The notes under the pieces are model-generated. The model saw only the letters and a list, made by a program, of their open reading frames with translations. It was not told where the DNA came from and searched no databases. Of a DNA stretch of 64,000 bases, positions 1 through 64,000 are shown piece after piece. The stretch is from positions 47,056-111,055 of the forward strand of contig JANYEB010000037.1 in the NCBI GenBank assembly GCA_025363355.1. Direction: 5' to 3'. Position 1 is the first letter of the stretch. The number at the start of each line of letters is the position of its first letter. Origin of the DNA: Chitinophagaceae bacterium. Lineage in GTDB: Bacteria > Bacteroidota > Bacteroidia > Chitinophagales > Chitinophagaceae. The position numbers and the translations under genes are program-made.

Positions 1-856
1 CATAGAAAGGATTAAATCCTTCGTTTACCATTGCTTCGGTAACTTTTGTAATTATTTTTCCTTTGTAAATTGGTTGAGAAAGCAACCAAGCCCCCTGACC
101 TAAATAATTTACTATTAAACAGATTTTTACAAAAATCCACGAGTAACGAATATTGTTTTTGCCACAATGTCCCAAATCGCTATACAAAGCTTCTGCTCCT
201 GTGGTACATAAAAATACTGCTCCCATTATCCAAAAACCTTGGGGATAATGCACTAATAAATCATACGCATAATAAGGATTAAATGCTTTAAAAATACTTG
301 AGTCAATGTGCATAAAACCCAATGTAGCCAACATTAAAAACCAAATGCCCATTAAAGGTCCAAATAATTTTCCAATTGAAGTAGTGCCAAATTGTTGCAG
401 CAAAAAAAGCACCGTTAAAATGCCAATAACAATATAAACGATTACCAAACTTCCTTCTTGTATTTCAAAATGGGGTAGCTGTTTTAAACCTTCAACAGCC
501 GATGTTACAGATATTGGGGGCGTTATCATTCCATCTGCTAAAAGTGCAGCCCCACCAAGCATTGCAGGTATTACAAGCCATTTTTTTCTTCGCCTTACTA
601 AGGCATACAAACTAAAAATTCCACCTTCACCTTTGTTATCAGCTTGCAGCGTAAGAATAACATATTTGAATGTTGTCTGTAAAGTAAGTGTCCAAATAAT
701 GCACGACAACCCACCTAAAATAAGTTGCTCTGTAATTACTTTGTCTTTGATAATTGCGTTGAGAACGTAGAGAGGAGAAGTACCTATATCGCCATAAATA
801 ATTCCTAAAGCAATAATTAATCCTGCTGCTGAAACCCTGTTGATATGCTTGCCCAC
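1..856 (-). CDS. kup: KUP-family potassium uptake transporter, C-terminus truncated by left window edge; probable GTG start (MGKHINRVSAAGLIIALGIIYGDIGTSPLYVLN...)
   Basis: My reverse-strand translation gives GDIGTSPLYV..., NKGEGGIFSLYALVRR, GGAALLADGMITPPISV, typical of KUP transporters. Absent from the ORF track because it is open at the edge and lacks an ATG. Confidence 0.9.
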   Translation of the reverse strand, partial: MGKHINRVSAAGLIIALGIIYGDIGTSPLYVLNAIIKDKVITEQLILGGLSCIIWTLTLQTTFKYVILTLQADNKGEGGIFSLYALVRRRKKWLVIPAMLGGAALLADGMITPPISVTSAVEGLKQLPHFEIQEGSLVIVYIVIGILTVLFLLQQFGTTSIGKLFGPLMGIWFLMLATLGFMHIDSSIFKAFNPYYAYDLLVHYPQGFWIMGAVFLCTTGAEALYSDLGHCGKNNIRYSWIFVKICLIVNYLGQGAWLLSQPIYKGKIITKVTEAMVNEGFNPFY

Positions 857-1014
857 AAAAAGTGAAGTTGGTTGAGAAATAAAGTACAAATGTATAAGCA
901 AACCGACGATTGTAAAGATTATTTTGTGATAAGCAAGAATTGATATTACCTATTATGTAAACAAATCAAAATTTTCATCTATATAGTTTTATCAGTTAGT
1001 AGTGTGTTTAGCAT

Positions 1015-1022
1015 TACTTTTG
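1015..1022 (+). promoter_or_regulatory. Bacteroidota -7 box TACTTTTG upstream of the 1054 gene
   Basis: Exact match to TAnnTTTG about 31 nt upstream of ATG. Confidence 0.45.
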
Positions 1023-1053
1023 AGTAAGGATTTAGACGTTTAATTTTTGATAT

Positions 1054-2571
1054 ATGAAGAAGATATTTTTTTGTTTGATGATAATTTTTTATAGCCATTT
1101 AGCATTTGCACAAAAAATCATTTACACCGAACCCGATAGAGATGATGCTCGTGATATGAAGTATGAAGTGATTGGCAAAATAAATGGAAAGTTTTTGGTT
1201 TATAAAGCATCGCAAAACACACATTATATCAGTGCTTTTGATGGAGAAATGAAACTACTTAGCAAACAAAAACTAGACTATTTAACAGACAGGGTTTTTA
1301 ATGTTGATTTTGTGAAGTATCCAGATTTTGCATACCTATTTTATCAATATCAAAAAAGAAATATCATCTATTGTATGGCTGCAAAAATTGATGCAGATGG
1401 AAAGAAAATTGGTGAGGTAATACAGCTAGATACCACAGATTCAAGAGAGGTTCAAAACAATAAAATTTATTCTTTTGTTCAAAGTGCAGACAAGCAAAAA
1501 ATTGCTTTTTTCAAAATAAACACAATGGATAGTAAAATCCATTACATCACAACACTTTTGTTTGATAATAATCTTACGCTTATTAATAAATCATCCGAAG
1601 CTGTTTTAATGGCTAATCGTAACAGTTATTTAACAGCATTTGAGGTTAATAATAAAGGAGGTTTTGCTTTTTTAAATGCAACCAGCAGTAGTGGAAACGA
1701 TAATATTAGCAAACTTGTGTTAATTATAAAAGAACCTAATAGCCCATTCAAATACTATGACATTAAAAAGCTTGAAAATGTTTTTTTAGATGAAGTGAAA
1801 ATAAAAGCAGATAACATCAATAATCAATACTTAATAACTTCTTTCTATAGCAATAAACGTCGAGGAGATGTACAAGGTGTTTATGTAAGCATTTGGGATA
1901 ATATCAATGACACAGAAAAAGTTTCAACAAAAACTGCATTTAACGACGAGTTTAGAAGTGATGCAAAAGGAGATGCTACAGTTAAAGCTGCATTTAACGA
2001 TTATTTTCTTAAAGAAATTGTAGCAAAAAAAGATGGAGGTTTTTTGGCAGTAACAGAATGTGAGTACACTAGCACAAGAGGGGGAAATAATTTAAACAGA
2101 TGGGATTATTTAAACAGTTCTTCAAGTTTTGGTTCAGGGGGATTTTATTCAATGAACTCGCCAGGCTTTAGTTCTTATCCTTGGTCCAGATATGGAAACT
2201 CAAGTGGCATAACGAGATATTATGCAGATAATGTTGCTGTGATAAGTTTTGATTCTACAGGAAAAATTCAATGGAGCAATGTTGTTCGTAAATCTCAATT
2301 TGATGATGATGTAGATGCATTTATTGGGTTTGGAATGTTTAATTCAGGCAATCAGCTTAAAATTTTATTTAATGTGTTAGAAAGAGGGCAACGAATTTTA
2401 AACGAGCAAAGTATAACAACCGATGGTCAAATTATTAGAAGTTCAACATTAAAAGGATTAGACAAAGGCTACGACTTTATGCCACGAAATGCTAAACAAG
2501 TTGCAGCAAGGCAAATAATAGTTCCTTGTATGTTGCGTACTTTTCTTTGTTTTGCAAAAATTGATTATTAA
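1054..2571 (+). CDS. Hypothetical secreted protein (signal peptide, 505 aa)
   Basis: ORF with N-terminal signal peptide MKKIFFCLMIIFYSHLAFAQ; no recognised domain. Confidence 0.8.
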   Translation: MKKIFFCLMIIFYSHLAFAQKIIYTEPDRDDARDMKYEVIGKINGKFLVYKASQNTHYISAFDGEMKLLSKQKLDYLTDRVFNVDFVKYPDFAYLFYQYQKRNIIYCMAAKIDADGKKIGEVIQLDTTDSREVQNNKIYSFVQSADKQKIAFFKINTMDSKIHYITTLLFDNNLTLINKSSEAVLMANRNSYLTAFEVNNKGGFAFLNATSSSGNDNISKLVLIIKEPNSPFKYYDIKKLENVFLDEVKIKADNINNQYLITSFYSNKRRGDVQGVYVSIWDNINDTEKVSTKTAFNDEFRSDAKGDATVKAAFNDYFLKEIVAKKDGGFLAVTECEYTSTRGGNNLNRWDYLNSSSSFGSGGFYSMNSPGFSSYPWSRYGNSSGITRYYADNVAVISFDSTGKIQWSNVVRKSQFDDDVDAFIGFGMFNSGNQLKILFNVLERGQRILNEQSITTDGQIIRSSTLKGLDKGYDFMPRNAKQVAARQIIVPCMLRTFLCFAKIDY

Positions 2572-2576
2572 ATACA

Positions 2577-3554
2577 GTGATTTCCATTTTTAGAGACAAA
2601 TCTATTATTGCCATTTTTGGTTTGGTGTTATGTGCATTGCTTATACACCTTCACATCTTTACTGTTCCTGTTATTATAAAAGCAGATGCAGACACTGGTG
2701 TGTTTTCTTTGGTTCTAAAAACATACTTAACACGGCTACAACCTTTTGTTATTAATTTCATCTACATAGCTTTATTGTTATTGCAAGCAATAAGATTAAA
2801 TATAGTATTGAACGATAGCAAAATGTTTAACAAAGCTGGCTTTACAACAGGGTTTGCATATATATTACTGTCTGGCTTGCTTTTAAATGCATATACATTA
2901 ACTCCAGCATTACTTACAATTAGTTTGATAATATTGATTGTAAAAAATGCTTTTTCACTATACAATAATCCTTCTGCAAAAGGCTTGATTTTTAATATTG
3001 GATTTATTAGCACGCTAAGTGTTATTTGCTATCAACCAAGTATTCTATTGTTGGTTGCAGTGATGTTTGCTTTAGGAATATTACGTGCTTTTAGACCTGC
3101 AGAATGGTTGATTTTAATTCTTGGAATGATAGCTCCAACCTATTTATTATTATCTGGCCTTTTTTTATTCGATAAGATGAACTTGTTGCCAATGTTTTTG
3201 CCCAAAATACATTTTGCAGTTTCAATAATAAAAGACCCTTGGTATTGGTTCAATTTGTCAACAATTGTAGTTTTGGTAATTGCAGGCTTGATTTTATGGT
3301 ATCCAAACAGCAATAGAATGGTTATTCAAACAAGAAAAAACTGGGTCGTAATGCTTGTTTTTTCATTGTTATTATTATTGGGTTTATTTGCTTTTAATGC
3401 CAACAATCAGTTTCCCGAAATTTTATGTTTGGTTCCTATGGCTGCATTTCTTTCAAATTATTTTCTTTATACCCGAAGATCAATATTGGCTAATTTATTA
3501 GTCTTGATATCCGTTGTCTTAGTTGTACATCATAATTTACAAATAATGAGGTAG
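2577..3554 (+). CDS. Polytopic membrane protein, DUF6427-like
   Basis: Multiple hydrophobic segments; starts 5 nt after the upstream CDS (probable operon). Confidence 0.7.
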   Translation: MISIFRDKSIIAIFGLVLCALLIHLHIFTVPVIIKADADTGVFSLVLKTYLTRLQPFVINFIYIALLLLQAIRLNIVLNDSKMFNKAGFTTGFAYILLSGLLLNAYTLTPALLTISLIILIVKNAFSLYNNPSAKGLIFNIGFISTLSVICYQPSILLLVAVMFALGILRAFRPAEWLILILGMIAPTYLLLSGLFLFDKMNLLPMFLPKIHFAVSIIKDPWYWFNLSTIVVLVIAGLILWYPNSNRMVIQTRKNWVVMLVFSLLLLLGLFAFNANNQFPEILCLVPMAAFLSNYFLYTRRSILANLLVLISVVLVVHHNLQIMR

Positions 3555-3865
3555 GCTTTTTGGGTTATGCACATTTTAATGATATAAGAGTTTCGCCAAA
3601 TTAATAAATTCAATACAAAAAGATATAAAATTCTAACTAGAAAAAAAATGTCTAAGGCTTTTTGCTGAAACCACAAAATTCAATTTGTCTATATTATCCA
3701 CATCCCCTACTTTTGCAAACTCTAATTTGGTTAGTAGTATCTTTTAAAAAAATGGGTTACATTTCTTTTGTTCAACAGTAATAAAAAGAGTGCCTTTATG
3801 TCTTAGAGGCAATATAAAAATAAGTCATCAAACCCCAATCTACAAAGAGCTACAATCCAACTAAT

Positions 3866-3887
3866 TAAATTGAATGCATTCAATTTA
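3866..3887. repeat. Perfect 22-bp palindrome TAAATTGAATGCATTCAATTTA in rpoC 5' region
   Basis: Read directly; every base pairs with its symmetric partner. Confidence 0.9.
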
Positions 3888-3947
3888 TTGCTATACTATT
3901 TAGTAATAAATGAGTTTTTTATAAATACTAAATCATAAATATAATTT

Positions 3948-6900
3948 ATGGCACTGAAAAAAGAAGTCAATCGCACCAAGAGTACCTTCTCACAAATTAC
4001 CATCAGCCTTGCCTCTCCAGATTCTATTTTGGAAAGAAGTTTTGGCGAAGTTTTAAAGCCTGAAACCATTAACTATCGCACCTATAAACCAGAAAGAGAT
4101 GGTTTGTTTTGCGAAAGAATTTTTGGACCAGTAAAAGACTTTGAATGTGCTTGTGGAAAATACAAACGTATTCGTTACAAGGGTATTGTTTGTGATCGTT
4201 GTGGTGTTGAAGTTACAGAAAAGAAAGTGCGTAGAGAAAGAATGGGACACGTTAAATTAGTTGTTCCTGTTGTTCATATTTGGTATTTCAAAAGCTTACC
4301 TAACAAGATTGGTTATTTGTTAGGAATGAGTTCTAAAAAAATTGAAAGTATTGTATACTACGAGCGTTATGTAGTAATACAAGGTGGCGTTAAAGATTCT
4401 TTGGGTGTTGGAGATTTGTTGAGTGAAGAAGAATATTTAGATATTCTTGATAATTTGCCAAAAGACAACCAATATTTACCTGACGAAGATCCTCAAAAAT
4501 TCATTGCTAAAATGGGTGCTGAGTCAATCAGTGACTTGTTAGCTAGATTAGATTTAGATGAATTAAGCTATCAATTGCGTAATGCAGCTGCAACAGAAAC
4601 ATCTCAACAAAGAAAAGCTGATGCTTTAAAAAGATTGAGTGTTGTTGAAGCTTTCAGAGATTCTGCTTTAAGAATTACAAACCGTCCAGAATGGATGGTG
4701 ATGCAATATATTCCAGTTATTCCACCAGAATTAAGACCATTGGTTCCTTTAGATGGTGGTCGTTTTGCAAGTTCTGATTTGAACGATTTATATCGTCGTG
4801 TCATTATTAGAAACAATCGTTTAAAAAGATTAATGGAGATTAAAGCTCCAGAAGTTATCTTAAGAAACGAAAAAAGAATGTTGCAAGAAGCAATAGATTC
4901 TTTATTCGATAACTCAAGAAAATCAAATGCTGTTAAAGCAGATGGTGGACGTGCTTTAAAATCTTTAAGTGATGTACTTAAAGGTAAACAAGGTCGTTTC
5001 CGTCAAAACTTATTAGGTAAACGTGTGGATTATTCAGGTCGTTCTGTTATCGTTGTAGGACCAGAGTTGAAAATGCACGAATGTGGTTTACCAAAAGATA
5101 TGGCTGCAGAACTTTTCAAGCCATTTGTTATTCGTAAATTAATTGAAAGAGGTATTGTAAAAACAGTAAAATCAGCTAAGAAATTAGTAGATAAAAAAGA
5201 AGCTGTTATTTGGGATATCTTAGAAAATATTTTGAAAGGACATCCAATTATGTTGAACCGTGCCCCAACGCTTCACAGATTGTCAATCCAATCGTTCCAA
5301 CCAAAATTAGTTGAAGGAAAAGCAATTCAGTTGCACCCATTGGTAACTGCATCTTTCAACGCCGATTTCGATGGTGACCAAATGGCGGTTCACGTTCCAT
5401 TAAGTAGTGCTGCAATATTAGAAGCACAGTTATTAATGTTAGCCTCGCACAACATTTTGAATCCACAAAACGGAACGCCAATTACGCTTCCTTCACAAGA
5501 TATGGTGCTTGGTTTATATTATATGACCAAACCTAAAAAATCTACTGAGACAGAAAAGGTAAGAGGCGAAGGAAAAATATTCTACAATTTAGATGAAGTT
5601 ATCATTGCTTACAATGAAAATACAGTAGATCTTCACGCAGCAATTAAAGTAAAAACTCCTGTTCGTCAAAATGGACAGTTATCTTCTAAAATAATTGAAA
5701 CTACAGTTGGCAGAGCTTTGTTTAACCAATATGTCCCAGAAGAAGTTGGATATATTAATGCTCTTTTAACCAAAAAGAATTTAAGAGAAATTATTGGTGA
5801 TATTATTAAAATTACCAACGTTCCTAAAACTGCTAAATTCCTTGATGAAATTAAAACTTTAGGTTTTAGAATGGCATTTAGAGGCGGTTTGAGCTTTAGT
5901 ATCAATGATCTTATTGTACCAGATTTAAAAGCTGAATTATTAGCTAGTGCTAAAGAAGAAGTTGATGAAGCTTGGGAAAACTATAATATGGGTCTTATTA
6001 CCAATAACGAGCGTTATAACCAAGTTATTGATATTTGGGGTAGAGTAGATACTAAAATTACTGATACCCTAATTAGAGAAATGGCAACAGATAAACAAGG
6101 ATTTAATGCCGTTTATATGATGCTAGATTCTGGAGCAAGAGGTAGTAAAACTCAGGTAAAACAGTTAGTTGGTATTCGTGGATTGATGGCTAAACCAAGA
6201 AAATCTGGTTCATCAGGAAGTGAGGTAATTGAAAATCCAATTCTTTCTAATTTTAAAGGTGGATTGAACGTATTGGATTACTTCATCTCTACGCACGGTG
6301 CTAGAAAAGGTCTTGCAGATACGGCGTTAAAAACAGCAGATGCTGGTTATTTAACAAGAAGATTGGTTGACGTTTCTCAAGATGTTGTTATTGCTGATGA
6401 TGATTGTGGTACATTAAGAGGTATCAATACTTCAGCACTAAAAGATAACGAAGATATTATTGAAAACTTAGCAGATAGAATTGAAGGAAGAACATCGTTA
6501 CACGATGTATTTAATCCTTTAACTGATGAACTAATTATTAAGGCTGGCGAAGAGATTAGTGCAGACGTAGCTAAAGAAATTGAAGAAAGCGGTATTGATG
6601 CAGTTGAAATTCGTTCTGTTCTTACTTGCGAAGCTAAACGTGGCGTTTGTGTTAAATGTTATGGTAAAAACTTGGCAACAGGTTATATTGCTCAACGTGG
6701 AGATGCAGTTGGTATTATTGCAGCTCAGTCAATTGGAGAGCCTGGTACACAGCTTACGTTACGTACCTTCCACGTGGGTGGGGTTGCTGGTAGTGCAAAC
6801 ATTGAAAATGGTTTATTAGCTCGTTTCGATGGTACTATTCAGTTTGATGGTTTACGTTCTGTTGCTGCGGTAAATAATGAGGGAAATAAAATTCAAATAG

Positions 6901-8234
6901 TTATTGGACGTACAGGTGAAGTTAGAATTACAGATGTTAAAGCTGATAAATTATTAATCACCAATAACGTTCCTTATGGATCAACTTTACTTGTTAAAGA
7001 TGGCCAACACGTGAAAAAAGGTGAAATGATTTGCTCTTGGGATCCATTTAACAACGTAATTGTTGCTGAACAAAATGGTACCATTGTGTATGAATCTATC
7101 TTAGATGGTATTACTTATCGTGATGAGTCTGATGATCAAACAGGTCACAGAGAAAAAGTGGTAATTGAAACTAAAGACAAAACAAAAATCCCAACCATTA
7201 TTGTTAATGGTAAAGATGAAAAACAATACAATTTACCTGTAGGTAGTCATATCGTTGTTGAACAAGGCGATGAGGTGAAAGCTGGTCAGGTATTAGTTAA
7301 AATACCACGTGTTCTTGGAAAATTAAGAGATATTACTGGAGGTCTTCCTCGTGTAACTGAATTATTTGAAGCACGTAATCCTGGTAATCCTGCTATTGTT
7401 TGTGAAATTGATGGTGTTGTTACTTTTGGTAATGTTAAACGTGGTAATAGAGAAATCGTTGTTACAAGTAAAGATGAAACAATTAAAAAATATCTTGTTC
7501 CACTAACACGTCAAATTCTTGTTCAAGATGGAGACTTTGTTAAAGCAGGTGCACCATTGTCTGATGGTCAAATTGCTCCTTATGATATCTTAAATATCAA
7601 AGGTCCATTTGCAGTTCAAGAATATGTTGTAAATGAAATTCAAGAGGTTTATCGTTTACAAGGTGTACGTATCAATGATAAACACATTGAAGTAATTGTT
7701 CGTCAAATGATGAAAAAAGTTGAAATCAAAGATGCTGGTGATACCAAATTCTTAGAGGAAGATTTAGAAGACAGATTTGACTTTATTAACGAGAACGACA
7801 GAATCTACGATAAAAAAGTTGTTACAGAACCAGGAGAAAGTACAAAAATGCGTGCTGGTCAAATTGTAACACTTAGAGAGTTAAGAGAAGAAAATTCAGT
7901 TCTTCGTCGTGCAGATAAAAAACCTGTTGAAGTTCGTGATGCACAACCAGCAACTGCAACTCCAGTGTTGTTAGGTATCACAAAAGCCTCATTGGGTGTG
8001 CCAAGTTGGATTTCTGCTGCATCATTCCAAGAAACTACCAAAGTATTAAGCCAAGCTGCTATCAATGGTAAAACAGATGGAATGTTAGGCTTGAAAGAAA
8101 ACGTTATTACTGGTCACTTAATTCCTGCAGGAACTGGACAACGTGAGTTTGAAAATATGATTGTAGGAAGTAAAGAAGAGTACGAAGTATTAACTACGGC
8201 TCGTGAAGCACTGAATTTTGATGATGAAGAATAA
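3948..8234 (+). CDS. rpoC: DNA-directed RNA polymerase subunit beta'
   Basis: 1428 aa; zinc motif [23 protein letters not shown], catalytic [33 protein letters not shown]. Confidence 0.99.
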
Positions 8235-8256
8235 GATCATTATTGATCTAAAATAA

Positions 8257-8291
8257 TAAAAAAGCCCTAGAATTTTTCTAGGGCTTTTTTA
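8257..8291 (+). terminator. Rho-independent terminator after rpoC
   Basis: AAAAAGCCCTAGAA...TTCTAGGGCTTTTTT hairpin plus T-tract. Confidence 0.92.
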
Positions 8292-8397
8292 TTTCCACAA
8301 TGTTAAAGTTTTTATAATATTACGAAAGTAATAACTAACAAAACAGTCAGTTCTCTTCTACACCATTAACTTCGTAGTGAATTAATAAAACTGCAAA

Positions 8398-8655
8398 ATG
8401 AATCTTTTTGTTACTGGACTTTTGAATGATATGGACGATGTTGATTTAAAAGAAATGTTTGAGTTGTATGGAGAAGTAAAATCTGCCAAGGTTATTATGG
8501 ATAAGTTTACTAATAAAACACGTGGTTTTGGTTTTGTAGATATGCCTAATGACGAAGAAGCAAAAGCTACAATCAACCTGTTGAATGGCGTTAAATTAGG
8601 CAGAAAACAAATGTCTGTTCAAATGGCAGAGCCACAAACAAATTCTAGACGCTAG
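8398..8655 (+). CDS. Single-RRM RNA-binding protein
   Basis: RNP2 LFVTGL and RNP1-like TRGFGFVDM motifs, 85 aa. Confidence 0.92.
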   Translation: MNLFVTGLLNDMDDVDLKEMFELYGEVKSAKVIMDKFTNKTRGFGFVDMPNDEEAKATINLLNGVKLGRKQMSVQMAEPQTNSRR

Positions 8656-8661
8656 TTAATA

Positions 8662-9159
8662 TTATTTCTTAGCATTATCACTTTCTAACTTAAGTCCATT
8701 TGCTACGGCAAATTTCTTTTGTGCAGATAAAACTTCGTTGGTTATAGTTTGTCTTCTACCGACAATGGTTTGTAATTCTTCTACTTTAATATTTCTTGCT
8801 TCATCAGTTGTTGCTTTACCATAACTTTCATAAGTTGTATATGCACTTTTCATAAATGCAAAGTAGCGTAAGTAAGCAGCCTTAAAATTTTCTGCTTCTG
8901 CTATATCTGGTGTGTGTAAACCTTTAATTTCATCTATGGCTTTTTGTATTTTCTGAGCCATCTTCTCTCCAGCAATACTAATGCTATCATATTGTTGATG
9001 TTCAAAATATTTTCCAATCTTCTCTTCAGTTAGTGTAATGTCAGGCAATAATACTTGCTCCTTATTCACAATTTCTTGATTAAAGTTTAAAGCAATTTTA
9101 GTTTTACAAGATACAAAGGTTAGTGCTAGTAATAAAACAAGCAATGATTTTCTAAGCAT
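8662..9159 (-). CDS. Hypothetical lipoprotein
   Basis: Signal peptide with lipobox-like LTFVSC; 165 aa; -7 box TACATTTG on minus strand at 9185..9192. Confidence 0.75.
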   Translation of the reverse strand: MLRKSLLVLLLALTFVSCKTKIALNFNQEIVNKEQVLLPDITLTEEKIGKYFEHQQYDSISIAGEKMAQKIQKAIDEIKGLHTPDIAEAENFKAAYLRYFAFMKSAYTTYESYGKATTDEARNIKVEELQTIVGRRQTITNEVLSAQKKFAVANGLKLESDNAKK

Positions 9160-9233
9160 AAGTTTAGTTTAAAGTTTTGTGTTTCAAATGTAATTATATA
9201 ATTTGCCAGAGCAAATAATTATTTAGAAACCAA

Positions 9234-10412
9234 TTACATTTCCAGCACCATTTTATTTTGTATGATATGAAACAACTTAATGCTTAATGCTTGAAAAAGC
9301 ATTTTACCATTGGCATTTCTTTCAATGTAATAGCTAGCTTTATCAAGCTCTTCAACCATTGCTTCTTGTTGGCTAACACTTGCAATTTTATTAAGACGTT
9401 GAGCAAAATCTTTTTCGTTTTCTGGTAGCATTACATTCTCTACACCCAATACTTTTATTCTGATACTTTGTTGCAATAAGTGATTAAAATATCTTAAGAA
9501 TTGCTTTTGTTTTTCTCTACCAATTTTGCTGATTTCATCAACCCATTTTATTTGCTCGGGCAACATTTTTCTAATGATAAATTTCAACCAATCTTTAGCA
9601 AGACTTTGCCAGTCTTCTTCGCTGTGTTGTAGCAAATGCAATGCTTCGCGATAGTTACCTTCACTAATACCAGCTATTTGTCTAGCCGTTTCAGCAGGTA
9701 CATTTGCTCTTTCAATTAAAGCCCTTTCTATATCACTTGTTTGTAGTTGAGGAACTTTTACTAACTGACATCTACTTAGTATAGTTTGCAAAACCAATTC
9801 TTCATTTTCGGCAACTAAAATAAACAAAGTATTTGCAGGGGGTTCTTCAATAAGTTTTAATAATTTATTACCTTCTTTACCCAAATATTCTGGCATCCAA
9901 AGCACCAATACTTTATACTCTGCTTCATAAGGTTTAAGACTTAATTTTCTGATAATGTCGTTGCATTCATCAGCAGTAATATTTCCTTGTTTATTTTCTG
10001 CATTGATGGATTGCAACCAATCATAAGCATTGGCATAAGGGGCGATTTTTACAAATTCTCTAAAGTCAGCAATGTAATCTGCACTGGTTGGTTTCTCGCC
10101 AGCTTTTCTAGGAATCACAGGAAAAGAAAAATGTAAATCAGGATGAATTAATTGTTCTGCACGTTGTTTAGCAGCATTCATTTCATCTTCATTATTGCTT
10201 GGTAAAGCACTCATTCCTCCAAATAAATCCTCCACAACAGGAACTGCTTTAGGTTGGCATACCACATACTTTGCAAACTCAATAGCCAAAGGCAAAGCAC
10301 CACTTCCTTCTTTTCCTAAAAAAATTAAAGCGTGGCTCAATCTATTGTGTTGCACCATATCTTGTAAATGTGCTTTCACAGCTTCTTGCCCTATAACATT
10401 GTTCCAATTCAT
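9234..10412 (-). CDS. holB: DNA polymerase III subunit delta'
   Basis: Clamp-loader type AAA+: NNVIGQEAVKAHLQDMVQHNRLSHALIFLGKEGSG, KLIEEPPANTLFIL, SRCQLVKVP. Confidence 0.88.
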   Translation of the reverse strand: MNWNNVIGQEAVKAHLQDMVQHNRLSHALIFLGKEGSGALPLAIEFAKYVVCQPKAVPVVEDLFGGMSALPSNNEDEMNAAKQRAEQLIHPDLHFSFPVIPRKAGEKPTSADYIADFREFVKIAPYANAYDWLQSINAENKQGNITADECNDIIRKLSLKPYEAEYKVLVLWMPEYLGKEGNKLLKLIEEPPANTLFILVAENEELVLQTILSRCQLVKVPQLQTSDIERALIERANVPAETARQIAGISEGNYREALHLLQHSEEDWQSLAKDWLKFIIRKMLPEQIKWVDEISKIGREKQKQFLRYFNHLLQQSIRIKVLGVENVMLPENEKDFAQRLNKIASVSQQEAMVEELDKASYYIERNANGKMLFQALSIKLFHIIQNKMVLEM

Positions 10413-10564
10413 TACTGCAAATAAACAATTTTAGATGCGAAGATTTGAAGATTTCTTATTTCAAGATTCGCAAGTGTGTTGCCCATTAAATTATTTTACA
10501 AGAAGTTATGTATTTCTTTATTTTCGAGTGAAAATTGAATTTGTTTTTACACTAAATAAAACTT

Positions 10565-11233
10565 ATGCTGCAACCATCAACAATTAAATTTATTAAAGAT
10601 TTAAAGAAAAATAATACCAAAGAATGGTTTGATGCCAATAGAAAAATATACGAAGCTGCTAAAGCCGATTTTTTAAATTTAACAGAAGCCGTTTTAAAAG
10701 CCATTACTGCTAAAGATGAAACGCTGGCTCATTTAGAAGCTAAGAAATGTGTATTTAGAATTAACAGAGATGTTCGATTTAGTAAAGATAAAAGCCCATA
10801 TAAAACCAATATGGGAATGAGTATTAGCAAAGGAGGAAAGTTAGCAATGAGTGCTGGTTATTATTTTCATTTAGAGCCAGGAGCTTGTTTTATTGGTGGT
10901 GGAATTTATATGCCAATGCCAGATGAGGTTAAAAAAATTCGTCAGGAAATTGATTATAACTGGGAAGAATTTAAAAAGATAATTACATCTAAAAAATTTG
11001 TTGCTGTTTTTGGCGATGTTACTAAATCTGCAGAATTTTCTTTGGTTCGCCCACCAAAAGGTTACGATGAAACTAACCCTGCAATAGATTACATAAAACT
11101 CAAAAGTTGGATTGCAAGTACTGCTTTACAAGATGTAGAGCTTGCAGATAAAAATTTAGTAAAGAAAATTGTAACAGTATTTGAGGTAATGAAACCTTTA
11201 ATAAATTTTTTGAATCGAGGAATTGAGAGTTAA
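10565..11233 (+). CDS. DUF2461 / TIGR02453 family protein
   Basis: FIKDLKKNNTKEWFDANRKIYE, FRINRDVRFSKDKSPYKTNMG, GYYFHLEPG motifs. Confidence 0.88.
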   Translation: MLQPSTIKFIKDLKKNNTKEWFDANRKIYEAAKADFLNLTEAVLKAITAKDETLAHLEAKKCVFRINRDVRFSKDKSPYKTNMGMSISKGGKLAMSAGYYFHLEPGACFIGGGIYMPMPDEVKKIRQEIDYNWEEFKKIITSKKFVAVFGDVTKSAEFSLVRPPKGYDETNPAIDYIKLKSWIASTALQDVELADKNLVKKIVTVFEVMKPLINFLNRGIES

Positions 11234-11331
11234 AATTTTAACAAAACTTTATTTTTTCCATTCCATAAAGATTTCTTTACTTTATATCGGCAAATATTAA
11301 AGCCACTAACTTCTCACCAATCCCAACAAAT

Positions 11332-14300
11332 ATGGAATCTCTCAAACGCTTGCCAATCTTAGTATTGGCTTTATCAGTATGTGTATTATCTATTAGTTTT
11401 TCATCTTGCAAAAAGAAAAAATTATTTCAGGTTGACCCCGAGTTTAGCAAGTATATCGATGCATATACTTCTGGTGTTGTTTCTAAAAAAACTTCATTTA
11501 AAATTCAACTGGCAACAGATGCCGCTGCCACTCATACTGTCAATGAAAACATTAAAGAAACATTGTTTGAATTTTCTCCTGCTGTGGAGGGAAAAGCATT
11601 TTGGGTGGATGCAAGAACAATAGAATTTAAACCAAACAAAGATTTAGATATTGATAAGCTGTATGAAGTAGAATTCAAGCTGAGCAAGGTTTTGAACGTA
11701 CCCCAAAAATTTAAAGAATTTAGGTTTAATGTTCAAACAGCAAAACCATCATTCCAAATTAATGATAATGGTTTACGAAGTTTAGGCAAAGAAACAATGA
11801 TGCTGACTGGCGAAATTGTTACTGCCGATGTGGAAGAAAGCAAAAAGGTAGAAAGTATTTTATCTGCAACAATTAACACATCAAATCTTGCTATAAAATG
11901 GCAGCATAATGAGATTAATAAAACCCATAGTTATACAATAGAAAATATCAAAAGAACTAATGCTGCTGGTAGCTTGATATTGAAGTGGGATGGAGCACCA
12001 ATTAGTGCTAATATAAAAGATCAGAAAGAGATTTCTATTCCTGCAATTGGAGATTTTAAAGTAATGGATATTAAAGTTATTCAAGAGCAGGAGCAATATG
12101 CATTGGTGCAGTTTAGTGATCCATTAATGATTGGTCAGCAACTTGAAGGCCTAATTGGCATTAGCCAGCAAGAAAATCTTAGTTACACAATACTTGGTAG
12201 CGAAGTAAAAGTATATGCCAGTGGTAAATTGGATGGCGGTTATACTGCAACTGTTTTAGAAGGCATTCAAAATATGTGGGGCGATAAATTAACAAAGGCT
12301 TTCACCTCTCAAATATTTTTTGAAAATCGATTACCATCAGTAAAAATTCACGGCAAAGGAGTGATTTTACCTAATAGTGGAGGTAAAATTTTATTACCTT
12401 TCGATGCAACAAATCTTAAAGCTGTTGATGTTAGTATTATTAAAGTGTATGAAAATAATATCCCTCAGTTTTTTCAAAATAATAAAATAGATGGTGATGA
12501 TAATTTAAGAAGAGTAGCTCGACCAACTGTGCAGGCTACTGTTAAACTAGATGATGATAAAAGCCTGAATCTTCACAAAAAGAACAGGTTTTCTTTAGAC
12601 CTTGATAAATATATAAAAACTGAACCGGGAGCCATCTATCATATCACCATTGGCTTCAGACCTTCATATTCACTATATACCTGCACCACAAAACCTGATG
12701 GTGATGAAGAAAGTAATAATGAAGATGAAGAAGAATATCGTTATGGCAGAGATGAAAATGTAGATGATGACGATGCTTTTTGGCGTAGATATGATAGTTA
12801 TTATCCTTATGGATACAACTGGGATCAAAGAGATAATCCTTGCAGCAAAGCTTATTATAATAAAGAAAGATTTGCATCAAGAAATATTCTTGCAACCAAT
12901 ATTGGCTTAACTGCAAAGCGTGGTAGTAACAACAGTTTGATGGTGGCTGTAAATAATATCATTAGCACTGAACCAATTGCTGGGGTTGAATTACAGGCAT
13001 TGGATTATCAGCAACAGATAGTTGGTAAAGGCAGTACTAACAGTGATGGTATTGCTATGCTTGAATTAAAACGAAAACCTTATTTACTTGTTGCAAAAAA
13101 AGGAAACGAGAAAAGTTATTTAAGATTAGATGATGGTAGCAGTTTGCCATTAGCAAGATTTAATATTGATGGAGCTCAGGTGAAAAACGGTATCAAAGGC
13201 TTTGTGTTTGGAGAACGTGGAGTATGGCGTCCTGGTGATAGCTTATTCTTGGGCTGCATTATTGAAGATAAAGAAAAGAAATTGCCTGCAGGTCATCCTG
13301 TAGAAATGGAATTGATTTCTCCAAGAGGTCAACTTTATAAACGACTGGTTACACCTAACGCAGAAGATGGATACAATGTATTTAGAACTGCAACAGATGC
13401 CAATGCTCCAACTGGCAACTGGTTATGTAAAGTAAAAGTGGGTGGTGCTGTTTTTGAAAAAACAATTAAGATAGAAACTGTAATGCCTAACCGACTAAAG
13501 ATTGATTTAAACTTTGGTGATGCAAAAGCTTTGGGTAAAAACGTTACGGCTCAGGGAACACTTTCTGCAAAATGGTTATTTGGTGCCGATGCTCAAAATT
13601 TAAAAGCAAGAGTTGATGCACAACTTTATAGAAAGAATACCATGTTTGAAAAGTATAGTGATTATGAGTTTGACAATCCGATTTCATCTTTTTCATCTCA
13701 ATCAAAAACAATATTTGATGGGAGTTTAAATGAAAAAGGTGTTGCTAATATTAGTCCACAGTTCGAAGCTGGAAATGATGCACCAGGAATGTTGCTAGCC
13801 AATTTGATGGTGAAAGTATTTGAACCTGGTGGCAATTTCAGTATGGATAATATCAGTTTTCCATACCATCCATATTCATCATATATTGGTTTAAAAATAC
13901 CAGAAGAAACCAGTGGCTGGGGTTATTTACAAAACAATAAAATATATCCTCTAAAGCTTGTTGATGTAAATACAAATGGAATAGCAACTAGTGGTAATAC
14001 AGATGTGGAAGTGCAGTTGTATAAAATTCAATGGAGATGGTGGTGGGATAGAAGTGAAGACGATTTTAGCAACTTTACACAAGACTCCTACAACAAACTC
14101 ATTAAAAAAGAAACACAATCTATTGCTGCTGGTAAAGGTGTATATAATCTAAAACTAACTGCTGCCGATTATGGTCGCTATCTTATTTTATTTAAGGATA
14201 TAAGAAGCGGACACACTACTGGAAAATCTTTTTATGTGGATGATTATGTACATCAAAGCTATGCAGAGCAAAACGATGCATCTTCAATTGCAATGTTATC

Positions 14301-16893
14301 TTTTACATCAGATAAAGCTAAATATAGTGTGGGCGAGGAATGTAAATTAACAGTGCCTTCTCCTGCAAATGGTAAAATGCTTGTGAGCATTGAAACAGGA
14401 ACCAAAGTGTTGCAAACAAAATGGGTGAGCACAAGCAAAGGTGAAACAAACTATAGTTTTAAGATTGATAGAACTATGACACCAAATATTTATGTAAATA
14501 TCAGTATGCTACAACCACACGCCCAAACATTAAACGACTTACCTATAAGAATGTATGGTGTAATTCCTGTTGAGGTGGAGGATAAAAATACCATCCTGAA
14601 ACCTATTATTAAAATGAACGATGTCATTAGGCCCGAAGAAAAAACTTCTATCACAGTATCTGAACAAAATGGCCAATCAATGACTTATTGCATCGCCATT
14701 GTTGATGAAGGACTGCTTGATTTAACACATTTTAAAACGCCGAATCCGCATAGTGCATTTTATGCCAAAGAAGCATTAGGTGTTAAAAGCTGGGATGTGT
14801 ATGATTATGTTATTGGTGCCTGGGGTGGTCAGCTAGATAGAATACTTACAATTGGTGGTGATGCTGAGGGGGACGATGCTGCTAAAACACGCAGAGCTAA
14901 CAGATTTAAATCTATAGTGCAATACTATGGACCATTTAAAACTAACGGTGGTAGTAAAACACACAGCTTTACTTTACCTAACTATATGGGTAGTGTTAGG
15001 GCAATGGTGATAGCAGCAGGCAATGGTGCTTATGGTGCTGCTGAAAAAAGTGTAAAGGTGAAAAAACCTTTGATGCTTTTGGCAACAATGCCTAGAGTTT
15101 TAGGTCCTGGTGAGGATTTAAAAATTCCTGTAACTGTTTTTTCAACAGATAATAATATCAAAAATGTAAACATTAGTATTCAAAGTAATCCAATGATTGA
15201 AGTGCCTACTGGTGCTACTAACATCACGTTTAACGCAACAGGAGAGCAGGTAATTTATATCAACGCTAAAGTTAAAAATACAACAGGTATTGGTAAGATA
15301 AAAGTGGTGGCAAGTAGTGGCAATACATCTGCCTATCACGAAATAGAAATTGATGTGCGTAATCCAAACCCTTATATCACGCAGGTTTCAGAATACACAC
15401 TGCAGGCAGGGCAAAGTATGAACGCTACTGTAGCAACAATTGGCGATGCAAGTAGCAGTAAAGCAACTGTTGAAATTTCATCTATCCCAGCTATCAATTT
15501 ACAAAAGCGATTATCTTATTTAATTCAATATCCACACGGATGTATAGAACAAACAACTTCGTCTGTATTTCCTCAATTAGCATTAAATAGTTTGATGGAT
15601 TTGAATGATAAACAAAAAGCAGATATTGATAGAAATATTAAAGTAGCTATTCAAAAAATACAAAACTTTCAAACAGGTGATGGTGGCTTTAGTTACTGGG
15701 CAGGCAATATGGATGCTGATGAATGGGGAACAAATTATGCTGGCCATTTTTTATTAGAAGCTAGTGCTAAAGGATTCAATGTTTCTTCTTCTATGCTTGG
15801 CTCGTGGAAAGCATATCAACGTAATAAAGCAAACGCCTGGAGCATTTCTGCTGCTCCTTGGTATGGTACAGATTTAACACAGGCTTACAGGCTCTATCTT
15901 CTGGCATTGGCAAAAGCTCCAGAACAAGGTGCTATGAACAGACTAAGAGAATCTAAGTTTATTACTGCCGAAGCTAAATGGAGATTAGCTGCTGCTTATT
16001 ACCTCTGTGGACAAACACAAGTTGCCAATATGCTGATTAGTGGTTTACCAACAACATTTTCTCCACGCCCTTATTGGGGTATCAGCTATGGTAGTGATGT
16101 GCGAGATGATGCAATGGTGCTGGAAGCATTAGCATTAATGAAACGTCGTGGTGAAGCAGAGCAACTAGTGAGAACTATTGCTAGTAAACTATCTCAGGAA
16201 ACTTGGTATAGCACACAGACTACAGCTTATAGTTTAATAGCCATTGCAAAGTATTGTGGCGATAATGGTGGCCAAAAAATTACCGCTAGTGGAACAGCTG
16301 GAGCGACCAATATTAATATCAACTCTAACTCTAGTATTGCACAGCAAGTAGTGGGCTGGCAAAATGGCAAAGCCGTTGTAAAGCTTACCAATAAAGGGTC
16401 TAATGTTTTGTACGTAAGACTGATTAATCAGGGACAACCCATTGGAATGAATCCTGTGGCATACAAAAACAATCCAAATGTATTGCAGCTAAGTGTTATT
16501 TATTTAAACACAAATGGAGTCCCAATTGATGTTGCCAAACTTAAACAAGGAACCGATTTTGTGGCAAAGGTTGTTATTACAAATCCTGGCACAAGGGGTG
16601 CTTATTCTCAAATGGCTTTATCACAAATGTTTCCTAGTGGATGGGAAATTTTGAACACAAGAATGTATAATAGTGAGGGTGCATTTCAATCATCTAAAAG
16701 TGATTATATGGATATTAGAGATGATAGGGTGTATCAATATTTTAATATCAACAGCAAAGAAACGCTTACCTATTATGTGCAGTTAAATGCAGCTTATTTA
16801 GGCAAATATTATTTGCCAGGTGTTTATTGCGAAGCAATGTATGATAACACAATTAGTGCAGGTACTAGTGGCAGGGTGGTAGAAGTGGAGTAA
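11332..16893 (+). CDS. Bacterial alpha-2-macroglobulin family lipoprotein (MG1/MG2 domains, thioester)
   Basis: 1853 aa; lipobox SISFSSC; GFVFGERGVWRPGDSLFL; thioester motif GCIEQ at 15538..15552; TED region FQTGDGGFSYWAG. Confidence 0.93.
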   Translation: MESLKRLPILVLALSVCVLSISFSSCKKKKLFQVDPEFSKYIDAYTSGVVSKKTSFKIQLATDAAATHTVNENIKETLFEFSPAVEGKAFWVDARTIEFKPNKDLDIDKLYEVEFKLSKVLNVPQKFKEFRFNVQTAKPSFQINDNGLRSLGKETMMLTGEIVTADVEESKKVESILSATINTSNLAIKWQHNEINKTHSYTIENIKRTNAAGSLILKWDGAPISANIKDQKEISIPAIGDFKVMDIKVIQEQEQYALVQFSDPLMIGQQLEGLIGISQQENLSYTILGSEVKVYASGKLDGGYTATVLEGIQNMWGDKLTKAFTSQIFFENRLPSVKIHGKGVILPNSGGKILLPFDATNLKAVDVSIIKVYENNIPQFFQNNKIDGDDNLRRVARPTVQATVKLDDDKSLNLHKKNRFSLDLDKYIKTEPGAIYHITIGFRPSYSLYTCTTKPDGDEESNNEDEEEYRYGRDENVDDDDAFWRRYDSYYPYGYNWDQRDNPCSKAYYNKERFASRNILATNIGLTAKRGSNNSLMVAVNNIISTEPIAGVELQALDYQQQIVGKGSTNSDGIAMLELKRKPYLLVAKKGNEKSYLRLDDGSSLPLARFNIDGAQVKNGIKGFVFGERGVWRPGDSLFLGCIIEDKEKKLPAGHPVEMELISPRGQLYKRLVTPNAEDGYNVFRTATDANAPTGNWLCKVKVGGAVFEKTIKIETVMPNRLKIDLNFGDAKALGKNVTAQGTLSAKWLFGADAQNLKARVDAQLYRKNTMFEKYSDYEFDNPISSFSSQSKTIFDGSLNEKGVANISPQFEAGNDAPGMLLANLMVKVFEPGGNFSMDNISFPYHPYSSYIGLKIPEETSGWGYLQNNKIYPLKLVDVNTNGIATSGNTDVEVQLYKIQWRWWWDRSEDDFSNFTQDSYNKLIKKETQSIAAGKGVYNLKLTAADYGRYLILFKDIRSGHTTGKSFYVDDYVHQSYAEQNDASSIAMLSFTSDKAKYSVGEECKLTVPSPANGKMLVSIETGTKVLQTKWVSTSKGETNYSFKIDRTMTPNIYVNISMLQPHAQTLNDLPIRMYGVIPVEVEDKNTILKPIIKMNDVIRPEEKTSITVSEQNGQSMTYCIAIVDEGLLDLTHFKTPNPHSAFYAKEALGVKSWDVYDYVIGAWGGQLDRILTIGGDAEGDDAAKTRRANRFKSIVQYYGPFKTNGGSKTHSFTLPNYMGSVRAMVIAAGNGAYGAAEKSVKVKKPLMLLATMPRVLGPGEDLKIPVTVFSTDNNIKNVNISIQSNPMIEVPTGATNITFNATGEQVIYINAKVKNTTGIGKIKVVASSGNTSAYHEIEIDVRNPNPYITQVSEYTLQAGQSMNATVATIGDASSSKATVEISSIPAINLQKRLSYLIQYPHGCIEQTTSSVFPQLALNSLMDLNDKQKADIDRNIKVAIQKIQNFQTGDGGFSYWAGNMDADEWGTNYAGHFLLEASAKGFNVSSSMLGSWKAYQRNKANAWSISAAPWYGTDLTQAYRLYLLALAKAPEQGAMNRLRESKFITAEAKWRLAAAYYLCGQTQVANMLISGLPTTFSPRPYWGISYGSDVRDDAMVLEALALMKRRGEAEQLVRTIASKLSQETWYSTQTTAYSLIAIAKYCGDNGGQKITASGTAGATNININSNSSIAQQVVGWQNGKAVVKLTNKGSNVLYVRLINQGQPIGMNPVAYKNNPNVLQLSVIYLNTNGVPIDVAKLKQGTDFVAKVVITNPGTRGAYSQMALSQMFPSGWEILNTRMYNSEGAFQSSKSDYMDIRDDRVYQYFNINSKETLTYYVQLNAAYLGKYYLPGVYCEAMYDNTISAGTSGRVVEVE

Positions 16894-16917
16894 TGATAAG
16901 AAATGATTTCTTTATTG

Positions 16918-16965
16918 ATAGTTCATCCGTTTAAACAATTAAACGGATGAACTATTTTGTTTTTG
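16918..16965 (+). terminator. Terminator after A2M gene (15-bp perfect inverted repeat)
   Basis: ATAGTTCATCCGTTT-AAACAATT-AAACGGATGAACTAT followed by TTTGTTTTTG. Confidence 0.88.
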
Positions 16966-16971
16966 ATTGAT

Positions 16972-17952
16972 TTAAATAGAGGCTTCTTTGTTGTACTTGT
17001 TTCTATACTCCAATGGTGATATACCAGTAATTTTTCTAAATACTTCTCTAAATGCTTTTACATCTGAATAGCCAACATCATACATTACTTCATTAATATT
17101 TTTGCGAGTAGTTTCAAATGCTTTTTTTGCTGATTCTATTTTCACTCTTTGCGAATATTCAACAGGTGTATTGCCCGTGGCTTTAATAAATCTTCTGTCA
17201 AAATTTCGCCTACCAACTGCAAATTTTGATGACAAATATTCAACAGATATTCTCTCATCAATTTTACTTTCAATATAAGCTTGTGCTTGTTGCACTACTT
17301 CATCTTCGTGCGACTTTTGACCATTAAATATCGTGAATGCTGATTGGCTGTTTCTATCCATTTCTATTTGAAAAACTTTGGATAAAAAAATGGCTGTTGG
17401 TCTGTCATAATATTTTTCTATTAAATAAATAATGAGGTTTAAAAAAGAATAAGCACCGCCATTAGTATAAATACCGTTTTCATCGGTAATTAGTTTATCA
17501 GTTTGCAAGTTCACCTTGGGAAACATTGTTCTAAAAGCATTAGTAGCTGTCCAATGTGTTGAGCAGATTTTTCCATCCAACAAACCTGTAGAAGCCAATA
17601 AAAATGCACCTGTGCAAATGCTTGCAATTTCAGCACCTTGTTTATATTGTTGTTCTATCCAATCAATCAAAATTTTATTTTCTTTTAAAGTGGTTTCATA
17701 ATTATGATTTAAAGAAGGGATGATAATGAGATTCGTTTTAGCAATATTTGAAATATGTGTGTGTGGTTTTACACTAAACAACCCATCATAAAATTCTACT
17801 TCCTTTGAAAGCCCAGCCAACTCTATTTTAAACAATTCTTTTTTACCATTGGCTTTTCTATACTCATTCGCTTTTGTAAATATTTTATAAGCACCAACAA
17901 TACTGCTTAAATTATTTTCTCCATTAGGAACGATGATAGTTAGATGTTTCAT
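16972..17952 (-). CDS. GlxA-type transcriptional regulator (DJ-1/PfpI domain + AraC HTH)
   Basis: ICTGAFLLASTGLLDGKICSTHW (DJ-1/PfpI) and C-terminal AraC HTH YDVGYSDVKAFREVFRKITGISPLEYR. Confidence 0.92.
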   Translation of the reverse strand: MKHLTIIVPNGENNLSSIVGAYKIFTKANEYRKANGKKELFKIELAGLSKEVEFYDGLFSVKPHTHISNIAKTNLIIIPSLNHNYETTLKENKILIDWIEQQYKQGAEIASICTGAFLLASTGLLDGKICSTHWTATNAFRTMFPKVNLQTDKLITDENGIYTNGGAYSFLNLIIYLIEKYYDRPTAIFLSKVFQIEMDRNSQSAFTIFNGQKSHEDEVVQQAQAYIESKIDERISVEYLSSKFAVGRRNFDRRFIKATGNTPVEYSQRVKIESAKKAFETTRKNINEVMYDVGYSDVKAFREVFRKITGISPLEYRNKYNKEASI

Positions 17953-18046
17953 TTATATAATTTGCAGCAAAGATAATAATTCACTATGTCCAAATCACCC
18001 CACTATAAAGTCTATTTAACACCTTATCAAAGTAGTATTTAGACAA

Positions 18047-18054
18047 TATGTTTG
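18047..18054 (+). promoter_or_regulatory. -7 box TATGTTTG for the DinB gene
   Basis: Exact TAnnTTTG, 18 nt upstream of ATG 18073. Confidence 0.45.
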
Positions 18055-18072
18055 CATTCTAAAATAAATAAA

Positions 18073-18552
18073 ATGAACACAACAGAAACATCCGTTAAAA
18101 TGGTATTGGACAGATGGTTTGGCTCCATTAAAAATTGTAATAGCATATTAGAATCACTTACTGATGAACAATTAGAAAAAGAAATTGCCCCAAATAAAAA
18201 TAGAGGCATTTACTTGTTAGGGCATTTAGTAGCAGTACACGATGATTTGATTAAGTTATTGGATTTAGGCGATAAGTTATTTCCCGAATTATTTGAACCA
18301 TTTATTAAATCACCAGATAGAGCAGTTGCTGAAATTCCTACTGTTACTGCATTAAGAGGATTCTGGAGTAAACAAAACGAAGTATTATCAGCAAAAATAA
18401 ATTGCTTGTCGGTAGAAGATTGGTTTCAAAAACATACTGCTGTTTCAGCAGAAGATTTTGCTAAAGAACCTCATCGCAATAAATTAAATATCATTATTAC
18501 CAGAACAAGCCATTTGCAATATCATACTGGGCAAATTGTATTACTTAAATAA
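18073..18552 (+). CDS. DinB family protein (start corrected from 18052 to ATG 18073)
   Basis: GHLVAVHDDL and HLQYHTGQI histidine motifs; the 18052 TTG start overlaps the likely promoter. Confidence 0.8.
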   Translation: MNTTETSVKMVLDRWFGSIKNCNSILESLTDEQLEKEIAPNKNRGIYLLGHLVAVHDDLIKLLDLGDKLFPELFEPFIKSPDRAVAEIPTVTALRGFWSKQNEVLSAKINCLSVEDWFQKHTAVSAEDFAKEPHRNKLNIIITRTSHLQYHTGQIVLLK

Positions 18553-18560
18553 TAAATAAA

Positions 18561-19004
18561 ATGACAACATCAAATTTTACAACTATCATTTTGGTAGAAC
18601 AAACACCAAAAGAAGTTTTTGATGCTATTAACAATGTTAGTGGCTGGTGGCAAGGAGAAATAGAAGGTAGTGCATATAACCTTAACGATGAGTTTACTTA
18701 TCGAATGAAGGATATTCATTTTTCAAAACAACAAGTAATTGAGCTTATACCCAACAAAAAAGTTGTATGGCTTGTTACTGATAGCAATTTAAGTTTCACC
18801 AGTAATAAAAGTGAATGGACGGGAACAAAAATTGTTTTTGAAATTGCTGAAGTAAACAACAAAACACAACTAATTTTCACACACTTAGGTTTAGTTCCTG
18901 AATTTGAATGTTATGGTGGCTGCTCAAATGGCTGGAGTATGCTTATACAAAAAAGCTTATTTAGCTTAATAACAACAGGCAAAGGCAAGGATGTTTTTAA
19001 CTAA
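18561..19004 (+). CDS. SRPBCC / AHSA1-like domain protein
   Basis: VEQTPKEVFDAINNVSGWWQGEIEG ... HLGLVPEFECYGGCSNGWSMLI. Confidence 0.85.
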   Translation: MTTSNFTTIILVEQTPKEVFDAINNVSGWWQGEIEGSAYNLNDEFTYRMKDIHFSKQQVIELIPNKKVVWLVTDSNLSFTSNKSEWTGTKIVFEIAEVNNKTQLIFTHLGLVPEFECYGGCSNGWSMLIQKSLFSLITTGKGKDVFN

Positions 19005-19054
19005 AAATTTAAAAGAGAGTCTTTGTAACAGCACAATTACATCGTTAGTAAATA

Positions 19055-19264
19055 TTACTGCATTTTCTCTCTTTTCCACCAGCGATAGCCAATAAAACCC
19101 ATAATAGCAAGTGGTGTAATCATTAAATAAATAATAGCTCCATTTAATCCTTGTGCAGGACCATCTCCTAGTTGAGATGCTGTTTTGGTGCAAATGGAAC
19201 ATTGTGCTACTACTTGTGTTATAAAAGCACATAAACCTATAATAAGTAGAAATTTCTTTTTCAC
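19055..19264 (-). CDS. Small conserved-looking membrane protein with CxxC (probable GTG start at 19264)
   Basis: (M)KKKFLLIIGLCAFITQVVAQCSICTKTASQLG...LNGAIIYLMITPLAIMGFIGYRWWKRE; signal peptide plus one TM; -7 box TATTTTTG on minus strand at 19270..19277. Confidence 0.65.
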   Translation of the reverse strand: MKKKFLLIIGLCAFITQVVAQCSICTKTASQLGDGPAQGLNGAIIYLMITPLAIMGFIGYRWWKREKMQ

Positions 19265-19359
19265 AATTGCAAAAATAGTAGTCAATATTTGTTTAAATAC
19301 AATTAAATATTTTGACAAAAGCATAAAACAAAACTTATTGGCTTTGCTTTGTATTGTAT

Positions 19360-21531
19360 ATGAAACATAAAAGAATTTTAGCTACTATATTAAGTTTAAT
19401 AATAGCTTTCAATGTTAAAGCACAGTATAATATTTCTGGGGTTGTTAAAACCAAAGATTCCTTGCAAAGTGGCATTACTGTTAAGCTATCTAATAAACAG
19501 ACAACAGCTACAGATAAGTATGGAAGATTTGTTTTCACAAATCTTGCTACAAAAAAATATACCATCAGTTTTTCAGGTATTGGAGTAAATACTTTTGATA
19601 CAACAATCTTACTCACTGCAAATGCCGAATTAAGTATTAGTGCTAAAGAAGAGAAGAAAGAACTAGAAGAAGTTGTTATTGTAGCATCGTCAAGAACCAA
19701 CACCAGAATAGAAGACTTGCCAACAAAAGTTGAAGTATTAGGGCAAGAGGAATTGCATGAAGAAAATCAAATTAAACCAGGCAATATTGCCAGCATTTTA
19801 GGAGATATTGCAGGAGTACAAATACAACAAACCACAGCAACAAGTGGAAGTGCCGACTTGCGTATTCAAGGGTTACAAGGAAAATACACTCAAATATTAC
19901 GAGATGGAATGCCATTGTTTGGTGGCTTTAGTGGCAGTTTTGGCATTTTGCAGGTACCACCTTTAGATCTTCAACAAATTGAATTGGTAAAAGGAGCTTC
20001 ATCAACATTGTATGGAGGAGGAGCTATTGCAGGAATGGTAAATCTTGTGAGCAAAAAACCTAAATTAGATAAAAAAGATAGGAGCATTACACTGAATGTA
20101 TCAAACCTAAAAGAAAAAAATATTACCTCTTTTTTCTCGGCACGAAATAAAAAAATGGGCTATACTTTTTATGCTGGAGGAACATTGCAAAAGCAAGTAG
20201 ATGTTGATAAAGATGGCTATAGCGATGTGCCAAATGTTAAAAATATTTTTATACACCCAAGATGGTTTTTATATGGAAAAAATAATTCATCACTGGCTAT
20301 TGGTTACACATTTAACAGAGAAATAAGAGATGGTGGTGATATGAATGTTTTGAGTGGAAATACTGATGCTAACCATCAGTTTTATATTAAAAACAGAAGC
20401 AATAGAAACTCATTTGATATTGTTTGGGAAAAAAAGAATAAAGACAATTCATTCTTTACAGCAAAAGCTGCTACTAACTTTTTTTCAAGAAATATTAATA
20501 CCAATCTGTTCTCAATGAAAGCTCATCAAACGCTTTGGTATAGTGAGTTTGCGTATGCTAGGAAATCAAAAAAACACAATTATGTAGTTGGATTGAATTT
20601 CAATGGAGATATATTTAAAAATCAAACTCCATCAAGCAGCACTTTGCCAAACGAATCAACAAATACTATTGGATTATTTGCACAAGATGATTGGAAACTA
20701 GCTGATAAACTAACCCTGCAATCAGGATTAAGATATGACTATCATTCTGTTTATAACGCATTTTTATTGCCAAGATTATCATTGATGTATAAAGCAAATA
20801 ATCATTTAACAATGAGAGTTGGCGGAGGTTTGGGCTACAAAACGCCTGCATTAATTAATAGCGAATTAGATGAAAGACAATATCCATATATACTTGGTTA
20901 TGCTTCAAATATTCAACCAGAAAAAAGTAGCGGAATTAATTTTGATGTAAACTATAAAACAAAAATTAGTGAATGGGAATTAACATTTAACCAAACTTTT
21001 TTCTACACAAATATTTCGTCTCCAATATATCTAAGTGCTCAACCATCTGTTCCAGTTCAAACATATTATGCGTATGAAAATTACATCAAACCACTACAAT
21101 CATTAGGTTTTGAAACATTTGTTGCTGCAAAACATGATGAATTAGAATTATACTTTGGATATGTTTATACCGATGCTAAAAGAAAGTATAATGATGCGAA
21201 CTCTAACTTACCACTTGTAGCAAAAAATAAAATTGCTACCATTATTGCTTATGAATTCAGCAGTCATTTTAGAGCAGGTATAGAAACAGCCTATAACGGA
21301 AAACAATACTTAGATGATGGTACTGTTAAACAAGATTATGTATTTGCAGCAGCAATGTTGAGATATAGTTTTAACAATGTTTCAATTGTTTTAAATGGAG
21401 AAAATTTATTCGATTTCAGACAAAACAAAAACGAACAAGTTGTTCTTCCGCCTAGCAACAATCCTTATTTTAAAGAAATATGGGCACCGCTTGATGGACG
21501 TGTAATTAATTTAAGTGTGATGTTTAAATGA
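19360..21531 (+). CDS. TonB-dependent receptor with carboxypeptidase-like regulatory N-domain
   Basis: Plug: IEDLPTKVEVLGQEEL...ILRDGMPLFGGFSGSFGILQVPPLDLQQIELVKGASSTLYGGGAIAGMVNLVSKKP; terminal beta-barrel residue F. Confidence 0.95.
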   Translation: MKHKRILATILSLIIAFNVKAQYNISGVVKTKDSLQSGITVKLSNKQTTATDKYGRFVFTNLATKKYTISFSGIGVNTFDTTILLTANAELSISAKEEKKELEEVVIVASSRTNTRIEDLPTKVEVLGQEELHEENQIKPGNIASILGDIAGVQIQQTTATSGSADLRIQGLQGKYTQILRDGMPLFGGFSGSFGILQVPPLDLQQIELVKGASSTLYGGGAIAGMVNLVSKKPKLDKKDRSITLNVSNLKEKNITSFFSARNKKMGYTFYAGGTLQKQVDVDKDGYSDVPNVKNIFIHPRWFLYGKNNSSLAIGYTFNREIRDGGDMNVLSGNTDANHQFYIKNRSNRNSFDIVWEKKNKDNSFFTAKAATNFFSRNINTNLFSMKAHQTLWYSEFAYARKSKKHNYVVGLNFNGDIFKNQTPSSSTLPNESTNTIGLFAQDDWKLADKLTLQSGLRYDYHSVYNAFLLPRLSLMYKANNHLTMRVGGGLGYKTPALINSELDERQYPYILGYASNIQPEKSSGINFDVNYKTKISEWELTFNQTFFYTNISSPIYLSAQPSVPVQTYYAYENYIKPLQSLGFETFVAAKHDELELYFGYVYTDAKRKYNDANSNLPLVAKNKIATIIAYEFSSHFRAGIETAYNGKQYLDDGTVKQDYVFAAAMLRYSFNNVSIVLNGENLFDFRQNKNEQVVLPPSNNPYFKEIWAPLDGRVINLSVMFK

Positions 21532-21566
21532 TAGAATAAATTACATTAGTAATCTTAAATGCTATT

Positions 21567-22490
21567 ATGAAAAAACAATTTATTCTACTTGTGTTGATTG
21601 CATTTTGTAATTGTTGTTTTGCTCAAATCCAAACGCCTTCTTCGGGTAAAATTATTCGAATTGATAGCTTTCCATCAAAGTATGTAACAGCTAGAAATAT
21701 TGATGTTTGGTTGCCTGATGATTATAGCACATCAAAAAAATATGCAGTCTTGTATATGCAAGATGGACAAATGTTATTTGACTCAACGATCACTTGGAAC
21801 AAACAAGAATGGATGGTTGATGAAACTGTTTCTTCTCTGATTAAAACCAATACTATTAATAATGTTATAGTTGTTGGTGTTTGGAATGGTGGTAAAACAA
21901 GACATATAGATTACTTTCCTCAAAAACCTTTTGAGAGTTTATCGCAGGCTGAACAAGATAGTTTGTATCATAAAAGTAGACCTAATGGTGTTAGTGTTTT
22001 TAATGATGGGAAAGTACAATCTGATAACTATTTAAAATTTTTAGTTAAGGAATTAAAACCACGAATCGATCGTCAATTCTCTACACTAAAAAACAAGCAA
22101 AATACTTTTATTGCAGGAAGTAGTATGGGAGGTTTAATTTCTATGTATGCTATTTGCGAATATCCAAAAGTTTTTGGTGGAGCAGCTTGTTTATCTACAC
22201 ATTGGCCAGGGGTATTTACTTTAGAAAACAACCCAATTCCACAAGTTTTTTATAATTATTTAAAGGAACATTTACCAAGCCCTAAAACACATGAAATTTA
22301 TTTTGATTATGGAACAAAAACATTAGATGCAATGTATCAACCCTTACAAGAACAAGTAGATGTAATTATGAAAAGTAAAGGCTTTACAAATAAAAATTGG
22401 ACTACTAAAAAGTTTGAAGGAGAAGACCATTCTGAAAAATCCTGGCAAAAGCGTTTGTATATTCCACTTACATTTTTATTAAAGAAATAA
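21567..22490 (+). CDS. Secreted alpha/beta-hydrolase, putative esterase (IroE/enterochelin-esterase-like)
   Basis: Signal peptide; AVLYMQDGQMLFD; nucleophile motif GSSMGGLISMY. Confidence 0.88.
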   Translation: MKKQFILLVLIAFCNCCFAQIQTPSSGKIIRIDSFPSKYVTARNIDVWLPDDYSTSKKYAVLYMQDGQMLFDSTITWNKQEWMVDETVSSLIKTNTINNVIVVGVWNGGKTRHIDYFPQKPFESLSQAEQDSLYHKSRPNGVSVFNDGKVQSDNYLKFLVKELKPRIDRQFSTLKNKQNTFIAGSSMGGLISMYAICEYPKVFGGAACLSTHWPGVFTLENNPIPQVFYNYLKEHLPSPKTHEIYFDYGTKTLDAMYQPLQEQVDVIMKSKGFTNKNWTTKKFEGEDHSEKSWQKRLYIPLTFLLKK

Positions 22491-22492
22491 GA

Positions 22493-23956
22493 CTAGGTTT
22501 TTAATTTAACCCAATCTATAATAAACTTATTTATTGCATTGCCCGATATGGTTAATTGCATTTGTGATAATTGTTGATGCAACGATGCAAACTTTGTTTT
22601 CCGTTCTTTTTTATCAATGGTATTTACAATATCATTTATCTGTTTTAGAAACAGTTTCTCTGGTTCGTGATAAATAGCAATCTGCTCCAAATATTTCTTT
22701 GCCTGTTTACTAACATATTCAATAATTTCAATATTATTTTCATCGTAGTGAAGCATTACTAGATATAAACGCATAGACGCTTGTGTTCTAAGTTCAACTT
22801 GAGGAATAGATTTATTTAATATATCTGTCCACCAGTTTATTGCTTCTTGATACTTACCTAAAAACAAGCACACCAAACCACAACAAGCTTCTATATAAAT
22901 TTTAAAATCTTTTCTAAAAGTAAGTTTCTTATCAATAAAAAATTGCTTGTATTCATCAACGATTGAGTAAGCTTTTTCATATTCTTTCTGGTATAAAAAG
23001 TACATTAAGCCACACCAACAATAATTGTGCATTCGTCTAATATTAACTTCAATTGTTGGGGCATTAAAGGTGTAAATTTTATTGAGATATAATTCAAATT
23101 CATCCCATCTATCGGCTTTTTCGCAGCTCAATAAAAAATTATAATAACTAGCTAATGGATCCATATTTAACAAAGGCTGATGCTCAATTTGCTCCTCACG
23201 AATCAGCACTCCTTTTTTGCAGCATTCGTAATTTCTTTGCTGGTCGTTGATGAGATTATAATACAAACTCCAAGTGCTGTAATATCTAAACTTAGCGTTA
23301 TAAGAAACTGGGGGTTCCTGCTTCATATTATAAGCATTCACATAAATATCTGCTCTTTGCTTAATCACATTTTGTGGCAGGACACCAATTTCAAGTTCTA
23401 GTAATGTTAGGTAGTGCCAAACATTACCAATTTGTTGGTGCGTATTGGCAATTTCAGAGGCTTGTGCTTCTTCTTTTTCAATGGTCATATAAGACTCAAT
23501 TGTTGGCTCGCCAATTCTTAAATTCCCAAATAAGTATTTTTCAAGAATAACAATATCTGCTATTACATAATACAATTCATATTGCCAAGCAAGCTCTTTC
23601 GTTTTAACAATTAGTTTCTCTGCTTCAGCATCTAATCCTTTGCTAGCAAGAATCTTGACTTGTAGAAACATATTTCGAATTTTCCATTCAATAAAATTTT
23701 CTTCGTTGTATTGCTGCATACAACTTAAAATCATATTGAATAAATAGTTTTTTGCAACCCCAAATTGTTTAGCAAAAGTTTCCTTTTTAAACTTCTTTAA
23801 TAAAGCATTTTCATCATATACCTCTTGTTCATTAATGGCATCAAATAGCTTGGCGTAGTTTGTATTTTTATGCTGAACTTGTCGTTGTGTAAATAGTTTA
23901 AAATATCTTTTTTCAGATGGAGATAATGAATGAATAAGAGAAAAAAGAGAGTTCAT
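22493..23956 (-). CDS. Uncharacterised helical-repeat (TPR-like) protein, paralog A
   Basis: N-terminus LIHSLSPSEKRYFKLFTQRQ... similar to 36865..38421 product; helix-rich, no catalytic motif. Confidence 0.75.
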   Translation of the reverse strand: MNSLFSLIHSLSPSEKRYFKLFTQRQVQHKNTNYAKLFDAINEQEVYDENALLKKFKKETFAKQFGVAKNYLFNMILSCMQQYNEENFIEWKIRNMFLQVKILASKGLDAEAEKLIVKTKELAWQYELYYVIADIVILEKYLFGNLRIGEPTIESYMTIEKEEAQASEIANTHQQIGNVWHYLTLLELEIGVLPQNVIKQRADIYVNAYNMKQEPPVSYNAKFRYYSTWSLYYNLINDQQRNYECCKKGVLIREEQIEHQPLLNMDPLASYYNFLLSCEKADRWDEFELYLNKIYTFNAPTIEVNIRRMHNYCWCGLMYFLYQKEYEKAYSIVDEYKQFFIDKKLTFRKDFKIYIEACCGLVCLFLGKYQEAINWWTDILNKSIPQVELRTQASMRLYLVMLHYDENNIEIIEYVSKQAKKYLEQIAIYHEPEKLFLKQINDIVNTIDKKERKTKFASLHQQLSQMQLTISGNAINKFIIDWVKLKT

Positions 23957-24095
23957 ATTTGGCGTTTATAAGCAAGTAAATATAAGCACTTCAGAAAAAC
24001 AAAAACCCTTTGAAACCTAATTTTTTAATAAAATGGGTATGTGGAATGTTAAATAAAAAAAGTCTTTTTGGGTTACAAATCAAATACTATAAGTT

Positions 24096-26216
24096 ATGAA
24101 ACAAGATCGAATGGAGCAAATCAAAAGCACACAAAAAGCATCTAATTTAAATGTACTTTTCAGTATCATTTTATTAATGATATTTTTATTTCTTTTTGCT
24201 AAAACTGTGAAATCTCAAGTTGTAATAAATTACGTAGATAGTGCAGGAATTGCTGGCTATAATGGAGATGGATTTGCTGCTAGAAATGGCAGAATCAATA
24301 TTCCATTTGGTAGTTATGGTGGCAATATTGCCATAGACAATAATGGCGATTTATTTATTGCGGATTTTTTAAATCATAGAATTAGAAAGATAGATAAAAC
24401 AACAAAAGTTATTACAACAGTTGTGGGCAATGGCGTTGGTGCATTTAGTGGCGATGGTGGATTAGCCATCAATGCCCAAGTGTATCGCCCAGCTTGCATT
24501 GCATTTGATGCTGCTAACAATATGTATATATCAGATCAATCAAATTATAGAATTAGAAAGGTGAATGCTGTAACTGGTATTATTACAACATTTGCAGGCA
24601 CAGGTGCTTTTGGAACATCAAGCCCCAATGGAGATAATGGATTGGCAACTAACTGTTCTTTTAGAACGCTTTCTCATATAACAATAGATGGATATGGTAA
24701 TTTGTATGTGGTAGATTTATATAGATTAAGAAAAATTAGTATAGGAACAAACATCATTACAGCCTTTGCAGGAAATGATAATTATGGCTTTAGCAACGAT
24801 GTGCCTGTATTAGCCACTAACACTTATTTTGGTGGTGTACTTGGTGGTATTTTGGCAGATAATGTTGGCAATGTTTACATAGCTTCTGGGCTTAGGGTTC
24901 GTAAAGTTCAAGGAGGGGTAATTTCTACAGTAATTGGACATTATTGGGATAATGGACAGATTTTTGGTGGAGATGGTGGATTGGCAACTTCAAATACTTA
25001 TTATGGTGCAACTAGCAATTTGGCTTGGGGTATTTATGGCGAATTATATCTGTGCGAGCAAAATAATAATCTCATCAGAAAATATATGCCATCAACAGGA
25101 ATTATTACTACAGTTGTTGGAGATGTTGCTGGTGGTTATCCTTTTTTATATGGAGGATACAATGGCGAAGGGCATTATCCTTTAGCAACCAAACTACTTT
25201 ATCCATCTTCAGTTGCAATCAATGCAAGTGGTGAAATGTTTATTTTAGATGAAAATAGGGTTAGAAAAGTATTTTACCCTTGCACACCAATAAGTGTTAG
25301 CAGAAGTGTTACAGTATGTTCAAGTGCATTACCATATCATTGGGCTGGATTAACTTTAACTACAACAGGAAATTATACAGTTCATCAAACGCTTGCAAGT
25401 GGTTGCGATAGTAGTGCTACTCTTCGCTTAACAGTATTGGGAACTATGCCTCCAATTACTGGTCTAAATAATGTTTGTGTTGGAAACGCTGTTCAACTAT
25501 CAGATTCTTTTGTTGGCGGAATTTGGACAAGTGTACTAGGTAGAGCAACAGTTAGCAACACTGGTTTAGTAACAGGTATTTCTGCTGGCGTTGCAACAAT
25601 AAAATACACTTTTGTAAATGAGTTGGGATGTAATGCAACGTCAACATATTTCGTATCGGTAAATCCAATTCCTAATGTTCCTACAATTCAATATGTTCTT
25701 GGTACAGTTGACCCTCAAAGTGGTGCTCCAAGGGGTAGTTTTTGTGCCAATCGAACATTTACTGTTGTTGGTATTCCAAGTGGTGGTTTATGGAGTAGCA
25801 CAGGAACATTGGCAGTAGGCAGCTCTTCTGGTATTGCAACAACAAACTCAACAATAGGTGCAGGTAGTTTAACGTATATATATACCACTCCATTTGGCTG
25901 TAGCAATAGTAGAACAATGGTTGGAACAGTAGTTATTTGTGCAAGCCATCGTGGAGAAAATGACGAGACTACAGTTGAAAATAATAAATTCCTTTTATAT
26001 CCTAATCCAGCAAAAAACATTGTTTCAATTCAAGTTGATAAACTAATAAACGATGGGCAAATTGTAATAACCGATTTGTTTGGAAAACAACTTAAATCGC
26101 AACTATTAAGTATTGGAAAAAATAGTATGGATGTTGGTAGTTTAAGTAAAGGGATGTATTTTGTAAATCTAATCACCAATCAAAACAGACAAACACAAAA
26201 ACTTGTAATAGAATAA
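24096..26216 (+). CDS. NHL-repeat secreted protein with T9SS type A sorting domain
   Basis: Repeated IAIDNNGDLFIADFLNHRIRKI / ITTFAGTG units; C-terminal LYPNPAKN...KGMYFVNL...QKLVIE. Confidence 0.9.
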   Translation: MKQDRMEQIKSTQKASNLNVLFSIILLMIFLFLFAKTVKSQVVINYVDSAGIAGYNGDGFAARNGRINIPFGSYGGNIAIDNNGDLFIADFLNHRIRKIDKTTKVITTVVGNGVGAFSGDGGLAINAQVYRPACIAFDAANNMYISDQSNYRIRKVNAVTGIITTFAGTGAFGTSSPNGDNGLATNCSFRTLSHITIDGYGNLYVVDLYRLRKISIGTNIITAFAGNDNYGFSNDVPVLATNTYFGGVLGGILADNVGNVYIASGLRVRKVQGGVISTVIGHYWDNGQIFGGDGGLATSNTYYGATSNLAWGIYGELYLCEQNNNLIRKYMPSTGIITTVVGDVAGGYPFLYGGYNGEGHYPLATKLLYPSSVAINASGEMFILDENRVRKVFYPCTPISVSRSVTVCSSALPYHWAGLTLTTTGNYTVHQTLASGCDSSATLRLTVLGTMPPITGLNNVCVGNAVQLSDSFVGGIWTSVLGRATVSNTGLVTGISAGVATIKYTFVNELGCNATSTYFVSVNPIPNVPTIQYVLGTVDPQSGAPRGSFCANRTFTVVGIPSGGLWSSTGTLAVGSSSGIATTNSTIGAGSLTYIYTTPFGCSNSRTMVGTVVICASHRGENDETTVENNKFLLYPNPAKNIVSIQVDKLINDGQIVITDLFGKQLKSQLLSIGKNSMDVGSLSKGMYFVNLITNQNRQTQKLVIE

Positions 26217-26286
26217 TTAGGATCAATAGGGGTTTATAAGTTCCGGCTAGTCTTGGTTGGAACTTTCCGTTGTTTTGATAGTATCG

Positions 26287-26332
26287 AATAAAAAAGGCTA
26301 CCCAATAGGTAGCCTTTTTTATTTTTTATCTA
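26287..26332. terminator. Terminator between convergent T9SS cargo genes
   Basis: AAAAAAGGCTACC-CAAT-AGGTAGCCTTTTTTATTTTT. Confidence 0.88.
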
Positions 26333-26448
26333 GGTTAAAGAACCTTAACCAAAACCTTTTTTAATAGATTAAACATATCTATGATTTCTTTAAAATCTGA
26401 AAACAAATAAGAACAATGTAACATTAACTAATTACCTAAAGTATGAAA

Positions 26449-28650
26449 CTACTTTTGAATTAATAATTTTTGAGTAATAATATTTTTCCCGTTGGTAATA
26501 CGAATAAAATACATACCATTATTCAACTTTGATAAGCTCAATTTTTTTGCTCCATTGCTTTCTACATTTACTGTTTCGTTACTAATAACATTTCCTATTT
26601 GATTGATGATAGTAATAGTTGTAGCACCTTTCCAGTTTTCGTTAAACTGAATAGTTGCATTATCAGTAGCTGGCTGAGGATAAATAACAACCATTGGTTT
26701 TGCAGTTTCAATATCGTTCATAGTTCTAAATGTAGTACCACTAGTTTGTGCTAAAAGTGTATAACATTTTGTGGCACTATAAGCACTTCCATATCCATAA
26801 ACATAAACTTTATAAGTACCTACTGCACCGCCATTATATTTTATGGTTTCAGCAGTTGTTCCTGCATTTTGAGAAATCCCCACTTGTGTGCCACTTGGAT
26901 TATACAATACCACATCATAATCGGCTGGTAAATTGGTTAAACTAATTTGAATATTTTTAGCAGCAGTTGTGTTAGCAAAACTATAATAATCTTTATCTGT
27001 GCTACTTGCAATTTGTGCATTGTAACTAGTGCCAACTGTAATGGCAGCAGCTGTTGTAGTTGTGTTATTACTTTCTAAAATGTCGGTGCAAGTTGGTGTT
27101 GCAGCTGTTGTAGTAAAGCTAGCAGTTGTTGAATATGCACTTGTTGTTGCAGCACAAGTTGTAGCTACTTGATAGTTATAAGTTGAACCAGCAGTTAAAC
27201 CTGATAAAGTGTAAGATGTTGTAGTAACGGTAGCTGTTGTATAAGCAGTTGCTGTTGCTAATTTATATTGAATTTTATAATTGGCAGCACCAGTTGCAGC
27301 AGCCCAATTAATTACAGCACCTGTTTGTGTAATGCTTGCTGCTGTTACGCTTACCGGTGTTGAGCAAGTTGGTGTTGCAGCAGTTGTTGTAAAACTAGCA
27401 GTTGTTGAGTATGCACTTGTTGTTCCACTACAAGTTGTAGCTACTTGATAGTTATAAGTTACACCAGCAGTTAAACCTGTCAAAGTATATGATGTTGATG
27501 TTGTTGTAACTGTTGTATAAGCCGATGCAGTTGATAATTTGTATTGAAGACTATAGCTAGCAGCACCTGTTGCAGCTGTCCAACTAATTGTTGCACCAGT
27601 TTGTGTAATGCTTGCTGCAGCTATGTTTGCAGGCGTTGAACAAGTTGTAGTAGTTGGTGCGATACAACCTAATGATGATGCCAAAGAAGCCCTTGCTCCT
27701 CCACTTTGTAATACTGCATAAATTCTATCTCTTTGCCCAATGCTAAACATTTGCATACATTGATCATCTACATAATCCATATAGTTCATAAACATATCGC
27801 CATTAGCACCATTGCTGCAAGTTGTGTGAGGATAAGTTGGGCAACCATAATTTGATGTTTGTTGCTTAGGTGTATCACCTACCAAATCATCGCCACAACT
27901 TGCATCACCCCAAATATGACGAAGGTTTAACCAATGTCCAACTTCGTGAGTGGCTGTTCTACCTAAGTTATAGGGAGCAGAAACAGTTCCAGTATTTCCA
28001 AATGCAGAATATAAAATTACTACACCATCAGTTGCAGCGGCACCACCTGGAAACTGAGCATAACCAAGTAATCCACCACCTAAATTACAAACCCAAAGGT
28101 TTAAATATTGACTACTGTTCCAAGCATTATCGCCACCAGAACTTGCATATTTTACACCATCGTTTGAACTAAAAGAAGTTGTGGTTGTTGACTTGTGAAT
28201 AATGCCAGTTGTTGCAGCACCACTTGGATCTCTTTTAGCTAAACAAAACTGAATTTTGCAATCTGCTGTTAATGATTTGAACGCTGAAGGAATTTTTGTT
28301 GTATCAGCATTATTTAATTGAAAGTCTTTATTTAACACATCAATTTGGCTTTGCACTTGTGCATCGCTGATGTTTTGTGCAGTTGTATTATACACTACGT
28401 GAACCACAACAGGAATATTGTAAACACTTGCACCACGTTGCATTGTATTCGTTAGTTGACTACTTCCACCTTGCTGAATATAGCTTTGGGTATAAGCCTC
28501 AATATCCCTTTGTTGTTGAGCAAATGAAGGATCGGATTTGATTTGTTTTTGATAAACATCGTGACTAGCACAAACACGTTGTGCAAAAAGCGGTTTACTT
28601 GTAAAACAGAAAATAGAAGTTAAAATAAGTATTAACTTTTTCATACGCAT
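26449..28650 (-). CDS. Zinc metalloprotease (M43 pappalysin-like) with two FN3 repeats, PPC-like domain and T9SS sorting domain
   Basis: HEVGHWLNLRHIWG zinc motif, downstream MNYMDY Met-turn; CSTP...FTTTAATPT repeated twice; C-terminal IYPQPATDN...NGMYFIRITNGKNIITQKLLIQK. Confidence 0.92.
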   Translation of the reverse strand: MRMKKLILILTSIFCFTSKPLFAQRVCASHDVYQKQIKSDPSFAQQQRDIEAYTQSYIQQGGSSQLTNTMQRGASVYNIPVVVHVVYNTTAQNISDAQVQSQIDVLNKDFQLNNADTTKIPSAFKSLTADCKIQFCLAKRDPSGAATTGIIHKSTTTTSFSSNDGVKYASSGGDNAWNSSQYLNLWVCNLGGGLLGYAQFPGGAAATDGVVILYSAFGNTGTVSAPYNLGRTATHEVGHWLNLRHIWGDASCGDDLVGDTPKQQTSNYGCPTYPHTTCSNGANGDMFMNYMDYVDDQCMQMFSIGQRDRIYAVLQSGGARASLASSLGCIAPTTTTCSTPANIAAASITQTGATISWTAATGAASYSLQYKLSTASAYTTVTTTSTSYTLTGLTAGVTYNYQVATTCSGTTSAYSTTASFTTTAATPTCSTPVSVTAASITQTGAVINWAAATGAANYKIQYKLATATAYTTATVTTTSYTLSGLTAGSTYNYQVATTCAATTSAYSTTASFTTTAATPTCTDILESNNTTTTAAAITVGTSYNAQIASSTDKDYYSFANTTAAKNIQISLTNLPADYDVVLYNPSGTQVGISQNAGTTAETIKYNGGAVGTYKVYVYGYGSAYSATKCYTLLAQTSGTTFRTMNDIETAKPMVVIYPQPATDNATIQFNENWKGATTITIINQIGNVISNETVNVESNGAKKLSLSKLNNGMYFIRITNGKNIITQKLLIQK
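27088..27639 (-). repeat. Two tandem FN3-encoding repeats, period 276 nt (92 aa)
   Basis: GCAAGTTGGTGTTGCAGC... recurs at 27088 and 27364 with high nucleotide identity. Confidence 0.85.
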
Positions 28651-28810
28651 TTAGTTTTGAGAGATTAAAAGTAAGGGAGAAACTCATTCAAAACATAAAA
28701 TCAAGCCAATGGTAAGAAGGTCATTGAAATAAGCAGTAATAAAAAAGGCTAGACTTTCTTTCTAAAATAATGATTATAGCCTCAAATTATAAACTGTAAA
28801 TCTCTGCTAT

Positions 28811-28818
28811 TATATTTG
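28811..28818 (+). promoter_or_regulatory. -7 box TATATTTG, 4 nt before ATG of aminotransferase
   Basis: Exact TAnnTTTG. Confidence 0.45.
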
Positions 28819-28822
28819 CCCA

Positions 28823-30016
28823 ATGTTAACCATTAGCCAACGTGGGCAACAAATGCCTGCATCTCCTATACGCAAACTAGTTCCTTATGCCGAAGCTGCA
28901 AAAAAAAGAGGAACTAAAGTCTATCATCTCAATATTGGTCAGCCCGATATTGAAACCCCAAAAATGGTTTTAGATGCTGTGCGTAATAGCGATTTTAAAG
29001 TATTAGAATATAGCCACAGTGCAGGTAACGAAAGCTACAGAAGAAAACTTGTAGGATATTATAAAAGTGTTGGTATTAATGTAAACCACCATCAAATTAT
29101 TATTACAACAGGTGGCAGCGAAGCAATTTTATTTGCTTTTATGGCTTGTATGGATGCAGGAGACGAGGTAATAATTCCTGAACCTTTTTATGCAAACTAT
29201 AATGGATTTGCTGTTGCAGCTGGCGTAAATGTTGTGCCAATTACATCTCATATCGAAAATGGATTTGCATTGCCGTCAATTGAAGAGTTTGAAAAGAAAG
29301 TAACATCAAAAACAAAAGCAATAGTTATTTGTAATCCTAATAATCCAACTGGTTATTTATATACTGCCGAGGAGATGGAAGCTTTAAAACAATTAATCAC
29401 TAAGCACAACCTTTATTTGTTTAGCGACGAGGCTTATAGAGAATTTTGTTATGAAGGAAAGCAAATTAGTGCAATGCACTTAACAGATGTAGATGATAAT
29501 GTGGTGATGATGGATACCATTAGCAAAAGATACAGTGCTTGTGGTGGCAGAATTGGAGCATTAGTTACCAAAAACCAAGCATTGCTTGATGCTGTTATGA
29601 AGTTTGCACAAGCAAGATTAAGCCCACCAAGCTTTGCACAAATTGCAGGAGAAGCAGCCATTGATTTGCCAGCAAATTATTTTGATACCACCAAAGCAGA
29701 ATATCAATCTAGAAGAGATTTAATTGTAAAAAGATTAAATGCTATTGAGGGTGTATTTTGCCCCAACCCAGGTGGTGCTTTTTATGCCATTGCAAAACTA
29801 CCTATTGATGATAGCGATAAATTTTGCCAGTGGTTGCTAGAAAGTTTCGATTACAAAGGAGCCACAGTTATGCTTGCACCAGCAACAGGATTTTATGGAA
29901 CAGCAGGTTTAGGAAAACAAGAAGTTAGACTAGCCTATGTGTTAAAACTAGATGATATTAATGCTGCAATGGATTGTTTAGAAGCAGCATTGAAAGTATA
30001 TCCTAATAAAATTTGA
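28823..30016 (+). CDS. Pyridoxal-phosphate-dependent class I/II aminotransferase
   Basis: HLNIGQPDIETP, NPNNPTGYLY, PLP-Lys region DTISKRYSACGGRIGALV. Confidence 0.95.
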   Translation: MLTISQRGQQMPASPIRKLVPYAEAAKKRGTKVYHLNIGQPDIETPKMVLDAVRNSDFKVLEYSHSAGNESYRRKLVGYYKSVGINVNHHQIIITTGGSEAILFAFMACMDAGDEVIIPEPFYANYNGFAVAAGVNVVPITSHIENGFALPSIEEFEKKVTSKTKAIVICNPNNPTGYLYTAEEMEALKQLITKHNLYLFSDEAYREFCYEGKQISAMHLTDVDDNVVMMDTISKRYSACGGRIGALVTKNQALLDAVMKFAQARLSPPSFAQIAGEAAIDLPANYFDTTKAEYQSRRDLIVKRLNAIEGVFCPNPGGAFYAIAKLPIDDSDKFCQWLLESFDYKGATVMLAPATGFYGTAGLGKQEVRLAYVLKLDDINAAMDCLEAALKVYPNKI

Positions 30017-30139
30017 TAATTGATTTTTAGAAAATATATAAAATCTTTAAACTTATTTTAGGATGAGACGTTAAGGTTAATGAAACAAAAAAGTTAGGGG
30101 TTGAATAGCTAATAATTAGCAATGAATAGACAATAATTC

Positions 30140-31222
30140 CTAATCATATCTACCCATATGTTTCAAAAATCTAACATGAGCAGCAATTGCTTTACGTGTT
30201 GTAGGATACTCAATATATTGCAATTGATATTCAGAACAAACAGTGCGGATAATATTACTGATTGCAGGATAATGAACGTGAGAAATTTTTGGAAATAAAT
30301 GGTGTTCTATCTGAAAATTTAAACCACCAACTAACCAACTAACCAATTTACTTTTTGTAGCAAAATTTGCAGTAGTTTTTATTTGATGTGCAGCAAATTC
30401 ATCGGGTAATTTATGTTCCTCGATACTTGCTACAGGAAATTCAGTTTGCTCCACAGTGTGTGCTAATTGAAAAACAATACTCAAAACAAATCCTGCGACA
30501 CATGTGATAGTTAAAAAACCAACCAACCAAGCCAACCAACCAACCATATAAATTGGAATTACCACAAACACAGCAGCGTGATAAACCTTAACCACCCAAA
30601 AGGAAATATGATCTTTAGCACTCATTTTTTTTAAAGGCACATCACCTATTTTTTGTAAAAAATATTTTTTATAGTCTGTAAAAAAAATCCAAAAAATATA
30701 AAGTAACATATACAAAAACCAAAAATAAATATGTTGAAATCTATGTCCCTTTAATCTTTTTTGTGTAGGAGCCATTCGCATTAAAATGCCAATTTCAATA
30801 TCATCATCTACCCCATCAACATTTGTAAAAGTGTGATGAATCATATTGTGTTTCATATTCCACAAAAAATGATTTGCACCCAACATACTAATGCTATGAG
30901 CAGCAATTTTGTTAGTCCATTTATTCTCACTGAAACTGCCATGGCTTCCATCGTGCATTACGTTAAACCCAATAGCAGCAATCACTCCACCCAAAACCAC
31001 AGCTTCAATTAAACGAACATACCAAATAGAGTGAAAGAAAATTAAGTGAATATATAGTGCTGCGAAAACAGTAATTAAAAGAATTGCTTTGAAGAACAAT
31101 TTTCCGTTGCCCGTTGGATTAATTTTATTATCTGTGAAATATTGATACACCCTTTTTCTTAATTCACTGTGCAGTGAATTTTTAACAACTGGGAATTTTG
31201 GTGCTGTATAAGTTGACGACAT
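30140..31222 (-). CDS. Membrane fatty acid (acyl-CoA) desaturase
   Basis: Three histidine boxes HDGSHGS, HNMIHH, QIEHHLFP. Confidence 0.95.
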   Translation of the reverse strand: MSSTYTAPKFPVVKNSLHSELRKRVYQYFTDNKINPTGNGKLFFKAILLITVFAALYIHLIFFHSIWYVRLIEAVVLGGVIAAIGFNVMHDGSHGSFSENKWTNKIAAHSISMLGANHFLWNMKHNMIHHTFTNVDGVDDDIEIGILMRMAPTQKRLKGHRFQHIYFWFLYMLLYIFWIFFTDYKKYFLQKIGDVPLKKMSAKDHISFWVVKVYHAAVFVVIPIYMVGWLAWLVGFLTITCVAGFVLSIVFQLAHTVEQTEFPVASIEEHKLPDEFAAHQIKTTANFATKSKLVSWLVGGLNFQIEHHLFPKISHVHYPAISNIIRTVCSEYQLQYIEYPTTRKAIAAHVRFLKHMGRYD

Positions 31223-31286
31223 TTTATTGTTTTAAGTGGCGAAAATACGAGATAATGAAAGAAGATTTTGAATTTTAACAAATTGG

Positions 31287-32465
31287 CTAGGAAACACTAA
31301 CACCTAACCAACTCATCATTCCCATTCCAATTTCAATAGCACGTTCATCAATATTGAACTTTGAAGTGTGTACGTTATGAATAATTCCTTGTTCTTCATT
31401 TCTTACACCAAGCCTAAAAAAGCAACCAGGAATTTGTTGTGTGTAATAACCAAAATCTTCAGCTCCCATTCTTAATTCTGTTTCTTCAACATTGGTTTCA
31501 CCCATAAATTCATTTGCTAATAAAGTACATTGTTCTGTTAAGACTGGTTCACTATCAACAGTTGGGTAACCGACATCTATAAGTATATCAAGCTCTGCAC
31601 CCATTCCTTCAACAATGGCTTTTGCTTGTTTTTTGATAAGCTCGTGAGCTTTGTATCTCCAGATTTCATCCATACATCTTAATGTTCCCATCAACTTCAC
31701 TTCACTTGGGATAATGTTAGTTGCATTACCACCATGAATAGAACAAATCGATAAAACACTTGGACTTGTTGGATTGTTGTTTCGTGAAATTATTTGTTGT
31801 AATGAAACAATTAACTGCGATGCAATTAATATAGTATCTTGTGTTAAATGTGGTGCAGCAGCGTGTCCACCATTTCCTTTAATGGTGATAAAAATTTCAT
31901 CAGCACTTGCCATTACTCTGCCTTTTCTAAAGCTCAGTTTACCATAATTTAAAACAGGGTGAACGTGCAATGCAACAATTTTTGTTGGTGCAGGATTTTT
32001 TAGCACACCTTCTTTAATCATTAAACTTGCACCACCAGGATTTTTTTCTTCGCCCAACTGAAAGATGAGTTTTACAGTGCCTTCCCATTCGTTTTTTAAC
32101 TCATTCAAAATTTTTGCAGCACCTAATAAGCAAGTTGTATGAACATCGTGTCCACAGGCGTGCATTACACCATCAACCAAAGATTTATAGGGAATATCAT
32201 TTTCTTCTAATATTGGCAAGGCATCCATATCGGCACGAATTGCCATAATTCTGGTTGAAGGATTTTTTCCTTCAATTACAGCAACGACGCCTGTTGTAGC
32301 CATTACATCTGATTCGATTCCAAAGCTTGAAAGTTTTTCTTGAATGAATTTAGAAGTATTGAATTCTTTATAACTCAGTTCTGGATTAGCGTGTAAGTGA
32401 TGCCTGACTTTAATGAATTCCTGAGCGTATTGAGAAGCTAATGCTTTTATTTTTTTTGATAACAT
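31287..32465 (-). CDS. M20-family amidohydrolase / metallopeptidase
   Basis: RHHLHANPELSYKE, RADMDALPI, MHACGHDVHTT, MGAEDFGYY. Confidence 0.95.
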   Translation of the reverse strand: MLSKKIKALASQYAQEFIKVRHHLHANPELSYKEFNTSKFIQEKLSSFGIESDVMATTGVVAVIEGKNPSTRIMAIRADMDALPILEENDIPYKSLVDGVMHACGHDVHTTCLLGAAKILNELKNEWEGTVKLIFQLGEEKNPGGASLMIKEGVLKNPAPTKIVALHVHPVLNYGKLSFRKGRVMASADEIFITIKGNGGHAAAPHLTQDTILIASQLIVSLQQIISRNNNPTSPSVLSICSIHGGNATNIIPSEVKLMGTLRCMDEIWRYKAHELIKKQAKAIVEGMGAELDILIDVGYPTVDSEPVLTEQCTLLANEFMGETNVEETELRMGAEDFGYYTQQIPGCFFRLGVRNEEQGIIHNVHTSKFNIDERAIEIGMGMMSWLGVSVS

Positions 32466-32471
32466 TGTAAT

Positions 32472-32930
32472 TTATTTAGCGTCTTCGTCATCTTTTGGTG
32501 TGTACTCAATAGCATCATCAACTAAAAAAACACCACTTGGAAAGTTTTTAGAAATTTGTTTACGCATTTTCTCGGCTTCCTCCTTCTTCAAAAAATTTCC
32601 AAATCTAACTTTAAAATATGGAGCCTGATAGGTTACATAAGCCTTATGTTCAGGATAGTTTGTCAACAAATCATACTTAAGTTTGAAAGCTTGGTTTCTA
32701 TTATTTGTGCTGAGAAGTTGTAATCTATACCCTTTGTATAGACCATTACTCGTCATCATTTGTGAGCGTTTATTAACAAGGGCTTGCTTTTGAGTAAGAA
32801 TATCTAAGCGAGGATCTTTGGTTACAATAATTGTGTCTTTTGTTTTGGGCTGAATAGAGTCAACTTGAGCCTCCACTTTATTAAGTGAAAAGCAGAAAGC
32901 AAAAAGTAAAAAGCATATTAATTGCTTCAT
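32472..32930 (-). CDS. SPOR domain-containing secreted protein
   Basis: Signal peptide; YRLQLLSTNNRNQAFKLKYDL...YVTYQAPYFKVRFGNFLKKEEAEKMRKQI. Confidence 0.85.
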   Translation of the reverse strand: MKQLICFLLFAFCFSLNKVEAQVDSIQPKTKDTIIVTKDPRLDILTQKQALVNKRSQMMTSNGLYKGYRLQLLSTNNRNQAFKLKYDLLTNYPEHKAYVTYQAPYFKVRFGNFLKKEEAEKMRKQISKNFPSGVFLVDDAIEYTPKDDEDAK

Positions 32931-32954
32931 TTATTATCAAAATTTAAAATTGTT

Positions 32955-33839
32955 TTAATACCCTGCTTTAGCACCACCAATATTTTCAATGGGATGCCAA
33001 GTTGTTTTTATTTCTTGTGTATCCATAATAAAATAAGGAGTTTCAGCTTCGTCTGTATTCCATTTTATTTTATCGTACAATACAACACGTTTAACATTTA
33101 ATGATGCTTTTTCTTGAATCAATTTTTTGGTTTCAACATCACTTTCGCAATAAATAATCGAGTTTACATCCATGTGGTCGGCAAAGTATTTTACCAATTC
33201 ACTTGGTTTGCCTGTTAAAATATTTACAACACCACCACTTACATCACTGCTATTTAAAACTTCAGCAAAAGTTACTGCACAAAGTGGTTTTGTTTCACTT
33301 GCCAAAACAATGCAAGTATTACCCCCTGCAATGACTGGTGCAATTACAGAAACCAATCCTAATAAAGAGGCTTGTTGAGGTGCAATAGTCGCTACAACAC
33401 CTGTAGGCTCTGGCACAGAGAAGTTAAAGTGCGAAGATGCAACAGGATTTACTGCACCAAAAACTTGTTGGAATTTATCGCACCAACCTGCATAATAAAT
33501 TAATCTATCAATACAAGTATTCACTTCTTCTTCGGCTTGTTTTGCACTTGAATCTTGTTTTACCAATTCATCAATAAACTGTGCTTTTCTACCTTCAAGC
33601 ATTTCAGCAATACGATATAATATTTGCCCACGATTAAATGCAGCTTTTGCACTCCATCCACCAAAAGCATTTCGTGCTGAAACAACTGCTTCGCGAAAAT
33701 CTTTTCTGCTACTTAAACAAACATTTGCTAATGCTTGTCCAGCTTTATTTTTTGGGGTATAATATCTTCCACTTTCAGTTCGTGGAAACTGACCACCAAT
33801 ATAAATTTTGTATGTTTTTAAAACTTCCAATCGAGTCAT
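32955..33839 (-). CDS. Half-length aldehyde dehydrogenase-like protein lacking the catalytic domain (pseudoenzyme candidate)
   Basis: 294 aa; IYIGGQFPRTESGRYY ... EPTGVVATIAPQQASLLGLVSVIAPVIAGGNTCIVLASE; no ELGGK motif and no GQxC catalytic Cys region. Confidence 0.85.
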   Translation of the reverse strand: MTRLEVLKTYKIYIGGQFPRTESGRYYTPKNKAGQALANVCLSSRKDFREAVVSARNAFGGWSAKAAFNRGQILYRIAEMLEGRKAQFIDELVKQDSSAKQAEEEVNTCIDRLIYYAGWCDKFQQVFGAVNPVASSHFNFSVPEPTGVVATIAPQQASLLGLVSVIAPVIAGGNTCIVLASETKPLCAVTFAEVLNSSDVSGGVVNILTGKPSELVKYFADHMDVNSIIYCESDVETKKLIQEKASLNVKRVVLYDKIKWNTDEAETPYFIMDTQEIKTTWHPIENIGGAKAGY

Positions 33840-33854
33840 TTTATTTTATTTTTA

Positions 33855-34121
33855 TTAAGGAAAGAAACGATAAACTTCTTTTCTATTCATAACCCTGCTT
33901 AAAACTATTTCATTATTTTCATAAATAAATCCAATTCTGAAATTTCTTAACCTAATTCTATAAGCAGTTTTATATCCTTTTAATTTCTTAAGATTTTTTA
34001 TTTCTTCAAGTCTATTTATTCTTTGCAATTCTTCAATAATTTCAGTCAATTCTATTTGCAAAGATTTATTTAATTCTTTCTCTACATCTTTAACAAATTG
34101 CTTGGTAGTAATAACTTTCAT
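33855..34121 (-). CDS. RelE/ParE-superfamily toxin
   Basis: KGYKTAYRIRLRNFRIGFIYENNEIVLSRVMNRKEVYRFFP; overlaps preceding antitoxin-like ORF by 1 nt. Confidence 0.88.
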   Translation of the reverse strand: MKVITTKQFVKDVEKELNKSLQIELTEIIEELQRINRLEEIKNLKKLKGYKTAYRIRLRNFRIGFIYENNEIVLSRVMNRKEVYRFFP

Positions 34122-34318
34122 TAACTACGAAGTTGTTTAAGAAAATCAGCAGTATCAATAGTTTCAGTATAATTTGTTTCTTCCATCATTCTTCCTAAAA
34201 CAATATCCTCTTTATCATCATCAGTTAATATTCTACTTTTTAAATGATGTTGTTTTAAAAAATTTTCAACAAGAATTAGCTCTTGATTATTCGCTGTTTG
34301 AATTAATAAAGTATTCAT
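34121..34318 (-). CDS. Putative antitoxin (RelB-like position)
   Basis: 65 aa, immediately upstream of and overlapping the RelE toxin; C-terminus METNYTETIDTADFLKQLRS. Confidence 0.75.
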   Translation of the reverse strand: MNTLLIQTANNQELILVENFLKQHHLKSRILTDDDKEDIVLGRMMEETNYTETIDTADFLKQLRS

Positions 34319-34320
34319 AA

Positions 34321-35790
34321 TTATAAATTTAAATATGCCCCCAAACCGTGTAAACCACCTTCTCTTCCATAACCACTTTCTTTATATCCACCAAATGGTG
34401 ATGTTGGGTCAAATTTATTATAAGTATTTGCCCAAATAACCCCTGCTCTTAATTTAGTTGTAAGGTTAAATATCTTAGAACCCTTATCAGTCCATACTCC
34501 TGCACTTAAACCAAATGGTGTGTTGTTGGCTTTCTCTATTACTTCATCATCGGTTCTAAAAGTTTGAATCGTTAATACCGGACCAAAAATTTCTTCTTGT
34601 GCAAGCCTGCTGCTTTGTGCAACATTGGTAAATAAAGTTGGGCGAATAAAGAATCCTTTTTTAGGCAATGCACAATTGCTTTGATACATATCCAACCCTT
34701 CTTTTTCGCCAATTTTTAAATACTTATGAATGTTCTCCATTTGTTGTTTAGAATTAATAGCACCCACATCTGTATTCTTATCTAATGGGTCGCCAACAAT
34801 CAAACTTTCCAATCTATCTTTTAATTTTCTTAGCACAATATCATACACACTTTCTTGCACAAATAATCTTGAGCCTGCACAACAAACGTGTCCTTGGTTA
34901 AAGAAAATTCCATTAATAATTCCTTCAACTGCTTGATCGATTGGTGCATCATCGAAAATGATATTGGCAGCTTTGCCACCTAATTCAAGCGTTACTTTTT
35001 TATTGGTTCCCGCAACTGCTTTTTGAATCATTTTACCAACATTGGTACTACCCGTGAAAGCAATTTTATTAATGTCTGGATGATTAACAATTGCTGCACC
35101 TGTTGCACCTGCACCAGTAATAATATTAACAACTCCTGGTGGCAAATCACTTTCCTGAATAATTTCAGCAAGCTTCAAAGCCGTTAGTGGCGTGGTTTCA
35201 GCAGGTTTTAATACAACTGTATTTCCTGTTGCCAATGCTGGTGCAATTTTCCAAGCTGCCATTAACAAAGGAAAATTCCAGGGAATAATTTGACCAGCAA
35301 CACCCAATGGTGCAATTTTTTTATTTGGAAAAGCGTATTCTAATTTATCTGCCCAACCTGCATAATAAAAGAAATGATTAGCAACCAAAGGCACATCAAC
35401 ATCACGACTTTCACGAATTGGTTTACCGCCATCTAAAGTTTCAATTACGGCAAATTCTCTTGCTCTTTCCTGAATCATTCGTGCAATGCGATACATATAT
35501 TTTGCCCGTTCTTTTGCAGGCATTTTGCTCCAGGTTTTGTCGTAAGCAGTTCGTGCTGCTTTTACAGCTTTATCAACATCAGCAGCATTTGCATCAGCCA
35601 CTTCACTCAATTTTTCTTCTGTTGCAGGATTGATGGTATCGAAATACTTTTTGCTTAATGGTCTTTCAAATTTACCATTAATAAACAGGTCGTACTTAGC
35701 ATCAATCTTAGCACTGGCTTTGCTTTCAGGAGCTGGTGCATACTTTGTATCGAAGTTAAGTTTGATGGTATTATTTTTTGCTTTAGCCAT
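34321..35790 (-). CDS. NAD(P)-dependent aldehyde dehydrogenase (start corrected to 35790, MAKAKNN)
   Basis: PWNFPLLMAAWKIAPALATGNTVVLKPAE, VTLELGGKAANIIFDDA, NQGHVCCAGSR. Confidence 0.95.
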   Translation of the reverse strand: MAKAKNNTIKLNFDTKYAPAPESKASAKIDAKYDLFINGKFERPLSKKYFDTINPATEEKLSEVADANAADVDKAVKAARTAYDKTWSKMPAKERAKYMYRIARMIQERAREFAVIETLDGGKPIRESRDVDVPLVANHFFYYAGWADKLEYAFPNKKIAPLGVAGQIIPWNFPLLMAAWKIAPALATGNTVVLKPAETTPLTALKLAEIIQESDLPPGVVNIITGAGATGAAIVNHPDINKIAFTGSTNVGKMIQKAVAGTNKKVTLELGGKAANIIFDDAPIDQAVEGIINGIFFNQGHVCCAGSRLFVQESVYDIVLRKLKDRLESLIVGDPLDKNTDVGAINSKQQMENIHKYLKIGEKEGLDMYQSNCALPKKGFFIRPTLFTNVAQSSRLAQEEIFGPVLTIQTFRTDDEVIEKANNTPFGLSAGVWTDKGSKIFNLTTKLRAGVIWANTYNKFDPTSPFGGYKESGYGREGGLHGLGAYLNL

Positions 35791-35807
35791 TTGTATTTTT
35801 TTTATAG

Positions 35808-35883
35808 AACGCAGATTGTGATGATAATGATGATTTTTATGATGCAATCTGCGTTAATCTTGACAATCATAAAAATCTGCGTT
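35808..35883. repeat. Intergenic palindromic repeat: AACGCAGATTG / CAATCTGCGTT inverted pair plus third AATCTGCGTT copy
   Basis: 35808..35818 AACGCAGATTG; 35845..35855 CAATCTGCGTT; 35874..35883 AATCTGCGTT. Confidence 0.85.
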
Positions 35884-35889
35884 TTATCC

Positions 35890-36831
35890 TTAATCTATTG
35901 AAAAATAATTTGCACTTTGATACACACCAGTTCTTTCTTTTTCTAATTGCATCAACACATCATTTGCCAAGCTGCTTGCACCAAATCTAAACCATTCATT
36001 ATTCATCCAAGCTGTGCCTAAAGTTTCTTGTAACATCACTAAATAATGCAATGCCAGTTTGCTTTTGCTAATGCCACCAGCAGGTTTCATAGCAATCATT
36101 TTTCCTGTTTTATAATAAAAATCTCTAATGGCTTCTAGCATTACCAATGTTACAGGCATTGTTGCAGCTGGTGAAATTTTACCTGTTGAAGTTTTAATAA
36201 AATCTGCACCAGCATACATTGCAATATCACTTGCCCTGCGTACTTTATCTAATGTAACTAACTCACCAGTTTCAAGAATAACTTTTAAACGTGCAGAGCC
36301 ACAGGCTTCTTTAATAGCAGCTATTTCATCAAACACAAAATTGTATTCTCCTTCTAAAAATTTACCACGAGAAATGACCATATCAATTTCATCTGCACCT
36401 TCTGCAACAGCAAATTTTGTGTCTCTAATTTTTACATCAAGTGGTGCTTGTCCACTTGGGAAAGCTGTAGCCACAGCAGCTACTTTTACACCAGAGTTTC
36501 CTAAAGCTGTCTTAGCAATTTTTACCATTGATGGATACACGCAAATCGCTGCAACAGTTGGTAATCCTGGATATGAGTCGTGTAAATGTTGTGCTTTGTA
36601 ACAAAGTTGTTGCACTTTTCCTTTAGTATCTTTTCCTTCCAAAGTGGTAAGGTCAATCATATTTAAAGTAAGCAATAAACCATTTAATTTGGTTTCGGCT
36701 TTGATGCTTCTTTTTGTAAAACGTGAAGCTCTTTCTTCAACGCCAACTTGATCTATCCTTGGTGGAATAGAAAAATCTGGAATGGCAATAGATGTATTTA
36801 TAGCAACCATATTTTTAAGTGTAATTGTCAA
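35890..36831 (-). CDS. deoC: Deoxyribose-phosphate aldolase
   Basis: Schiff-base region ADFIKTSTGKISPAATM; VKVAAVATAFPSGQAPLDVKIRDTKFAVAEGADEIDMVISRG; MKPAGGISKS. Confidence 0.95.
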   Translation of the reverse strand: MTITLKNMVAINTSIAIPDFSIPPRIDQVGVEERASRFTKRSIKAETKLNGLLLTLNMIDLTTLEGKDTKGKVQQLCYKAQHLHDSYPGLPTVAAICVYPSMVKIAKTALGNSGVKVAAVATAFPSGQAPLDVKIRDTKFAVAEGADEIDMVISRGKFLEGEYNFVFDEIAAIKEACGSARLKVILETGELVTLDKVRRASDIAMYAGADFIKTSTGKISPAATMPVTLVMLEAIRDFYYKTGKMIAMKPAGGISKSKLALHYLVMLQETLGTAWMNNEWFRFGASSLANDVLMQLEKERTGVYQSANYFSID

Positions 36832-36864
36832 AAGTAAGTAGAAAGCTACATTAATGATAAAGGC

Positions 36865-38421
36865 TTAGTTATAATTTCTTGTTTTGCTAGCTTGATATTT
36901 CTCGTAAATGATTACTGCCATTGGTTTTTCAAACACTTTTCCTTCAACCCAAGAAATAATATCTAAGTACGCAAAGGCTCTGGTTTCGAACCTGTTTTTT
37001 TCGAGGTATTTGATTTTATCTAAAAGCTTTTCAAACTCTGGCTTCAATTTTCTTGAGGAAATATTGAAAGTGTCTCTTAAAAACTTAAAAATGGCTTCTT
37101 CTACAACGGTTAAATTTTTCATTTTAGCCATAAAACGATACACCGATTTTGTTAAGGATTCTATAATGGCATCATTTCCTAATTCATAATGCGACATTAA
37201 ATGTAGCAAACGAGCATAGCATTGCAAATCGTAACGCAGATCAGCATTTGAGTCAATTATCAAATTTAGATAATCTATTGCCTTATCGTACTCTTGATTG
37301 CCGAAATATAAGGAAGCGATTTTATAGTTAAACACAACAATTCTGTGTCTATCTACAAACAATGCATAATCTTTTAATTCTTCAATTAAATGAGGAATCA
37401 TTTTAACGCCTTCTGCAAAAGTACCCTTCATTAAATGCTGATTTACTTTAGCACTGTTGATGTAGATAGAAGTGTGAACTCTAAAATTATCGTACTGATT
37501 AGCCGTGTCAGTTTTAGCAAACTCTTCAAACTTGTGTAGAATTAGTTCAAATTTAGAAAAGTATCTTAAATCAAACATTGCATTTAAAAGGTTATGCATT
37601 CCTTTTACATAATGTCCTGTTTCAACAGTTATCATCAATCTATCTTCCTCAAACAGTTTCATCCATTTTTGACTGTATCTGTAATACATCAAAAAATCTT
37701 GTCGTATAAATGCATACCAGCAATAGCTTTGATAGAAATATAGTTTTTCATAAAAGCCATTTACAACATTCTCATTTGGAGGAACATTGCTTTTGAAATA
37801 GGCTTTAATATCTTTCTCATCTTCTTCATTTCTGGCGTGTCCATATTGCACATACCAACGATAAAGCATTAATGTAAGATTTGATAACCGTGTAACTCTA
37901 TCAATATGACCACTAATTTCTAAGGCTTCTTTTGTAAGAATTTCAGTTCTATCAATCGAGCTTCTAGTAATATGTAAAGTTTCAATTTTTTTCTCAAGAG
38001 AAATCACTTGAGCCATTGAATTAAACTTTTGATTCGCTCTTGCTAATTCTTTTGCTTTTTCAAGAATTTTTAGAGCTTGAAGTTTCAATCCTTTATTATA
38101 CAAAAGTCTAGCAAAGTCTAGGCTTTCACTAAGCTGTAAGTCAATATTATCAGTAGTTTTAAGTAATCTTAAAGAAGAAAGAATTTGTTTGTATAAATGT
38201 GATTTTAAATTAGCTAGTTGAGTTTTTTGTATAGCTGGAAGCTTTTTTAACAGTATTTTCTCATCATATTCCTCCAATTTATCCAAAACATCAAATAATT
38301 GAATAATTTTTAAATCATCATTATTAGAATTTCTTTTGATATATAGCTTAAAATGTCTCTTTTCAGCCTTCTGAAGTGACTTTATTAGTTGAAATAATAT
38401 GTCGTTTGAGCGGTTGGACAT
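36865..38421 (-). CDS. Uncharacterised helical-repeat (TPR-like) protein, paralog B (start likely MSNRSND at 38421)
   Basis: N-terminus LIKSLQKAEKRHFKLYIKRN... matches paralog A at 22493..23956. Confidence 0.72.
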   Translation of the reverse strand: MSNRSNDILFQLIKSLQKAEKRHFKLYIKRNSNNDDLKIIQLFDVLDKLEEYDEKILLKKLPAIQKTQLANLKSHLYKQILSSLRLLKTTDNIDLQLSESLDFARLLYNKGLKLQALKILEKAKELARANQKFNSMAQVISLEKKIETLHITRSSIDRTEILTKEALEISGHIDRVTRLSNLTLMLYRWYVQYGHARNEEDEKDIKAYFKSNVPPNENVVNGFYEKLYFYQSYCWYAFIRQDFLMYYRYSQKWMKLFEEDRLMITVETGHYVKGMHNLLNAMFDLRYFSKFELILHKFEEFAKTDTANQYDNFRVHTSIYINSAKVNQHLMKGTFAEGVKMIPHLIEELKDYALFVDRHRIVVFNYKIASLYFGNQEYDKAIDYLNLIIDSNADLRYDLQCYARLLHLMSHYELGNDAIIESLTKSVYRFMAKMKNLTVVEEAIFKFLRDTFNISSRKLKPEFEKLLDKIKYLEKNRFETRAFAYLDIISWVEGKVFEKPMAVIIYEKYQASKTRNYN

Positions 38422-38533
38422 CGTAATTTTTTTTTTGTGAAACTCAATAGAATCAATGATTTTCACAAAATTTTAAAAGTTTTGATATAGTATATTAACC
38501 AAATAATTGTTTTAAGAACTATTTGGTTAATAC

Positions 38534-38541
38534 TATTTTTG
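38534..38541 (+). promoter_or_regulatory. -7 box TATTTTTG for candidate small RNA / micro-ORF transcript
   Basis: Exact TAnnTTTG on the strand carrying the downstream terminator. Confidence 0.45.
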
Positions 38542-38545
38542 ACTT

Positions 38546-38694
38546 ATCAAATTAAAAATGGCAAAGCAATCGGTGAAAGCAAATCGTTAAAGGCCGAGAA
38601 AACAAAAAACAAGTAGTTCTAAAGAACTAGAACTTTTTCATATGGCAAGCAATCGTTAGAGGCTGCTCTGTTTCTACAGAGGAGCCCTTTTTTT
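38546..38694 (+). ncRNA. Candidate small transcript with two related micro-ORFs (MAKQSVKANR*, MASNR*) and hairpins
   Basis: Between two minus-strand genes: -7 box, micro-ORFs 38558..38590 and 38642..38659, inverted repeat TAGTTCT-AA-AGAACTA, terminator 38660..38694. Confidence 0.5.
38660..38694 (+). terminator. Terminator of the candidate small transcript
   Basis: GGCTGCTCTGT-TTCT-ACAGAGGAGCC followed by CTTTTTTT. Confidence 0.85.
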
Positions 38695-38745
38695 GTTTAG
38701 GCGTTGCAAAGCAATAGGATTTATATGTCATTAACAAATATTTAA

Positions 38746-39774
38746 CTATTTATTTTTAATATTTTTCTTCAGTTTCAATAAACTAAAATCATCTTGACCA
38801 ACTTCTTTAACAATATTATTTACTAAATGCCCAAGATTTTCAATCTCCATTTCAACAATGTCTCCTTCTTTTAACCATTGAACCTGATAATCAGGATTGT
38901 TTAGCTTACCTGTTCCATTTAATTCTAAAAAGCAACCAGTACCACAAGTTCCACTACCTATTACATCACCAGGATGAATATTTACACCATAGCTACAACG
39001 CTCTAAAATTTCTGCAAATGTCCAATCCATATCACTTACACTTCCTTCACTTACTTGCACCCCATTTACTTTACAAGTCATTTTTAGGTTCCAAGATTTA
39101 CCAGTATGACTTTCTTTACAAGCAACTTCATAAGGTTCAAGTTCATCAAGAGTAACTAACATTGGACCAATAACTGTTGAAAAATCTTTGCCTTTTGCTG
39201 GTCCAAGATTCAAAAGCATTTCTTCCATTTGCAAGGTTCTTGCACTCATATCATTCATAATCATCAAACCACCAATATAATTATCTGCATCGGCAGCTTT
39301 TATATTTCTTCCAGATTTACAAACAACAATTGCAGCTTCTAATTCAAAATCTAATTTATCAAAATGATCTGGCATACATTTAATTTCTCCAGGTCCTTGA
39401 ATACTATTATGATTGGTGAAATAAAATATTGGATATTGATCAAACTCAGGAATCATAGGCACTCCACGATTTCTACGAGCAGCTGCAACGTGCTGACGAA
39501 AAGCATATCCATCTCTACAACTTGTAGGAAAAAGAATGGGTGCTAACACTTTTGCACTAGCAAATTCAACTGTTGAATTGTTTGATAATTTACCTTCTTT
39601 AATAGCATCGTTAACTTGCTGTGCAATAGGAAAAAAATCATCCCAATAATGCAAAAACATTGACATAGAACTCGGCAGTTCTGGATGCATTGCATCAGCA
39701 TTATATAAATTGCCGTTGTATAAAAAAGCTAATTGATCGTTTCCTTCTTTTGTTAGATATGTAACTAATTTCAT
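38746..39774 (-). CDS. Fumarylacetoacetate hydrolase family protein
   Basis: LDFELEAAIVVCKSGRNIKAADADNYIGGLMIMNDMSART, KGKDFSTVIGPMLVT; -7 box TACATTTG (minus) at 39794..39801. Confidence 0.93.
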   Translation of the reverse strand: MKLVTYLTKEGNDQLAFLYNGNLYNADAMHPELPSSMSMFLHYWDDFFPIAQQVNDAIKEGKLSNNSTVEFASAKVLAPILFPTSCRDGYAFRQHVAAARRNRGVPMIPEFDQYPIFYFTNHNSIQGPGEIKCMPDHFDKLDFELEAAIVVCKSGRNIKAADADNYIGGLMIMNDMSARTLQMEEMLLNLGPAKGKDFSTVIGPMLVTLDELEPYEVACKESHTGKSWNLKMTCKVNGVQVSEGSVSDMDWTFAEILERCSYGVNIHPGDVIGSGTCGTGCFLELNGTGKLNNPDYQVQWLKEGDIVEMEIENLGHLVNNIVKEVGQDDFSLLKLKKNIKNK

Positions 39775-39838
39775 ATTATTTATCTTGAGATTGCAAATGT
39801 ATGTGGTGATAAATAATACTTTAAAAAATGTGGTAATA

Positions 39839-40606
39839 CTAACCCAACTCCAAATAAATTGGACAATGGTCGCTGTGTTTTACATCAGGATAAATTGTTG
39901 CTGCTTTAATTTGCTTTTCCAAATCCTTTGAAACACAGATATAGTCGATTCTCCAGCCTTTGTTTTGCAAACGCACAGTTGGAAAACGTTGACTCCACCA
40001 ACTGTATTGATGTGCCAATTCAGGATTACAATGTCTAAATGTATCTATAAAACCACTTGCCAAAAATGTATCCATCCAAGCTCTTTCTTCAGGTAAAAAT
40101 CCAGATGATTTTTTGTTTCCTTTGGGATCGTGAATATCAATTTCTTTATGGGCAATATTATAATCGCCACAAATAATTATTTTCTTTCTTGTCTTTTTTA
40201 ACTCATTTATAAATCCAAAAAATTCTTCTAACCATTGGTATTTATAGGTTTGTCTTTCATCACCACTAGTGCCAGATGGAAAATAGCAATTGAATAAAGT
40301 AATGTCGCCAAAGTCAAGCCTGATAACCCTTCCCTCAAAATCACTCATTTCAAATCCATTGCCAACAACAACATTATCGGGTTTCATTTTTGTTAAAATA
40401 CAAACGCCACTATATCCTTTTTTTTGTGCAGAAAACCAATAAGAGTTATAGCCTAAACTTTCAATTTCAGTCATATCAGCATCGTGCTGTTGTGCTTTTG
40501 TTTCTTGAATACAAATAATATCGGCAGGATTTGTTTTTAACCAATCAACCAATCCTTTTTTTATAGCAGCACGAATGCCATTTGTGTTGTAAGATATAAT
40601 ACGCAT
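39839..40606 (-). CDS. xth: Exodeoxyribonuclease III
   Basis: SYNTNGIRAAIKKGLVDWL, DIICIQETKAQ, CGDYNIAH, RIDYICVS, KHSDHCPI. Confidence 0.95.
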   Translation of the reverse strand: MRIISYNTNGIRAAIKKGLVDWLKTNPADIICIQETKAQQHDADMTEIESLGYNSYWFSAQKKGYSGVCILTKMKPDNVVVGNGFEMSDFEGRVIRLDFGDITLFNCYFPSGTSGDERQTYKYQWLEEFFGFINELKKTRKKIIICGDYNIAHKEIDIHDPKGNKKSSGFLPEERAWMDTFLASGFIDTFRHCNPELAHQYSWWSQRFPTVRLQNKGWRIDYICVSKDLEKQIKAATIYPDVKHSDHCPIYLELG

Positions 40607-40652
40607 TGAGTGTTTTTTTAGAGATAAAAGTAAATGTTTTGAAAATATCAGT

Positions 40653-42026
40653 TTAAATTTTTACTTGCTTCCACCAACCTTTTTTAAAGATAATAATGCT
40701 TGTGATAGTTACTAAAGTTTCTGTTACAACAATGGCAGTAAACACGCCAATTGCACCCCAATTTAGTTTTATTGTAACCAACCAAGCGATAGGAATTTGA
40801 AAAATCCAAAACCAAAAAAAGTTAATGATAGTAGGCGTTTTGCTATCTTCTGCACCATTAAAAGCATTCATCATTGTCATTCCAACACCATAAAAAATGT
40901 AGCCCAAACTAATTACTCTTAGTGCTAAAGTTCCAATTTTTATAACACCTTCTTCTTTACTAATAAATCCAATTAAATATTCTGCTCCTACAAAAAAGAA
41001 TATAGAAACAAAGCCCATAAAAATGGCATTATACTTTGCAACTTTCCATACACTTTCTTCTGCCCTTGCAAATTCTTTTGCTCCTAAATTTTGACCAACT
41101 AAAGTTGCTGCTGCATTGCTTAAGCCAAATGCAGGCAAAATAAAAAAAACAATAAATCGAATAGCAATTGTATATCCTGCAACAGCTTCACTGCTAATAG
41201 TTGCCAGAATTCTTGTCATTGCAATCCAACTAGCACTTGCTATAATAAATTGCATCACAATTGTAATGGCTTGATTGCTTAAACTTTTTAGAATAGGTAA
41301 GTTTGGTTTAAAATAATTGCCCAAAATGGTGAGCATTCCTTTTGCATTATAAAAATTCCATAGCTGATATGTTACACCAATTGCACGTCCTGTTGTTGTG
41401 GCAATTGCAGCACCTGTTAATCCCCAAAAATGTATGCAAATTGGGCAAAGGATAATGTTGCAAATATTTGCCAATCCAAGGCTACGCATTGCAATAGCTG
41501 CATTGCCTGCACCTCTAAAAATGCCATTCATTAAATGAATCATCATTATTACAATATTACCAATAAGTAAAATATGTATGAATGTAGAACCTGCTGCAAT
41601 TTCATTTGGTTTAGCTCCCATTAAACGCAATAAATCAGAACCAAAAAATATTCCTATTAAAGAGATGATTAAAGAAATTCCAAGAGCTAACAATATAGCT
41701 TGAGCTGCTGAACGTGATGCTTGTTCTGTATCTTTTTCGCCTATACGTCTTGCTACCATTGCTGTTGCTGCAATACCTACACCAAATGCAATGGAATAAA
41801 CAATAGTTAAACAACTTTCTGTTAAGCCAACAATTGTTGTGGCAGATGTTCCTAATTTGCTTACAAAAAATATATCAACAATAGCGAAAATACTTTCCAT
41901 ACTCATTTCCAAAATCATTGGAATTGCTAGTAGAAACACTGCTTTTTTAATGCTTCCTTTTGTAAAATCTCTTTGCTCGCTGCTAAAGCTTTCTTTAATC
42001 AAATGAATGATTGTTTTTATGGTCAT
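40653..42026 (-). CDS. MATE family efflux transporter
   Basis: 12-TM pattern; PMILEMSMESIFAIVDIFFVSKLG, LVGQNLGAKEFARAEESVWK. Confidence 0.93.
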   Translation of the reverse strand: MTIKTIIHLIKESFSSEQRDFTKGSIKKAVFLLAIPMILEMSMESIFAIVDIFFVSKLGTSATTIVGLTESCLTIVYSIAFGVGIAATAMVARRIGEKDTEQASRSAAQAILLALGISLIISLIGIFFGSDLLRLMGAKPNEIAAGSTFIHILLIGNIVIMMIHLMNGIFRGAGNAAIAMRSLGLANICNIILCPICIHFWGLTGAAIATTTGRAIGVTYQLWNFYNAKGMLTILGNYFKPNLPILKSLSNQAITIVMQFIIASASWIAMTRILATISSEAVAGYTIAIRFIVFFILPAFGLSNAAATLVGQNLGAKEFARAEESVWKVAKYNAIFMGFVSIFFFVGAEYLIGFISKEEGVIKIGTLALRVISLGYIFYGVGMTMMNAFNGAEDSKTPTIINFFWFWIFQIPIAWLVTIKLNWGAIGVFTAIVVTETLVTITSIIIFKKGWWKQVKI

Positions 42027-42244
42027 TTTGGTTATTTGAACATTATAATTTTTATGAACAAAGATGCAATTACAATGCGTTTATACTATTTTTTAGAAAG
42101 TATCGTTTATTACAATACGCCAAACAATTTATTTATGAATAACGATTGTATCATATTACTTTCAAATGGCAATTACTTAATTTTTGATACTATACAACAA
42201 AAATATAAGTTAATTGTTTTGAAGAAGTAATTGTAAGCCTAAAC

Positions 42245-42278
42245 AAAAAAGCCATTTCATTTTGAAATGGCTTTTTTG
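42245..42278. terminator. Bidirectional-looking terminator downstream of SDR gene
   Basis: AAAAAAGCCATTTCA-TTT-TGAAATGGCTTTTTT. Confidence 0.88.
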
Positions 42279-42293
42279 TAAATAATTGAAAAG

Positions 42294-43130
42294 TTAATTA
42301 GTTGGAAAATCAGCACCAACAGATGTTTCTGCCCAAGTATCAAAATCATTTTTGAGAACATCAAGTTTTATTCTTCCATTCTTTAATGCAGCAGCACCAA
42401 GTAATAAACGTAATGGTGGATTTTCAGATTCAACAGCTTTTACAATGGCTTTTGCAGCACGTGCAGGATCACCTGGTTGTTGTCCACTGTAACCTCTAAT
42501 TGTATCTTTATTTTGATGTGCTGATGGAGCATAATCATCAATTGAAACTTTAGCATTATTAGCAGAACGACCAGCCCAATCTGTTCTAAATCCACTAGGA
42601 CAAATTACAGTTACTTTAATGCCAAGATGTGCAACCTCTTTTGATAAAGATTCTGATAAACCATCAACAGCAAACTTAGTTGCATTGTAATATCCAATGC
42701 CAGGAAATCCAACCAATCCTCCAATTGATGCAATGTTTACAATATGTCCACTTCTTTGTTTACGCATTGTTGGCAAAACTGCATTAATCATATTTCCTAA
42801 TCCAAAAACATTAATCTCAAACATTTTTCTCACTTCATCATCATCGCTTTCTTCTATAGCACCAAAATATCCAATACCTGCATTGTTTACAAGCACATCA
42901 ATTTGACCAAATTTTTGTAATGCAGATTCAACAGATAAAGCAATCTCTGCTTTATTAGTAACATCTAATTTTACAGCAATAGCATTGTTGGGATATTGAA
43001 CAACAATATCTTCAACATCTGATACTTTGCGAGCAGTAATTACTGCATTGTAACCCGATGCCAAAACCTCATTTGCTAAAGCCCTTCCAAAACCAGTGGA
43101 ACAGCCTGTTATAAACCATACTTTATTCAT
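42294..43130 (-). CDS. SDR family oxidoreductase
   Basis: ITGCSTGFGRALA, NNAGIGYFG, YNATKFAVDGLSESL. Confidence 0.96.
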   Translation of the reverse strand: MNKVWFITGCSTGFGRALANEVLASGYNAVITARKVSDVEDIVVQYPNNAIAVKLDVTNKAEIALSVESALQKFGQIDVLVNNAGIGYFGAIEESDDDEVRKMFEINVFGLGNMINAVLPTMRKQRSGHIVNIASIGGLVGFPGIGYYNATKFAVDGLSESLSKEVAHLGIKVTVICPSGFRTDWAGRSANNAKVSIDDYAPSAHQNKDTIRGYSGQQPGDPARAAKAIVKAVESENPPLRLLLGAAALKNGRIKLDVLKNDFDTWAETSVGADFPTN

Positions 43131-43225
43131 ATTTTTCTTTTTTGTGTTATGCGAAGTTGTAGATTATTTTGATACACAAAAAATGCAAGCGTTGCCAGTA
43201 AAAAAAACTTTATGCAACTCGTAAG

Positions 43226-44359
43226 CTAAACAGAAAGTTTTCTATAGATAAATGCCATCATTACAACAAAAGGAACCAAACTAATATTAAACTGTTGTGG
43301 CAGAAAGAACCAACTTGCTAGTAAAACTAATGTTACAATAAAAGCAAAACGAAAATATGTTTTTCTGTAATTAGCTTCTTTATTGGCAATAAATGCAGCA
43401 ATAAAATTTGTTGGCAATGCCCATAAAAGGTTGTAATTATAAGAGCAAGATTTGTGATCTGTACCAAACCACATAAATAGTAATAACACACCAACAATGC
43501 CACTAAAAAAAACAAAAAACAAGGAGCTATAATGATATGCTTTTTGAACAAATTTATTTTTTGAAAAAGATGCTATAAGCATTAATAAAAAAAATGAACC
43601 AAACACCAGTAAAGGTTGAGAATTATTTTTCGAAATATTATTTACACCAAATGCCTTGTAAACTTTTTTATCTTCAATTAATTTGTGTTTTACGTTGCTA
43701 CTATCAAATGCAAACATTAAATAATCGGGTAAAAAATTGCTTTGCTCAACAGTAACAGGTTTGTCTATTTTGCTGCCTAATAAAATGTCAATTCCAAGTT
43801 TGCTCCAGCACATTCCACTACTATCTAAATACAGATAAAGCATATTTCTAAATGTAGTTCCTTGTGGCACCAATTTCTCTTGCGAAAAAGAACTTCTTCC
43901 TTTAATAATATCTCTAGCTCTTGTGGTACAATTGTCAAATAAAAAATCATACTTGTAATATTTATTATTGCCACAAATATTGATGAGCAATGCTTGTAAA
44001 ATAGATTTTTTCTCTTGAGGGGATAGTGCCAAAACTTGCTCTGTTACTGTTCTTCGCTCATTTTGATATGTTAAAAAAAAGTCGTTGGCAGATTCGACAG
44101 ATAAATAGTAATTTAGTTTGCCACGAACAAATTTTGCAAGAAAATTAGGATCGTCAAAATCAAATGTTCCATAATTATAAAACACATCAGAACCATTTGT
44201 TGAATCAAATACTCTGATGGCAGTGTGACCAAAAATTGAATATAATTCGTTTCCTGGAGCACAGGTAACTAGGCTTATTTGCAAACGAGATGTTGTATCA
44301 GACTGAGCAAAACTCATCTTAAAAACAACAACAAGTACTAATAAAATAATCTTTCTCAT
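43226..44359 (-). CDS. DUF4105 (Lnb N-terminal-like) membrane protein
   Basis: ISLVTCAPGNELYSIFGHTAIRVFD...YNYGTFDFDDPNF...YKYDFLFDNCTTRARD; C-terminal TM segments. Confidence 0.9.
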   Translation of the reverse strand: MRKIILLVLVVVFKMSFAQSDTTSRLQISLVTCAPGNELYSIFGHTAIRVFDSTNGSDVFYNYGTFDFDDPNFLAKFVRGKLNYYLSVESANDFFLTYQNERRTVTEQVLALSPQEKKSILQALLINICGNNKYYKYDFLFDNCTTRARDIIKGRSSFSQEKLVPQGTTFRNMLYLYLDSSGMCWSKLGIDILLGSKIDKPVTVEQSNFLPDYLMFAFDSSNVKHKLIEDKKVYKAFGVNNISKNNSQPLLVFGSFFLLMLIASFSKNKFVQKAYHYSSLFFVFFSGIVGVLLLFMWFGTDHKSCSYNYNLLWALPTNFIAAFIANKEANYRKTYFRFAFIVTLVLLASWFFLPQQFNISLVPFVVMMAFIYRKLSV

Positions 44360-44361
44360 TA

Positions 44362-45408
44362 TTATGATTTTTTGTTTGGTGTGCCTGTTAACAAAATTAG
44401 TGGTGTGATAGTTCTGCCAATAAATCCATTGCCAATTACAGTAATAATTTTGTTTAATATGGCTTGTAAAAAAAACTTCAACCCTTTGCCATCAGCAGCA
44501 TAAAATCCTGATGATATATTTAGTTCAAAATTGAATTGAGAATACAATTGTTTGTACTCTTTTAACTGCACCATTCTTTCTGTGAAATTACCAGTTATTG
44601 GATCGCAAGTATTGTATTTATTATGTTGAGCAGGATTGATAATTCGATCAAGCAAATACTGATTTACATAAGCATTTATATCATCACTTCTTAAACCTCT
44701 TGTTACTGTTGCTAAAGATAGAATTGCTTGTTGTTCAAGTTGGGGAAATGAGTTTGTGATAATTTTCTTTCTAATTTCTAAATAAGGCATTCCTGCAAAA
44801 TCGTCTTTACTGGTTGCTTCTAACACATTGCTTCTAATATATTCGTCTTGATACATTAGTTTGTACAATGATTTGCGTTTAAAATAGTTTTCAAAAACAG
44901 ATGCAGTTGTAAAAGCTGTTATCATTTTTGGATTTAATGAATGGATGTTGGAGAAGAAAGTGTTTAAATTATAAATATGTTCTATCACATCAGTTCCTGC
45001 AACAATGTCTAAATTCAATGAATTGCATTTTGCAAAAAGTGTTTCTTCATTACATACGAACCAATCATCAACAATAATGTTCATAGCATTTGCTAAAAGG
45101 CTTGCAGCATCTACAAAATTCTTATTAAAATCGCAGCCATATACTTTCTTTAAACCACAATGTTTAGCATAAATGGCAAACAATCCATTGCCACAACCAA
45201 AGTCTAAAAAAGAGATTTGATGAATTGGTTTTGTTGTTTGCTTCAGAGCATTTTCTAAAACCCAGGAATAAATTTTAAGGTAATAATCTTGCTGGTCAAG
45301 TACTTTTTGTAAATAATTTTTTACAAGTACGTCGTTAGATATAGCATCAATATCTATAGCATTTAGTTTGCTTTTAAAAGAAATAATTTGTGAGGCAAAT
45401 TTTTGCAT
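44362..45408 (-). CDS. Class I SAM-dependent methyltransferase
   Basis: SFLDFGCGNGLFAIYAKHCG ... VYGCDFNKNFVDAA; VAGTDVIEHIYN. Confidence 0.88.
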   Translation of the reverse strand: MQKFASQIISFKSKLNAIDIDAISNDVLVKNYLQKVLDQQDYYLKIYSWVLENALKQTTKPIHQISFLDFGCGNGLFAIYAKHCGLKKVYGCDFNKNFVDAASLLANAMNIIVDDWFVCNEETLFAKCNSLNLDIVAGTDVIEHIYNLNTFFSNIHSLNPKMITAFTTASVFENYFKRKSLYKLMYQDEYIRSNVLEATSKDDFAGMPYLEIRKKIITNSFPQLEQQAILSLATVTRGLRSDDINAYVNQYLLDRIINPAQHNKYNTCDPITGNFTERMVQLKEYKQLYSQFNFELNISSGFYAADGKGLKFFLQAILNKIITVIGNGFIGRTITPLILLTGTPNKKS

Positions 45409-45423
45409 TACTGTGTGTATGAA

Positions 45424-46320
45424 CTATTCCACCTCAACTTGTTTATCAACTAAAGCACCTTCTTGTGCTTCTATTAAAAATGTTCTTTCGTTTACTAAAT
45501 AGCCATTTCCTTTTTCACAAAAATGAACTTTAATATTCTCTACACTTATAGGGTTGCCATCTGGTATATCAGCAATATTGCTATGTCTAATATCATGGCC
45601 ATCAATAATCATTACTAAGCCACTGCCAATTGCTTCCATTTTATTTCCTTCAGTAATTAGCATTCCAGTATCTTCTCCAAGTCCAATACCAATACAGCCA
45701 GGATTTGCAGCAACAGCTTGTGCCAAACGCCCAAATCTTCCACGTTTTTCAAAATGACTATCAATAATTACATTATCCATAAAGCCAAGTCCAGTGGTAA
45801 TTTTTACTTCGCCTTTTAAATGAGCTTTAGTTGCGTTACCTTCATAAATCATTGTATTGCTCATTGCCATTGCACCAGCACTTGTGCCAGCCACAATAAA
45901 ATGTTCATCATTAAAATATCTTCTCTTAACTATTTGCAAGAACTCTGTTCCACCAAAAACAGCTGTTAATCTTAATTGATTTCCACCACTGAACATTACA
46001 CAATCACAAGCTTTAATTCGTTCAATATAGATTGGGTTATTTGCATCTTCTCTATTTCTTATATGCATCACATCAATATTGGTACAACCAATTTTAGAGA
46101 AAGCATCTAAATAATTTTCTCCCACTTCATAAGGAATCATTGAAGCAGTAGTAACTATTTCTATCTTGGAATCAATACTACCTGTTTCTTTAGCAATACG
46201 ACGTAGGATTCCCAATTCAAAAAAATTAAGATTGTTGCGTGTTATTTCTCCTTTTTCTAAATCTGTGCCTTTATCTTCTGCACCACCAATAGATATTAGC
46301 TTTCCGGCTGGTATCATCAT
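45424..46320 (-). CDS. Cyanophycinase-family (S51) peptidase (start corrected to 46320/46317)
   Basis: GKLISIGGAEDKG, CVMFSGGNQLRL, nucleophile motif GTSAGAMAMS; upstream -7 box TACATTTG (minus) at 46339..46346 lies inside the longer ORF call. Confidence 0.9.
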   Translation of the reverse strand: MMIPAGKLISIGGAEDKGTDLEKGEITRNNLNFFELGILRRIAKETGSIDSKIEIVTTASMIPYEVGENYLDAFSKIGCTNIDVMHIRNREDANNPIYIERIKACDCVMFSGGNQLRLTAVFGGTEFLQIVKRRYFNDEHFIVAGTSAGAMAMSNTMIYEGNATKAHLKGEVKITTGLGFMDNVIIDSHFEKRGRFGRLAQAVAANPGCIGIGLGEDTGMLITEGNKMEAIGSGLVMIIDGHDIRHSNIADIPDGNPISVENIKVHFCEKGNGYLVNERTFLIEAQEGALVDKQVEVE

Positions 46321-46507
46321 AATTATAGCTTCAAATAACAAATGTAAGGGTTGAACTTTTAGAATTGTTGTCTGATAAAATAAAATATAACATAAAAATG
46401 TTGCTAACAATTAGCTCACCATATAGTTTTAAATTACTTCAAATATTGAACTAGGTTTTTCTGCTTGATACCACAGCCTTATCTTCGCAGCAATTCCCCA
46501 TAAATAT

Positions 46508-47455
46508 ATGATCCCCTCAGTAAAAATATTCGCAGGAACTGGCTCTCAACAATTGGCAGAAAAAATTGCCAAAAGCTTTGGCTCTAAACTTGGAAAAGTT
46601 AATATCCAAAAATTCAGCGATGGAGAAATTCAACCTGTTTTTCTTGAAAGTATTCGTGGTGATTATGTTTTTTTAATTCAAAGCACACACGCCCCAGCCG
46701 AAAATTTAATGGAACTTTTGTTAATGATTGATGCTGCAAAACGTGCCAGTGCTCAAAAAATTGTTGCAGTGTTGCCATATTATGGCTATGCTCGTCAAGA
46801 TAGAAAAGATAAACCACGTGTTGCTATTGGCAGTAAATTAATGGCAACTTTACTTGAAGCTGCAGGAGCAAATCGTGTGATTACAATGGATTTACACGCT
46901 CCACAAATTCAAGCTTTTTTCGAAATTCCTGTTGACCATCTTGATAGTTCTGCTATTTTCATTCCTTATATAGAAAGCTTAAAATTAACCAATTTATGTT
47001 TTGCTGCACCAGATGTTGGCAGCACAAATCGTGTTCGTGAACTAGCAAGTTATTTTAATGCCCCAATGGTTATTTGTGATAAACATCGTAAACGTGCCAA
47101 TGAAATTGCAAGTATGGTGGTTATTGGTGATGTTGCAGGAAAAGATGTTGTTTTGATTGATGATATTTGTGATACAGGAGGAACTTTAGCCAAAAGTGCG
47201 GGACTATTAATTGAAAAAGGTGCTGTGAGTGTTAGAGCATTTTGTACACACCCAGTTTTGAGTGGAAAAGCTTATGAAAATATTGAGAATAGTGTATTAC
47301 AAGAACTGATTGTCTGCGATACCATTCCTTTAAGAAGTGAGACAAAGAAAATTAAAGTAATATCTGTAGCCGATTTATTTGCAATTGCAATTAGAAATGC
47401 TGCTGAAAATAAAAGTATCACTAGTTTATTTGTACATAGTCAAATAAAAAGATAA
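46508..47455 (+). CDS. prs: Ribose-phosphate pyrophosphokinase
   Basis: FSDGEIQPVFLESIRG, YGYARQDRKDKPR, VVLIDDICDTGGTL. Confidence 0.97.
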   Translation: MIPSVKIFAGTGSQQLAEKIAKSFGSKLGKVNIQKFSDGEIQPVFLESIRGDYVFLIQSTHAPAENLMELLLMIDAAKRASAQKIVAVLPYYGYARQDRKDKPRVAIGSKLMATLLEAAGANRVITMDLHAPQIQAFFEIPVDHLDSSAIFIPYIESLKLTNLCFAAPDVGSTNRVRELASYFNAPMVICDKHRKRANEIASMVVIGDVAGKDVVLIDDICDTGGTLAKSAGLLIEKGAVSVRAFCTHPVLSGKAYENIENSVLQELIVCDTIPLRSETKKIKVISVADLFAIAIRNAAENKSITSLFVHSQIKR

Positions 47456-47473
47456 TTGAGATATAGCATAAAT

Positions 47474-47510
47474 AAAAAAGGCATTCCGTTTTAAGAATGC
47501 CTTTTTTATT
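47474..47510 (+). terminator. Terminator after prs
   Basis: AAAAAAGGCATTC-CGTTTTAA-GAATGCCTTTTTT. Confidence 0.9.
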
Positions 47511-48484
47511 TAATTACTGCTTAAGAAAGTTTCAATAGCTAATTCCCATTTTTCATTCTCGCTCTTGCATAAACTTTGATGCCCACTATTTTTATATTCA
47601 ACAAAAGTTTTTTTACTAGAACTTAAATGTTGAAATATGGCTGTTGTTTCTTCTTCAGAAACTCTTCTGTCATTTGTTCCCCATTGCAATAGTGTTGGAC
47701 ATTTTACTTTTCTAGCATAATCTATTGGATTAAACTGAAAGGCCCAAAAGCCTTGTTCTGTACCACCCCAAAATGTGAGTAAATTGGCAAAAGGCTCTTG
47801 AGGCAAGTGCATAATTTTTAGCCTGCCTTTTACAGCTTGATGCAAAGTACCAAAAGGCATTTCAAGAATTATTTTTTGTGGATATACATCATTGTCCTTA
47901 ATAGTTTTTAAAATAGTGGCAGCACCCATAGAAATACCCCACAAAATAATATTTTTTTCTCCTTTATGTACTATGTAATCATAAGCAGCTTTAACATCTT
48001 TCGACTCATTAAAACCCACTGTGCAAGTATTGCCTTGGCTATTGCCATGAGCTCTAAAATCAACCAACAATACATTATATTTCAAATTATTAAAAGAAGT
48101 AGCTTCTCTTATAACATCATTTTTCTTTCCTCCATGACCGTGAAAAAGAATGACAGTTCCTTTAGGTGAAATAGCATTGTACTTTGCAGAATCATTATCA
48201 ACATACCAAGCTTCAAGTTTCAAGCTATCGTCGGTTTTAAATATAACAGTTTCGTGATGCAACGAAAAGGTATCAACACTTGTAACCTTTGGGAATTTTA
48301 CACCCAAAAATATAGCACTAAGTTTATCGCCAAAACCCATTTGTTCTGGCTTGGGCATTGCTTCTTCCGTGCTATAAAAATGAGTTAGTTTATATGCATG
48401 AAAAGCACAAATAATATTTAGTAATACAAATAGTACTAATATTATTTTCAACAGTCTTTTGCTATATCTTTTCAATTTGTCCAT
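47510..48484 (-). CDS. Alpha/beta hydrolase
   Basis: GTVILFHGHGGKKND, LVDFRAHGNSQG, nucleophile GISMGAATIL. Confidence 0.9.
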   Translation of the reverse strand: MDKLKRYSKRLLKIILVLFVLLNIICAFHAYKLTHFYSTEEAMPKPEQMGFGDKLSAIFLGVKFPKVTSVDTFSLHHETVIFKTDDSLKLEAWYVDNDSAKYNAISPKGTVILFHGHGGKKNDVIREATSFNNLKYNVLLVDFRAHGNSQGNTCTVGFNESKDVKAAYDYIVHKGEKNIILWGISMGAATILKTIKDNDVYPQKIILEMPFGTLHQAVKGRLKIMHLPQEPFANLLTFWGGTEQGFWAFQFNPIDYARKVKCPTLLQWGTNDRRVSEEETTAIFQHLSSSKKTFVEYKNSGHQSLCKSENEKWELAIETFLSSN

Positions 48485-48581
48485 AAAACAAAGCTATCAA
48501 AAAACCAATTCAACCAATCCTCAAATCTTCAAACATCAAATCTACATTTACCTTACGTTTGCGTTTCATTAAAACAGACGT

Positions 48582-50741
48582 ATGAAAAAAATATTTATTT
48601 CTCTCTCTTTTGCTTTGTTGGCACTAAAATCTTTTGCCGATGAAGGTATGTGGTTGCCTATGTTATTAGGTCAGCAGGTATATAATGATATGGTAAAACG
48701 TGGCTTGAAACTTAAAGCAGACCAGCTTTATAGCATTAATCACTCTTCTATTAAAGACGCTATTATCATTTTTGGTGGAGGTTGCACAGGCGAAATTGTA
48801 AGTAAAGAAGGTTTAATTTTTACCAACCACCATTGTGGATATGATGCTATTGCAAAAGCAAGTACAGTTGACCATAATTATTTGCAAGATGGTTTTTGGG
48901 CTGCCGATAAAAGCAAGGAAATTCAAACAGCTTTAACCGTTCAATTCTTAGATAAAATTGAAGATGTTACCGATAGAATTATGAAGGGCTTGGGCGATTT
49001 ATCAGGCAAAGAAAGAAACGACAAATATGCACAAATTGTTGGCGATATTGTAAAAGAAACTGCTGGAAGCGATGAATTTAAACGTGCTGCTGTTGCAAGT
49101 ATGTTTAAAGGAAATCAGTATTTTTTGTATGTATATAATATTTATAAAGACATCCGTTTTGTTGGTACACCTCCCGAAAGCATTGGTAAATATGGTGGCG
49201 ATACTGACAACTGGGAATGGCCCCGTCATACAGGTGATTTTTCTTGTTTCAGAGTTTACACAGGCAAAGATGGAAAACCCGCAAAGTATGATGCAGCCAA
49301 CGTTCCAATGAATGCGAAATATCATTTTCCTGTAAGTATTAAGCCATTAAAAGATGGTGATTATAGTATGATTTATGGTTACCCTGGTGGCACAAACCGT
49401 TATGAAATTAGTGATGGCGTTAAATTAAGTACAGACATCACAAGTCCTGTTTTGGTGAAACTTCGTGATATGCGTTTGAAATTAATGCACGCCGAAATGA
49501 TTAAAGATCCTGCTGTTAAATTGCAATTAGCAAGTTCTTATGCAGGCATTGCAAACTATTGGAAATTCTTTGATGGCGAAAGTAAACAACTATTAAAATA
49601 TGATGTTTTTGGCAGCAAGAAAAAATATGAAGAAGAGTTTACAACCTGGGCAAAAGGAAAAGCGGAATACGAAAATATTACTGCAGATTACACTAAGAAT
49701 TATGAAATGTGGAGACCATATTCTAAACACCGTCAATATATTAATGAAGGTATTAATGGCTCGCCATTATTAGCTTTCGCTGGTTCTTGGATTGGTTTAG
49801 AAAATACTTTAAATAAAAAAGATGTTAAGCAAGAAGATATTGATAAAGCTGTAAAAGCTGCTGAAGCTGCAAGAAAAAATTTCTTGAACGATGAAAATAA
49901 AAAAAGTGATCAACAAATTGTTGCTAACGTTTTATCAATGTTTATGAGCGATGTAGATGCTGATCAACATCCTAAAGGATTTTATACTGACTTATTTAAA
50001 GCAAGTAGCATTGATGAAAATCCATTTAAAAAATATGCTGCTTGGGTGTTTGAAAACACAATGGCTTTTGATGATGCAAAATGGAAAGCATTTACTGCAA
50101 AACCAACAGTAGAGGCACTTAACGCTGATCCTGCATTTAAAACTGCTGCTGCATTTGTAAAAAATTACAACACAAATTATGCTCCTAAATTTATGGCGTT
50201 TACATTAAAGAATAACGATTTAGGAAGAGCTTACTTAAAAGGAATTATGGAAATGAATCCTGAAAAAGCTAAGACAATGTATCCTGATGCAAACTTTACA
50301 ATGCGTGTTAGTTATGGCAATGTAAAAAGCTATGCACCAAAAGATGCTGTGAAGTATGATATTGTTTGCACAATGAAAGGTGCTATTGATAAATATGTGC
50401 CTGGCGATTATGAATTTGATTTGCCTAAGAAATATGTAGAGTTATATAAAGCTCGTGATTTTGGTAGATATGAAGATCCCATTTATAAAGATGTTGTGAT
50501 AAGTTTTATTACAACCAATGATATTACAGGTGGAAATTCTGGAAGCCCTGTTATTAATGGCAAAGGCGAATTAATTGGACTTGCTTTTGATGGCAACTAC
50601 GAAGCGTTAAGCCACAAACTAGCTTTCGATAAAGACCTAAACAGAACAATTTGTGTTGATGTTCGTTATGTGTTATGGTGCATTGAAAAACTTGGTGGTG
50701 CAAAACATATTGTGGACGAGTTGGATATTATTAGTAAATAG
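48582..50741 (+). CDS. S46 family dipeptidyl peptidase (DPP7-like)
   Basis: FTNHHCGYDAI, DTDNWEWPRHTGDFS, TGGNSGSPVINGKGELIGLAFDGN; upstream -7 box TACGTTTG 48554..48561. Confidence 0.95.
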   Translation: MKKIFISLSFALLALKSFADEGMWLPMLLGQQVYNDMVKRGLKLKADQLYSINHSSIKDAIIIFGGGCTGEIVSKEGLIFTNHHCGYDAIAKASTVDHNYLQDGFWAADKSKEIQTALTVQFLDKIEDVTDRIMKGLGDLSGKERNDKYAQIVGDIVKETAGSDEFKRAAVASMFKGNQYFLYVYNIYKDIRFVGTPPESIGKYGGDTDNWEWPRHTGDFSCFRVYTGKDGKPAKYDAANVPMNAKYHFPVSIKPLKDGDYSMIYGYPGGTNRYEISDGVKLSTDITSPVLVKLRDMRLKLMHAEMIKDPAVKLQLASSYAGIANYWKFFDGESKQLLKYDVFGSKKKYEEEFTTWAKGKAEYENITADYTKNYEMWRPYSKHRQYINEGINGSPLLAFAGSWIGLENTLNKKDVKQEDIDKAVKAAEAARKNFLNDENKKSDQQIVANVLSMFMSDVDADQHPKGFYTDLFKASSIDENPFKKYAAWVFENTMAFDDAKWKAFTAKPTVEALNADPAFKTAAAFVKNYNTNYAPKFMAFTLKNNDLGRAYLKGIMEMNPEKAKTMYPDANFTMRVSYGNVKSYAPKDAVKYDIVCTMKGAIDKYVPGDYEFDLPKKYVELYKARDFGRYEDPIYKDVVISFITTNDITGGNSGSPVINGKGELIGLAFDGNYEALSHKLAFDKDLNRTICVDVRYVLWCIEKLGGAKHIVDELDIISK

Positions 50742-50763
50742 TTTTAAGATTTAAACATTTAGT

Positions 50764-50800
50764 AAAAAACCTCCGAAGAATAATTTTCGGAGGGTTTTTG
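50764..50800 (+). terminator. Terminator after S46 peptidase gene
   Basis: AAAAAACCTCCGAA-GAATAAT-TTTCGGAGGGTTTTTG. Confidence 0.9.
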
Positions 50801-50926
50801 TTTTTAGAAATAATAAACGCAATCATATTTTTCCTTATTACTTTAATCTAGTTGCCATCTTTAGTTTCAATAAATGCAATACCAATCTTTAAACATCGTT
50901 ATAATTTTGAATATCAACAATCAAAA

Positions 50927-52369
50927 ATGACAAACAACCAAACCGCTGCTTTTAAACCAACATTAGGATTATTTGATGCAACAATGATAGTTGCAGGAAG
51001 TATGATTGGTTCTGGAATTTTTATTGTAAGTGCCGATATCACCAGAAATGTGGGTAGTGCTGGATGGCTAATTTTAGTGTGGGTGTTAACTGGTTTTATG
51101 ACGTTGGTTGCAGCACTTAGCTATGGCGAATTAAGTGGAATGTTTCCTAAAGCAGGTGGTCAATATGTTTATTTAAAAGAAGCATACAACCCACTAATTG
51201 GTTTTTTATATGGCTGGAGTTTTTTTACTGTTATACAAACAGCAACCATTGCTGCAGTTGGTGTTGCTTTCAGTAAGTTTCTTGCATACTTAGTTCCCGA
51301 GCTTGGTAATAATTATTTCCTTTTTAACATTGGTAGTTTAAAAATATATTCTGGTCAATTGGTTGCAATTGCTATCATCTCTTTGCTAACTTTTGTGAAT
51401 ACTAAGGGTGTTAAAGAAGCAAAATGGATTCAACGGCTTTTTACTTCTGCTAAACTTTTAGCACTTTTTGGTTTAATTATTTGTGGATTTTTCTTAGTTA
51501 AAGAAAGTTTTTGGAACGCTAATATGCAAACAGGTTTTAAGGCAATGCAAAACTTTGGAGAAAAAGATGCCGCTGGAATATTACATACAAAAGATTGGTT
51601 AGGAATTGGAGGTAGTGCTTTAGCAGGTGCCATTGCTGCTGCTATGGTTGGCAGTATTTTTAGTAGTGATGCTTGGAATAATGTAACTTTTATTGCAGGA
51701 GAAATGAAAAATGCCAAACGAAATTTAGGTTTAAGTTTACTGCTAGGAACGTTGATTGTAACTGTAATTTATGTTGCAGCAAACTTGATGTATTTAAACG
51801 TGATGCCTTTGCAAGAACTTGCTTTCCCCACAGATGATAGAGTAGCTGTTGCAGCTGCCAATAAAATATTCCCTGCTTTTGGCACCACATTAATTGCAGT
51901 TTGTATAATGATTTCAACCTTTGGCTGCAACAATGGATTAATACTTGCTGGTGCAAGGGTTTATTATACAATGGCAAAAGATGGTCTGTTTTTTAAACAA
52001 GTAGGTCAGTTAAACAAATTCGCAGTGCCACAAGTTGCATTATGGATTCAATGTATTGCAGCAAGTCTTTGGTGTTTAAGTGGGAAATATGGTGACTTAT
52101 TAGATATGATTTCTTTTGTGGTAGTAATGTTTTATATGCTAACAATTGCAGGAATTTTTGTTTTAAGAAAAAAACAGCCCAATGCAGATAGACCTTACAA
52201 AGCATTTGGTTATCCAATTCTTCCTATCATTTATATAATAATGGGATTGGCTTTTTGTATTTTATTAGTTATTTACAAGCCCAATTATACTTGGCCTGGT
52301 TTAATTATTACCCTAGCTGGGGTTCCCGTTTATTACTTAATTGTAGGTGGTAAAAAAGAAAGTGTTTAG
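50927..52369 (+). CDS. APC-family amino acid permease (start corrected from 50852 to ATG 50927)
   Basis: TLGLFDATMIVAGSMIGSGIFIVSADI; 12-TM profile. Confidence 0.92.
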   Translation: MTNNQTAAFKPTLGLFDATMIVAGSMIGSGIFIVSADITRNVGSAGWLILVWVLTGFMTLVAALSYGELSGMFPKAGGQYVYLKEAYNPLIGFLYGWSFFTVIQTATIAAVGVAFSKFLAYLVPELGNNYFLFNIGSLKIYSGQLVAIAIISLLTFVNTKGVKEAKWIQRLFTSAKLLALFGLIICGFFLVKESFWNANMQTGFKAMQNFGEKDAAGILHTKDWLGIGGSALAGAIAAAMVGSIFSSDAWNNVTFIAGEMKNAKRNLGLSLLLGTLIVTVIYVAANLMYLNVMPLQELAFPTDDRVAVAAANKIFPAFGTTLIAVCIMISTFGCNNGLILAGARVYYTMAKDGLFFKQVGQLNKFAVPQVALWIQCIAASLWCLSGKYGDLLDMISFVVVMFYMLTIAGIFVLRKKQPNADRPYKAFGYPILPIIYIIMGLAFCILLVIYKPNYTWPGLIITLAGVPVYYLIVGGKKESV

Positions 52370-53394
52370 TATTTATTTTTTAGGCGTATCATTTTTTTCT
52401 CAAGTAAATGCCAACTAATAATAGCTAGTGGCAGCACAATTAACATGGTGTAGAAGAATAGTGCAAAAGGATTGCTAACACATTTGGTTGCAATTAAAAT
52501 TTGTTGTGTTGGAAACGAAAAAATATAAATACCATAAGTAAAATCTCCATACTTGCCAACCTTATTGGTTATGCCTTTTATTTGAGAAATGGCTATAATA
52601 AAAATAGGAATAGCTATAACCTTTAAAAAATCGAAGCCTGAAAAACTAGCAACCAATAAAACAGCACTACAAATTAGCAAGACAGATATTGATTTTGAGA
52701 ATGCTACTTTTAAAAAATATAATAAACTCGCATTAAGAAAAATGATTGAATAAAAACTACCACTTGTATTGAAACCAGATAAAAAACTCCCCTGCAAACT
52801 AATAGTACTTATATAATAAACAATGTTTAATAAAACAATTATGGATATAAAAAAAGATTTTGCAGCTCTACGAAATAAAAAAATCAAAGCAATAAATAGA
52901 TAAAGTCTTTCTTCTATAACTAACGTCCATAAAGAGCCATTCACTCCATTTTCGGCAATATTGTTTGAAAATACTTGAGGTAACGTAAATCTGATTCCAA
53001 AAACTGGAAGAATAGTTTTTAGGTATGCCCAAGTATCTTTATTAATAAAATAGTTTGTTGCAGAAAGAGATGTAAATAAAACTCCAACTATAAAAATTGC
53101 TATCAAACACCATACAATCAATAAAGGTTGAATGCGTAAAAAACGTTTCCAAATATAATTTTTAAAGCTAACAGATGTACAAGCACTTTTTGCAATTAAA
53201 TATCCGCTGCAACTGAAAAAAATACATAAACCAATAAAAGAAAATTGAATAGTTTGATGAGAAACTTGATTCAACGGTTCTTTTTCTGATAATTTTAATA
53301 AACCGAACGAATGAGAAAGTGTAATAAAAATAGCAGCCAATAGCCTTAAGATATTGTAATTATTTTGTTGTCGTTCATCGAAATTCATAATCAT
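52366..53394 (-). CDS. Acyltransferase 3 family (OafA/YrhL-like) membrane protein
   Basis: NYNILRLLAAIFITLSHSFGLL..., NGSLWTLVIEERLYLFIALIF; multi-TM. Confidence 0.9.
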   Translation of the reverse strand: MIMNFDERQQNNYNILRLLAAIFITLSHSFGLLKLSEKEPLNQVSHQTIQFSFIGLCIFFSCSGYLIAKSACTSVSFKNYIWKRFLRIQPLLIVWCLIAIFIVGVLFTSLSATNYFINKDTWAYLKTILPVFGIRFTLPQVFSNNIAENGVNGSLWTLVIEERLYLFIALIFLFRRAAKSFFISIIVLLNIVYYISTISLQGSFLSGFNTSGSFYSIIFLNASLLYFLKVAFSKSISVLLICSAVLLVASFSGFDFLKVIAIPIFIIAISQIKGITNKVGKYGDFTYGIYIFSFPTQQILIATKCVSNPFALFFYTMLIVLPLAIISWHLLEKKMIRLKNKY

Positions 53395-53574
53395 TATTCG
53401 TAAGTATTATGCTATTAATTGAAGCCTTAAAAATATTATTACAAAGTAATTCTATAAATTCATTAAATTGCATCTTCTTTTTAAACATAAAGAACCACAC
53501 AGTTTATAGCAAACTTAAACCTACTAACTTCTTACGAAGAAAATAAAGCTACTTTTACTTAAATTTTTTAATGG

Positions 53575-56500
53575 ATGAAAAAAATATTCTGGCTACTAGC
53601 ATTTGTAATTTTATGCACTAAACTTGTTTCACAACCATTGAATAATGAATGGATTGATTTTAGCAAAACCTACTATAAATTTAAAGTAGGTTCAACAGGT
53701 TTGTATAGAATCAATCAAACAACTTTAGCAAATGCTGGGCTTGGAAGTGTGCAAGCAGAACAGTTTCAACTTTGGAGAAATGGTTTGCAAATTCCTTTGT
53801 TTACAAGTGTTGCAACAGGTACTTTATCAAACACAGATTTTATAGAGTTTTGGGGCGAAATGAATGATGGTAAATTAGATAAAGATTTATATAAAAATAC
53901 AGCCAATCAATTATCAGATAAATTAAGTTTACTAACAGATACTGCTGCTTTCTTTTTAACAGTAAATACAAACACAGCAAATAATTTACGATATGGAAAT
54001 GTAATAAATAGTGTTGCAGGAAATACTTTGCCAGCTGAGCCATATTTCAATCATACTTTAAGATTTAATTATAAAGAAAGAGCTAATCGTGGCTATGCAT
54101 TATATGTGGGAGAAGATGTTTATTCATCAACTTACGATGTTGGAGAGTTTCTTTCTACAAACGATATTTCTTTGGCTTCTGGAGCTTATAAAATTCCACT
54201 TAAAAATTTATATATTGAAAACAGTGGGCCTGCTGCCACACTAAATGCTGGGCTTTTTGGCAATTCGTCTAAGTCAAGAAATATTAAAGTAAATATTAAT
54301 AGTACCAACTTTATTGATAAGCTATTTAATGGTTTTGCAGCATCTATCAATACAGTAAACAATATTTCACTTTCAACTTTTAATGGAACAACAGATACTG
54401 TTGCTATTAGCATTGTTACAACTGATGCATTTGACAGGGTAGTTGCAAGTTTTGTAGAACTGCAATATCCAAGACAATTTAATTTCGATGGAAACAGTAA
54501 TTTTAGCTTTCAAATTCCTGCTTCTGCAACTGGTAATTTTTTAAAGATTGCTAATTTTAATAATGGCACAATCGCCCCAGTTTTATACGATATTACTAAT
54601 CTAAAATACTACATTGGCGATATATCACTTTCTGGGTTTGTACAATTTGCTTTGCCTTCAACAAATACAACAACAAGTTATATTTTGGTAAGCAGAAGTG
54701 CAAATAATATCAACAGTGTAGCAACATTGGCAATAAAGAATTTTACAAACTTTGGTGTTCACGCTAATCAAGGAGATTATCTTATCGTTACTCATAAAAA
54801 TTTAACCTCTGGTGCTAATGCTGTTGAGCAATACAGACAATACAGAAGCAGCCCTATTGGTGGGAATTTTGTTGCCAAAGTTTATGATATTGATGAGCTT
54901 GTTGACCAATTTGCTTTTGGCATAAAAAAACACCCTTTAGCTGTTCGTAATTTTTTACGAATGACCAGCACAGCATTTACCAACAAGCCTAAATATGTTT
55001 TTTATATTGGCAAAGCTGTTACTTATGATGAGTATAGATTTTTAGAAAACACATCAACCATCGAAGCACAAAATCTTGTTCCAACTTTTGGTTGGCCAGC
55101 ATCTGATGCAATGCTAACATCACCTGATAATAATGAACCTGCACCTATTTATCCTTTTGGTAGATTATCAGCAATAAGACAAGAAGAAGTTTTAGATTAT
55201 TTAGATAAAGTAAAACAATATGAGCAACAAGCTGCAAACACAACACAAACTATTGCAAACAAAGCTTGGATGAAACAAGTGGTGCATGTTGCAGGTGCAG
55301 ATGATCCAAGCCTTGCTAATTTATTAACTTACTATTTAGGTCAGTACGAAGCAACAATTGTTGATACTAGCTTTTGTGCAACAGTTACAACATTTAGTAA
55401 AAAAACAGGTAGTGCAACAAGTAATGCAACACAAACAGATATGGCAAAGCTTTTTGAAAATGGCATTGGTTTGCTAACATATTTTGGTCATTCAGCAGCA
55501 TCTGGTTTGGCATTTAATTTAAATAATCCTGATGATTATAATAATGCAGGAAAATATCCTGTGTTTTTGGTAAACGGTTGCAGTGCTGGCAATTTCTTTG
55601 ATTTTGATGTAAACAGATTTATAAGCATTAGTGCTATTGCAGAAAGGTTTGTTTTTGCAAAAAACAAGGGAAGTATTGCAATGATAGCAACCTCGCATTT
55701 TGGTTTAACTAGTTATCTTGATTTTTATTCAACAGGTTTTTATAAATCATTAAGCAATGCTGGTTATGGACAATCAATAGGGCAAAATATGGTTGGGGCT
55801 TTAGCACAATTGAAAGCATCGGCAGGCTTTAGTGATTATTTTGGTAGAACCCACGGAGAACAATTTATTCTTCACGGCGATCCGGCCATAAAAATATACA
55901 CCCATCCAAAACCAGATTTTGTTGTAGAAGATCAGCAAGTTTCTGTAACGCCAAGTTTTATTTCTGTTGCAGATAATTCGTTCAACTTAAAAGCATATTT
56001 GTATAATATTGGAAAAGGAACAGGCGATTCTGTAAGAGTTGTTGTAAAACGTCAATTGCCAAATGGTACTATTAGCGAAATATTTAATAAAAATATTGTT
56101 TCAATTAAATATAGAGATTCTATCAATCTAACTATTCCAATTGATCCTTTAACAGATAAAGGAAATAATAGTATTACCATTTGTATTGATAGTGACAATA
56201 AGTATGATGAACTTAGTGAAACAAACAATTGTGTAACAAAATCGTTTGTAATTTTTGAAGATGAAATTAAGCCTGTTTATCCTTATAACTATGCTATTGT
56301 GAACAAAGCACAAATTAAGTTAGCTGCATCAACAGCAAATCCATTAAGTACTTTAAAGCAATATGTGATGGAGATGGATACCACAATTTTGTTTAATTCT
56401 TCATTTAAAATAACCAAGTTTGTTTCATCTGTTGGCGGCTTAATTGAATTTGATCCAGCCATTAGTTTCGTTGATAGCACTGTATATTATTGGAGGGTTG

Positions 56501-58662
56501 CTCCTGTGCCAACAACAGCAGTTTATCGTTGGAATAATAGCAGTTTTGTTTACTTGCAAAATGCTGTTAAAGGAGGCTATAATCAATCTCACTTTTATCA
56601 AAACAATGAAAGCAATTTATTTGATGTAAAACCAGATACAGCATCAAGAGCATTTATTTTTCCGCTCATTAATCAAACATTAACTATTAGAAATCAAGTT
56701 TGGTTTTTGGGTCGTGATGCCGATAATGAATATTCAATTTCTATTAATGATGCACTTAATCCAAAAACACTTGGAATTTGTTGGAGAGGGCAAAACGTAA
56801 CTTATACAATATTTAACCCTTCAACCCTAAATCCAATATATAATATTCCTACAAATGCACCTTCAGGACAGTTTGGTAGTTTGGGTTATCCTGGCACTGT
56901 TCCTGGTAGAGAATATGATTTTGCATTTACCACTACCTCTGTTGCTGGCAGAAAAAGTGCAATGGATTTTATGGATAATAATATTCCTAATGGAAGTTAT
57001 GTTGTAGTTCGTTCAATTATCTTAGATGATGCAGCTTGGCCAACACCAACTTATGCAAATGATTGGATGCAAGATGAAAGCATTTATGGAGCAGGAAATA
57101 GCTTGTATCACAAATTAAAAAATGCTGGTTTTGCAGATATCGATTCTTTTAATAAAAAAAGAGCATTTGCATTTGTATATCAAAAAAACAATAACACATT
57201 TACACCCGTTTGGAAATTTTCAGCTAATGATTTAGACAACCTTTTATTAAAAGTAAATGTTGAAACAAAACCAAACGAGGGTTATGTTGTATCTCCCAAG
57301 TTTGGACCTGCACAAAAATGGTATAATATGCTTTGGGCTGGTAAAAGAAATGATTTAGAGGATGTGGTAAGCCTTAAAATCCTTGGTATTAAAGCAGATA
57401 ATAATGTTGATACTTTAAGCACATTAACAGAAATTCAAACTAATAATGATATCAGCTCTATCAATGCTACTATTTATCCTTACTTAAAACTTTATATTCA
57501 AATTAAAGACACGATTAACCTTAGTGCTTATCAATTAAAATACTGGCGTTTATTGGCAGATCCTTTGCCAGAGGGAGCTTTGGCACCAAATCTTAAATTT
57601 AGTTTTAAAGATACCTTAGATGCTGGAGATGTTCAAAATATTGCTATTGCATTTAAAAATATTAGTGATATGGCTTATGGCGATAGCATTGCTGTTAAAC
57701 TTCAAATAACCGATAATAGCAATATCACCCAAACTATTGCTGTACCAAAAATTAAGAAACTTCAACCAGGAGATTCTGTTACTATTTCAACATCAATTCC
57801 AACAGATAATTTAATAGGAAAAAATAGTTTTTATATTAATGTAAATCCAACAGATAATCCACAAGAACAAAGCCTGTATAACAATTTTGCTTATAGAAAT
57901 TTCTTTGTTAAAGGCGATAATAAAAACCCGATACTTGATATTACTTTTGATGGAACACATATTTTAAATGGCGATATAGTTTCTAGCAAACCTAATATTC
58001 GTGTGACTTTGAAGGATGAGTCGAAGTATTTAGCTTTAAACGATACATCGCTTGTAACAGTGCAACTAAAAACGCCAAATGGTCTTTATCGCCAATATAA
58101 ATATGGAACAGATACTTTAAGGTTTAATCCTGCAAATGTTGCAGCAGGAAATAACACTGCATCGGTAGAATTTAACCCAACTTTATTAGAAGATGGTAGT
58201 TATGAATTATATGTTAAGGCAAAAGATAAAAGCAATAATGCTGCTGGACCTCAACAATATCGTGTGTTGTTTACAGTTAATAACAAGCCAATGATTAGTA
58301 ATGTGTTTAATTATCCTAATCCTTTCACTACATCAACTGCATTTGTATTTACTTTAACAGGAACACAAATACCACAAATGTTTAGAATACAAATTTTAAC
58401 TGTTACCGGTAAAATTGTAAAGGAAATCAACAAAAACGAACTAGGTAATTTACATATTGGTAGAAATATTACTGATTATAAATGGGATGGAACAGATACC
58501 TATGGACAAAAACTTGGAAATGGAGTTTATTTATACAGAATCATTACATCGCTTGATGATAATGCATTAGATAAGTTTCAAACCACCGATTTATCTGGCT
58601 ATAATGTTGATACAGATAAATACTTTAAAGCTGGTTATGGTAAAATGTATTTGATGCGATAA
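53575..58662 (+). CDS. Giant secreted C25 (gingipain-like) cysteine peptidase family protein
   Basis: 1695 aa; signal peptide; catalytic-type His in LLTYFGHSA (codon 55489) and Cys in FLVNGCSAG (codon 55579); C-terminal FNYPNPFTTST...LGNGVYLYRI domain. Confidence 0.85.
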   Translation: MKKIFWLLAFVILCTKLVSQPLNNEWIDFSKTYYKFKVGSTGLYRINQTTLANAGLGSVQAEQFQLWRNGLQIPLFTSVATGTLSNTDFIEFWGEMNDGKLDKDLYKNTANQLSDKLSLLTDTAAFFLTVNTNTANNLRYGNVINSVAGNTLPAEPYFNHTLRFNYKERANRGYALYVGEDVYSSTYDVGEFLSTNDISLASGAYKIPLKNLYIENSGPAATLNAGLFGNSSKSRNIKVNINSTNFIDKLFNGFAASINTVNNISLSTFNGTTDTVAISIVTTDAFDRVVASFVELQYPRQFNFDGNSNFSFQIPASATGNFLKIANFNNGTIAPVLYDITNLKYYIGDISLSGFVQFALPSTNTTTSYILVSRSANNINSVATLAIKNFTNFGVHANQGDYLIVTHKNLTSGANAVEQYRQYRSSPIGGNFVAKVYDIDELVDQFAFGIKKHPLAVRNFLRMTSTAFTNKPKYVFYIGKAVTYDEYRFLENTSTIEAQNLVPTFGWPASDAMLTSPDNNEPAPIYPFGRLSAIRQEEVLDYLDKVKQYEQQAANTTQTIANKAWMKQVVHVAGADDPSLANLLTYYLGQYEATIVDTSFCATVTTFSKKTGSATSNATQTDMAKLFENGIGLLTYFGHSAASGLAFNLNNPDDYNNAGKYPVFLVNGCSAGNFFDFDVNRFISISAIAERFVFAKNKGSIAMIATSHFGLTSYLDFYSTGFYKSLSNAGYGQSIGQNMVGALAQLKASAGFSDYFGRTHGEQFILHGDPAIKIYTHPKPDFVVEDQQVSVTPSFISVADNSFNLKAYLYNIGKGTGDSVRVVVKRQLPNGTISEIFNKNIVSIKYRDSINLTIPIDPLTDKGNNSITICIDSDNKYDELSETNNCVTKSFVIFEDEIKPVYPYNYAIVNKAQIKLAASTANPLSTLKQYVMEMDTTILFNSSFKITKFVSSVGGLIEFDPAISFVDSTVYYWRVAPVPTTAVYRWNNSSFVYLQNAVKGGYNQSHFYQNNESNLFDVKPDTASRAFIFPLINQTLTIRNQVWFLGRDADNEYSISINDALNPKTLGICWRGQNVTYTIFNPSTLNPIYNIPTNAPSGQFGSLGYPGTVPGREYDFAFTTTSVAGRKSAMDFMDNNIPNGSYVVVRSIILDDAAWPTPTYANDWMQDESIYGAGNSLYHKLKNAGFADIDSFNKKRAFAFVYQKNNNTFTPVWKFSANDLDNLLLKVNVETKPNEGYVVSPKFGPAQKWYNMLWAGKRNDLEDVVSLKILGIKADNNVDTLSTLTEIQTNNDISSINATIYPYLKLYIQIKDTINLSAYQLKYWRLLADPLPEGALAPNLKFSFKDTLDAGDVQNIAIAFKNISDMAYGDSIAVKLQITDNSNITQTIAVPKIKKLQPGDSVTISTSIPTDNLIGKNSFYINVNPTDNPQEQSLYNNFAYRNFFVKGDNKNPILDITFDGTHILNGDIVSSKPNIRVTLKDESKYLALNDTSLVTVQLKTPNGLYRQYKYGTDTLRFNPANVAAGNNTASVEFNPTLLEDGSYELYVKAKDKSNNAAGPQQYRVLFTVNNKPMISNVFNYPNPFTTSTAFVFTLTGTQIPQMFRIQILTVTGKIVKEINKNELGNLHIGRNITDYKWDGTDTYGQKLGNGVYLYRIITSLDDNALDKFQTTDLSGYNVDTDKYFKAGYGKMYLMR

Positions 58663-58671
58663 GTTTGCAAT

Positions 58672-59049
58672 ATGAAATCAGTAGGAATAGGAACTCGTGT
58701 TATTAATTTTCTTGTAGATACAATCGTTGTTTTTACTATAGCTTATATAGCAGCTAAAATTAACAAGTATTATGCTTTTCAACAAAGAATGATATATGTT
58801 CAATTTGGATATGTTTTTTTTGCCAGTTTGTTTGTTTACTATACTATTTGCGAAGTATTGTTTGCAAGAACTTTGGGGAAATTAGCAAGCTATAGCAAGG
58901 TTGTAAATAGTGAAGGAAAACGTCCAAACATATTGCAAGTGCTTATTCGTAGTGCAATAAGAGTAACTATTATTGATATGTTTTTCATTCCTTTTTTAGA
59001 TAAAACACTTCACGATTATTGCAGCAAAACAAATGTTGTAGAAGCATAG
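58672..59049 (+). CDS. RDD family membrane protein
   Basis: GIGTRVINFLVDTIVVFTIAY, RTLGKLASYSKVV, IRSAIRVTIIDMF. Confidence 0.85.
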   Translation: MKSVGIGTRVINFLVDTIVVFTIAYIAAKINKYYAFQQRMIYVQFGYVFFASLFVYYTICEVLFARTLGKLASYSKVVNSEGKRPNILQVLIRSAIRVTIIDMFFIPFLDKTLHDYCSKTNVVEA

Positions 59050-59110
59050 CAGTGTACAAGGTATAAAGCAAATTTATACAATAAGCTCACTAATAAACCA
59101 ACCAACTGAT

Positions 59111-60337
59111 TTGTCTTTATCATTTTTTATAGCAAAACGAATCGCATTTAATAAGCAGAAATCATTCTCTCGTTTCATCATCAGGTTATCTGTTGTTGCT
59201 ACTGCATTAAGCGTTATGGTGATGATTATTGCTTTGGCTTTTGCAACAGGCTTTCAGAATACTATCTCTAAAAAAGTATTTAGTTTTTGGGGGCATATTC
59301 GTGTGCAACATTTTGAGCTTGGCAAAGCTGCTGTTGCAGAGGAAACGCCTATTTCAAAAAATGATACAGTAGAAAATATTCTTCGTTCAAACAAAAACAT
59401 TGTTCACATAAATACTTTTGCTACCAAGAGTGCTGTGCTTGATAAAAACAAAGAGATAGAAGGTGTTTTAATAAAAGGAATTGATGCAAATTACGATAGC
59501 ACTCAAATGAAACCTTTCATTAGCCAAGGCAAATGGCTCAACTTTAATGATAGTTTATACAGCAAAGAAATTATTCTATCCAGCACTATTGCAAAACATA
59601 TTAATGCCAATATAAATGATACTATAAAAGCTGTATTTATTAATGCGGCAAATGGTGCATCTACTTATCGCAAACTTCGCGTTTCCGCTATTTACAAAAC
59701 AGGAATGGAAGAAAATGATAAGCTTTTTGTAATTGCAGATATCAGGTTAATACAACGCCTGAACAATTGGGAATCTAATCAAATTGGAGGATACGAAGTT
59801 TTTGTTAATGACTATCATAAAATGACTGCCATTAACGATAGTATTAACCTGCCTATTGTGTGGCAATCAAAAACCATTAAAGAGGTTTATCCATCAGTGT
59901 TTGATTGGCTTGCTGTACAAGATACTAATAGAGATATTGTGTTCATAATAATGTCTATTGTTGCCATTATCAACCTTATAACTTGTTTGCTTATTTTGGT
60001 GTTAGAGCGTATTAAAATGATTGGCATATTAAAAGCACTAGGCACAAACAACGCCACCATACAACAAATATTTCTTTATTATGCAGGTATAATATCTTTT
60101 GTTGGTGTTGGGCTTGGAACCTTTGTAGGTGTTGGTCTTTGCATATTACAACAACAGACACATCTATTCAAAATGAACGAAGAAAACTACTATGTTGCTT
60201 ATGCACCTGTAGAACTTATTTGGTGGCAGGTTGGTATTATTTGTATTGTTACTTTCATCATTTGTTTTGCTGCACTTATTCTCCCAACGTTATTGATAAA
60301 AAAAGTAGAACCTGTTAAAGCAATTGCTTTTCAATAA
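59111..60337 (+). CDS. LolC/E-like (FtsX/MacB superfamily) ABC transporter permease; TTG start
   Basis: FFIAKRIAFNKQKSFSRFIIRLSVVATALSVMVMIIALAFATGFQ; ERIKMIGILKALGTNNATIQQIFLYY. Confidence 0.9.
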   Translation: MSLSFFIAKRIAFNKQKSFSRFIIRLSVVATALSVMVMIIALAFATGFQNTISKKVFSFWGHIRVQHFELGKAAVAEETPISKNDTVENILRSNKNIVHINTFATKSAVLDKNKEIEGVLIKGIDANYDSTQMKPFISQGKWLNFNDSLYSKEIILSSTIAKHINANINDTIKAVFINAANGASTYRKLRVSAIYKTGMEENDKLFVIADIRLIQRLNNWESNQIGGYEVFVNDYHKMTAINDSINLPIVWQSKTIKEVYPSVFDWLAVQDTNRDIVFIIMSIVAIINLITCLLILVLERIKMIGILKALGTNNATIQQIFLYYAGIISFVGVGLGTFVGVGLCILQQQTHLFKMNEENYYVAYAPVELIWWQVGIICIVTFIICFAALILPTLLIKKVEPVKAIAFQ

Positions 60338-60346
60338 ATATATTTT

Positions 60347-61738
60347 CTACCAAGTTAAATCCATTTCATTATCCCATTTAGCTTTTACAAGTAATTTGGT
60401 TTTAACAGGCATCACTTTTTCTGGTTGGCGTTTCTGTTTATAATTTCCGGCATCCCAAATGCCGTTGTTGTTTTCATCTATCAAAACACGCAACTCATAT
60501 TCGCCAGGTTTAAATAAATCTTGCTTAATTTCTCTTGAAACAATGGCAAAAGAGTTTTGTATTTTACCATCTTTCAACACTTGCAACACTGCATTTTTTG
60601 CTGGTTGACTGCATCTTATTTTTATCTTACCATAATCATTCTCTCCAAACGAAAAGAATTTAATGGTATCATTTTTAGTCAATGTAACGCCTGTAGAATC
60701 TGCAATAGAATCTTTGTTTAGTAATAAATAATACTTGGTTTCTAAACTAACTTTTGTTTTAATAGTAAGATGTGTAGCTGTGCTATCAAAACTCATTACA
60801 GTTTCTTTTACAGGCTGATAATTGCTATCTAAAAACTGAATGGCATTCTTGCTTTTGAAAACTACTTTTCTGTTAAACAATATTTGTAAAGAACTATCTA
60901 AAACATCGTATCTGTTATTAACAAGGCTTGTAGAATAACGCAGTTTTTTATCTCCTTTTTCTTTTCCTTCAGCCGATTGTGGTGCTGCTACATTTGTTGC
61001 AGGTTCTGCTTCTCTGTAGGCATACAGAGTATAATTTGCAATTGAATCTACAGTGTTGATAGGTTCATTTAAAAAAGCAAAAAGTTTTGTAGTATCATCA
61101 TATTTTTTGCTGTAATCGTTTGGCAAAACAAAAATATTATATGTGGCTTTTGGCAAATTAGTAAAGCTAAATTTACCAGCACCATCAAGCTTTGCAAGGT
61201 ATCTTGGTCTTAGCTTTACAACAGCACTATCGTTTAAATTAGCGTGCAAAACAACTGTTAGTGTGCTATCAACTTTGCCATCTTTTGCCAATATCACCTT
61301 TCCCTTAACATTGTAGTGGTCTATTGTTTTTCCTGTGCTAAAAATATATGTTTTATTCTTTGCAATATTGCCCTCATTTACATCTTTAATAGCATTGCCA
61401 AAGTTGATTGTATAAGTAGTGTTGGGTTCTAGCGAATCTTTTAAAGTAACAAATACATTACGCAATTTATAATCAACAACAGGTAAATTTATTGGCAAAG
61501 GATTCACCACTAAATTTTGCTGCATTTCTTTTGCTTCAACATATTCATCAAACGTGAGTGTGATTTTTTTTGAACTAAAGTTGATAGAAGAATCTTTAGG
61601 AAATGCCATTACTAAATTAGGTGGTAAAGAATCTCTTGGTCCACCGCTTGGTGGAATAATATTGGCACAGCTTGTAGCAAAATTTGCTATCACCACTATA
61701 ACAATCAATCTACTAAAAAGTATAGATATAAATTTCAT
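60347..61738 (-). CDS. Ig-like domain lipoprotein
   Basis: Lipobox ATSCANIIPPSGGPRDSLPP; KITLTFDEYVE; LEPNTTYTINFGNAIKDVNEGN. Confidence 0.87.
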   Translation of the reverse strand: MKFISILFSRLIVIVVIANFATSCANIIPPSGGPRDSLPPNLVMAFPKDSSINFSSKKITLTFDEYVEAKEMQQNLVVNPLPINLPVVDYKLRNVFVTLKDSLEPNTTYTINFGNAIKDVNEGNIAKNKTYIFSTGKTIDHYNVKGKVILAKDGKVDSTLTVVLHANLNDSAVVKLRPRYLAKLDGAGKFSFTNLPKATYNIFVLPNDYSKKYDDTTKLFAFLNEPINTVDSIANYTLYAYREAEPATNVAAPQSAEGKEKGDKKLRYSTSLVNNRYDVLDSSLQILFNRKVVFKSKNAIQFLDSNYQPVKETVMSFDSTATHLTIKTKVSLETKYYLLLNKDSIADSTGVTLTKNDTIKFFSFGENDYGKIKIRCSQPAKNAVLQVLKDGKIQNSFAIVSREIKQDLFKPGEYELRVLIDENNNGIWDAGNYKQKRQPEKVMPVKTKLLVKAKWDNEMDLTW

Positions 61739-61894
61739 TGCTGCAAACTTATTTGTTTTAATCTTTTAATAATAATAGAGAATGTTAATTTGTTTTCAGC
61801 TTTCTGGAAGTTCCAAAACTTCCCGAAAGATTATCATACTAAAATTCATTAATATTGTTTCCAATTAAGATTCTAACAATCTAAAAATATAACG

Positions 61895-62737
61895 ATGCCA
61901 AATACCATTTTCCCTTGCCTTTGGTTCGATGGACAAGCCAAAGCAGCAGCAGATTTATACTGTTCTATTTTCAATAATTCAAAAATAACCATAGATACAC
62001 CCATGGTTGTTCAGTTTGAGATAGAGGGCAAAAAAATTATGGGGTTAAATGGTGGACCAATGTTCAAAATCAATCCATCAATTTCGTTATTTGTTACCTG
62101 CCAAACCAATGAAGAAATAGAAAACATTTGGAACAAACTAATTGATGGTGGCAATGCAATGATGGCTTTAGATAAATATCCCTGGAGTGAAAAATATGGT
62201 TGGGTAGTTGATAAATTTGGAATGACTTGGCAATTAATGTTGGGCAATATGCCTGCTGAATCACAAAAAATTACAACAAGTTTTCTTTTTGTTGGAGAAC
62301 AATATGGCAAAGCCGAGCAAGCAATAAAACACTATACAACTATTTTTCCAAATTCTAAAATACATAGTTTGCAACAGTATCAGGCTGGTGATGGGCAGCC
62401 AGAAGGCACTTTAAAGTTTGGAAACTTTAGTTTAAACAATGAATTGTTTGCAGCAATGGATGGTTTTGGTGCTCACGAATTTAAATTTAATGAGGGCGTT
62501 TCTTTAGTGGTTGAATGCGACACACAAGATGAAATTGATAACTACTGGAATAGCCTTTTGGCAGATGGAGGAAAAGAAAGTATGTGTGGCTGGTTGATTG
62601 ATAAATTTGGTGTTAGCTGGCAAATTATACCAAAAATTATTGGCAAGTTAATGTCCGATCCAGAAAAAGGTTCAAGGGTAATGCAAGCCATTATGAAAAT
62701 GAAAAAGCTGGACATTGAAACAATGGTAAATGCTTAA
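61895..62737 (+). CDS. Two-domain VOC / PhnB-like protein
   Basis: IFPCLWFDGQAKAAADLYCSIF ... YGWVVDKFGMTWQLM repeated as ...CGWLIDKFGVSWQII. Confidence 0.92.
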   Translation: MPNTIFPCLWFDGQAKAAADLYCSIFNNSKITIDTPMVVQFEIEGKKIMGLNGGPMFKINPSISLFVTCQTNEEIENIWNKLIDGGNAMMALDKYPWSEKYGWVVDKFGMTWQLMLGNMPAESQKITTSFLFVGEQYGKAEQAIKHYTTIFPNSKIHSLQQYQAGDGQPEGTLKFGNFSLNNELFAAMDGFGAHEFKFNEGVSLVVECDTQDEIDNYWNSLLADGGKESMCGWLIDKFGVSWQIIPKIIGKLMSDPEKGSRVMQAIMKMKKLDIETMVNA

Positions 62738-62748
62738 TATTAGATTTA

Positions 62749-64000
62749 TTAATTGTAATTTGATAATCGAAATTCAACACTATTTTCTTTAGTTCCTCTA
62801 ATGTTACCACGACAGTTTGATGCTTTGCAAGAACATTCAAACCCTTGTGCTGTATCATTAATTAGCAAAGCATAGTCTAGTGTTAATTCTTCGCCTTGCA
62901 AAATGTCTCGGTCTGCAATAACATTTAATCCAAAGTATTTTGTATTAGCGTTGCAGCTATGATTTTGTGGAGCCCATTCGCTGGCATCTTCATCCCAAAG
63001 AATAAAAACATTTTTACTGATAGGATAAGCATATCTAGCAAAATCTTCCTTCTGTTGCTTGTCCCAATTTGCATCAACATATTGTTTAGTTACGATGCGT
63101 TGGGCTTTTTCTTCTCCCTTAAAAATCACTTCACTTTGCAAAATATTTTTTGTTGCATAAATGCCGTAACCTGCAATAGCATTGCCTTTTACCTGATAAC
63201 ATTTTTGTTTACGTTGAAGTCTTGCTATACCTTCTTCAATAATATGTTTTAAAAAACCTGCTTGACTAATAGCATCATATTTTAAAATATAATCTGCACT
63301 TCCTTCGTATCCATCTTTATAAAAAACGCTACAAGTAAAATTAATTTCAAGAAAAAATAGTTTGCCATTTTCATTCATCCTAAAATCTAAACGTGCATAA
63401 CCAACACCATTAAATGCAGTAAAAATATTTTGTGAAGCATTGCATAGTTTATCTTTTAAAGCAATATCTGTAACAGCAATATTGGCATCTAAATGTAATT
63501 CACTTGTCTTCAAACTATAGGTTTTATAGCTTTTATCTTTAGGAAAAATATATTCAACTGGTGTAAATGCTTGACAAGTTTTGCCATCGGTATTTGCAGC
63601 AACAAGCACCGTAAATTCTCTTCCTGCAATATATTCTTCTATCAATAGTTCATCATACTCGTCAATAATTTTGGAAATCTGCTCTTGTAGTTCTTGTTCG
63701 CTATTCACCAAAGAATTTTCATCAATACCTAAGCTATCACCAGCTTTGGCAGGTTTTATAAAAAGTGGAAATACTAATTTAACATCATCAACCTCATCTA
63801 ATGAATTTATTTTTTGGTATGATGGTGTTGCAACTCCAGCACAATATGCAACATATTTCATTAGCTCTTTTGGAGGGTCGTAAAGTTTTAAATTTGGACC
63901 AGTGTAAGGTAGATTCAAAAGTTCTAAAGTGTAGATAACATCAATACTTGGAACTGTCCAATCTAAATAACCTTCACAAAGGTTCACAAAAATATCGTAG
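62749..64000 (-). CDS. ATP-grasp (D-Ala-D-Ala ligase-like) ligase fused to SET + post-SET domain; N-terminus beyond right window edge
   Basis: ATP-grasp: FPLFIKPAKAGDSLGID, LLIEEYIAGREFTVLV, ARLDFRMNENGKLFFLEINFTC; SET: GNAIAGYGIYATKNI, NHSCNANT (62947..62964 encodes NHSCNA), GEELTLDYA; post-SET CSCKASNCRG. Reading frame continues upstream as YDIFVNLCEGY to base 64000. Confidence 0.9.
   Translation of the reverse strand, partial: YDIFVNLCEGYLDWTVPSIDVIYTLELLNLPYTGPNLKLYDPPKELMKYVAYCAGVATPSYQKINSLDEVDDVKLVFPLFIKPAKAGDSLGIDENSLVNSEQELQEQISKIIDEYDELLIEEYIAGREFTVLVAANTDGKTCQAFTPVEYIFPKDKSYKTYSLKTSELHLDANIAVTDIALKDKLCNASQNIFTAFNGVGYARLDFRMNENGKLFFLEINFTCSVFYKDGYEGSADYILKYDAISQAGFLKHIIEEGIARLQRKQKCYQVKGNAIAGYGIYATKNILQSEVIFKGEEKAQRIVTKQYVDANWDKQQKEDFARYAYPISKNVFILWDEDASEWAPQNHSCNANTKYFGLNVIADRDILQGEELTLDYALLINDTAQGFECSCKASNCRGNIRGTKENSVEFRLSNYN

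Follow-up and report, generated by a model that had tools for sequence, protein, structure and literature searches.

What is encoded by the compact unit on the + strand at 38530-38700, which has minus-strand genes on both sides? The unit lies in a 64,000-nucleotide stretch of a Chitinophagaceae genome (contig JANYEB010000037.1; the whole stretch is called the window). A preliminary description reported a promoter, two related micro-ORFs, an inverted repeat and a terminator, and all of these elements are present in the sequence. It left three readings: a small RNA, a dual-function RNA encoding micropeptides, or an attenuator whose target was lost. We found by sequence comparison that the window copy is not a singleton but belongs to a multicopy family of predicted Chitinophagaceae small RNAs (sRNAs).

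A predicted small RNA gene between two minus-strand genes

The left neighbour of the unit is a gene for a TPR-solenoid protein (36865..38421, - strand), divergent from the sRNA gene. The right neighbour is a fumarylacetoacetate-hydrolase-family gene (38746-39774, - strand; Pfam PF01557). We placed the predicted sRNA gene at 38547..38694 (+ strand; ~145 nt) from its promoter, conserved body and covarying terminator. Both ends are predictions: the start was set ~6-7 nt past the -7 box and the end within the T-run. The -7 box is TATTTTTG (38534-38541, + strand), and AATTGTTTTAAG (38505-38516, + strand) reads as the counterpart of a -33-like element, AAGTTGTTTTGA, found in the family. Between the TPR gene and the sRNA promoter is a nearly perfect, operator-like inverted repeat of 19 bp, TATTAACCAAATAATTGTT/AAGAACTATTTGGTTAATA (38493..38532); among the congeners compared, its arms are present only in the window's species.

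The predicted transcript has four parts, all on the + strand. The 5' domain (38558..38595), a split or duplicated copy of the core according to the family comparison, coincides with the first micro-ORF (ATGGCAAAGCAATCGGTGAAAGCAAATCGTTAA, 38558-38590). A small mid hairpin (38614..38629) is formed by the inverted repeat TAGTTCT/AGAACTA, with two further A's in its loop. It differs between genera, and hairpins of at least 5 bp occur at this position in 38% of copies compared with 20% of shuffles. The recognition core TTTTTCATATGGCAAGCAATCGTTAGAGG (38634..38662), a predicted anti-start-codon seed, encloses the second micro-ORF (ATGGCAAGCAATCGTTAG, 38642-38659). The intrinsic terminator, supported by covariation, is GGCTGCTCTG-TTTCTA-CAGAGGAGCC plus a T-run (38661..38694; hairpin 38661-38686, T-run 38688-38694). 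The predicted fold of the RNA is better than that of dinucleotide shuffles (z -2.3, 4/200); such predictions leave the core only partly unpaired. The sequence supports the earlier suggestion of a small RNA of ~150 nt, presumably transcribed from its own promoter and ending at an intrinsic terminator.

An RNA family in the Chitinophagaceae

The unit is conserved in relatives. The 3' module of the 221-bp unit was found in 26 of 61 relatives' genomes, often in several copies and in tandem, with a best E of 1e-22 outside the window's own genus. A covariance model, R1, matched 83 of 120 Chitinophagaceae genomes (best family-genome match, CM E about 1e-16), with 1-10 copies each, the numbers in incomplete MAGs being lower bounds. 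These copies occurred in tandem arrays and also in 3'UTRs. R1 matched none of 92 genomes from other families of the same order, and nothing outside the Chitinophagaceae in a 199-genome sample of the phylum. The exact 24-nt core CATATGGCAAGCAATCGTTAGAGG is present in at least 119 stretches of public genomes. The matches listed are mostly Chitinophagaceae or unclassified Bacteroidota MAGs, and a few are MAGs labelled Flavobacterium, Pedobacter or Sphingobacteriales. Carriers of the RNA include type strains, from Niabella, Hydrotalea flava and Sediminibacterium.

We found that the core is practically invariant across the family and that the stem and all upstream sequence are variable. The 3' half of the unit consists of the core, UUUUUCAUAUGGCAAGCAAUCGUUAGAGG, conserved almost to the letter, and then the covarying terminator; the order of the module is U-tract, CAUAURGCAAGCAAUCGUUAGAGG, terminator. 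Compensatory changes were present at 7 of the 8 modelled pairs of the terminator stem. There were 124 double-changed cells, compared with 30 in shuffles, and the covariation score was 0.562, whereas shuffles gave 0.253 and slid controls no more than 0.215. The 5' domain has the form CATAYRGCARGCAATCGTTAGA-n-GCAAnTCGTYAGAGGC, that is, one to two extra copies of the core, and was present in 55 of 111 standalone copies (≤3 edits) and in 1 of 555 shuffled sequences. In the copies linked to the TPR gene, a TAnnTTTG-like box was present in 65/65 (36 in shuffles) and a -33-like element in 49/65 (12 in shuffles). At two loci of the G009 genus (L326 and L346, near 1501), the core motif lies in the loop of a hairpin that resembles a terminator, next to a divergent TPR gene.

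The earlier statement that the unit matches no known class of non-coding RNA held. Rfam gave no match in the window at the gathering threshold, and permissive scans of the window unit and six loci gave only noise (best hit PyrR, 23.2 bits against a threshold of 54). A search of the open-access literature for the core sequence or for sRNAs of Chitinophagaceae found nothing relevant. The comparisons identify a real family of predicted small RNAs, absent from Rfam and from the papers searched.

Genomic settings and the TPR gene

The copies have two conserved homes. Of 209 copies, 81 are directly upstream of, and divergent from, an ortholog of the window's TPR protein gene, and another 36 come after an ECF sigma gene in divergent orientation. 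At the latter, the module is the 3'UTR of a gene for a small lipoprotein that is rich in Ala, Thr, Lys and Asp and distantly related to the PG1828 family. This second home is seen at L002 (1240-1446, + strand; 528-1094, - strand), L018, L019 and L024, and hints at envelope-stress control of the same seed. At other loci (L242, L254, L256, L257, L246 and L321) the module ends outer-membrane protein, TonB-receptor-like, tRNA-Cys and nagB-like transcripts, the gene names having been assigned by eye. At these loci the module is a portable 3'-end cassette.

The linkage to the TPR gene is strict. Of the best 55 matches to the TPR protein, 46 have a listed sRNA match, divergent at a distance of 200-619 nt. 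We fetched the leaders of the other nine: eight contain the element, sometimes degenerate, and the ninth is at a contig end. The sRNA element is therefore divergent from the TPR ortholog in 54 of 54 evaluable cases. It was found in 0 of 20 leaders of more distant homologs (a paralog) from the same bacterial family. This arrangement does not fit the proposed attenuator with a lost target, as family members hold one position, in divergent orientation to one and the same gene, and share no downstream gene. A cis-acting attenuator or riboswitch was also considered and rejected: the TPR-linked class has no shared same-strand downstream gene, and the next gene in the window is on the opposite strand.

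Over its full length the TPR protein matches NCBIfam NF058569, the ribose-utilisation family of BT_2802, which we take to be RusR, though distantly (148 bits against a curated cut-off of 550). Its AF2 model is an all-helical solenoid. A search by sequence found no solved structure, and Foldseek returned only generic TPR solenoids, including Rap, NprR and MalT. RusR is the regulator of the ribose PUL BT2803-2809 (PMC12596196). By analogy with this distant relative, the TPR protein may regulate the adjacent sRNA gene. The intergenic region between the two genes contains conserved DNA boxes. One, TTTTGRCATAATAAAA, is present in TPR-linked intergenic regions such as those of L099 and L056, and the TPR leader contains an inverted repeat, AAGGGTTT..ACCCTT, followed by a conserved CTGGCATTGAGTTTCA-like stretch.

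Predicted targets, proposed mechanism and alternatives

Generic searches for targets of the core were negative. Duplex energies showed no significant excess over shuffled cores, either at all gene starts of the fetched loci taken together or at the leader of the TPR gene. Sites complementary to the core with at most 3 mismatches of 21, sought in 31 genomes, were nearly all further module copies or isolated single sites. One such site, an 18/21 core complement in the leader of an efflux-adaptor-like gene in the window's genus (L241 of G003, 974-994; MYKKILTISLFALASLTACK...), marks a possible further target. We do not claim the coding region of the ECF sigma gene as a target: complementarity was strong in some species, and a synonymous-codon test was mixed overall. 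Short core complements were in excess only in G009, and its 5'UTR sites near fba, ureA, sucB and gltD were set aside since they do not recur in relatives.

In Bacteroides thetaiotaomicron, FopS sRNAs act at the start codon of susC to repress its translation (PMC11697453). A test of SusC genes was chosen after the generic tests had failed and was prompted by FopS; it is one of several target hypotheses. We used 67 SusC (TIGR04056) starts, from the best-scoring genes listed in ten sRNA-bearing genomes. We set the starts with a heuristic based on signal peptides, which probably misplaced a few of them.

We found that the core is complementary to SusC start regions. The mean duplex energy of the core with the 67 starts (-30..+30) was -13.96 kcal/mol, compared with -10.91±0.73 for shuffled cores, as calculated with RNAduplex, which takes no account of accessibility. 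None of 120 dinucleotide-shuffled cores matched this mean. About half of the SusC starts reached -14 kcal/mol, and 25 were at or below -16, compared with 3.8±2.5 for shuffled cores. Control genes with signal peptides had a mean of -10.62 (Mann-Whitney p 1e-8 compared with SusC), and the effect was lost with reversed, complemented and reverse-complemented cores. The complementarity profile was flat upstream and peaked at -18..+6, on the AUG. Three 7-mers that are core complements (ACGATTG, CGATTGC and TGCTTGC) were 13-15-fold enriched at SusC starts over other genes. In the window's own genome, one SusC start (L389) was at -18.6 kcal/mol.

Complementarity also tracked the presence of the RNA, because a family genome in which no R1 copy was found (G123) did not show it. 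Its 20 SusC starts, taken from 800 kb of sampled stretches, had a mean of -10.4, and 1 of 20 was at or below -16 (Mann-Whitney p 4e-4 and Fisher 0.005 compared with sRNA-bearing genomes); G123 is the sole sRNA-lacking control genome.

Based on these results we consider it probable that the family consists of multicopy, trans-acting sRNAs that repress SusC translation in the Chitinophagaceae. The sRNA would be transcribed from its own promoter or, at some loci, as the 3' end of an mRNA; it would carry one to three copies of the recognition sequence and end in the intrinsic terminator. The core (CAUAUGGCAAGCAAUCGUU...) is predicted to be antisense to the start region of mRNAs for SusC-like TonB-dependent receptors (typically ..CUUGC..AU-AUGA..), with the CAU of the core facing the target start codon. 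Pairing there would most likely block translation initiation, and production of the sRNAs would therefore lower many nutrient-uptake receptors at once. The adjacent TPR protein might control the sRNA here, and an ECF sigma factor might do so at other loci. An RRM protein may help pairing. Among 41 genomes, none had an Hfq above cut-off and 35 had RRM proteins. The window encodes one of the three RRM proteins of its genome (85 aa; 8398-8655, + strand), a candidate sRNA-binding protein in this Hfq-less lineage. Transcription, pairing in the cell and repression are all inferred here from sequence.

The predicted sRNAs resemble known systems to different extents. FopS comprises 14 paralogous sRNAs in B. 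thetaiotaomicron, each with a conserved single-stranded seed and then an intrinsic terminator, and the members are mostly standalone, with one derived from a 3'UTR (PMC11697453, PMC7366714). Like FopS/GibS, the Chitinophagaceae sRNAs are multicopy, have a conserved segment directly before the terminator, and are mostly standalone with some 3'UTR-derived copies. They also share with FopS a complementarity to susC translation starts and a host phylum that lacks Hfq and has RRM proteins. However, we detected no relation in sequence. The permissive Rfam scans, which covered the window unit plus six loci, gave no FopS/GibS match, from a copy of Rfam that may hold no FopS model, and R1 found nothing outside the family. 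The Chitinophagaceae core also differs in lying directly before the terminator and being repeated in the 5' domain, and the sRNA in being linked to the TPR gene and the ECF-sigma/lipoprotein locus. FopS has been studied by experiment, whereas the Chitinophagaceae sRNA is known here as a sequence. The best explanation is that the latter works like FopS, by analogy of architecture and predicted target class; we do not claim membership in FopS. Several copies of a pairing motif per molecule are also found in LhrC1-7. These are multicopy sRNAs of Listeria monocytogenes (PMC11697453). They resemble the present RNAs in copy number and motif repetition and differ in motif, hosts and structure. CsrB titrates CsrA. 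CsrB and RsmZ likewise repeat a motif within one RNA, but the Chitinophagaceae motif is complementary to a class of targets, and a protein partner is only hypothetical here.

Our results might also indicate that the RNA is a sponge, in which the repeated motif binds and titrates a conserved protein, either an RRM protein or the product of the linked TPR gene, and pairing with mRNA is secondary or absent. This is consistent with the up to three motif copies in one RNA, the motif's place in a hairpin loop at L326 and L346, the strict TPR linkage and the presence of RRM proteins. We consider it unlikely, as it leaves unexplained a SusC-start complementarity that tracks the RNA. It is less likely still that the module is a cis-acting 3'-end element for termination or stability with no function in trans. 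Every copy is at a 3' end with a terminator behind it, and some are in mRNA 3'UTRs; however, an invariant 24-nt sequence is more than termination requires, many copies are short standalone transcripts that have their own promoters and lie in arrays, and the SusC-start complementarity would have no place.

A dual-function RNA encoding the micropeptides MAKQSVKANR and MASNR now seems very improbable. An ATG and in-frame stop are present in 208 of 237 sampled copies, but the sample was picked largely by exact core match. We reject the micropeptide reading because a whole genus without the ATG keeps the RNA element (copies in the G009 genus read CATATAGCAAGCAATCG). The in-frame stop is absent from L194, L199 and L200. 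The 5' copies of other genera mostly have no ATG (e.g., CATACAGC), and the 5' reading frame differs even within the window's own genus (L003 compared with the window). Nucleotides flanking the ORF (UUUUUCAU and AGAGG) are about as conserved as those within. The kinship of the two micro-ORFs, described earlier as a 13-14 nt deletion, proved to be a family-wide trait, the 5' stretch being a split or duplicated core. The micro-ORFs are by-products of the RNA element, not genes. A functionless mobile repeat is just as improbable. The element is multicopy and forms tandem arrays, but its fixed TPR synteny (54/54) and covarying stem contradict a dispersed repeat without conserved structure. The exact core was not found in viral contigs, and flanks diverge around the invariant core.

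Returning to the proposed repression of SusC translation, we suggest tentatively, as something rather short of a firm expectation, that Bacteroidota evolved a SusC-silencing multicopy sRNA network at least twice independently. The Chitinophagaceae version would use a portable 3' module of seed and terminator, placed behind many promoters and mRNAs, and a dedicated BT_2802-like TPR partner whose gene is arranged back to back with those of the sRNAs. Control of SusC receptors by sRNAs may be a general Bacteroidota strategy that works without Hfq and has perhaps arisen more than once, and the family offers a second lineage for testing which proteins assist Bacteroidota sRNAs. For the Chitinophagaceae, many of which degrade polysaccharides in soil and water, these RNAs are a first candidate for a global regulator that controls nutrient uptake after transcription; their seed is defined, their target class is predicted, a partner gene is linked to them, and some carriers can be cultured.

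Follow-up and report, generated by a model that had tools for sequence, protein, structure and literature searches.

A gene at the edge of the 64,000-nucleotide stretch of Chitinophagaceae DNA that we analysed (the window) encodes a single polypeptide in which a Ddl-type ATP-grasp ligase domain precedes a SET methyltransferase domain. Judging from its sequence and from those of its relatives, this protein is a real, conserved and apparently uncharacterised bifunctional enzyme closing a likely biosynthetic operon. The explanation that we favour, with somewhat better than even confidence, is that the fusion serves a conserved small-molecule operon of Bacteroidota and green sulfur bacteria, in which ATP-grasp enzymes ligate, SET enzymes methylate and the product is perhaps exported.

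The window sits in a 178,678-bp contig of a 3.6 Mb genome. The nearest named relatives of this genome in the genome_contigs scan are Chitinophagaceae metagenome assemblies. In the ORF list, the reading frame at 62749..63999 (minus strand) runs off the right edge of the window. Retrieval of the region beyond base 64000 extended it to an ATG (L005:1805-3223, minus strand; L005 coordinates plus 60944 give window-equivalent positions). The start-codon end of the gene thus corresponds to positions 64001-64167. The gene and its domains are as follows.

Window 62749 to about 64167, minus strand: ATP-grasp–SET fusion gene, 472 aa (ORF and Pfam)
63340..63783, minus strand: ATP-grasp domain Dala_Dala_lig_C (PF07478), residues 129-276 (Pfam E 8e-21)
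62872..63171, minus strand: SET domain, residues 333-432 (Pfam E 8e-10)
62812..62835, minus strand: post-SET zinc motif C445-x-C447-x4-C452 (alignment)

Both Pfam matches exceed the gathering cut-off and lie in one ORF, as a sequence-only reading of the window had proposed. The motifs quoted in that reading are all present, GKLFFLEIN at residues 268-276, NHSCN at 402-406 (NHSC at 402-405), GEELTLDY at 425-432 and CxCx4C at 445-452, together with a GxG at 333-335. Tyr432, within GEELTLDY, occupies the catalytic position of the SET domain. In a 36-sequence alignment G333, G335, N402, H403, C405, Y432, C445, C447 and C452 are invariant. The SET active site therefore appears intact, and the loss of SAM-binding or Tyr residues that the same reading had named as a possible objection is not seen. 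An AlphaFold model built from a 36-sequence alignment has a mean pLDDT of 86.9 and a pTM of 0.84, and over its ligase half it matches Ddl structures (E 1e-18).

The fusion is not an artefact, because the same unbroken frame recurs in 42 other loci with 53–79% identity, nearly all from Bacteroidota. These loci come from the genome_contigs scan, which covers the close relatives within reach, and one of them (L068) begins at a contig edge. The frame is also intact in 12 of 61 searched genomes, window genome counted (59-100% identity), and the fusion is found in 17 of 396 genomes of the Bacteroidota phylum, among them members of a remoter clade that score about 440 bits. A frameshift or an assembly join of two genes, the main worry raised with the first reading, is ruled out. 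No phage or plasmid record covers 80% of the fusion, and a phage- or plasmid-borne element was rejected on this ground. Less similar homologues come from green sulfur bacteria and from two other families. The main genus of the distant clade was assigned to the green sulfur bacteria because its tested members (3/3) carry the FMO bacteriochlorophyll protein. At G173:C9:61185-62236 the FMO (BChl_A) gene is split over two overlapping frames in a frameshift-like manner, reflecting either a gene break or a sequencing error. A record titled Williamsia sp. (L069) bears the full Bacteroidota-type operon, at 56% identity, and is probably a misbinned metagenome contig.

A survey of gene neighbourhoods, which had been suggested with the first reading, places the fusion at the end of a conserved operon with the order stand-alone SET, second ATP-grasp (AG2), fusion. 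This position goes beyond what the window showed. The neighbours in the window genome are listed below.

L005 3223-3504, minus strand: ParE-type toxin ORF, 93 aa (ORF and Pfam)
L005 3489-3719, minus strand: 76-aa ORF (ORF list)
L005 3751-4827, minus strand: AG2, 358 aa, outside the window
L005 4827-5309, minus strand: stand-alone BurB-like SET, 160 aa, outside the window
L005 5357-5971, minus strand: PnuC-family gene, 204 aa, candidate operon member, outside the window

AG2 precedes the fusion on the same strand in 39 of 43 loci, the window's included, at a median gap of 10 bp (39/39 AG2/fusion pairs are on one strand). The stand-alone SET gene is found upstream of AG2 in 24 of these 39, with a median gap to AG2 of 5.5 bp, and many Cytophagales loci lack it next to the fusion. 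The search for AG2 found none in the green sulfur bacteria covered, nor in genomes G267 and G393. Since each of the two genes is missing at some loci, neither is strictly required beside the fusion. In green sulfur bacteria the fusion comes after a SET gene and is followed by a complete ABC exporter and then by a short SET, the third of the locus. In the window genome, the 76-aa ORF and the ParE-type toxin ORF follow the stand-alone SET and AG2, and precede the fusion. This pair (L005:3223-3719, minus strand; window-equivalent 64167-64663), whose ParE ORF overlaps the start codon of the fusion by one base, is probably an insertion because no operon other than that of the window genome contains it; for the same reason ParE was rejected as a component of the system. 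In genome G267 (L110:2041-7792), a fusion homologue is located upstream of a set comprising N-formylglutamate amidohydrolase, a MATCAP-family protein and a GshB-like ATP-grasp.

Distances between fused ATP-grasp domains correlate with those of AG2 (Mantel r 0.90), of the fused SET (r 0.85) and of the stand-alone SET (r 0.61), a pattern that co-inheritance would produce. Of the 15 genomes with a strong stand-alone SET in a sample of 297, 14 also have the fusion, counts that are not independent of kinship. The stand-alone SET accompanies the fusion from genome to genome even without linkage: the SET of G025, and both the SET and AG2 of G268, lie far from the fusion or on another contig.

In the small-molecule pathway that we favour, we infer the enzymatic activity, the small-molecule nature of the substrate, the order of the steps and the export. 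The ATP-grasp half would use ATP to convert a carboxylate into an acyl phosphate and then couple this to an amino acid or an amine; its substrate would differ from D-Ala. AG2 would form another amide bond of the same type. The fused SET and the stand-alone BurB-like SET would transfer the SAM methyl group to a nitrogen or sulfur atom of that same compound, be it a free amino acid, a dipeptide or an amine conjugate. In all, one or two ATP-grasps and two or three SET domains would contribute, the latter acting on the building blocks or on the product. An ABC component adjoins the operon in green sulfur bacteria and many Chitinophagaceae. Because it is encoded beside the operon genes, export of the product or its flipping across the membrane is suggested, and the product is probably exported or membrane-associated. 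Against export counts the Chitinophagaceae component itself, a transmembrane protein (PF13748) without an ATPase domain that is limited to 13 loci, where it lies downstream of the fusion. Ligation and methylation within one small-molecule pathway, as first proposed from the window, gain support from AG2, the stand-alone SET, the ABC transporter of some lineages and the kinship with BurB.

BurB is the closest solved relative of the stand-alone SET (phmmer E 2e-15). The profile match to BurB is at 4e-18, versus 8e-9 for the next, and the predicted fold (pLDDT 95) is nearest to BurB. BurB is a SET-domain methionine S-methyltransferase of DMSP/malleicyprol biosynthesis that acts on the sulfur of free methionine; the amino acid is held mostly via its main chain, the Tyr124Phe and Ser88Ala variants remain active, and the authors propose a mechanism by proximity and desolvation (PMC12542666). 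Equivalents of BurB Thr73, His93 and Tyr124 (PDB 9l4t/9l4v) are retained in the window genome's stand-alone SET. In contrast, the SAM-contacting His72, Arg133 and His138 are replaced by L56, Q118 and N123, so that methionine need not be the substrate. The first reading had suggested N-methylation of a ligated peptide or amine. Nitrogen is only one option, since BurB methylates sulfur. BurB itself is not fused to any ligase. No BurI-, BurD- or BurE-like gene (decarboxylase, aminotransferase, aldehyde dehydrogenase) is conserved among the clustered ORFs near the fusion, and the DMSP pathway was rejected on this basis. As a contrast case, Eleftheria terrae has a compact SET in a bur-like polyketide cluster. 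Two other bacterial SET matches have no telling context.

Teaching presents SET domains as methyltransferases of histones and of protein lysines. Most of those characterised are indeed protein-lysine enzymes, which favours an alternative where the ATP-grasp half attaches amino acids to the tail or a lysine of a protein, in the manner of TTL/TTLL or RimK enzymes, and the SET half puts a methyl group on the attached residue or on a lysine close by. The match of the fused SET to KMT2-type domains extends over its whole length, and the domain shares with KMT2/MLL-type SET and post-SET histone-lysine methyltransferases the motifs and the post-SET zinc site (profile E about 1e-11). It differs from them in being bacterial, joined to a Ddl-type ligase and encoded in a metabolic-looking operon. 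In the profile comparison, the C-terminal half of BurB and the KMT2-type domains score about equally against it. The eukaryotic flavour that the sequence-only reading had given to the SET part is not supported, as the closest relative of the stand-alone SET is a bacterial SET of metabolism and the fused one matches BurB and KMT2-type domains about equally. The ligase half also argues against protein modification. It belongs to the Ddl superfamily, RimK/TTL-type enzymes are not its best matches, and the characterised members of this superfamily ligate, to our knowledge, free small molecules. Moreover, the partner SET is nearest to BurB, a free-amino-acid enzyme, and the operon has no conserved gene for a substrate protein. 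A eukaryotic precedent does exist in TTLL12, whose single chain joins SET-like and TTL (ATP-grasp) domains and so combines the two enzyme classes seen here (PMC3520985). Its domain order is opposite, with the SET-like domain N-terminal and a TTL, not Ddl, domain C-terminal, and both of its sites lack critical residues (PMC3520985), whereas the fusion keeps its catalytic residues in both halves. On balance, we consider protein modification unlikely.

The ligase half was compared with E. coli DdlB (EcDdlB; sequence from NC_000913). The ATP/Mg2+ site is kept: K97, K144, E180, E187, K215, R255, D257, E270 and N272 of EcDdlB correspond to K100, K138, E177, E184, K220, R259, D261, E274 and N276. In the alignment these catalytic positions are retained in 20-21 of 21 fused sequences, with K or R at the K97 position. 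The site is thus apparently intact, in line with the first reading. On the other hand, E15, E68, S150, Y216, S281 and L282, the positions known to recognise D-Ala in Ddl, are mostly replaced. At those tested (E15, S150, Y216, S281 and L282) the fused sequences have S/T/C, D/A/S, T/W and unrelated residues. The fold is shared with Ddl and Van ligases, all of the top structure matches listed being of Ddl or Van type, but Ddl has no C-terminal SET domain and the fusion forms a separate clade. A tree of 59 ATP-grasps unites the fused domains of both clades in a single group (99/93), whose sister is AG2 (100/99). Eight housekeeping Ddl are separated from them by a 100/100 split, and ATP-grasps encoded beside KamA plus GNAT or C39-peptidase-like genes also stand apart. 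The deeper joins carry less certainty than these groups, given a program warning about some long branches coming together. A housekeeping Ddl with a stray domain was rejected, given the separate clade and the lost specificity residues.

The same data bear on a cell-wall variant, according to which the two ATP-grasps would supply peptidoglycan with a modified dipeptide or cross-bridge, methylated in turn by the SET enzymes. Ddl and Van ligases are the best-scoring families, as this explanation would have it. Nevertheless, the D-Ala-specificity residues are lost in the fusion, and the window genome has a separate Ddl-like gene (G000:C199) that groups with the housekeeping Ddl in the tree. No Mur or Van gene is evident adjoining the operon in this genome. 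We regard a cell-wall role as improbable. Least probable is a single catalytic half whose partner serves for binding or as a scaffold, as has been suggested for TTLL12, for the catalytic residues of both halves are kept in essentially all sequences.

Returning to the small-molecule pathway, its product may tentatively be pictured as an undescribed class of natural product or compatible solute of Bacteroidota and green sulfur bacteria, made independently of ribosome and NRPS: a small amide-linked conjugate of an amino acid or a polyamine, built by Ddl-type ATP-grasps and methylated by several SET domains, with the fusion coupling both steps. Such a compound, if real, would be a prominent example of SET domains that tailor small molecules. 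The parts are of known kinds and their ATP-grasp–SET combination is, as far as we searched, undescribed. Literature on SET domains with ATP-grasp or Ddl and on ATP-grasp amidoligase pathways yielded only TTLL12, and an earlier listing of the architecture is possible. Ligases go unmentioned in a review on SET proteins of bacteria, and we found no assayed enzyme of this architecture in the literature searched. The conserved linkage of bacterial SET domains with amino-acid ligases, by fusion and by shared operon, provides comparative evidence for a branch of the SET fold that works, like BurB, in small-molecule metabolism, and suggests that bacterial SET domains need not be histone-type protein modifiers. 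It also calls for caution with the default label "protein-lysine N-methyltransferase" for bacterial SET proteins, as on the Eleftheria terrae record and two other SET matches. The defined set of two or three genes can be expressed and its product searched for by mass spectrometry.

Other gene sets with related ATP-grasps were encountered. At L114:5519-9349, L117, L120, L121, L122 and L128, a gene set recurs that combines two tandem Ddl-like ATP-grasps with a GNAT acetyltransferase and a KamA (lysine 2,3-aminomutase-like) gene at most of them, an apparent further ATP-grasp small-molecule pathway. A C39-peptidase-like gene adjoins a Ddl-like ATP-grasp in several genomes of the phylum (L115, L116, L118, L123). 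On the Thioflavicoccus mobilis plasmid NC_019941.1 (L129), a related Ddl-like ATP-grasp is found with diaminobutyrate aminotransferase, SbnA, an ornithine-cyclodeaminase-like gene and KamA. By analogy, since this relative sits with diaminobutyrate, diaminopropionate and KamA genes, amine-rich amino acids are plausible substrates of the fusion.

Besides the one in Eleftheria terrae, other compact bacterial SET domains likewise have metabolic surroundings, which counts in favour of the small-molecule pathway. A BurB-like SET, annotated as a hypothetical protein, is encoded on plasmid p7 of Rhizobium bangladeshense (NZ_CP071625.1; L166) in a row with an asparagine-synthase-like gene and an S-adenosylmethionine decarboxylase. 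Genome G259 (C65) encodes a 617-aa SET–S-adenosylmethionine decarboxylase–spermidine synthase fusion (L140:6468-8318, minus strand). The idea is that of the diatom S-adenosylmethionine decarboxylase–aminopropyltransferase fusions bearing a histone-methyltransferase-type domain, which are thought to N-methylate polyamines (Michael 2011, as cited in PMC12029483), G259 having the SET version. As described there, the diatom proteins combine this methyltransferase-type domain with a small-molecule enzyme for amine N-methylation, but differ from the ATP-grasp–SET fusion in having polyamine enzymes in place of the ATP-grasp. Adjoining the 617-aa fusion is a 483-aa protein (L140:4992-6440, minus strand) with an N-terminal SET domain and a C-terminal part that looks ATP-grasp-like by eye (hhalign probability 30%, E 6e-4, no Pfam match). 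Stand-alone SET genes of about 200-220 aa form tandem pairs in the same genomic setting at L146:5323-6539 and L147:5720-6963 (genomes G075 and G061).
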